Source of the DNA: a virus
IMG/VR virus record: IMGVR_UViG_3300009177_000096
Span: 1 to 29,256 of that record
Reading direction: 5' to 3' (one strand)
Length of the DNA stretch: 29,256 bases
Part shown: one piece after another, positions 1 through 29,256 of the stretch
Numbering within the stretch: the first letter of the stretch is position 1
Layout: the number at the start of each line of letters is the position of its first letter
Translations under genes and position numbers: made by a program
The notes under the pieces: generated by a model
Seen by the model: the letters and a program-made list of their open reading frames with translations, nothing else
The model's database searches: none
Told to the model about the DNA's origin: nothing

Positions 1-22
1 CTCGGTTTTTCGGAGATCCAGT

Positions 23-1822
23 GTGAGTGAGGCGCTCTCAGACCTCGAGAAGGCGCGCCGCGGGACCTTGCGCCCGTCGCGGATCGTCACGCCGCAGCGC
101 CGCCAGGTGCACGCGCCGCCGATCGAGGGCGCGCCGCGGCCGCGGGACTATGTGCGGATCGCCGAGCGGTATGCCGCCGGGGTCACTGCCGGATCGATCG
201 TCGCTGGGCAATGGGTGCAGTTGGCGTGTGCCCGGCATGCGCGGGACAAGGCACGGGCATCGCGCGAGCGTGCGTGCCCCTTCGTGTGGAGCTCGGCGCA
301 CGCGACGGCCGTGTGCGCGTTCATCGAAACACTGCCGCACGTCGAGGGCCGGTGGGCGACGGGGACGATTCGGCTCGAACCGTGGCAATGCTTCCTCCTG
401 GCGAGTCTCTTCGGGTGGCGGCAGCGCGCGCACCCCGAGCGCCGGCGGATCACGACGGTGTATCTCGAAGTCGGCCGCAAGAATGCGAAGTCGACGATCA
501 TGGCCGGCGTCGCGCTCTTCCACTTGTTGCACGAGGGGGAAGCGGGCGCACAGGTCGTGTGCGGCGCCTCGACGGGGTCGCAGGCGCGCATCGCGTTCGG
601 GATCGCGCAACGGATGGTGCAGCGGTCGCCGGCGTTGCGCGCGGCCGGCGTGCAAGCGTTCGCCAACGCGATCATCACGGCCGATGGCCAGATGAAGCCC
701 GTGAACGCGAAAGCGTCGACGCAGGACGGGCTTAACCCGAGCTGCATCCTGCTCGACGAGTCGCACGCGCAAAAGTTTGCGCTGCACGACGTCTTGAAGA
801 GCGCGCAAGGCGCCCGGCCGAATCCGTTGATGCTGTGTCCGACGACGGCGGGCTATGACTTGCTGTCGGTGGGCTATGCGCTGCGGAGCACGGTCACCAA
901 GGTGCTCGAGCGGGTCTTCGACGCGGAGCATCTCCTCGGGTTGATCTACACGCTCGACGAGGGCGACGACTGGCGCGACCCGCGCGTGTGGAAGAAGGCG
1001 AACCCCATGCTCGGCGTCACGCCGACCGTCGACTGGGTCCGCACCTACTGCAGCGACGCGCAACAGACGCCGGGTCTCGAGGGCGAGTTTCGCGTGAAGG
1101 TCTGCTCGCAGTGGCTGCAGTCGGCGCGCGGGTGGCTGTCGATGGCGCACTGGGACGCGTGCGCCGATCCGACGCTGCGCCTCGAGGACTTCGCGGGCCA
1201 GCGGTGCTGGCTGGGCGGCGACCTGGCGCAGCTCGACGACATCGCGGTGATTGCGCTGCTGTTCGAGCGCGGCGCCGAGCTCTGTGCCTTTATCAAGGGC
1301 TACCTGCCGCGGGACGTCGTCGCCGATCGGGCGCGGACGGTGCCCGCGTATCGCGCCTGGGTCGCGAACGGCCTGCTCGAGGTCACGGACGGCTCGATGA
1401 TCGATTACGGCCGCATCGAGGCCGACGTGCGCGCCTGGTGTCAGCGGTTCAACGTGCAGGCGCTCCGGTTCGACCAGTTCGGGTCGGCCGGCATCGTCTC
1501 GGCGCTGGCGGGGGACGGGTTCCCCGCGGCAATTCTCGACAAGAACCGCAAGACCATCACGCCGGCGGCCCGCGATCTCGAGACGCGCGTGCGCCATCAA
1601 CGGTTTCGGCATGACGGGAATTCGTGTCTCAAATGGATGGCGAGCAACGCCGTCGTCACGCGCGGCGTCGACGATTCCCTGTTGCCGAAAAAGGATCACC
1701 CGGATTCGGCGAACAAGATCGACGGCATCGATGCGATTCTGCAGGCGATGAGCGCGTATGTCATGCCGGTCGCCCCGCCGCCGAGCTATCAGGTCTATGT
1801 GTTCGCCGAGGCCCCGCGATGA
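23..1822 (+). CDS. terL: Terminase large subunit (HK97-type packaging ATPase/nuclease)
   Basis: This is the motor subunit that drives phage DNA into the prohead and cuts it into genome units. The N-terminal ATPase half shows a Walker A loop GRKNAKST (residues 151-158) and a Walker B strand ILLDE (242-246). The C-terminal half is the nuclease, with candidate metal-binding acids in GGDLAQLDD (around residue 400), in DQFGSAG, and near the end in IDGIDAI. At 599 aa it is the usual length for the family. The GTG start at 23 has a GGAG ribosome site at 12-15. The stop overlaps the next start as ATGA. The small subunit is not in the window and would be expected just to the left. Confidence 0.95.
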   Translation: MSEALSDLEKARRGTLRPSRIVTPQRRQVHAPPIEGAPRPRDYVRIAERYAAGVTAGSIVAGQWVQLACARHARDKARASRERACPFVWSSAHATAVCAFIETLPHVEGRWATGTIRLEPWQCFLLASLFGWRQRAHPERRRITTVYLEVGRKNAKSTIMAGVALFHLLHEGEAGAQVVCGASTGSQARIAFGIAQRMVQRSPALRAAGVQAFANAIITADGQMKPVNAKASTQDGLNPSCILLDESHAQKFALHDVLKSAQGARPNPLMLCPTTAGYDLLSVGYALRSTVTKVLERVFDAEHLLGLIYTLDEGDDWRDPRVWKKANPMLGVTPTVDWVRTYCSDAQQTPGLEGEFRVKVCSQWLQSARGWLSMAHWDACADPTLRLEDFAGQRCWLGGDLAQLDDIAVIALLFERGAELCAFIKGYLPRDVVADRARTVPAYRAWVANGLLEVTDGSMIDYGRIEADVRAWCQRFNVQALRFDQFGSAGIVSALAGDGFPAAILDKNRKTITPAARDLETRVRHQRFRHDGNSCLKWMASNAVVTRGVDDSLLPKKDHPDSANKIDGIDAILQAMSAYVMPVAPPPSYQVYVFAEAPR

Positions 1823-2004
1823 CCGAGCGCCAGCGCGATCCGCCCGCCCGGCCGCGGGGCCGTCCAGTCGTCAAGGCGCCCTTGAGCAGTCTCTCGGTCC
1901 GTGTCCCCACCATCGTCCATGACCGTCTCGCGCAGCTGGCGACCAAGCAGGATCGGTCGATCTCCGAGCTCGTGCGCACGATGCTCGCGGGGCGCCTCCG
2001 CTAA
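1819..2004 (+). CDS. Small ribbon-helix-helix DNA-binding protein
   Basis: This 61-aa basic protein reads SVRVPTIVHDRLAQLA followed by SISELVRTMLAG, the strand-helix-helix pattern of CopG/Arc-type repressors and antitoxins. Such proteins dimerise and bind operators through the paired N-terminal strands. The N-terminal 25 residues are a Pro/Arg-rich tail. The ATG overlaps the terL stop (ATGA), so translation is probably coupled to terL. Its stop overlaps the stop of the convergent brnA by four bases. It may regulate the late operon or be an orphan antitoxin; the target is unknown. Confidence 0.75.
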   Translation: MTERQRDPPARPRGRPVVKAPLSSLSVRVPTIVHDRLAQLATKQDRSISELVRTMLAGRLR

Positions 2005-2318
2005 CGACCCGTGAGGGTGTCGGCGAGCCGCAGTTTGATAAAGGCCTGCCGCGTCACACCAATGCGCCGCGCCTCCGCGTCGATCGCCTCGAGGAGATCA
2101 ACGGGAAAATCGACGTTGACCCGCTGGATCTCCCGGCCTGGCCGCGTCGCCCGTGCGAGGTCCAGGTAGGGGACCACATCCTCGCCGGCGTCGAATTTGG
2201 CGTCGAACGCCTCGCCGCTGATCGTTGCCGCCGCCCTACGGACGGTCGCGGCCCGCGTAGATCGCCGCTTCGTTGTCGTGGGGGTGACGGCACGAGATGA
2301 TGCGGATGTCTTGCTCAT
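2001..2318 (-). CDS. brnA: BrnA-like antitoxin
   Basis: This is the antitoxin of a type II pair, a DNA-binding protein that neutralises BrnT and represses the operon. The C-terminal half fits the BrnA pattern: FDAKFDAGEDVVPYLDL, then RVNVDFPVDLLEAID (a ribbon-helix-helix strand and helix) and RIGVTRQAFIKLRLAD. The chosen ATG at 2318 gives 105 aa; an in-frame extension upstream lies inside brnT and is not antitoxin-like. The gene overlaps the 3' end of brnT by 83 bases, more than the short overlap usual for this pair, and its N-terminal 30 residues are a Thr/Arg-rich low-complexity tail. It is convergent with the small ribbon-helix-helix gene. Confidence 0.85.
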   Translation of the reverse strand: MSKTSASSRAVTPTTTKRRSTRAATVRRAAATISGEAFDAKFDAGEDVVPYLDLARATRPGREIQRVNVDFPVDLLEAIDAEARRIGVTRQAFIKLRLADTLTGR

Positions 2319-2523
2319 GGCGATAGGTGATGACCGCAGTCCAGAGGTGCTGACCAATGCGCCCGATGACGAGGGACCGAGGCTCGTCGCCGTGCGTGCG
2401 CGCGGGAATTTCGATCCGATCCCGGTCGTTCCATAACTCGCGCGCCTCAAGAAAATCGATCCCGTGTGTCTGTTTATTGCGGGCCGACTTGTGTTTGTCA
2501 TAGTCCTCGTCGAACCGCGGCAT
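2236..2523 (-). CDS. brnT: BrnT family ribonuclease toxin
   Basis: This 95-aa protein fits BrnT, a RelE-fold ribonuclease toxin. It has an N-terminal FDEDYDKHKSARNKQTHGIDF segment (Lys-x-x-x-His-Gly-Val/Ile-x-Phe is the family signature), a central HGDEPRSLVIGRI strand, and a C-terminal IRIISCRHPHDNE segment (RIISAR in most members). Toxin first and antitoxin second is the known brnTA order. The start codon lies inside or next to a perfect palindrome (2524-2538), and no Shine-Dalgarno site precedes it, so the message may be leaderless. The pair is inverted inside the head module, as expected for a moron that could stabilise the prophage. Confidence 0.88.
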   Translation of the reverse strand: MPRFDEDYDKHKSARNKQTHGIDFLEARELWNDRDRIEIPARTHGDEPRSLVIGRIGQHLWTAVITYRHEQDIRIISCRHPHDNEAAIYAGRDRP

Positions 2524-2538
2524 GTATAGAAACTATAC
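2524..2538. promoter_or_regulatory. Palindromic operator and -10-like element of brnTA
   Basis: GTATAG-AAA-CTATAC is a perfect 6-bp inverted repeat with a 3-bp centre, directly abutting the brnT start codon. On the minus strand it contains TATAGT (2532-2537), which matches the bacterial -10 consensus at five of six bases and ends 8 bases before the ATG. BrnA-type antitoxins repress their own operon through such palindromes, so this is the obvious binding site. I see no good -35 box. Confidence 0.6.
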
Positions 2539-2566
2539 CATGCGCCGAGGCTCCCCAGGGTCGGCC

Positions 2567-2592
2567 CCGATTTTTCGCACCCTTTAAATCGG
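2567..2592. repeat. Inverted repeat upstream of the capsid gene
   Basis: CCGATTT (2567-2573) and AAATCGG (2586-2592) form a perfect 7-bp inverted repeat with a 12-base loop containing a short T-run. Two further G-C pairs are possible if two C residues bulge out. It lies between the brnTA operator and the capsid start, about 38 bases before the ATG. It could be a regulator site or a weak hairpin in the late transcript; nothing in the sequence decides. Confidence 0.35.
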
Positions 2593-2629
2593 CCGCGGCG
2601 CGGTCGGGCCTACGCTGGACGGCACCGCG

Positions 2630-4582
2630 ATGCTCAACCGGGCGTATTCACTGCTCGAGATTCGATCGGTCGATGAGACCACGCGCCGGATTCGCGGCGT
2701 GGCGACCACGCCGACGCCGGATCGCCTCGGCGACATCATCGAGCCGCTCGGCGCCACCTACGCCGCCGAGATTCCCCTGCTGCTGCATCATCGCCGCGAG
2801 GCCCCGGTCGGGATCGCGCGCCTGGCGCCGGCGACGAAGGACGGCATCGCCTTTGAGGCCGACATTCCGCGCGTGGACGAACCCGGCCCGGTCAAAGACG
2901 AAACCGATCGCGCCTGGCAGTCGATCAAGCACGGGCTGATTCGGGCGGTCTCGGTCGGGTTCAAACCCCGCGGCGCGTTCGCGGAGACCGTTGAACGGAT
3001 GAAGGACGGCGGGTTGAAATTCCTGAAAACCGAGATCCTCGAACTCTCACTCGTGACGGTGCCCGCCAATCAGCAGGCGACCCTCGCCCTCGTGAAATCA
3101 CTCGACCAGGCCGCGATGGGCCACACCTTGCCCGGCGTTGCGGGCGCAACTCTCGTTGTCCGCGCGGTAAAGGCCGCGCCCGCCATGACCATCGCCGAAC
3201 AAATCACGCAGTGGAGCAACACCCGCGCCCCGAAAGCCGACGAGATCGCCGCGCTCATGAAGGGCGCCGCGGATACCGGCGTCACCCTCGACGCCCCGCA
3301 GGCCGAGAAATACGACACGTTGAAAGCCGAAATCAAGAGCATCGACGAGCACTTGGCGCGGCTGCGCGAGATGGAGACCCTCAACAAGGCCGCGGCGACA
3401 CCGGTCGTGCCGGCCCCGTCGCGCGATCCGCTGCCGGGCCAGGTCGTGCGCCCGTCGGTCATTCAGGTGAAATCGCAGTTGCCGCAAGGGACCGCGTTTG
3501 TGCGCGCCGCGTGTGCGGTGCTGGTCTGCCGCGGCAATTTCGACGCGGCCGCCAACTACGCGCGCGGGCGCTGGGCCGATACCTCCCCAGAGGTCGAGAC
3601 CTATCTGCGGGCCGCTGTGGCCGCCGGCAACACGACCGATGCCGCGTGGGCCGGGCCGCTCGTCAGTCAGGGCATTGCGAGCGACTTCATCGAGCTCCTC
3701 CGGCCGGCGACAATCCTCGGCAAGATTCCCAATCTGCGCAGCGTGCCCTTCAATACGAAGGTGCCGTCGCAGACGGCGGGCGGGACGTATGGGTGGGTCG
3801 GCGAGGCCAAACCGAAGCCGGTGACCAAGCTGGCGTTCTCCTCGGTCTTGCTCGACATCGCCAAGGCGGCCGGTATCATCGTGCTGACCGAGGAGCTCGT
3901 GCGGCTCTCGAATCCGTCGGCTGAGGCGCTCGTGCGGGCTGACATGGTCGCCGGCATTGCGCAATTTCTCGACGCGCAGTTCATCGATCCGGCGGTGGCC
4001 GCGGTGGCCGGCGTCAATCCGGCCTCGATCACCAACGGGGCCCCCACGGCGGCGGCGACGACCAGTCCGCTGGCGGATCTCCTCGGCTTGATCGCGCACT
4101 TCTCGACCAACAACATTCCGGTCAACGGCCTGGCGTTCATCATGTCGCCCGCGAATGCCCTCGCGTGGTCGTTTTATACGTCCGCCAACGGCGATCGCCT
4201 CTTTCCGAGTCTGACGATGGACGGCGGCTCGGTGCAAGGGATCACGGTCGTCACGTCGCAGGCCGCGGCCACCAACGTCATTGCGCTGCAGCCGCAGCTG
4301 ATCCTCTATGCCGATGACGGCGGCGTGACGATCGACGCGTCGCGTGAGGCCTCCCTGCAAATGGATTCGGCGCCAATGTCGCCGGCGGATGCGACGACCG
4401 TCATGGTCTCGCTCTGGCAGAACAACCTGGTCGGGCTGCGCGCCGAGCGGTTCGTCAATTGGAAGCGCGCCATGACGAACGCGGTGAAGTATCTGACCGC
4501 GGCCGCGTATCCGGCCCCGTCGGCCCTGCCCACGACCACGCCGCCCCCAGGCCCCGGCAAACATGCGGATACTCGGGCTTGA
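2630..4582 (+). CDS. Fused prohead protease and HK97-fold major capsid protein
   Basis: One 650-aa reading frame carries two head functions that are separate genes in phage HK97. Residues 1-160 form a U35/gp4-type prohead protease: LLHHRR holds the candidate catalytic His (53/54), AVSVGF the candidate Ser108, and LELSLVTVPAN closes the fold. Residues 185-260 are charged and helical (TLKAEIKSIDEHLARLREME), like the scaffolding delta domain. From about residue 275 to the end is a gp5-type capsid protein, with ASDFIELLRP, GGTYGWVGEAKPKP and a C-terminal LRAERFVNWKRA segment. The expected path is assembly, then self-cleavage to release the shell protein. The end overlaps the portal gene by 20 bases. 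Confidence 0.92.
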   Translation: MLNRAYSLLEIRSVDETTRRIRGVATTPTPDRLGDIIEPLGATYAAEIPLLLHHRREAPVGIARLAPATKDGIAFEADIPRVDEPGPVKDETDRAWQSIKHGLIRAVSVGFKPRGAFAETVERMKDGGLKFLKTEILELSLVTVPANQQATLALVKSLDQAAMGHTLPGVAGATLVVRAVKAAPAMTIAEQITQWSNTRAPKADEIAALMKGAADTGVTLDAPQAEKYDTLKAEIKSIDEHLARLREMETLNKAAATPVVPAPSRDPLPGQVVRPSVIQVKSQLPQGTAFVRAACAVLVCRGNFDAAANYARGRWADTSPEVETYLRAAVAAGNTTDAAWAGPLVSQGIASDFIELLRPATILGKIPNLRSVPFNTKVPSQTAGGTYGWVGEAKPKPVTKLAFSSVLLDIAKAAGIIVLTEELVRLSNPSAEALVRADMVAGIAQFLDAQFIDPAVAAVAGVNPASITNGAPTAAATTSPLADLLGLIAHFSTNNIPVNGLAFIMSPANALAWSFYTSANGDRLFPSLTMDGGSVQGITVVTSQAAATNVIALQPQLILYADDGGVTIDASREASLQMDSAPMSPADATTVMVSLWQNNLVGLRAERFVNWKRAMTNAVKYLTAAAYPAPSALPTTTPPPGPGKHADTRA

Positions 4583-5951
4583 AATCGCCTGGCGCGGCCG
4601 GGCGCTGACCGGCGGGGTCCGCACGACCTCGCCGGCGGCGCTCGCGCCGGTCAGCGGTGGCCGCGGCTGGTGGCCGGTCGTCCGCGAACCGTTCACCGGC
4701 GCCTGGCAGCAGAACCAAGAGATCGTCGTCGCGGACGTGCTGGCCTACGGGCCGGTGTTCGCGTGCGTCACCCTGATCGCGCAGAGCATCGCGAAGCTGT
4801 CGTGCCGCCTGGTGCGCCAGGAGGGCGATGGCATTTGGACGGCGACCAGCAACCCCGCGTTTAGCCCCGTCCTCCGCAAACCGAACCGCTATCAAACCTG
4901 GCAGAAGTTCGTCGAGCAGTGGATCACGAGCAAGCTGATCTGGGGCAATGCCTACGTGCTCAAGGAACGCGACGCGCGGGGCGTCGTCGTGGGCCTCTAC
5001 GTGCTGAACCCGCAGCGGGTGCGGCCGCTCGAGGCGCCCGACGGCGCCGTCTACTACGCGCTCGACACGCAGACCCTGGCCGGCATCCAGAACTCGACGG
5101 TCGTGCCGGCGTCCGAGATCATCCACGACCCGATGGTCTGTCTCTATCATCCGCTGTGCGGCGTGTCGCCGATCTACGCCTGCGGCACGGCGGCGATGCA
5201 AGGGCTCGCGATCCAAAAGAGCTCGACCGCGTTGTTCGCCTCCAACGCGCAACCGCCGGGCGTGCTCACCGTGCCTGGGCCGATCAGTCAGGCCGACGCC
5301 GACGCGGTGCAGACGCAATGGCACACGCGCCAGGCGGGCTATATCGCGATTCTGCCCTCGGGCATGAAATACGACCCGCTGGCGATGAACGCCGTCGATG
5401 CCGAGCTGATCAAACAACTCGAATGGACCGGCGAAGACGTCGCGCGGTGCTTTCACACGCCGGCGTTCATGATCGAGATCGGGACGACGCCGCCCTACGG
5501 CAACTACGCGCCGCTCCTGCAGTTGTTCTATTCCAACGCGCTGCAACCCCTGACCACGAGTTTCGAGGCGTCGTATGAGGAAGGCGTCGGGCTGTTGCTG
5601 CCGATCAACGGCACGCAATACGGCGTCGAGTTCGACGTCGACGATCTGCTGTGGATGGATCACGAGACGCGCGCCAAGGTGGCCGGCGACTCGATTCAGC
5701 ACGGCGCGCTGAGTCCGAACGAGGCCCGGCGCGACTACTTCGGCAAGGGCCCGATGGCGGGCGGCGAGACGGCGTATCTCCAAGAGCAGAATTGGCCGCT
5801 CGCGCTGCTGGCCCAGCGAGAACTGCCGACCAGGCCACCGACGCCGCCGACGCCGGTGCCGCCGCCTGACGTCGCGCCGGTGAAATCCCTGCCGCCGATC
5901 GATCTCGGCGAGGCTGCCCGGGAGTGCTTCCGCCGGGAGTGGGTGGCATGA
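4563..5951 (+). CDS. Portal protein (HK97 family)
   Basis: The portal is the ring at one capsid vertex through which DNA enters and leaves and onto which the connector docks. The 462 aa are typical for the family. Recognisable segments are YGPVFACVTLIAQSIAKLSC (stem helix region), WGNAYVLKERDARG, the YHPLCGVSPIYACG and STALFASNAQPPGVL region, and a C-terminal DDLLWMDHETRAK / GALSPNEARRDYFGKGPM segment seen in HK97 gp3-like portals. The last 60 residues are Pro-rich. The gene starts inside the 3' end of the capsid gene. Portal downstream of protease-capsid reverses the usual terminase-portal-protease-capsid order. Confidence 0.93.
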   Translation: MRILGLEIAWRGRALTGGVRTTSPAALAPVSGGRGWWPVVREPFTGAWQQNQEIVVADVLAYGPVFACVTLIAQSIAKLSCRLVRQEGDGIWTATSNPAFSPVLRKPNRYQTWQKFVEQWITSKLIWGNAYVLKERDARGVVVGLYVLNPQRVRPLEAPDGAVYYALDTQTLAGIQNSTVVPASEIIHDPMVCLYHPLCGVSPIYACGTAAMQGLAIQKSSTALFASNAQPPGVLTVPGPISQADADAVQTQWHTRQAGYIAILPSGMKYDPLAMNAVDAELIKQLEWTGEDVARCFHTPAFMIEIGTTPPYGNYAPLLQLFYSNALQPLTTSFEASYEEGVGLLLPINGTQYGVEFDVDDLLWMDHETRAKVAGDSIQHGALSPNEARRDYFGKGPMAGGETAYLQEQNWPLALLAQRELPTRPPTPPTPVPPPDVAPVKSLPPIDLGEAARECFRREWVA

Positions 5952-6373
5952 CGCGCGACGAGGTGGGGGCCATCGTCGCCGCCCTGGTGCCCGAGCTGCG
6001 GGCCGCCGTCGAGCGCCTGCTGGCGCACGAGCGCCTGGCGGGGGAGCTCGCGCTCAGAACGGCGCTGGAACCGCTCACGAGCCGCCTGGTGGCGGTCGAA
6101 ACGCGGCCCCCGACCGCTGGGCCTCCCGGGGAGCCGGGCGCCCCTGGACCGCCTGGCGCCGCGGGCCGCGACGGCGTCGATGGGAAGGCGGGCGTCACCT
6201 ATTGCGGCACCTATGTCGACGGCCGCACGTATGACCGCGGCGACGGGACGACCTACGCCGGATCGTTCTGGCACTGCAACGCGGACGGGACGGCGAGCCG
6301 CCCCGGGGACGGATCGAAGGACTGGACGTTGATGGTCAAACGCGGCCGCGACGGCAAGGACGGGCGCCCGTGA
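5948..6373 (+). CDS. Collagen-like phage structural protein
   Basis: This 141-aa protein has an N-terminal helical part (1-50, probably coiled coil: ELRAAVERLLAHERLAGELAL). Eight Gly-X-Y collagen triplets follow (58-82), then a small Tyr/Trp/Gly-rich domain (84-130: YCGTYVDGRTYDRGDG ... SFWHCNADG) with two Cys, and three more triplets at the end. The domain resembles short carbohydrate-binding modules of the ChtBD3 type. Collagen-like stretches in phages form trimeric stalks. Its place between portal and connector suggests a head decoration or neck whisker, but this is inferred. Start ATGA overlaps the portal stop. Confidence 0.75.
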   Translation: MTRDEVGAIVAALVPELRAAVERLLAHERLAGELALRTALEPLTSRLVAVETRPPTAGPPGEPGAPGPPGAAGRDGVDGKAGVTYCGTYVDGRTYDRGDGTTYAGSFWHCNADGTASRPGDGSKDWTLMVKRGRDGKDGRP

Positions 6374-6726
6374 ATCTCGTCACGCTCGACGAGGCGAAGA
6401 CCCACTTGCGCCTCGCGCTCGACGATACGCGCGACGACGCGGACCTGACGGCGAAGCTCGCCGCCGCGGAAGCGATCATCCTCGACGAGCTCAACCTGAC
6501 GGACGCCATGCAGCTGATCACGGCGGGGTGGACGCCCGCGACCGTGCCGTGGCGGGCGAAGTCGGCCATCCTGCTCGAGCTCGGCGAGCTCTGGCGCTTT
6601 CGTGGGGACGATGCCGATCCCGAGGCCCCGGTGCGGTGGACGCCCGACCAGGCCGAGGGCGCGTCGACGCTGTCGCCCGCCATCAAGGGCCTCCTGCGCC
6701 TGCTGCAACCCAAGGTGCTGGCATGA
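6370..6726 (+). CDS. Head-tail connector (gp6-like adaptor)
   Basis: This 118-aa helical protein opens NLVTLDEAKTHLRLALDDTRDDADLTAKLAAAEAIILDEL, the signature of the HK97 gp6/DUF3168-neighbour connector family that forms the ring under the portal. The C-terminal part (AKSAILLELGELWRFRGDD) is the second conserved helix pair. The GTG start overlaps the previous stop as GTGA. The gene sits at the head of a connector-closure-completion series, as expected for a siphovirus neck. Confidence 0.85.
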   Translation: MNLVTLDEAKTHLRLALDDTRDDADLTAKLAAAEAIILDELNLTDAMQLITAGWTPATVPWRAKSAILLELGELWRFRGDDADPEAPVRWTPDQAEGASTLSPAIKGLLRLLQPKVLA

Positions 6727-7067
6727 GCGTCACCGCGAGCGGCGCGCGCCGCACCTGGGTCACGGTGCAACAGCCCGGGACGCCCGTCCCCGATGGGGGC
6801 GGCAGTTTCACCACGACCTGGGTCGACGCCGTGCCGCCGACGTGGCAAGTCGCGATCACGTCGGCGGCCGGGTCGGCACTCGAGCGCGCCGCCGCCGGCA
6901 CCACGATCACGACCGCCACGCATGTCATCCGCGGCCCCTACCGGCCCGACATCACGACCGCCACGCAGTTGGTGGCGGGGGCGCGCACGTTTCAGGTCGA
7001 CGGGGTTCGCGACGTCGACGAACGCCACCGCGAGCTCGAGGTGATCGGCCGCGAGGTGCAAGCATGA
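6723..7067 (+). CDS. Head closure protein (SPP1 gp16 / HK97 gp7-like)
   Basis: The 114-aa product is beta-rich and follows the head-closure pattern: SGARRTWVTVQQPG at the start, VDAVPPTWQVAITSAAGSALERAAAG in the middle, THVIRGPYRPDITTATQLVAGARTFQVDGVRDVDER at the end. That order (first strand, a variable loop, then HxIRxRYRxDI) is typical of the adaptor that seals the DNA-filled head. Start ATGA overlaps the connector stop; the stop overlaps the next gene. Confidence 0.8.
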   Translation: MSVTASGARRTWVTVQQPGTPVPDGGGSFTTTWVDAVPPTWQVAITSAAGSALERAAAGTTITTATHVIRGPYRPDITTATQLVAGARTFQVDGVRDVDERHRELEVIGREVQA

Positions 7068-7474
7068 CGTCGGTCGAGTGGCGGGGGCTCGAGGAGCTGA
7101 AGGCGGCGCTGCGTCAGCTGCCGACCGAGCTCACCGGCGAGGCCTCGCGCATCGTCGAGGGCACGGCCAACGCGGCGATCGTCGACATGCGCGCCGAGTA
7201 TCCACCCGGGGAACTGCGCGACGGCCTGTATCAATCGACGCAGTCGACGGGGCCCTACGGCGTCGGCATCGTGATCCGGAATCGCTCCGGGTGGGCGTGG
7301 CACTGGGACTACGGCACCCAGATGCGCCATTGGGTCAACGGCAAAAGCACGGGACGGCTGTGGCCGCCGCATCACACGTTCGGGCGCACGATGGCGCAGT
7401 CGCGCCGCCGGATGTATGCGCAGCTGCAGCAGCTGCTCGAGCGCCACGGCTTGCGCGTGAGCGGGGAACCATGA
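7064..7474 (+). CDS. HK97 gp10-like tail-joining protein
   Basis: This 136-aa protein begins VEWRGLEELKAALRQLPTELT and has an R-rich C-terminus, as in the HK97 gp10 family that sits at the head-tail junction. The middle GIVIRNRSGWAWHWDYGTQMRHW matches the conserved core with the aromatic and E/DYGT motif. Position after the closure protein and before the tail-completion gene supports the call. Start ATGA overlaps the preceding stop. Confidence 0.85.
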   Translation: MTSVEWRGLEELKAALRQLPTELTGEASRIVEGTANAAIVDMRAEYPPGELRDGLYQSTQSTGPYGVGIVIRNRSGWAWHWDYGTQMRHWVNGKSTGRLWPPHHTFGRTMAQSRRRMYAQLQQLLERHGLRVSGEP

Positions 7475-7875
7475 GCCTCGCCCTCTCGGACGCCCTGCGG
7501 AATGCCCGTGTCAACGCCATCGAGGCGACGATCGGCCTGGCGCCCGTCCTAACGATCCGCACCGGGGGGGCGCCGGCGACGTGTGCCGCGCCCGACGCGG
7601 GCGTGTTGCTCACGACGATCACGCTGCCCGACGACTGGATGCAGCCCGCGGCCGCCGGCCAGGCACCGAAGACGGGGACCTGGCGCAATCCGCTCGCCGC
7701 GGCGACGGGGACGGCGGCGCACTTCCGCCTCGCCGACACGACGGGCATCTGCCATGTGCAAGGCAGCGTGTCGAAACCGGGCGCCGGCGGCGACCTCGTC
7801 CTCGATCACGTCGACCTGGCGGCGGGGCAGTCCGTCACGATCAACGCGTTCACGCTGGTCGACGGCAACGGCTGA
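7471..7875 (+). CDS. Conserved small phage structural protein, function unknown
   Basis: This 134-aa protein has an N-terminal helix (ALSDALRNARVNAIEATI), then a beta-rich body with TAAHFRLADTTGICHVQGSV and LVLDHVDLAAGQSVTINAFTL. Proteins with this helix-then-jelly-roll-like outline are common next to neck and tail genes of siphoviruses, but I know of no firm role. It lies between the gp10-like and tail-completion genes and overlaps both by a few bases (ATGA and TGATG). A minor virion protein is the best guess. Confidence 0.65.
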   Translation: MSLALSDALRNARVNAIEATIGLAPVLTIRTGGAPATCAAPDAGVLLTTITLPDDWMQPAAAGQAPKTGTWRNPLAAATGTAAHFRLADTTGICHVQGSVSKPGAGGDLVLDHVDLAAGQSVTINAFTLVDGNG

Positions 7876-8756
7876 TGCTGGTCACCAATATCTTTCCTCC
7901 GGTCGTGCGCCAGGCCTCCGAGGCGGGGGCCTGGGCGCTCCAGATCTGGACGGATGAACCGTTGCAGATCATGGGGCCCGGGCCCATCACGCTGACGATG
8001 CGCTCGTCCGATCCGGCGCGGCACGCGGATCTCTTGTTTACGTTCCTGACGCTCTACTCCGATCTGCCCAACGGCCAGATCGGCTTTCAGGGGACCGCGA
8101 ACTTCGCCGGCTGCGCGGGCGTCACGTTTACGCTCGACGCGGCGTGCACGTTCGTCAACTGGGATCAGGTGCACAGCCTCGACGGCGATCCGCTGCCGAC
8201 CGATCTCTCGGGCAAAACGGGGGTCACCCTGGTCGGCGTGACCGGCGATCTCACGGCGACGCTCGCGCCGTTGACGCTCCAGGCGGCGGGCACGGTCGCC
8301 GGGCCGCGCCCCCTCGACAGCGGGTCAGGCGTGGATAACGCGCTGATCGCCACCTTGAACGGCGACCCGATCCTGCTCGGCCTGTGCCCGAACGGCGTCT
8401 ACTGGGACCTGGCGCCCGCCGGCGCGAAAAAGTTTGTCATCGTCTCGCTCGTCGATGCACACGATGAGCCCCAATTCGGCGGCACGGCCTTCGAAGAGAC
8501 GCTCTATGCCGTCGAGGCGCGGATGGTGGCCGACGCCGGGAAGACGGTGCCGATTCGCGAAGCCGCCGATCGCATCCACACGCTGCTGCAGGATCAGACG
8601 CTCGCGGTGCCGGGCTACGACTGGATCACGCTGCACCGCGCCACCGACGCCAATACGCGCATGCGCAAGACAGAGTTTGACGCCAGCGATCCGGGCGTGC
8701 GGTGGCACCGGCGCGGCGGCTACTACCGCGCCATCATGGCGCCGCAGGCGTCCTGA
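7875..8756 (+). CDS. Tail terminator (DUF3168-like) with an extra N-terminal domain
   Basis: The C-terminal half (about 153-293) matches tail-terminator proteins of the DUF3168 family: DNALIATLNGDPILLGLC, the FVIVSLVDAHDE strand, FEETLYAVEARM, then ADRIHTLLQDQTL and VRWHRRGGYYRAI at the end. These form the ring that ends tail polymerisation. The N-terminal 150 residues are not part of that family. They look beta-rich, with LLFTFLTLYSDLPNGQIGFQG and two Cys, and I do not recognise them. At 293 aa the protein is about twice the usual length of about 130-150 aa. The ATG overlaps the preceding stop as TGATG. Confidence 0.75.
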   Translation: MLVTNIFPPVVRQASEAGAWALQIWTDEPLQIMGPGPITLTMRSSDPARHADLLFTFLTLYSDLPNGQIGFQGTANFAGCAGVTFTLDAACTFVNWDQVHSLDGDPLPTDLSGKTGVTLVGVTGDLTATLAPLTLQAAGTVAGPRPLDSGSGVDNALIATLNGDPILLGLCPNGVYWDLAPAGAKKFVIVSLVDAHDEPQFGGTAFEETLYAVEARMVADAGKTVPIREAADRIHTLLQDQTLAVPGYDWITLHRATDANTRMRKTEFDASDPGVRWHRRGGYYRAIMAPQAS

Positions 8757-8763
8757 CGGTCGA

Positions 8764-8807
8764 CACACGGGGAGACGAGTCCACACGGGGCACACAAGGA
8801 GACGAGT
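8764..8807 (+). repeat. 17-base direct repeat before the tail tube gene
   Basis: The 17-base units at 8764-8780 and 8791-8807 differ at two positions. Each contains GGAGACGAGT, and the second supplies the strong AAGGAG ribosome site of the tail tube gene. The first copy, with GGGGAGA, may be a duplicated ribosome site or the result of a small tandem duplication. This is the longest non-overlapping leader in the late operon, before what is likely its most highly expressed tail gene. Confidence 0.6.
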
Positions 8808-8810
8808 GAC

Positions 8811-9218
8811 ATGGCTATCAAGTCTGGACGCTACGGTAAAGTTCTCTACGATCCCACCGGCGCAGGGCCCGCGACCCTCGCCATCGCCTCCCTCAACGCC
8901 TGGAAGGCATCGTTCAAGACCGACAAAGAAGACGTCACGTGCTTCGGCGCGAACAACAAGGTCTACGTGCCCGGCCTCAAGGACATTCAGGGGACCGTGG
9001 GCGGCTTCTGGGACTCGAGCGACGTCACGCTGTTTGAAGCCGCGGACGCGCCGACGCCCGGCCTGTTGGAGCTGATGCCGAACGACACCGAGCCGACGTT
9101 CTTCTGGTCGGGGCTCGCCTACATGGATGCCGACATCGATTGCAGCGGGCTCAAGGTGCCCAAGGTGACCGGCTCGTTCATGGCCGCCGCCGACTGGACC
9201 GGCCCGTCGACGCCCTGA
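8811..9218 (+). CDS. Major tail tube protein
   Basis: This 135-aa protein, with SLNAWKASFKTDKEDVTCFGANNKVYVPGLKDIQGTV in the N-terminal half and FFWSGLAYMDADIDCSG in the second, follows the beta-sandwich plan of siphovirus tail tube proteins: a strand, a loop with NKVYVPGLxDxxG, then GFWDSSDVTLFEAAD. It polymerises in rings around the tape measure. The strong AAGGAG site nearby fits high expression. It lies just after the tail terminator and before the chaperones, the standard order. Confidence 0.85.
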   Translation: MAIKSGRYGKVLYDPTGAGPATLAIASLNAWKASFKTDKEDVTCFGANNKVYVPGLKDIQGTVGGFWDSSDVTLFEAADAPTPGLLELMPNDTEPTFFWSGLAYMDADIDCSGLKVPKVTGSFMAAADWTGPSTP

Positions 9219-9231
9219 GCGGGGCGGCGCG

Positions 9232-9525
9232 GTGTTCAAGGCGATCACGCTCCGCGGCGATAGCGGCGCGATTGTGCACGGCTATCTGACCGCGGCCGAT
9301 CTGCGCGGGTGGACCGTCTATCACCATCAGCCCGATCGCCGACACGATGCCCGCTGGACGTTGCGGGCCTCGTTCCGGTTCGTCGACCGGGGCCTGATTA
9401 CGAAGCGGCCGCTGTTGTTCTCGGCGAAGCGCCAGGGCCTCGCGGGCTTCTGGTGCTTTCCCTTGATCGACGTCCAGATCGGCGCCGAGCAGATGGAGGC
9501 GCGGCTCGGGCCGCCCGAGCGATAA
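9232..9525 (+). CDS. Conserved phage tail-region protein, function unknown
   Basis: This 97-aa protein starts at GTG 9232. Visible features are DLRGWTVYHH, WTLRASFRFVDRGLITKRPLLFSAKRQGLAGFWCFPL and a C-terminal ARLGPPE. Proteins with this WxLRA...RPLLF...FWCFP...LGPPE outline are often found beside the tail tube gene of siphoviruses, but no role has been settled to my knowledge. It lies between tail tube and tail chaperone. Confidence 0.6.
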   Translation: MFKAITLRGDSGAIVHGYLTAADLRGWTVYHHQPDRRHDARWTLRASFRFVDRGLITKRPLLFSAKRQGLAGFWCFPLIDVQIGAEQMEARLGPPER

Positions 9526-9539
9526 CCCCAGGAGGACGC

Positions 9540-9953
9540 GTGGCGATTCGGTTTGTCAAACCCGAGACGGTGACCTTGACGCTCCCCGATGGCACGCGGC
9601 TGATCGTCAAGAAGGAACTGAATACCGGCGAACAGCGCGCGGCGTTTAATCGGCTGTATACGCAGGGCGCCGACGGCAAACTGCGGGTCGACCCGATGGC
9701 GACGGGGCTGAATCTCGTCCTCGCCTATCTGCTCGACTGGACCGTCGCCGACGAGGACGGCCCGGTGGCCATCCGCGGCCTGGCCGGCGATGAGCTCGCC
9801 GCGATCCTGAATCGGCTGGAGCCGGCGTCGTTTACGGAAATCAAAGAGGCGATCGAACAACACGAGATCGCGGTTGCGCTCGAACGGACGGAAAAAAAAA
9901 CGACGACGCCTATCGAGAGCGCCTCCGATCCGATTTCTTTCTCTGTCAGCTAA
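9540..9953 (+). CDS. Tail assembly chaperone, short form (gpG-like)
   Basis: The 137-aa short chaperone coats the tape measure while the tail tube polymerises. Its first half is beta-like (KPETVTLTLPDGTRLIVKKELNTGEQ) and the second half helical. The GTG start at 9540 follows a strong AGGAGG ribosome site. Near the end is a run of nine A residues (9892-9900) that allows some ribosomes to shift and make the longer product. The order tail tube, chaperone, chaperone extension, tape measure is the conserved siphovirus arrangement. Confidence 0.85.
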   Translation: MAIRFVKPETVTLTLPDGTRLIVKKELNTGEQRAAFNRLYTQGADGKLRVDPMATGLNLVLAYLLDWTVADEDGPVAIRGLAGDELAAILNRLEPASFTEIKEAIEQHEIAVALERTEKKTTTPIESASDPISFSVS

Positions 9954-10060
9954 TGGGGTGGACCTATGACGAGCTCCTGGCGCTCCCGATCGACGTCTAC
10001 GACGAGCTCGTCGCCTGGGTGCTCGAGAGCCGCGAGCGCGACGACGCGCTGACCGAGTAA
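9540..10060 (+). CDS. Tail assembly chaperone, frameshifted long form (gpGT-like)
   Basis: A -1 shift on the A-tract after codon 120 (reading EKK, then AAC GAC GAC GCC) gives an uninterrupted extension of 53 codons ending at TAA 10058-10060, so the long form is 173 aa. The extension reads YRERLRSDFFLCQLMGWTYD, ELLALPIDVYDELVAWVLE and ends at TEX-free RDDALTE; the pattern of a MGWT-x-x-x-L-x-x-LP-x-x-x-Y segment is that of gpT-type C-termini. The 0 frame stops at 9951-9953, and an ATG at 9953 lies in the -1 frame as TAATG, so restart is an alternative to frameshifting. Confidence 0.85.
9892..9901 (+). promoter_or_regulatory. Slippery site for -1 ribosomal frameshift
   Basis: Nine A residues followed by C (A9-C) give the 0-frame codons AAA AAA at 9894-9899. 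The heptamer 9893-9899 reads A-AAA-AAA, the classic X-XXY-YYZ slippery form. Downstream GC-rich sequence could fold to pause the ribosome, but I cannot calculate this. The site lies about 60 bases before the 0-frame stop. Confidence 0.8.
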
Positions 10061-10064
10061 CGCG

Positions 10065-12695
10065 ATGGCGATCACCGGGACGTTTACCGCGGACTTTTCG
10101 TCGTTTCAGACGGCGGTGGAGCAGGCCTCCGTCACGCTGAACAAGTTCGAGGCGAATTCCAACAAGGTCGAGACGCAACTCGGCAAGATGTCGAACGCCC
10201 TCTCGGGCACCAAGATGATCGCCGAGGCCACGTTGATGGCCGAAGCGGTCGATCGGATCGGCGGCGTCTCGAAGCTCACCGAGGACGAACTCGCGCGCCT
10301 GGCGAGCAAAGCCGCCGAAGCCGTCGAGAAGATGAAGGCGCTCGGGATGGACGTGCCCGCCAACCTTCAGGCCATCGCGGATCACGCCCAGCAGGCGCAG
10401 CCGGCGGTGGAAGGGCTCGGCGCGCGGGTGACCGGGCTGGTCGAAGCGGCGCAGGCGGCGATCGGCGCCTTCGACCAGCTCGTTGGCGTCGTCAGTGCGT
10501 GGGTCACGGCCTCCAACGAATCGGAAGACGCGACCGTTCGCATGACGTCCGCATTGAAAGCGCAGGGCTCCTACACACCGGAACTCGCCGCGCAATACCT
10601 CGCGCTCGCCACTGAGTTTGAATCGACCACGGTCAACGCCGACGAGCTGATCGTCGAGATGGAGACCTTGTTGGCGACGGTCGGCGGGGTCGCGCCGAAT
10701 CAGATGAAGGCGGCATTGACCGCGTCGACGGACCTGGCGGCCGGGTTGCGGATCGATCTCACGAGCGCCACGCAGATGGTGGCCAAGGCGCTCGAGGGCA
10801 ACGTGACGGCGTTGCACCGGCACGGCATCGAGATCGATAGCGTGGCGCTGCAGACGCAGGGTGCGACGGCCGTCTTCGACGCCATTGCCGCCAAGATGGG
10901 CGGGGCCGCGGCGGCGCAAGCGGCGACGTTTGGCGGCGAGATGAAGCGGCTCGGCAACGTGATCAACAACGTCGAGGAACAACTCGGCGGGTTCATCGCC
11001 CGACAACTCCAACCCCTGATCGATGCGTTCATCGCCCTGCCTGAACCCGTCCGCACGGGGATCATCGCGTTGGGATTGCTCGCGACCGCGGGCGTGGCGT
11101 TGGCGACGGCCCTCGCTGGCCTCGCCGCGGCGGTCGCCCTGGCGGCGCCGCTGTTGGGATTCGGGGCGGCGGCCGAAGGGGCCATCGGCCTCGCGGCGGT
11201 CGGCACCGCGGCGACGACGGCGGCGACCGCCTTGGGTCCGCTGGCGGTCGCGATCGCGGCCGTGTGGGCGGCGTGGAAACTCGGGAACACCGAGACGATC
11301 AAGGGCGGCATCGCTGAATGGGCGCTCTCGTCGGACAACTTGACGGCGGCGTTGTTCCGGTCGATCGCCGGCCTGCAGCAAATGACGCCCGAGCAGGCCA
11401 AGGCCGCGGTCGCCGCCACGGCCGCCGGCGAAGCCGCGTTGAAGCATGCCGAGGGGGTGCAAAAGAGCGGCGAGGCCCTGACGTCGAACGCCAAGACGGT
11501 GACGTCCTACACCGAGGTCCTCGCCGCGGCCCACGCGAAGGTCGACGCCCTCAGCGACGCCGAAAAAGCGGAAGTGCTGGCCGCCAAGGAGCTCGGTGCC
11601 TCCCAGCAAGAGCTCCTCAAGCACTTCGGGCTGAACGCCGCCGCGATCGCATATCTCGTCCAGCAGCATCAGCAAGCCGAACAGGCCGCCAAGAAGCACG
11701 CCGCCGCGTTGGCTGAAATTAATTCGGCTGGGACCGGATGGCGGGGCACGCTCGCCGGCCTGAGCGACAGCATGATTCAGGTGCTCAAGAACAACCTGGA
11801 GGCCGGCGTGTCCCAGGCGGCCTTGGTCGAGATCTTCAAAGTCACCGAAACCCAGGTCAAGGCCGTGGCGTCCGCATTGAAGGAAGAACACGAGATCAAG
11901 CAAGTGATGGAGGCGTTCGACTCGAAATCGCACGACCTGGCGATGAAACGGATCAACGAGGACGAAGCGGCGCGACGGAAGCAGGCGGCGAACCGCAATG
12001 CGTGGGTCAAAGAGGAACTCGCCGCGCAAGAACGGTTGAACGCGGCCTACGGCCTGACGGCGTCGGGCGGGATGAAACTGCAGGAAACGGCGCTCGACGT
12101 CCTCAACAAACGCCTCGCCGAGCTCAACGAACAGGCCGAGAAGGGCATCAACGTCTCGGGCCTGATTCAAGAGGCCTACAACAAATACACGAAGTCCTTG
12201 CGGGACGCGGCGACCGCCGAGGACGCGGCCCAGCAGGCGGCGGCACGGAAGAATGCCGAGATCAGCAAGGTGCCGGGGATCATGGCCGCCGCCGAGGCCG
12301 CGACGAAAAGCTATGCCGCCTCGACAACGGCCGGTGGGTCGACGGGCGGCGCGTTCCAGGCGCCCTCGTTCGCCGGCTACGTCAAAGGCTATACGCCCAG
12401 TTTTCAGTTGCCGCAGTTCCAGATCCCGAGTTACGCCGAGGGTGGCCTTGGCGACTTCGGCGCGGGCACGCTGGCGCTCTTGCACGGCAAGGAAGCGATC
12501 GTGCCGCTGGACCGGGACCCGCAGACCGTCGGGTCCGCGACCTTGCCTGCCGGCGTGACGAGTGCCAGCCGCGGCCCGTCCGTCGTGCAGAACATCGTGA
12601 TCCACGTCAACGGCACGGCGGCCGACGTCGCGCGCAAGGTCTCGGATGAAATCATGCGCAGCGCGATGCGCGGGCAGCAATTCGGGGCGCCCTGA
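10065..12695 (+). CDS. Tail tape measure protein
   Basis: The 876-aa protein sets tail length and helps channel DNA through the envelope. It is long, helical and Ala-rich, with a hydrophobic stretch at about residues 328-403 (VRTGIIALGLLATAGVALA and on) that can span a membrane, and coiled-coil-like stretches before and after it. The C-terminus has YAEGGLGDFGAGTLALLHGKEAIVPLDR, the GG...LLHGxEAIVPL motif of many tape measures. At about 0.15 nm per residue the tail would be about 130 nm. It follows the chaperones directly and overlaps the next gene as TGATG. Confidence 0.93.
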   Translation: MAITGTFTADFSSFQTAVEQASVTLNKFEANSNKVETQLGKMSNALSGTKMIAEATLMAEAVDRIGGVSKLTEDELARLASKAAEAVEKMKALGMDVPANLQAIADHAQQAQPAVEGLGARVTGLVEAAQAAIGAFDQLVGVVSAWVTASNESEDATVRMTSALKAQGSYTPELAAQYLALATEFESTTVNADELIVEMETLLATVGGVAPNQMKAALTASTDLAAGLRIDLTSATQMVAKALEGNVTALHRHGIEIDSVALQTQGATAVFDAIAAKMGGAAAAQAATFGGEMKRLGNVINNVEEQLGGFIARQLQPLIDAFIALPEPVRTGIIALGLLATAGVALATALAGLAAAVALAAPLLGFGAAAEGAIGLAAVGTAATTAATALGPLAVAIAAVWAAWKLGNTETIKGGIAEWALSSDNLTAALFRSIAGLQQMTPEQAKAAVAATAAGEAALKHAEGVQKSGEALTSNAKTVTSYTEVLAAAHAKVDALSDAEKAEVLAAKELGASQQELLKHFGLNAAAIAYLVQQHQQAEQAAKKHAAALAEINSAGTGWRGTLAGLSDSMIQVLKNNLEAGVSQAALVEIFKVTETQVKAVASALKEEHEIKQVMEAFDSKSHDLAMKRINEDEAARRKQAANRNAWVKEELAAQERLNAAYGLTASGGMKLQETALDVLNKRLAELNEQAEKGINVSGLIQEAYNKYTKSLRDAATAEDAAQQAAARKNAEISKVPGIMAAAEAATKSYAASTTAGGSTGGAFQAPSFAGYVKGYTPSFQLPQFQIPSYAEGGLGDFGAGTLALLHGKEAIVPLDRDPQTVGSATLPAGVTSASRGPSVVQNIVIHVNGTAADVARKVSDEIMRSAMRGQQFGAP

Positions 12696-15004
12696 TGGCC
12701 CTCCAACCCGCCGTCCTCGGCACGGCGCGGCTCAATAACTTCCGGCTGAACTATCTCTCGGCGGCGCTCGTGCGTGAACGCGCCACACGCGTCGGGATCT
12801 GGCTGTCGGGCGTCCGGATTAGTGCCTCCGTCAAGATCGGGTCGTTGCAGATCGGCGACGGCATCAACGACACCCCGAACACGTGCACGTTCCTCTTCAT
12901 CGGCGCCACGCCCCCGAAACTCAATCAGAAAGTCTCCGTCACGCTGAACTCGGATCATCCGCTGCTCTTGTTTTCGGGCACGCTGCAAACGGCCGCGGTC
13001 AGCTACATCGGGAGGCCGGTCACGGTCGCGTGGGCCTGCGGCGCGATCGACGATACCGCGCTCGCGAACCGGCGCCGGCCCTTCGGCGCGTGGACGGCGA
13101 TCTCGGCCACGACCCTCGCGATCTACCTCGTGCAGACGTATGCGCCGGATCTCTCGACGGCCGGCATCGAGGCCGGCCTGCCGACGGTCGACGTGATCCT
13201 CGACGGCGCCGAAGGCATGAGCGGCGCCTTCTCCCAGCTGGCCAATTTGATCGGCGGCTACTTCAAGTTCGAGGACGGCGTCGCGTATCTGTTTACGGCG
13301 CTCTCGACCGACCCCTGCGATCCGATCGACGCGGATCACCCGTTTCTGAACGATCCGCCGATCACGGCGAGCCAGGATGTGTCGCAGCTCCGCACGCGCG
13401 TCTATGGCAAAGGGCATGCGGAGGCGACGATCGCGGACGTGAACGCGGGCGAGACCATCCTGCCGATTGCGGATGCCGTGATGTTCAACCCCGCGGGCGG
13501 CCAGGCCATCGCGATCACGCAGCGCCTGGCGTATACCGGGCTGGACCTCGGCGGCGCCGGGGGCCTCGCCGGCGCGGGCGTCGCCCCGTCGACCCTGCTC
13601 ACGCTGCAGGCGGTCGGCGGCCCGGGCCTGTCGACGGGCGTCTACCAATACGCGGTGGTCTGGGTCACGGCGGCGGGTCGCACGCTCCCGGGTCCGCTGA
13701 CCGCCGTGACGACCGGCGCCTCCGGCTCGCTTGCGGCGCCGACGCTCCCGATTGGCGAGATCACCCAAAGCGATTCGCCCCACGTCTCGGGCTTGTGGAA
13801 TGTCGGCGACACCATCACCTACGCCTATTCATGGAGCACCTCGAGCGGCGACGATCTCCTGCATGAAACGGCGTTGAGCCCGTCGCGGTCCGTCGTGTCT
13901 CAAGTGTCGTTTTACGGCGACCCCAAGGGGATCAGCTTCTACATCCCGCACGCCGATCCCGATGCCACCTACATTCACCTCTGGCGCGACATCAATGGCG
14001 CCGGCTTCCGCAAAGTCGGCACGACGATGGCGGCGCAGGCGTTCTACCAGTGGCATATCGGCCCCGATGGGAACGCCACGACGGGCGAGACGCCGCCGGT
14101 CGCCAATCCCTTCATTCCGGCGAAGCACCAGGTGACCATCAGCGGCGTGCCTCAAGGCCCCGCGGGCACGACGGCGCGCGAAATCTATCGGACGACGGTC
14201 AACGGCACCCAGTTGAAGCTGCAACAAACGATCAACAACAACTCGTCGACGACGGCCCTGCAAGACCCGACGCCCGATGGATCGCTCGGCGCCGACGCGC
14301 CGACGAGCGATACCTCGGGGTTGGTCGCGACGAGCGGCCAGGTCAACGCCGGGTCGACGTCCATCCCGACCGCCGGCGCCAGCTTCGCGCGCCCGGCGGG
14401 CGGCTGGATCGCCGTGCCCGGGTCGGATGCCGTGCGGTATACCGGCGTGTCAGGCAACACGCTCACGGGCGTTCCGGCGAGCGGCCCGGGCGCGTTGACC
14501 AACACGATCCGCTATGGCGCCAACCTCGTGGCGCTGCCGATCCTGACCGGCGTGACCGGCATCACGGCCCCGATCCCCCGCGGCACGCCGATCAATCTCT
14601 GGGTGACGCGCACCGACGTCGCCGGGCAAAGCGATCAGATCGTGATCGATGACCTGAACGATCGCGTGCTCGTGGACGGGATTTATGAAGGACCGATCAT
14701 CGTTGACGAGCGCCGCGGCCTGCTCTCGCTGACGGCGTTGTGCGACGCCACGCTCGCGCTCTTTGCCCAGCCGATTCAGACGGTGCGGTATGCCACGCGG
14801 GACACCAAGACGAAGAGCGGCAAGCCCGTCACGGTGAACCTGGCGAGCCCGCCGATCACGGCCGACCTCGTGATTCAGGCCGTGCAGATCAGCGAGATCG
14901 ATATCGCGCCCGGCCTCGCGCCGAAGTTCGAGGTCACGGCGAGCTCGACGCGGTTCTCGCTCGATAGCCTGTTGCGCAAACTCACCAAGGCCTTGGGAGT
15001 GTAG
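12695..15004 (+). CDS. Large tail hub/tip protein with beta-sandwich modules
   Basis: This 769-aa protein follows the tape measure, the place of distal-tail, hub or tip proteins. The first 250 residues (ERATRVGIWLSGVRISASVKIGSLQIGDGIND and TVAWACGAIDDTALANRR) look like a baseplate-hub domain that meets the tail end. Around 300-470 are fibronectin-like modules, such as LSTGVYQYAVVWVTAAGRT and FYIPHADPDATYIHLWRDI, and a third such module with REIYRTTVNGTQL. I cannot assign an exact role or find an enzyme domain. It may hold the receptor-binding fibre made next. Confidence 0.6.
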   Translation: MALQPAVLGTARLNNFRLNYLSAALVRERATRVGIWLSGVRISASVKIGSLQIGDGINDTPNTCTFLFIGATPPKLNQKVSVTLNSDHPLLLFSGTLQTAAVSYIGRPVTVAWACGAIDDTALANRRRPFGAWTAISATTLAIYLVQTYAPDLSTAGIEAGLPTVDVILDGAEGMSGAFSQLANLIGGYFKFEDGVAYLFTALSTDPCDPIDADHPFLNDPPITASQDVSQLRTRVYGKGHAEATIADVNAGETILPIADAVMFNPAGGQAIAITQRLAYTGLDLGGAGGLAGAGVAPSTLLTLQAVGGPGLSTGVYQYAVVWVTAAGRTLPGPLTAVTTGASGSLAAPTLPIGEITQSDSPHVSGLWNVGDTITYAYSWSTSSGDDLLHETALSPSRSVVSQVSFYGDPKGISFYIPHADPDATYIHLWRDINGAGFRKVGTTMAAQAFYQWHIGPDGNATTGETPPVANPFIPAKHQVTISGVPQGPAGTTAREIYRTTVNGTQLKLQQTINNNSSTTALQDPTPDGSLGADAPTSDTSGLVATSGQVNAGSTSIPTAGASFARPAGGWIAVPGSDAVRYTGVSGNTLTGVPASGPGALTNTIRYGANLVALPILTGVTGITAPIPRGTPINLWVTRTDVAGQSDQIVIDDLNDRVLVDGIYEGPIIVDERRGLLSLTALCDATLALFAQPIQTVRYATRDTKTKSGKPVTVNLASPPITADLVIQAVQISEIDIAPGLAPKFEVTASSTRFSLDSLLRKLTKALGV

Positions 15005-15634
15005 ATGGCCATCAACCGCGGACCGTTTAACGCCCTCACCGACGACGACGGCTCGAATACCGTCGGCAGCGTCTGGAACAAGGCCGCGATCAAGGACGTC
15101 ATCCTCGACCCGGTGGATGCCGCCATCACCGGGATCGCCACGCTGCCGATCAGTTTGACCACGCAAGTCACGGGCACGCTGCAAGCGGCGCAGGAACCCG
15201 CGCACACCGGCGACGTCACGAACAGCGCCGGATCACTCGTGCTGGCCATCGGCGCGCTCAAGGTCACGAACGCGATGCTCGCCGGCGCGATCGCCCCGGC
15301 CAAGCTGTTGCTGCAGCCCGTGACGCTGACCGATGGCGCCTCGGTCGCGATCGACGTGATTGCGCGTGCGCCGTATTACCGCCTCGTCGCCGCCGGCGAC
15401 CGCACGCTCACGACGCCACAGAACCCGCTCGACGGCCAGCGGATCATCATTCAACACGTGGCATCGGGCGGGGCGCGCACGTTGACGCTGACGGGCGGCG
15501 CCTTCGGGTTCCGCTTCGGCTCGGACATTCCGGCATTGACGCCGACCGTGTCGGGCAAAACCGATTACATCGGGTGCATCTACAACCTGACGGATAGTCG
15601 CTGGGACGTGGTCGCTTACAGCAAAGGATTCTGA
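15005..15634 (+). CDS. Tail fibre protein
   Basis: This 209-aa protein starts 1 base after the hub stop. The N-terminus (FNALTDDDGSNTVGSVWNKAAIKDVILDPVDAAI) is an attachment segment seen in phage fibres, and residues 65-100 (AHTGDVTNSAGSLVLAIGALKVTNAMLAGAI) form a repeating beta-stalk. The C-terminal 80 residues (YYRLVAAGDRTLTTPQNPLDGQRIIIQ ... WDVVAYSKGF) are a fibre tip domain common to many siphoviruses. It probably recognises the host surface. Confidence 0.75.
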   Translation: MAINRGPFNALTDDDGSNTVGSVWNKAAIKDVILDPVDAAITGIATLPISLTTQVTGTLQAAQEPAHTGDVTNSAGSLVLAIGALKVTNAMLAGAIAPAKLLLQPVTLTDGASVAIDVIARAPYYRLVAAGDRTLTTPQNPLDGQRIIIQHVASGGARTLTLTGGAFGFRFGSDIPALTPTVSGKTDYIGCIYNLTDSRWDVVAYSKGF

Positions 15635-15636
15635 CG

Positions 15637-16002
15637 ATGAACGACAGCTTTACGCAGCAAGCCCTCGCAAGCGATCCGCACTTCCGACAGCGCGTCCGAT
15701 CGGCGCTCTCGACGGTCGCGTGGCAAATCGTGAACGAAGCCGACAACACGGTCAATCACGCCGCGCGCCTCAGCTACGCGCAGCAAGTGATCCGCACGCT
15801 CGACAGCGAGACGACCACCGTGCTGCCGAACATTGTCTTTCGGCCGAACGTGAACAACTTTACGACGAGCTACGTGTTCGACTTCCCGCTGCAGATCGGG
15901 CAGGTCGTGACCGCGGCCGGCGATGCGGATCTCATGTCGCAGATCGCGACCGATTGGGATGACCTCGCGGCGGCGGCGGGCTTCCTCGAGCCGGCGCCCT
16001 GA
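15637..16002 (+). CDS. Phage tail-region protein, function unknown
   Basis: This 121-aa protein has a helical N-terminal part (QQALASDPHFRQRVRSALSTVAWQIVNEADNT) followed by SYAQQVIRTLDSETTTVLPNIVFRPNV and a C-terminal IATDWDDLAAAAGFLEPAP. The start at 15637 is one codon after the fibre stop. Similar proteins lie next to tail fibre or tail tip genes in many siphoviruses, but I do not recall a tested role. A virion accessory protein is plausible. Confidence 0.6.
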   Translation: MNDSFTQQALASDPHFRQRVRSALSTVAWQIVNEADNTVNHAARLSYAQQVIRTLDSETTTVLPNIVFRPNVNNFTTSYVFDFPLQIGQVVTAAGDADLMSQIATDWDDLAAAAGFLEPAP

Positions 16003-16006
16003 CCCG

Positions 16007-16687
16007 ATGGCGCGGCACTTCGTCGCAGCGTCGTCGCAGTATCTGACCCGGTCGGGCGTGCCGGGGTCGGTGACGGTGTATCCGATCACCTTGTCGATCT
16101 GGGTGCGGGCCAGTGCGTCGCTCGCGGTGAATGCGTTCGCCGGCGTGCTGTGCAACGGGCCGGCGACCGGGATCGCGATGGCCGGGAAGGGCGCCGGGGG
16201 GATGCCCCAGACCTATGCCTTCGGGGCCGCGCAGTCCACGGCGAACGCAACGGTGGGCTTTCCCGTGGACACCTGGGCGCATCTGTGCGCCGTTGTCACG
16301 AGCGCCGATCTCACCTGCTACCTGAACGGGGCCGCCAAAGGCGTCACGACGGCCGCGCAAACCTTCCCGACGCTCGATCGCGTGCTCGTCGGCGCGTTCT
16401 ACGTCGGCGGGTCGTTGTTCACGACGATGTGGGATGGCGACCTGGCGGAGTTCGCGATCTACACCGCGGCGCTGAACGATGCGGAGGTGGCGCTCCTGGC
16501 GGCGGGCACCCCGGCGTCGGCCGTGCGCGCGGCCAATCTGGCGGCGTATTATCCGCTGCTCGGGACGACGTCGCCCGAGCCCGACGTGCAAGGCGGGACG
16601 GCGCTCACGCTCGTGAACGGCCCGACGCCCGCCCCGCACCCGCCGCTGCTCTCGTCCGCCGGTGGCCGGATGTTTCAGGTGTTCTAA
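16007..16687 (+). CDS. LamG/concanavalin-like lectin-fold tail protein
   Basis: The 226-aa product has the outline of a laminin-G-like (concanavalin) jelly roll: SIWVRASASLAVNAFAGVL (first sheets), VGFPVDTWAHLCAVVTSADLTCYLNGAA (the W-x-H-L-x-V and Y-L-N-G motif) and MWDGDLAEFAIYTAALNDAEVALLAAG (the D-x-x-x-Y-x-x-A-L-x-x-x-E-V motif). Such domains bind sugars, so it may aid adsorption. It is the last late gene and ends next to convergent minus-strand genes. The ATG at 16007 was chosen because upstream residues in the same frame are an Arg-rich shadow of the preceding gene. Confidence 0.75.
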   Translation: MARHFVAASSQYLTRSGVPGSVTVYPITLSIWVRASASLAVNAFAGVLCNGPATGIAMAGKGAGGMPQTYAFGAAQSTANATVGFPVDTWAHLCAVVTSADLTCYLNGAAKGVTTAAQTFPTLDRVLVGAFYVGGSLFTTMWDGDLAEFAIYTAALNDAEVALLAAGTPASAVRAANLAAYYPLLGTTSPEPDVQGGTALTLVNGPTPAPHPPLLSSAGGRMFQVF

Positions 16688-16690
16688 CGC

Positions 16691-16705
16691 GGCCTCGATC
16701 AGGCC
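16691..16705. terminator. Possible hairpin between convergent genes
   Basis: GGCCT (16691-16695), CGATC loop, AGGCC (16701-16705) is a perfect 5-bp hairpin between the last late gene and the minus-strand block. No U-run follows on either strand, so it is at best a weak terminator. It includes the stop codon of the minus-strand gene. Confidence 0.25.
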
Positions 16706-16923
16706 CCCGCCGTCCTGGCCTGTTCTTTCCGATAGGCGCGGATCGGCGTGCCCTCGGCATCGAGCACGACCAGGATGAATCCGTGCGCGTAGGCAGATTC
16801 CAATTCGACGTCCCAGGTTTCGCCGTCATTCAAGGTCATGATGTTCGCCGGTGCGCGTTCGCCGCGCAACGCCGCCAGGGCCTCGTCGAGGGGAAAGGCA
16901 GTCGGCGGCGTGTGTGGTGTCAT
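16699..16923 (-). CDS. Small accessory protein, function unknown
   Basis: A 74-aa acidic protein is chosen from ATG at 16923, because its start overlaps the preceding gene's stop as ATGA; a longer frame upstream is non-coding-like. Features: FPLDEALAALRGERAPANIM near the start, then a beta-like WDVELESAYAHGFILVVLDAEGTPIRAYR. It is the last of four co-directional small genes between the late genes and attP. I know of no family. Confidence 0.6.
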   Translation of the reverse strand: MTPHTPPTAFPLDEALAALRGERAPANIMTLNDGETWDVELESAYAHGFILVVLDAEGTPIRAYRKEQARTAGA

Positions 16924-17333
16924 CAGGAAGCATCCAACTGCCGCAGCACGCGGGACAGACGATATCGTTCGCCTGATCGGAGCGTGCGATCGCCCTGCGT
17001 TTTCTTCCAGGCTTTTTTCAGGCGCCGCGGGACGTTGAAATACGTCTCGACCATCGCGATGAGGCGCGCATGGCCGCGCAGCGCGTCGAGTCGGCTCGTA
17101 TACCGTTCCTGCCACCCATCGAACACACCGCCGAAGATCATCGATTCCCACAACACCGGCGGCCCGCCCATCCACGCATGATCGAGCGCCAAGAACACCG
17201 TCGAGATCGCGACGCCGCGACGCACGGCGTCACGCAAGACGCGGCGATCGTGTGTCTCGAACCACAGCGCCCACGTCAGCACGTCCTCCACGGCTTGGGG
17301 TTCGCCGTCGTCGTCGAGAATCCAGTGAAGCAT
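16923..17333 (-). CDS. Conserved small phage protein, function unknown
   Basis: This 136-aa protein contains WILDDDGEPQAVEDVLTWALWFE near the start, VAISTVFLALDHAWMGGPPVLWESMIFGG in the middle (V-S-T-V-F-L-x-L-D-H with GPP-x-L-x-E-S/T-M-x-F) and RYTSRLDALRGHARLI. Proteins with this pattern are widespread in tailed phages and their role is unknown to me. I chose ATG 17333 because it overlaps the preceding stop as ATGA; ATG 17339 is also possible. A basic tail of Lys/Arg follows the conserved core. Confidence 0.7.
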   Translation of the reverse strand: MLHWILDDDGEPQAVEDVLTWALWFETHDRRVLRDAVRRGVAISTVFLALDHAWMGGPPVLWESMIFGGVFDGWQERYTSRLDALRGHARLIAMVETYFNVPRRLKKAWKKTQGDRTLRSGERYRLSRVLRQLDAS

Positions 17334-17818
17334 CAGCATTTGCCATCGTCGAGGCGATCGTCGTCGCCGCGCCGCAGCATCTCGAGGATCGCTGGCGCGT
17401 CCGCGAAGTAAGCCCGCACGTGCTCCAGAAACATGACGCCGGTGCGTTGGCTGCCCGCACGTGCGGCGATGTTCGGATGCCGAAGGGCGAGCTGGATGAG
17501 CGCGGCTAACTGAAACGCAGAAGGCGGCTGCAGCACCATCTCGAGGGTCGCGTCGCGCACCCCCATCTCGTGTGCCGCGGTGAGGATCAATGTATCGTCG
17601 TCCATCGCGGGCGGAAACGTTGAAGCCTTCGCCAGCGCCACCGCGACCTCGTTGACTTTCACGATGTTCGCCTTGGCCACGATCCGATCCGCCTCGGCGC
17701 GTTCGTAGTGCCCGGCCTTAGCGAGCACGCTCGTGTAGCCCCACCCGCCTGGTCCCCACCAGGCATCGTGTTCATACGACCAGATCAGCCAGCGATCGTC
17801 ATCAGGGTTGTTGTTCAT
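17333..17818 (-). CDS. Phage accessory protein with conserved N-terminal motif, function unknown
   Basis: The 161 aa start with RWLIWSYEHDAWWGPGGWGYTSVLAKAGHYERAEADRIVAKANI, a compact aromatic domain I recall from many phage and prophage hypothetical proteins (LIWS-EH-AWW-P-GYT...AG-Y...A). A helical stretch with FQLAALIQLALRHP follows. The ATG at 17818 starts inside the end of the small Cys-rich gene. An upstream extension to 17860 is out of character and is not used. Role unknown. Confidence 0.7.
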   Translation of the reverse strand: MNNNPDDDRWLIWSYEHDAWWGPGGWGYTSVLAKAGHYERAEADRIVAKANIVKVNEVAVALAKASTFPPAMDDDTLILTAAHEMGVRDATLEMVLQPPSAFQLAALIQLALRHPNIAARAGSQRTGVMFLEHVRAYFADAPAILEMLRRGDDDRLDDGKC

Positions 17819-17909
17819 TCGGCTTAGTGACCAGACATCTAGCGCAGACCAGGTAACCACGGCCCTGAAGCCAACAGTGGCCGAACCAGCGACACCACCA
17901 CTTCTTCAT
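17802..17909 (-). CDS. Tiny Cys-rich, zinc-ribbon-like protein
   Basis: This 35-aa open frame begins MKKWWCRWFGHCW and continues with GYLVCARCLVTKPNE. The C-x-x-x-x-H ... C-x-x-C pattern is that of short zinc-binding phage proteins. The same frame runs upstream to an ATG at 17975 (57 aa in all), but that extra part reads like non-coding DNA and contains the left arm repeat. It overlaps the next gene by 17 bases, so the four genes look like one leftward unit. Function unknown. The assignment rests on the motif and the overlap. Confidence 0.55.
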   Translation of the reverse strand: MKKWWCRWFGHCWLQGRGYLVCARCLVTKPNEQQP

Positions 17910-17935
17910 GTCAGCACTCACATTGGACACGAAGT

Positions 17936-17957
17936 TGGGGTGGCTACCGGGGTGGCT
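17936..17957. repeat. Left copy of attP direct repeat (putative integrase arm site)
   Basis: This 22-base unit, whose core is GGGGTGGCTACCGG followed by a second GTGGCT, is repeated in the same orientation at 18196-18217 with one mismatch. Each unit contains two GTGGCT half-units. The pair lies on both sides of the tRNA-derived core, as integrase or accessory-factor arm sites do. A relic of an integrase 3' end is an alternative, since the minus strand here reads ATPVATP. Confidence 0.55.
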
Positions 17958-18093
17958 GTAGCAAAATGGCGACATGCGGATTTACTAGGAAAAACGTGGT
18001 GTTTTCAATTGCTCACCAACGAGGGCCAAAACAGGAAGTTGCCGTTTTTCTTAATGTTTTGGCTCATTATCAGCAGTTCCTGATGATTGGCTG

Positions 18094-18142
18094 GTGGTCT
18101 GCAAAACCTCCACCCCCGGTTCAAATCCGGGCGGCGCCTCCA
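18094..18142 (+). other. attP core: 3' part of a tRNA-Cys(GCA) gene
   Basis: On the plus strand there is an anticodon arm with loop CTGCAAA (18099-18105, anticodon GCA, four of five stem pairs). Next comes a T-arm with stem CCCGG/CCGGG around loop TTCAAAT (18115-18131), then an acceptor 3' strand CGGCGCC, discriminator T and CCA (18132-18142). No matching 5' acceptor GGCGCCG or D-arm precedes it, so this is a fragment and not a working tRNA gene. Tyrosine integrases often insert into tRNA 3' ends, with the phage copy restoring the gene. The flanking AT-richer 17976-18093 has no gene and is probably arm/accessory-protein DNA; a weak leftward promoter (TTGAAA, 15 bases, TAGTAA) may lie at 17982-18008. 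Confidence 0.8.
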
Positions 18143-19293
18143 AATTTCCTAACCTTTTTCAGTGAAGCCGGACCATCGGTGCCCGTATGAGCCTCTGGGG
18201 TGGCTACCGGTGTGGCTACGGAGGCCGGAACCAACCCCTCGAGACGGGCCGCCGCCTCGGTCAGATCGCTAGCACTCACGATGTTGTAGCGCGCGAAGAC
18301 GGACCGGGTCAGGTGCCCGGCGAGCTTCATCGCATGCGCCTCTGGCACCCCGGCCCGCGTCATGTTCCGGATCGCCGTGCGCCGAAAGTCGTGCGGGATC
18401 CGCCCCGGGCACTGGGCCGCCTGGCAGGCCGCCTTCCAGGCCTTGTTGAAGCGCAGAATCGGCTTCGGATACTTCCGTCCGCCCCGCCCCTTGGCGACCA
18501 TCCGGAAGAAGACCCAGGGGCAGACGTATCCCGCCGCGACGGCGGCCGTGCGGGCGGTCAGGCGATCGAGCAGCAAGGCCCGGAGATCGGCCGTCAGCGG
18601 AAACACGCGCGGCTCGCCGTTCTTCGTCTCGCCGGGATCGAGTCGGATCTCATTGGCCTCGAAGTCGACGTGCCGCCACTCGCGCGTCAGCACTTCGCTG
18701 TCAATGCGCCAGCCGGTGAGATAGGCAAAGGTCACGACCGGCTGTAATGCCGTGGGGAGGTGCGCGCGCATGCTTTCGAAGGCGGCGCGTTCAAAGAATC
18801 CCGCCCGGGCATTCCGTTCGCGCAACCGGGGAATGTGCGGCTGATAGAGCAGGCGCCCGCTCTGGACGCACAGCGTGAACATGCGGCGCAGGATGGCGAG
18901 CTCCCGATTGACGAGCGCCGCTGACGCCCCGGCGGTGCGTCTGTCGGACGTGTAGAGGGCGATCCGGTCGGGCGTGATCTCTGCCATGCGCCATCCGCCG
19001 AAGGCCGGTGTGAGGTGCAGTCGGATGCGGATCTGTTGCTTGCCGAGCGACGAATACTCGTTATTGCGGTAGTCGGCCTCGAGGAGCTCGACGGCCTCCT
19101 CGAATGTGATTTTGCCGACGCCCGCCGCCACAGGCAGACCGCGGTCTTTGTCGGTTTCCTTCGCGTCGGCCATCTTCTGGGCCTTCCGACGGTCAGACGT
19201 GCCGGTCGATTCGCGCACCCGCGTGCCGCGGCCGGCGACGTAATACTGCATCATGTAGATCTGCTTGCCGGGCGTCCGGTAGATCGAAGCCAC
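18121..19293 (-). CDS. int: Tyrosine integrase
   Basis: This 390-aa site-specific recombinase should insert and excise the phage. Candidate catalytic residues are R196 (TGWRIDSEV), K224 (TKNGEPRV), H301 and R304 (IPHDFRRTA), H327 (LAGH) and nucleophile Y336 (FARYNI). The N-terminal arm-binding domain (YRTPGKQIYMMQYYVAGRGTRVRESTGT) and a core-binding SAM-like domain (62-155) are in place. Start GTG 19293 has a strong AGGAGGA site. The 54 residues after Y336 are unusual. The segment VATPVATP is encoded by the right arm repeat, and the final GGAARI and stop are encoded by the tRNA-derived core. The gene is the last of the leftward lysogeny operon. Confidence 0.95.
   Translation of the reverse strand: MASIYRTPGKQIYMMQYYVAGRGTRVRESTGTSDRRKAQKMADAKETDKDRGLPVAAGVGKITFEEAVELLEADYRNNEYSSLGKQQIRIRLHLTPAFGGWRMAEITPDRIALYTSDRRTAGASAALVNRELAILRRMFTLCVQSGRLLYQPHIPRLRERNARAGFFERAAFESMRAHLPTALQPVVTFAYLTGWRIDSEVLTREWRHVDFEANEIRLDPGETKNGEPRVFPLTADLRALLLDRLTARTAAVAAGYVCPWVFFRMVAKGRGGRKYPKPILRFNKAWKAACQAAQCPGRIPHDFRRTAIRNMTRAGVPEAHAMKLAGHLTRSVFARYNIVSASDLTEAAARLEGLVPASVATPVATPEAHTGTDGPASLKKVRKFGGAARI
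18196..18217. repeat. Right copy of attP direct repeat, inside int
   Basis: This unit matches 17936-17957 at 21 of 22 bases in the same orientation and lies in the C-terminal coding part of int. Left and right copies are exactly 260 bases apart and flank the tRNA-Cys core. They are candidate arm-type binding sites for Int. The copy also encodes the ATPVATP protein segment. Confidence 0.55.
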
Positions 19294-19296
19294 GTG

Positions 19297-19602
19297 TCAT
19301 TCCTCCTGTTGGGTGTCGCGATGGGGATCGGTCGCGGGGTCATGCAGGAGCCCCCGGCGGCTCTCCTGTCGTTGATCGAGATGCGCCGTCAAGGCTTCGA
19401 CGATCCGGACATCTTCCACACTGAATCCCTGCAACCGCTCGGCGATTTGCTGGCGCACGTCGTTCGTCACGATGCGCTGCACACTCCGTTCGATCTCAAG
19501 GACGAGGGCAGGCCGGGTCTGAAGCAAGAGTTGAACGAGCGTGATCAGCCGCTGGGCGCACGCGCGCGCCTCCAGGTCATCGGGTCGCAAGGACGATGAC
19601 AC
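19297..19602 (-). CDS. Small lysogeny-operon protein, function unknown
   Basis: The 101-aa product is helical and charged (ARACAQRLITLVQLLLQTRPALVLEIERSVQRIV; DVRQQIAERLQGFSVEDVRIVEALTAHLDQ) with a His/Asp/Glu-rich tail. The GTG start at 19602 follows the preceding stop by 4 bases, and the stop lies 3 bases before the int start, so the genes are tightly coupled. No family recognised. It may be a regulator or directionality helper, but nothing shows this. Confidence 0.6.
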   Translation of the reverse strand: MSSSLRPDDLEARACAQRLITLVQLLLQTRPALVLEIERSVQRIVTNDVRQQIAERLQGFSVEDVRIVEALTAHLDQRQESRRGLLHDPATDPHRDTQQEE

Positions 19603-19606
19603 CGGG

Positions 19607-19960
19607 CTATGAGGCCACCGACAGATCGCCGCACATGTCCCGGAGCATGTCCATCAAGTGTTGATGCTCCGGACTTTCTAGATAGCCTCGTAGCTGGCGG
19701 ATGCGTTCGAGTGCGAGGTCGGTGTCGGCAATCCGCAGGGGTTGGGTCACGCCATCGTCGTCATCGGAGGGCGGCATCCAATCGTCGATGCTGCGCTCGA
19801 TCAAAAGAGCGGCGTCTGGATCGCGCTGGCCGAGCACGGGCAGTTTGTCGATCGATCGCTGGACGCTGACCCGCACATCGGCCCTGAGCCTCGCTTTGGC
19901 GGGCCGGGGATCAGGGATCGTGGCGAGGCGGGTGAACTCGACGACGTGACTCTTCGGCAT
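19607..19960 (-). CDS. Small lysogeny-operon protein, function unknown
   Basis: The 117-aa protein begins MPKSHVVEFTRLATIPDPRPAKARLRADVRVSVQRSIDKLPVLG, has an acidic DDDD segment and ends in a helical RIRQLRGYLESPEHQHLMDMLRDMC. It sits between the repressor (43 bases upstream) and the next small gene (4 bases downstream). I do not recognise a family. The Arg-rich N-terminus could bind nucleic acid. Confidence 0.6.
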   Translation of the reverse strand: MPKSHVVEFTRLATIPDPRPAKARLRADVRVSVQRSIDKLPVLGQRDPDAALLIERSIDDWMPPSDDDDGVTQPLRIADTDLALERIRQLRGYLESPEHQHLMDMLRDMCGDLSVAS

Positions 19961-20003
19961 GCGCCAACCCTCCGTGTTTGCTGACCGTGGATCACCGGCT
20001 GTC

Positions 20004-20465
20004 CTATCGACGCTTCTTCGCCTCTTCGGCGCGTTGGGCCGCTTCCTGCGCGGCGAGCTGCAGCATCAATGTTTCTTGGCGGTGGGCATTGAGCCGCTCG
20101 ATGCGATCGAGCAAGGCCACACCGGCGTCGATCTCTTGCGTCAGGAGCAAGCGTTCGATGCGCAGTCGCGTGCGGGTGGGTGCCAGCGTATACGCGCGTG
20201 CGATCTTTAGCGCCTCGTCGTGTAAGCCCTCCAGGCGCGGATCATCGGCGCTGATGGGCTCGTCGGGACGCTCGAGCATGGCCGTCGTGGTGCCCAGGGC
20301 CTCGACGATGCGCTCATACTCTCCGCGCCGCGTGCCTCGGCGCGCGGTCTCCAGGCCACTGATCGTATTCGGCGCGACGTGTGCGAGCGGTGCCAACTGC
20401 TTTTGCGTCAACTTGAGTTTTTGACGCAGCGCACGCACCCTGGCGCCAATCACGGCCGGATCCAT
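20004..20465 (-). CDS. CI-like lysogeny repressor, short form without a peptidase domain
   Basis: Residues 1-60 are a helix-turn-helix XRE/Cro-CI domain: VIGARVRALRQKLKLTQKQLAPLAHVAPNTISGLE (HTH at about 19-41). The C-terminal part is a charged helical region, ending QEAAQRAEEAKKRR, that probably mediates dimerisation. At 153 aa it is shorter than lambda CI and has no LexA-like S24 peptidase, so induction would differ from RecA-driven cleavage. The gene is divergent from the Cro-like gene across a promoter region. I chose ATG 20465; ATG 20516 or TTG 20522 would add 17-19 residues. Likely it represses the rightward promoter. Confidence 0.75.
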   Translation of the reverse strand: MDPAVIGARVRALRQKLKLTQKQLAPLAHVAPNTISGLETARRGTRRGEYERIVEALGTTTAMLERPDEPISADDPRLEGLHDEALKIARAYTLAPTRTRLRIERLLLTQEIDAGVALLDRIERLNAHRQETLMLQLAAQEAAQRAEEAKKRR

Positions 20466-20539
20466 GCCGTTATATTTCAGATCGGCCGGCTCTGATGCAA
20501 CAGCAAGTCTTAGCATTCGCAAGTAGTTACGATAGATTC

Positions 20540-20568
20540 GCTATACACGATAGCTGAGGTGTTGACAA
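20540..20568 (-). promoter_or_regulatory. Leftward promoter for the repressor-integrase operon
   Basis: On the minus strand, TTGTCA (20563-20568) is followed after 17 bases by TATAGC (20540-20545), a plausible sigma-70 type promoter (-35 at five of six, -10 at four of six). The start of transcription would be near 20533. It would drive the repressor, the two small genes and int. Its -35 overlaps the rightward -35. Confidence 0.6.
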
Positions 20569-20591
20569 AACGCAAATTGCTGCGCTAGAGT
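20562..20591 (+). promoter_or_regulatory. Rightward early promoter
   Basis: TTGACA (20562-20567) is followed after 18 bases by TAGAGT (20586-20591). The -35 is a consensus match and the -10 matches four of six. It would drive the Cro-like gene and the early operon. A half-site overlaps the end of the -10, so a bound repressor would block it. Confidence 0.65.
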
Positions 20592-20622
20592 TGCGTCCCA
20601 TAGTTAAGCTAGAAACGCAACT

Positions 20623-20850
20623 ATGGAACTCAAGAAATTCCGGCGTATCGCGGGCCTCACCCAAGGACAACTCGCCAAGAAGTCCGGCGTGGACGTCACG
20701 CTGATTTCGCGACTCGAGCGTGGCCGACGGCGGACGGCCGCCTACGAGACCATCGTGCGCTTGGCGCGTGCGTTGAATCTCGAGCCAGAGGAATTGATGC
20801 CCGTGGACTTCGTGGCGACCGACGGAGGGCCTCGTGCAAGTGCCCACTGA
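20623..20850 (+). CDS. Cro-like transcriptional regulator
   Basis: The 75-aa protein is a single XRE-family helix-turn-helix domain: FRRIAGLTQGQLAKKSGVDVTLISRLERG (HTH about 12-34), with a helical support YETIVRLARALNLEPEELMP. It has no extra domain. It is the first gene of the early operon, divergent from the CI-like repressor, the usual position for Cro. It would compete for the ACGCAA operators. No Shine-Dalgarno site precedes it. Confidence 0.85.
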   Translation: MELKKFRRIAGLTQGQLAKKSGVDVTLISRLERGRRRTAAYETIVRLARALNLEPEELMPVDFVATDGGPRASAH

Positions 20851-21109
20851 TCGCGCCGATGCCCTCGACCGGGCCAAGGCCGGCGAGCTCCTCGGACCGA
20901 TGGACATGGCCGGCATCTGGGGAATCGGCCCGAGTCGTTTCAACGCCCTCAACCAGGCGGGGAAGTTCGATCGCTTCAAGGTGAAGCCCGCGATCGGGCC
21001 GCGCTGTTTCTCCGGCGTCAAGGTGCATCGATATCTCCAGGGCGACGACATCGACGAGCCGTCGCCGGCAGGACGGACCGTGTTCGATCGGCAGCGGCGG
21101 CACGCATGA
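20834..21109 (+). CDS. Small winged-helix, excisionase-like protein
   Basis: The 91-aa protein starts at GTG 20834 with a GGAGGG site and overlaps the Cro-like gene by 17 bases. LGPMDMAGIWGIGPSRFNALNQAGKFDRFKVKPAIGPRCFSGVKVHRYLQG is a helix-turn-helix followed by a wing-like turn and a Y-L-x-G, the plan of MerR-like excisionases and phage DNA-binding proteins. It could control excision or transcription. The excisionase role is inferred from its fold and position. Confidence 0.55.
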   Translation: MQVPTDRADALDRAKAGELLGPMDMAGIWGIGPSRFNALNQAGKFDRFKVKPAIGPRCFSGVKVHRYLQGDDIDEPSPAGRTVFDRQRRHA

Positions 21110-21258
21110 CGGCCACCTTGGTCGTGGCGGTCGCGGTGGGGATCTGGGTCGTCGGCCGGCTGCTGCTGCCGCGCCGCGATCGGGACCTCTCCGTCGGCGC
21201 CATGTCCGATAACTGGCGCCGCGACCATCTCTACACCGACGGCAAGCTCGGACGCTGA
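21106..21258 (+). CDS. Small single-pass membrane protein
   Basis: The 50-aa protein starts at ATG 21106, overlapping the preceding stop as ATGA. Residues 3-22 (ATLVVAVAVGIWVVGRLLLP) form a transmembrane segment followed by a basic RRDRD stretch, so the tail probably lies in the cytoplasm. Such short proteins are common in phage early operons and may modify the host membrane. No specific function is known. Confidence 0.6.
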   Translation: MTATLVVAVAVGIWVVGRLLLPRRDRDLSVGAMSDNWRRDHLYTDGKLGR

Positions 21259-21268
21259 GGGGCACCGG

Positions 21269-21466
21269 ATGACGAAGAACTGTTGTTTCCGCTGCCGCTA
21301 CTGGGAACCACCCGACGAGGACAACCCCGGCGAGTGTCGACGCAATCCGCCAACGATCGATTTCGTCGGCGATGAGAAGCGGACGGCGTGGCCCGTCACA
21401 GAATCCGGCGATTGGTGCGGCGAGTTCGATCCCAAGAAGGAGCAGACCGATGTCGTCACCGACTGA
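21269..21466 (+). CDS. Cys-rich putative metal-binding early protein
   Basis: This 65-aa protein has Cys at CCFRCRYW, in GECRRNPP and in DWCGEF. Proteins with CxxCxYW...CRRxPP...WCGEF are found in many phages and bacteria. A bound Zn ion is likely but the role is unknown. The GAGGGG before the ATG is a ribosome site. It overlaps the next start. Confidence 0.7.
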   Translation: MTKNCCFRCRYWEPPDEDNPGECRRNPPTIDFVGDEKRTAWPVTESGDWCGEFDPKKEQTDVVTD

Positions 21467-22421
21467 TCTCGCCGTCATCGACCGCGGCACGGGCACGTCC
21501 ATCGCCGAGATGCAAGCGCGCGGCGTGAAGATTCGCCAGGTCATGGCCAACGTGCTCGAGGAGGGCAAGGACTACGGCCGCATTCCCGGCACGGACAAAC
21601 CGACGCTCTACAAACCGGGCGCGGAGAAACTCTGTTTGACGTTCTCGCTCGCGCCCGTGCAGCCGACCGTCGACGACCTCTCGACGCCCGACGCCGTGCG
21701 TTATCGCGTGGCCGTCCCCATCGAAGCGCCTGACGGGCGCGTGCTCGCGGTCGGCATCGGCGAGTGCTCGACCGACGAGGAGAAATACCGCTGGCGCCGT
21801 CCGGTCTGCGATGAGGAATACGACGAGACGCCCGCCGAGCTGCGGCGCCTGAAGTGGTTTCGCGGCAAAGGCGGCGACTTCTATCAGGGCAAGCAACTCC
21901 GCACGTCGCCCGCCGACCTCGCCAACACGGTTCTGAAGATGGCGCACAAGCGCGCGCTCATCGCCGCGACGCTGCTGGCGACCGGCGCCTCGAGCGTCTT
22001 CAATCAGGATCTCGCCGACTTCGCCGAGGAGCTCCGCGACAACGTGCTCGAGGACGACGAGCCGGCCGCGCCGCCGAAGCGCGTGCAACGCACCTCGGAG
22101 CGGCCGGCCTCCACATCAGGAGGGCTCGTCACGCCGCCGTTGAAGGTGAAAGACGTGCGCGTGTTCGGCCAGCGGAAAGACAACTACGCGGTCACGCTGA
22201 TCGGCGTGCCGATCGAATACACCACGAAGGACGCGGCCGTGGCGCTCGAGCTCGAGAAGTTCAAGGGGACCGATCACCTCGTGCAGATCACCTACGTCGA
22301 CAACCCGTCGGGCGACAAGGTCTATCACAACATCAAATCGTTCACGGTCGTCGAGCCCACGGCGCCGGCCGCCGCCACCACGCCGCCGCCGACGGCCGGC
22401 GAGATCCCCTTCAGCCGGTGA
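21450..22421 (+). CDS. Phage early DNA-metabolism protein, function uncertain
   Basis: The 323-aa protein starts at ATG 21450 after AAGGAG. Residues 20-185 contain MANVLEEGKDYGRIPGTDKPTLYKPGAEKLCLTF, a VGIGECSTDEEKYRWR strand and ADLANTVLKMAHKRALIAATLLATGAS. That pattern (DYG-IPGT-KPTLxKPGAEKL) marks a widespread phage and prophage family found near recombination or replication genes. A linker of Pro/Glu follows, then a compact beta-rich domain (230-300) that could be an OB-fold. It ends in EIPFSR, which recalls the acidic IPF tip of single-strand DNA-binding proteins. A role in single-strand DNA handling is inferred only. Confidence 0.6.
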   Translation: MSSPTDLAVIDRGTGTSIAEMQARGVKIRQVMANVLEEGKDYGRIPGTDKPTLYKPGAEKLCLTFSLAPVQPTVDDLSTPDAVRYRVAVPIEAPDGRVLAVGIGECSTDEEKYRWRRPVCDEEYDETPAELRRLKWFRGKGGDFYQGKQLRTSPADLANTVLKMAHKRALIAATLLATGASSVFNQDLADFAEELRDNVLEDDEPAAPPKRVQRTSERPASTSGGLVTPPLKVKDVRVFGQRKDNYAVTLIGVPIEYTTKDAAVALELEKFKGTDHLVQITYVDNPSGDKVYHNIKSFTVVEPTAPAAATTPPPTAGEIPFSR

Positions 22422-22425
22422 GCCC

Positions 22426-22638
22426 ATGCCGACCGATGACGAGCTCACCCGGGCGACGGTGCACGACCATCAACGCGCGGGTGAGCGCGGCGAACGCTTG
22501 CGCCTGTTGACCAATTCGATCATGACGATGACCGCGACCTGGCGGCACGACACGCGCACGATGCGCCTGGCGATCTTTCATCTGCTCGCCGATGACATCT
22601 ACGGCAACCGGGCCATCGACATTCCCGAGGACCTGTGA
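22426..22638 (+). CDS. Small early protein, function unknown
   Basis: This 70-aa protein has a helical profile with conserved-looking TATWRHDTRTMRLAIFHLLADDIYGN. It starts 5 bases after the previous stop, and its stop overlaps the next GTG. It lies next to nuclease and DNA-metabolism genes. I recognise no family. Confidence 0.55.
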   Translation: MPTDDELTRATVHDHQRAGERGERLRLLTNSIMTMTATWRHDTRTMRLAIFHLLADDIYGNRAIDIPEDL

Positions 22639-23297
22639 GCGGCCTGACGTTCGACGCGACCCTGCACCGCTACACGCTCGACGACGTCGTCGTGCCGTCG
22701 GTCACGGGCATCCTGAAGGCGTCGGGGTTGATCGACTTCTCGGGTATCCCTGACTCGATCCTTGAGGCGGCGCGCGTGCGCGGCACGACGGTGCACCAGG
22801 CAATCGCCTACTTCAACGACGGCGACCTCGACCTCGAGCAGTTCCAGATCGACTTTCCGCATTACGTGGGCTACGTCGACGCCTGGCTGTCGTTCGTCGC
22901 GCAACGGAATTTCCTGCCGGTGCTCAACGAACATCGCGTGGCGTCGCGGCGGCATCAGGTCGCCGGCACGCTCGACTGCCTGGGCCTGCTCGACGGCCAG
23001 GCCGTGTTGTTGGACTTCGCCACGGGCAATCCCGCCGACGTGTGCAAGTGGCTGCAGACCGCGGCCTATGAAGTGCTCGCCCGCGAATGGGCCAGCGACG
23101 ATCCGGCGCTCGCGGCCTTCTTCGCCGCCCATGCGTTCGTCAAGCGGTATGCGGTCGCGCTTCGCAAGGACGGCACCTTTGCGCTCGAGGCCTACGCCTC
23201 GCCCGGGGACGCGCGGGAGTTTCTGGCGCTCGTGACGGCGCGACAGATCGTCACCAAATACCGCGGGGACCGGGTTGCCCTCGTGGAGGTCGCGTGA
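22635..23297 (+). CDS. RecB-like PD-(D/E)XK nuclease with a changed active site
   Basis: The 220-aa protein starts at GTG 22635 (GTGA overlap). FDATLHRYTLDDVVVPSVTGIL (start), E99 (NEH), GTLD (D114) and LLDFATG (D127) then WLQTAAYEVLA (Q141...Y145) are the motifs of Cas4/RecB-type phage exonucleases. The expected D-x-K triad is D127-F-A129, with Ala where the catalytic Lys should be. The codon is GCC, not one change from a Lys codon. The protein may be inactive, bind DNA without cutting, or use another base. It lies beside the recombination-like gene and the methyltransferase. Confidence 0.7.
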   Translation: MSGLTFDATLHRYTLDDVVVPSVTGILKASGLIDFSGIPDSILEAARVRGTTVHQAIAYFNDGDLDLEQFQIDFPHYVGYVDAWLSFVAQRNFLPVLNEHRVASRRHQVAGTLDCLGLLDGQAVLLDFATGNPADVCKWLQTAAYEVLAREWASDDPALAAFFAAHAFVKRYAVALRKDGTFALEAYASPGDAREFLALVTARQIVTKYRGDRVALVEVA

Positions 23298-24580
23298 ACG
23301 GAGCTGTCGACGTGCTGCGGTTGCCAGTTGCAGCGATCGTCTTCCGAGAGGATCTCTATCCCCGGATCGAAAGCAAGACCAGCGCAGTCCTAGTCCAAAA
23401 GTATGCCGAGGACGTCGACGTGCTACCACCGATCGAGGTCAACCAAGACCACGAGCTGATCGATGGTTGGCATCGATGGACCGCTCACAAAAAGGTGAAG
23501 GCCGACATGATCGGCGTGACGATCACGAGCACCTCGAGCGATCTGGAATTACTCAAGCTCGCGGCCCGCCGCAACAACAATCACGGCCACCAGTTGTCGC
23601 AAGACGACAAACGCGCGCTGGCGCGGCGCCTGTATCAGGGGGCTGCTGACAAAGACCGCGCCTCGCTAAAAAAGGAGCTCGAGGGGCTGCTGTCGGTTTC
23701 AGAACGCACCGTGCGGGAGTGGCTGTCGCGGATCGACAAGGATGCGAAAGGGGCGCGTGATCGGCGCATCTTCGATCTCTGGCTCGCTTGCTGGACGCAT
23801 GAAGAGATTGCCGATGAAATCGGGATCGAAAAACAACGCGTCGGAGAGGTGATTTGTCCGGATCCGGCAAATCGGCCAAAAGCGGACAAAGCCGCCGCCG
23901 ATCACGCGACCGACTTCGAGCCACCGATCTACAACATCTGGAAGCAGCAGGAGAAAACTGGTGGCAGCGGCCACTTCGGCAACTCCGAAGTGCGCTGGCT
24001 CGACAACCTGCTCTACCTCTACACGCAGCCGTTCGACATCGTGGTCGACCCGTTCGCCGGCGGTGGCTCGACGATCGATCTGTGTCGGCGTCGCCTGCGG
24101 CGCTACTTCGTCAGTGACCGCGTGCCGATCGTCGAACGCGAGAAGGAGATCCGTCGGCACGACCTCGTCACCGACGGCTTGCCAAAGCCGCCGAACTGGA
24201 AGGACGTGCGGCTCGTGTATCTCGATCCGCCCTACTGGAAGCAGGCCGCCGGCAAATACAGCACCGACGCGAGCGACCTGGCGAACATGTCGCTCGACGA
24301 TTTCAACGCCTCGTTGTCAGGCCTCATTGCCGCATTCGGCAAGAAGCTGACCGAGGGACACATCGCGCTGATCATCCAGCCGACGCAGTGGAACGCGCCC
24401 GAGCACGCGTTTACCGACCACGTCGGCGACATGCTCCGACGCGTGAAGTTGCCGGTTGCGATGCGCTACTCGGTGCCCTACGAGTCGCAGCAGTGCAACG
24501 CGCAAATGGTCGAGTGGGCGAAAGCGTCGAAGACGACCCTGGTGCTGACACGCGAAATCGTGGTCTGGAAGGTCGCATGA
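23294..24580 (+). CDS. ParB-N domain, helix-turn-helix and DNA methyltransferase fusion
   Basis: This 428-aa protein starts at GTG 23294 (GTGA overlap). Residues 1-90 are a ParB/Srx-like domain with LPPIEVNQDHELIDGWHRW (the G-x-H-R loop, residues 58-61). Residues 130-190 hold two helix-turn-helix-like segments (SVSERTVREWLSRI and HEEIADEIGIEKQRV). The rest is an adenine- or cytosine-N4-type methyltransferase: DPFAGGGST (AdoMet-binding, 252-260) and DPPY (311-314). The FxGxG motif precedes DPPY by about 50 residues, the alpha/gamma order. It may mark phage DNA against restriction or regulate gene use. No restriction partner is visible. Confidence 0.8.
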   Translation: MNGAVDVLRLPVAAIVFREDLYPRIESKTSAVLVQKYAEDVDVLPPIEVNQDHELIDGWHRWTAHKKVKADMIGVTITSTSSDLELLKLAARRNNNHGHQLSQDDKRALARRLYQGAADKDRASLKKELEGLLSVSERTVREWLSRIDKDAKGARDRRIFDLWLACWTHEEIADEIGIEKQRVGEVICPDPANRPKADKAAADHATDFEPPIYNIWKQQEKTGGSGHFGNSEVRWLDNLLYLYTQPFDIVVDPFAGGGSTIDLCRRRLRRYFVSDRVPIVEREKEIRRHDLVTDGLPKPPNWKDVRLVYLDPPYWKQAAGKYSTDASDLANMSLDDFNASLSGLIAAFGKKLTEGHIALIIQPTQWNAPEHAFTDHVGDMLRRVKLPVAMRYSVPYESQQCNAQMVEWAKASKTTLVLTREIVVWKVA

Positions 24581-25062
24581 GCCAAGAGGAACGATACGGG
24601 CGCCGCGATTTGACCTATTCGGCCTGGCATCGACGCCTGTCGACCCGTCGGTTCGTCGGGATCGAAAAGGCGCAACTGCTGGCAATGATCGACCTCGATA
24701 TGTCGCTCTGGGTCGAATACGACGACCGCACAAAGGAGCCGCTGGCGCTCATCGAAACCGCGAAGGATATCGGGCAACGGTTCAAGTCGTCCACGGTCAC
24801 GACCAACCTGGCGCGGCGCGTTCAGCCGCAGTTGCCGGCCTACGTCGTCCTCTACAAGCTCGCGGATTGTCGCAATCCGGCGAATCGTGACTGGTTGGAT
24901 ATCGCGCAGTTTCGGGTGAAGCGGCTGTGGCCGAATCCAGAGCCGCTGTGGCGGACGATGACACCGCATGAATGGGCCGATTTACTCGTGCGTCTGCGCG
25001 ACGACAGTGCCGCCTTCGTAGACATGCTGATCGATCACCGCGGTCAAACGGGCCTGTTCTGA
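24577..25062 (+). CDS. Conserved phage protein, function unknown
   Basis: This 161-aa protein, starting ATGA at 24577, carries RRDLTYSAWHRRLSTRRFVGIEKAQLLAMIDLDMSLWVEYDDRTKEPLALIETAKDIGQ, then TTNLARRVQPQLPAYVVLYKLAD and WPNPEPLWRTMTPHEWADLL. I recall similar proteins widespread in phages of high-GC hosts. The DLD and E-x-D acids and the I-E-T could be an enzymatic core (PD-(D/E)XK-like), but I cannot confirm this. It follows the methyltransferase in a coupled unit, so it may work with it. Confidence 0.65.
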   Translation: MSQEERYGRRDLTYSAWHRRLSTRRFVGIEKAQLLAMIDLDMSLWVEYDDRTKEPLALIETAKDIGQRFKSSTVTTNLARRVQPQLPAYVVLYKLADCRNPANRDWLDIAQFRVKRLWPNPEPLWRTMTPHEWADLLVRLRDDSAAFVDMLIDHRGQTGLF

Positions 25063-25090
25063 CGGCCGCCTGCAAAGGGGGAAATACCTG

Positions 25091-25759
25091 ATGGCCACAA
25101 TGGAAATGATCAGCCCGGCCGACGTGCAGGACCAGGTCAATCAATCGACCCGCGACGTGCTCGCCTTCGTCGAGGCGAACAAGGTCACGGTCGTCGACCA
25201 GGCGTCGCTCGTGCGCGCCAACGCCGTGCGGAAAGCGATCGGCGAGAAACAAAAGAACATCGTCGCGCAGCTCGCGCGGCCCAAGAACTGGGCGCATGGG
25301 CTGCATGCGTGGTTCTGTTCCCTCGAGAAAGCGGCCCTGGCGCCGCTGCTGATCCTCGACAGCTTTGAACGCGAACAGATCCGCGCCTTCGATGAACGGC
25401 AAACCCGCGAGCGGCAAGAACGCGAACGCGCCATCGCCGAGGCCCGCCGGATCGCCGACCAGGAGCGCGCGACCGCGGAAGCCGCCGCGCTCGAGCGGGC
25501 CGGCGAACACCAGATGGCCGCGGCCGTGGTCGCCGAAGCCATCCAGGCGCCGCCGCCGGTGGTCGTGCTCGAGGACACCGTGCGCGCGGTGCAGTCGTTC
25601 CGGCGCACCTGGCACTTCGAAATCGTCGACGAGGCCGAAGTGCCGCGCGATTTCTGCATCATCGACGAGGCCAAGTTGCGACGGTATGCGGTCGCGATGA
25701 AGGGGTCCGGCAAGGTGCCCGGCGTCAGATTTTTCTATACCGACGATCCGATCCGGTAG
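25091..25759 (+). CDS. Phage early protein with long coiled coil, function unknown
   Basis: The 222-aa product has a helical N-terminal part (TRDVLAFVEANKVTVVDQASLVRANAVRKAIGEKQ) and a highly charged coiled coil (FEREQIRAFDERQTRERQERERAIAEARRI). A short conserved C-terminal domain (RTWHFEIVDEAEVPRDFCIIDEAKLRRY ... VPGVRFFYTDD) completes it. The C-terminal pattern WxFEIVDExxVPR-F is known from many phage DNA-module proteins. It starts 29 bases after the previous stop and may have an AAAGGGGG ribosome site. No enzymatic motif. Confidence 0.6.
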   Translation: MATMEMISPADVQDQVNQSTRDVLAFVEANKVTVVDQASLVRANAVRKAIGEKQKNIVAQLARPKNWAHGLHAWFCSLEKAALAPLLILDSFEREQIRAFDERQTRERQERERAIAEARRIADQERATAEAAALERAGEHQMAAAVVAEAIQAPPPVVVLEDTVRAVQSFRRTWHFEIVDEAEVPRDFCIIDEAKLRRYAVAMKGSGKVPGVRFFYTDDPIR

Positions 25760-25859
25760 TGAAGAAATGGCGAATGGATCACTTCTGTCCTATGCGCCGC
25801 TTATGACAGTAGTGAACATTTCGCTTTCCTATTGCCCATCACGTTTCTTTGAGTCGCCC

Positions 25860-26417
25860 ATGCGGATCAGATTGTTGCACCCGGAATTCTTCACCGACGC
25901 CGTGCTCGCGCAGTGTTCCGACTTCGCCCGGCTGGTGTTCGCCGGACTCTGGCTGATTGCCGATCGCGAGGGTCGACTACTCGACAACGTCAAGATGATC
26001 GACGGCTTGATCTTGCCGCGCGATCGCCGTTCCTCCCAGAAGGCGCTCGACGAACTCGCGCACCATCACCGCATCCGGCGCTACATGACTCCGCTCGGCG
26101 GCGTGATCCAGATCATCAACTTCCTGAAATACCAGCACCCCCATCCCAAGGAAAAGCCGAGTCCTTTTCCGGGCCGGGTCGGTGGTGTAGCCAGTGACCA
26201 AGCCAGTGACTCGGCCCGGAAAAATAAGTTGCTCGACCCGTCAGTGATTGATCCGGTGACTAGTGATGGCCCTCCGGGCCTATCACAAAGGAACCGGGAT
26301 CGCGCGCGCGCCAGCGGTCACCAGACGCAACGAAGACGGGTCGCTGCGGACGCTCACGCTGCGCGTGGCGCCTCCGCGCCCGTCGGCGACGACTTGGTCA
26401 AAAAAGTCTTCGGGTGA
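25860..26417 (+). CDS. Phage replication-initiator-like protein
   Basis: The 185-aa protein, from ATG 25860, begins MRIRLLHPEFFTDAVLAQCSDFARLVFAGLWLIADREGRL, followed by DELAHHHRIRRY and GGVIQIINFLKYQHPHPKEKPS. That layout is the N-terminal winged-helix type DNA-binding domain of phage replication proteins (the 'replisome organizer' group). The C-terminal third is low-complexity. The longer frame from 25767 has an uncharacteristic Ser/Leu start, so it is not used. The region just before (25760-25859) is AT-richer than its neighbours and holds no gene I trust. Confidence 0.65.
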   Translation: MRIRLLHPEFFTDAVLAQCSDFARLVFAGLWLIADREGRLLDNVKMIDGLILPRDRRSSQKALDELAHHHRIRRYMTPLGGVIQIINFLKYQHPHPKEKPSPFPGRVGGVASDQASDSARKNKLLDPSVIDPVTSDGPPGLSQRNRDRARASGHQTQRRRVAADAHAARGASAPVGDDLVKKVFG

Positions 26418-27010
26418 CGACGATGACCGACTTCGACTTCGCCCAATTCGAGAAAGCCTTCGGCCGCCTGATGACGCTGTTCCGCCTGAAGCTGCGGCCC
26501 GCGGAACGCGAAGAACTGACGCGGACGTATTTCAAATTGCTCGAGGCGCACGACATCGCCGACGTGCTCGAGGCCGGGGCCCGGTGCGGGCAAAAGAACC
26601 GCACGTTTCCAAAGCCCGTCGACTGGCTCGCCGAGCTCGACCCAATGCCCGCCGCGTGTCCGCAGGATCGCCGCCAGATGCGCGTCGAGGAAATCGACGC
26701 GCTCGATCGGGCGACGGCGATGCGGTATGAGGACCACCCGTGTCTCTGCTCGGAATGCGTGCGCGCGGGCATCGATGATCAGCCGCTGCGGTATGTGCCG
26801 ACGGAGTTGACCGACGACGAATACGAACGCGCCTTCAACCCGCGCCGCGGACACCTCGAGGTGGTCGGGCACTGGGCGCACGGGGACGAGCTCGCACGCT
26901 GGTATCGCGCTCGTGCTGAGCTCTACGCGACGTGGCGGCGTGCGCCACGAACACTAGCCGCCGCGGTCGCGTTGATCGTCGGCACGCGGGAACCGGGAAT
27001 GGAGGGGTGA
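26414..27010 (+). CDS. Early protein, probable replication partner, function unknown
   Basis: This 198-aa protein overlaps the preceding stop as GTGA; ATG 26423 is an alternative start. The N-terminal 80 residues (FAQFEKAFGRLMTLFRLKLRPAEREELTRTYFKLLEAHDIADVLEAG) are helical. HPCLCSECVRAG could bind Zn, and the remaining half is acidic with YVPTELTDDEYERAF. Its place after a replication-initiator-like gene suggests a helicase loader or a similar partner, but the sequence shows no ATPase motif. Confidence 0.6.
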   Translation: MTTMTDFDFAQFEKAFGRLMTLFRLKLRPAEREELTRTYFKLLEAHDIADVLEAGARCGQKNRTFPKPVDWLAELDPMPAACPQDRRQMRVEEIDALDRATAMRYEDHPCLCSECVRAGIDDQPLRYVPTELTDDEYERAFNPRRGHLEVVGHWAHGDELARWYRARAELYATWRRAPRTLAAAVALIVGTREPGMEG

Positions 27011-27270
27011 TGACCGATCCGATTGTGGTGGCCATCGGGCCGCATCAACTGAACTGGATCGACGAGGCGCACACGCACGCGACGGTGCGTCTGAAGCCGA
27101 CCGGCACGGACGTGATTTCGGTGCAGCCGGACGGGCGCATCGAGACGCGGAAGGCAGGCACGCGCGGCCCGTATGAAGACGCGCTCGTCCTGGCGGATCG
27201 GTTGATCTACGCGCCCGAGGGCGTCGAGGGCAGCGTCTTCATCCTGCCCTACACGAGCGTGCTGCCATGA
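27010..27270 (+). CDS. Small early protein, function unknown
   Basis: The 86-aa protein starts at ATG 27010 (TGATG overlap) and has a beta-rich body: PIVVAIGPHQLNWIDEAHTHATVRLKPTGTDVISVQPDGRIETR and SVFILPYTS. It overlaps the next gene by ATGA. No family is recognised. A short beta-sandwich or SH3-like fold is possible. Confidence 0.5.
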   Translation: MTDPIVVAIGPHQLNWIDEAHTHATVRLKPTGTDVISVQPDGRIETRKAGTRGPYEDALVLADRLIYAPEGVEGSVFILPYTSVLP

Positions 27271-28307
27271 GCTTCGCGACGCACTGGCCGGTGTTGTCGG
27301 CGCGGTCGACGCCGCCGCCGGTGATCGTGCCGCGGCCGCCGTTGCCGCCGTTCGACACAGCGACGACGGACCCCGAAACCGGTGCGCCGTTGCCGGTCTA
27401 TACCGAGCTCCGCGATGAGCCGCCGACGAAGGCTGATGTCGGTTGGTGGCGCGGCGACGCCTGGGGCATCACGATCCCCGATCTCCCGTGGGTGCCGGGT
27501 GGCGCCGTAGGTCCGGCGCAGTCGCGCGTGCTGACCTACTTTCTCGATCGCTACGGCAAGACCGTCGAGAAACAGATTCTCGATCAGCACCGGGCGAACG
27601 GCTACACGCACATTTCGCTCTCGCCGCAGGACAGCATCGCGGCCGGACAGTCGGCCGATGCCTATGTGCAGATGGCGGTCCGGTGCAAACAGGCCGGCCT
27701 CTTCGTGCACCATCTGCTCCGCAGCAAATACTACACGTCGACGCGGCCTGACCTGTCGGACCTCGACCCGCTCGTGCACACGCTGCTCGAGGCCGGTGCC
27801 GCCGACGTCCTCACGCCCGCCTGGGAAATGAACTACTGGAGCCCAGAGATCGTGCGCGCGATGATCGACCACGATGCGGCGTTGATCGGCGACCGCGCGC
27901 GCATCATGCTGCACTTCTATCCGCACTACATCGCGTGGCCGCCGAACACCGAAACGTCCGCGGAGTTCTGGCAGAAAAATTACGGCAAGGTCGACGGGTT
28001 GCTCTATCAGTGCGATCCGACGTGGAGCGCCGGCATGATGGCCGCCCGCATCACCGACGGCCTCGACCGGCTTGCGCCAGGCGGCATGTATGGCCTCGGC
28101 GACAGCGGGCGCGGCCATCCGATCGACTACGTCGTGTGGGAAACGATCGCGACGTGCCAATTCGGCAACCTGCCCGACGGCGATGGGCGTCTCGCGGACG
28201 AAGACCTCGGCAACCTGAAGGGTTACGAATGCACGTGCGCGCCGGGGCTGATGACAGTCAAGGGATTCGGGAATGGTGCGCGACGACCCGACGGCACGCC
28301 GCTGTGA
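27267..28307 (+). CDS. Putative glycoside hydrolase-like TIM-barrel protein
   Basis: The 346-aa protein has a Pro-rich N-terminus (16-50) and then a barrel-like domain from about 55. GYTHISLSPQDS and the PAWEMNYWSPE segment with E187 look like the acid/base strand of GH26-type endoglycosidases, and DYVVWETI at E292 is a possible second catalytic acid. LFVHHLLRSKYY and RIMLHFYPHYIAW are further strands. No signal peptide is visible. In phages such enzymes sit on tails or act as lysins, while here it is in the early strand next to tiny membrane proteins. I give this call moderate confidence. Confidence 0.5.
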   Translation: MSFATHWPVLSARSTPPPVIVPRPPLPPFDTATTDPETGAPLPVYTELRDEPPTKADVGWWRGDAWGITIPDLPWVPGGAVGPAQSRVLTYFLDRYGKTVEKQILDQHRANGYTHISLSPQDSIAAGQSADAYVQMAVRCKQAGLFVHHLLRSKYYTSTRPDLSDLDPLVHTLLEAGAADVLTPAWEMNYWSPEIVRAMIDHDAALIGDRARIMLHFYPHYIAWPPNTETSAEFWQKNYGKVDGLLYQCDPTWSAGMMAARITDGLDRLAPGGMYGLGDSGRGHPIDYVVWETIATCQFGNLPDGDGRLADEDLGNLKGYECTCAPGLMTVKGFGNGARRPDGTPL

Positions 28308-28399
28308 CGCCGTCGCAGGAGGACGAGACCTGGGTGCTGCGCATGGTGTTACTGCTGGCCGCGATCGCGTTGATCGGCTGCGCGTTGCTCATGAGCTAA
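28304..28399 (+). CDS. Tiny membrane protein
   Basis: The 31-aa frame starts at GTG 28304 (GTGA overlap with the previous gene) and has a short charged N-terminus (TPSQEDETW) and a single membrane segment VLRMVLLLAAIALIGCALLMS. A possible holin or antiholin, or a lysis helper, because it lies directly behind the hydrolase-like gene. It is too short for certainty, but the coupling favours translation. Confidence 0.45.
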   Translation: MTPSQEDETWVLRMVLLLAAIALIGCALLMS

Positions 28400-28415
28400 T
28401 CGGGAGGGATCGATC

Positions 28416-28565
28416 ATGCCGCAACTACGCCTGGTGTGCCTGATCTTCGGCTTCGTCTGCTTCGTGCTGCACGCGGTCGGCGTCGGCTATCAGCCGCCGG
28501 GCCGCCCGTGGAACTTGCAGTCGGCGGGCCTCGCGTTCTGGATCGCCACGCTGTTCCTGGTGTGA
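28416..28565 (+). CDS. Small two-helix membrane protein, holin-like
   Basis: The 49-aa protein has two membrane segments: LRLVCLIFGFVCFVLHAVG (4-22) and LQSAGLAFWIATLFLV (34-49), joined by a Pro-rich turn. A GGGAGGG ribosome site precedes ATG 28416. Small two-helix proteins of this outline are common in phages, and holins may look like this. Location next to a hydrolase-like gene and another tiny membrane protein is the only support for a lysis role. Confidence 0.5.
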   Translation: MPQLRLVCLIFGFVCFVLHAVGVGYQPPGRPWNLQSAGLAFWIATLFLV

Positions 28566-28568
28566 CGC

Positions 28569-29063
28569 GTGATCCTCGAGTTCACGGTCTGGGGCGTGGC
28601 GCAACCGAAGGGGAACATGCGCGCCATCAACATTCCGGGCATGAAGTTTCCGATTGTCACCGAATCGAATCGGTCCGTGAAATCGTGGTCGCAGCTCGTG
28701 GCCGAAGGCGCCAACCGCGCGTTGGCGGCGTTGCCGAAAGAGGACCGCGCGATCCTCACCGGGCCGGTGCGGTTGACCATGGCGTTTCATTTGCCGCGGC
28801 CGAAAAAGTTTCACAAACGAGGCGTGCCCGTCGCGCACCTGACCGCGCCCGATTGGGACAAGTTGTCGCGCGCCGTCTCCGACGCGCTCAGTCAGGTGGT
28901 CTATGTCGACGACCGCCAGGTGGTCGAGGCGATCGTCGGCAAGTTCTATGCGGAGGTCGGCGATCCCCCGCACGTGACCGTGCGGGTCGAGACAACGGCC
29001 GGTGTGCGGCCGGCACCCGTGCCGCCGGCCCCGTTGCCGCTCTTTCAGGAGGTCCTGCGATGA
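28569..29063 (+). CDS. rusA: RusA-type Holliday junction resolvase
   Basis: The 164-aa protein resolves four-way DNA junctions during replication and packaging. It has the family's start (VWGVAQPKGNMRA), VRLTMAFHLPRPKKFH in the middle, and the acidic core TAPDWDKLSRAVSDALSQVVYVDDRQVVE with D95, D97 and D114/D115 as metal-binding candidates. The Pro-rich C-terminal tail is an extension. The GTG start at 28569 is 3 bases after the preceding stop. RusA near the right end of an early operon, ahead of packaging genes, is common in HK97-like phages. Confidence 0.9.
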   Translation: MILEFTVWGVAQPKGNMRAINIPGMKFPIVTESNRSVKSWSQLVAEGANRALAALPKEDRAILTGPVRLTMAFHLPRPKKFHKRGVPVAHLTAPDWDKLSRAVSDALSQVVYVDDRQVVEAIVGKFYAEVGDPPHVTVRVETTAGVRPAPVPPAPLPLFQEVLR

Positions 29064-29256
29064 ACGTCATCTACCTGGAGATCGACGAATTCCAGGCGTT
29101 GATCGTGCTGTATCTGCTGATGGATGCGCTCGGCGTGATCATGGTCGATCACGAGCAGGAGCTCCCACCAGAGATCAATCACGGCGCGATTCTGCTCGCC
29201 GATGAACTCCTCCAGCGCGTGTGGCCGTCGATCGGCGAGGACCGCCTCGGCGAGCA
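29060..29256 (+). CDS. Partial early protein, cut by the window end
   Basis: The start ATG 29060 overlaps the resolvase stop (ATGA). The 65 visible residues (NVIYLEIDEFQALIVLYLLMDALGVIMVDHEQELPPEI and then ILLADELLQRVWPSIGED) are helical and acidic. No family is recognised from this fragment. The gene continues beyond the window. Confidence 0.6.
   Translation, partial: MNVIYLEIDEFQALIVLYLLMDALGVIMVDHEQELPPEINHGAILLADELLQRVWPSIGEDRLGE

Follow-up and report, generated by a model that had tools for sequence, protein, structure and literature searches.

An integrase stop codon inside a tRNA-Cys-derived attachment core of an uncultivated phage, a probable by-product of a P22-like attP–int arrangement

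Introduction

Integrases whose genes run into or through the phage attachment site (attP) are already known from the Myxococcus phage Mx8 and from SSV-type systems of archaea, and the authors of Islander make provision for integrases that reach across attP, naming both systems (PMC4383910). In Mx8 (AF396866), the int frame overlaps a tRNA-derived core on the opposite strand, the tRNA 3′ part lying 368 nt inside the int ORF of that record; int runs through the core and its 3′ end is replaced on integration (PMC6070905). The attP of SSV-type suicidal integrases likewise overlaps the integrase gene, which integration splits (PMC8371274, PMC4383910). In mycobacteriophages with integration-dependent immunity, attP is located in the repressor gene, where the region of the stop codon is important, and the repressor becomes shorter on integration (PMC9934374). 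Phage P22 (tRNA-Thr target; AF217253) combines a convergent int that ends close to a tRNA 3′ core with paired arm repeats on both sides (TGGGACA in two pairs, one near −127 and one near +48 within int). Convergent orientation of tRNA and int is one of four catalogued arrangements, and two convergent E. coli pairs, argU-intD and thrW-intH, were not self-regulated when tested (PMC2951348). Beyond these systems, our literature search on int/attP overlap found little.

Here we analyze a virus record (the window, meaning its whole 29,256 bases) in which int terminates within such a core. It resembles P22 in its convergent int, tRNA 3′ core, nearby int end and paired arm repeats with the P′ pair inside int, but host, tRNA and repeat sequence differ, and the P22 int stop falls 14 nt outside the tRNA part whereas int of the window ends 22 nt inside it. 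Its int stops within the core and is unchanged by in silico integration, unlike int of Mx8; it is neither split as in SSV-type systems nor shortened as the mycobacteriophage repressor is. The argU-intD pair of DLP12 shares the orientation and the position of the integrase near the tRNA 3′ end (PMC2951348), but overlap into the tRNA, present in the window, is not described there for pairs of this type. We assign a probability of roughly 0.9 to the reading that this is an attP–int module of the P22 kind in which the overlap results incidentally from packing and does not sense integration.

Results

The integrase gene ends in a T-loop read from the opposite strand. The window (66% G+C) is an entire virus record in which no end repeats were found, and comparison with annotated phages at the DNA and protein levels returned no close relative. 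Its left part carries terminase, capsid/protease and portal genes (Pfam and PHROG matches). The int product scores above the cut-off against Pfam Phage_integrase PF00589 (E 3.3e-14) and matches the PHROG integrase (E 3.9e-46), the catalytic R, H-x-x-R and Y positions are invariant across 11 relatives, and the C-terminus of the protein reads KKVRKFGGAARI. The TGA stop of int (18121-18123) is read from the strand opposite TCA of the T-loop TTCAAAT, and the six codons before it (18124-18141, reading I R A A G G in window order) fall entirely within the tRNA part, giving the tail GGAARI; int thus reaches 22 nt into the core, stops at core offset 19-21 and does not pass through it. A sequence-only reading had already described both the GGAARI ending and the origin of the stop in the T-loop, and the ORF and codon table agree with it on each. 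Elsewhere in the window, a helix-turn-helix protein encoded on the int strand (20004-20522, −) is a candidate phage repressor, and a protein encoded at 23087-24580 (+) matches ParB-like N-terminal and DNA methyltransferase models. Coordinates of the region are collected in Table 1.

Table 1. Features of the attP–int region, in window coordinates
Feature	Position	Strand	Basis or remark
P-arm direct-repeat pair TGGGGTGGCTACCGGGGTGGCT, putative arm-type integrase sites	17936-17957	+	22-nt repeat, 95% identical to 18196-18217
Left-arm element ATTTACTAGGAAAAACG	17980-17996	+	similar in several relatives; roughly complementary to 18143-18159
attP core, tRNA-Cys(GCA) 3′ part, anticodon loop (CTGCAAA) to CCA	18099-18142	+	exact 44-nt matches; ARAGORN
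Anticodon loop CTGCAAA, likely 7-nt overlap region for strand exchange	18099-18105	+	phage conservation starts abruptly here
T-loop TTCAAAT	18120-18126	+	complement gives int TGA stop; direct reading, codon table
Tyrosine integrase gene int	18121-19293	−	ORF 390 aa; last six codons and stop within core
A+T-rich stretch AATTTCCTAACCTTTTT beside core	18143-18159	+	alignment: similar in relatives; encodes KKVRK and part of F
P′-arm direct-repeat pair TGGGGTGGCTACCGGTGTGGCT, within int	18196-18217	+	encodes int tail residues VATPVATP

The core derives from a bacterial tRNA-Cys gene. Exact copies of the shared 44-nt block (CTGCAAA...CTCCA, discriminator U) are present in 10 other viral contigs and 20 genome contigs, the latter carrying with few exceptions the label Acidobacteria or Terriglobia, so that a chance match can be dismissed. 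A related integrase (49–71% identity, tblastn) adjoins the core in 9/10 of the viral contigs; the remaining contig, L006, breaks off 36 nt away from the core and is too short to show one. ARAGORN found no tRNA in the window and none around the core, and because the tRNA 5′ half is absent the block represents attP rather than an integrated junction. Judged by these matches, it is a genuine attP. The tRNA-Cys-derived core proposed earlier thus holds; of the block then drawn, 18094-18142, the tRNA-Cys 3′ part with its exact core stands, while the left edge does not, as 18094-18095 includes one mismatch (GTGGT versus host GAGGT) and unbroken identity with host tRNA-Cys begins at 18096. The sharp onset of phage conservation at the first core base suggests that strand exchange takes place in the anticodon loop, in which case the host anticodon stem would likely supply the flanking inverted half-sites of the putative overlap region. 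A search of the core region against Rfam returned only a sub-threshold match to mascRNA, an identity that we reject as a reflection of tRNA-like 3′ shape and not meaningful. In L002, which carries an integrase of 57% identity, no recognisable tRNA part lies near int.

Host loci show the traces expected of integration at tRNA-Cys. An intact tRNA-Cys(GCA) was found by ARAGORN in 16/20 genome contigs with the 44-mer, usually beside tRNA-Gly(GCC), and in the other loci (4/20) only the 3′ part was present, without the 5′ half. Integrase remnants adjoin tRNA-Cys in L019, L027 and L030, and L019 holds an intact tRNA-Cys together with a displaced 3′ part, with remnants between and beside both copies; displaced 3′ fragments and integrase remnants beside tRNA-Cys are what integration there would be expected to leave. 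The check proposed earlier, a host tRNA-Cys matching the core beside integrated relatives, returned matching tRNA-Cys genes with related integrases or remnants adjoining. An intact lysogen with the exact T-loop-stop arrangement at tRNA-Cys was not found, the nearest integrated case being L088, at tRNA-Met. Integrases of the same family as that of the window occur in 51/193 genomes of the host class. Since the exact core lies in acidobacterial tRNA-Cys genes, the hosts are very probably Acidobacteria; the phage would be temperate and tailed, with soil hosts in the class of Luteitalea relatives.

Several loci deserve separate mention. The two tRNA-Cys cores of L019 (5043-7112) lie 2 kb apart with integrase remnants, which suggests tandem decayed elements. 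L015 and L030 are labelled Bifidobacterium breve and Acidimicrobiia, yet carry the acidobacterial tRNA-Gly/tRNA-Cys pair, and are probably mislabelled or contaminant contigs. The related integrases of L044, L045 and L049 stop roughly 1 kb away from an intact tRNA-Cys with a single-base difference in its core.

Integration leaves the integrase unchanged. One functional reading of the overlap is a sensor of integration state, in which integration alters the integrase C-terminus and thereby its activity in the lysogen; the precedent is Mx8, where attP lies within int and integration gives the gene a new 3′ end (review PMC6070905). Using host sites from six genomes, we built junctions between the host tRNA 5′ side and the phage for all 45 crossover points that the core allows. 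Every attL so obtained (45/45 points, all six host sites) carried the int ORF of attP without change, because int enters the core from one side and stops within the part common to host and phage, and the gene is left undisrupted, unlike the SSV-type suicidal integrases. A C-terminus that is the same at every crossover point cannot report integration, and if crossover occurs in the anticodon loop the stop stays with int on the phage side. An Mx8-like C-terminal switch, and with it the tie between C-terminus and integration state that the sequence-only reading had entertained, is thus ruled out in silico for the window, and the chance that the overlap acts as such a sensor is practically nil. 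ARAGORN recovered tRNA-Cys in attL and none in attR of the in silico products.

One host locus has a different geometry. In L080 (G124:C27), an integrase frame reads on the opposite strand through tRNA-Cys (1168-1241) and tRNA-Gly (1036-1110). It is the only candidate here for an integration-dependent C-terminus and is probably a degraded copy; of the integrase model, the frame spans just the C-terminal half.

The T-loop stop is labile among relatives. Among the eight scorable convergent phages with the core, int ends at the T-loop TGA in 3/8 (the window, L004 and L011), while in 5/8 (L005, L008, L009, L010 and L012) it stops 15–23 nt before the core, in frames that differ relative to it. In an integrase tree of 60 sequences, the three phages with the T-loop stop do not group together: L011 pairs with L012, whose int ends at +23 nt, and L004 with L008, whose int ends at +15 nt. 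More broadly, a tRNA 3′ part lies on the opposite strand near int at 29/73 distinct integrase ends (viral and host), including tRNAs for Leu, Cys, Met, Phe and others; most of these ends fall 3–107 nt short of the tRNA part, and the integrase of L088 ends at the T-loop TGA of its tRNA-Met. Nor is the T-loop the universal source of a stop that had been supposed, since TGA arises only with A at tRNA position 57, which in a small and biased sample of 36 distinct tRNAs from the loci at hand was A in 10, G in 24 and unscored in two.

These patterns bear on whether selection maintains the GGAARI tail encoded by the core because it serves the integrase. The tail is identical in the window, L004 and L011, but that identity is dictated by the tRNA sequence, and the tail is absent from five relatives of the same clade; in L008, the sister of L004, int uses a different frame and stops 15 nt ahead of the core. 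Given this scatter on the tree and these differences in frame, a conserved functional tail is unsupported, and we hold it to be extremely improbable. As these comparisons read, the T-loop stop is instead a chance backstop in one reading frame. Three of eight relatives retain the overlap, which may therefore bring a mild benefit.

The arm repeats keep their position and change their sequence. In every phage long enough for the test, the repeat pair on the left of the core recurs on the right. Across 8/8 convergent phages, the P pair starts at −151 to −165 and the P′ pair at +53 to +65, and the repeat score was matched by 0/60 shuffles in each of the eight. The repeats themselves differ (GTGGCTAC in the window; TGTGGCT in L004 and L008; GTGCTACCC in L005, L009 and L010; GGTGCCC in L012; ACTGGCT in L011), so that the P-arm pair of the window has positional counterparts in relatives with a different repeat sequence. 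Fixed position combined with phage-specific sequence gives these pairs the look of arm-type integrase sites, a role that we infer. Between arms and core, two roughly inverted A+T-rich elements (18143-18159 and 17980-17996) may be sites for Int, Xis or host factors.

Where int is complete in a convergent phage, its frame contains the right pair, which writes the tail of the protein. Because the P′-arm repeats encode the tail, the tail peptide of each phage tracks its own repeat sequence. A variable integrase tail encoded by P′-arm repeats is seen at 18160-18230 of the window and in L004-L012. Two further phages, L007 and L013, have the same core and a related integrase, but int lies across the core on the tRNA strand, with repeat pairs at −114 to −116 and +56. 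The stop of int in L007, a TAA, sits in an arm repeat, CGCTAACC.

Convergent transcription could couple int expression to integration. In a lysogen, transcription of tRNA-Gly/tRNA-Cys could run antisense into int, or int mRNA into tRNA-Cys, and the overlap would then reduce int expression in the integrated state alone. The two genes do converge, and a pattern scan (weak evidence) found no terminator-like site between the tRNA end and int. However, the argument applies equally to the relatives that stop 15–23 nt outside the core, which makes any such coupling independent of the overlap, and the two convergent E. coli pairs showed no self-regulation (PMC2951348), in a test whose scope did not extend to antisense transcription. 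The earlier suggestion that int expression depends on integration state is thus unsupported, and we consider coupling through the overlap very unlikely. A more elaborate form is, in our judgment, highly improbable: in lysogens, transcripts of host tRNA-Cys entering the overlapping 3′ end of int, or int transcripts entering tRNA-Cys, would adjust tRNA processing or the expression of int, with the six residues dictated by the tRNA adapted to this role.

Discussion

We favor a P22-like module. Its attP carries a 44-bp core that derives from the 3′ portion of the host tRNA-Cys gene, with pairs of putative arm-type integrase sites on either side. Strand exchange would most likely occur in the anticodon loop, the phage copy of the 3′ part restoring a working tRNA-Cys and leaving int convergent with and abutting it. 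As in P22, the int 3′ end overlaps the P′ arm; in the window and two relatives the frame continues for 22 nt inside the core and meets its first stop at the T-loop TGA. The overlap would then be a by-product of packing int against attP, presumably with no regulatory function. As far as these sequences can tell, the overlap does not tie the integrase protein to integration state, and such a tie is unsupported for int expression.

In convergent members of this group, the variable integrase tail is largely dictated by attP, first by the arm repeats and then by the tRNA sequence, and conservation of such a tail should therefore not be read as protein function. With the core placed in tRNA-Cys, a clade of uncultivated phages gains an insertion site and a host group, very probably the Acidobacteria.
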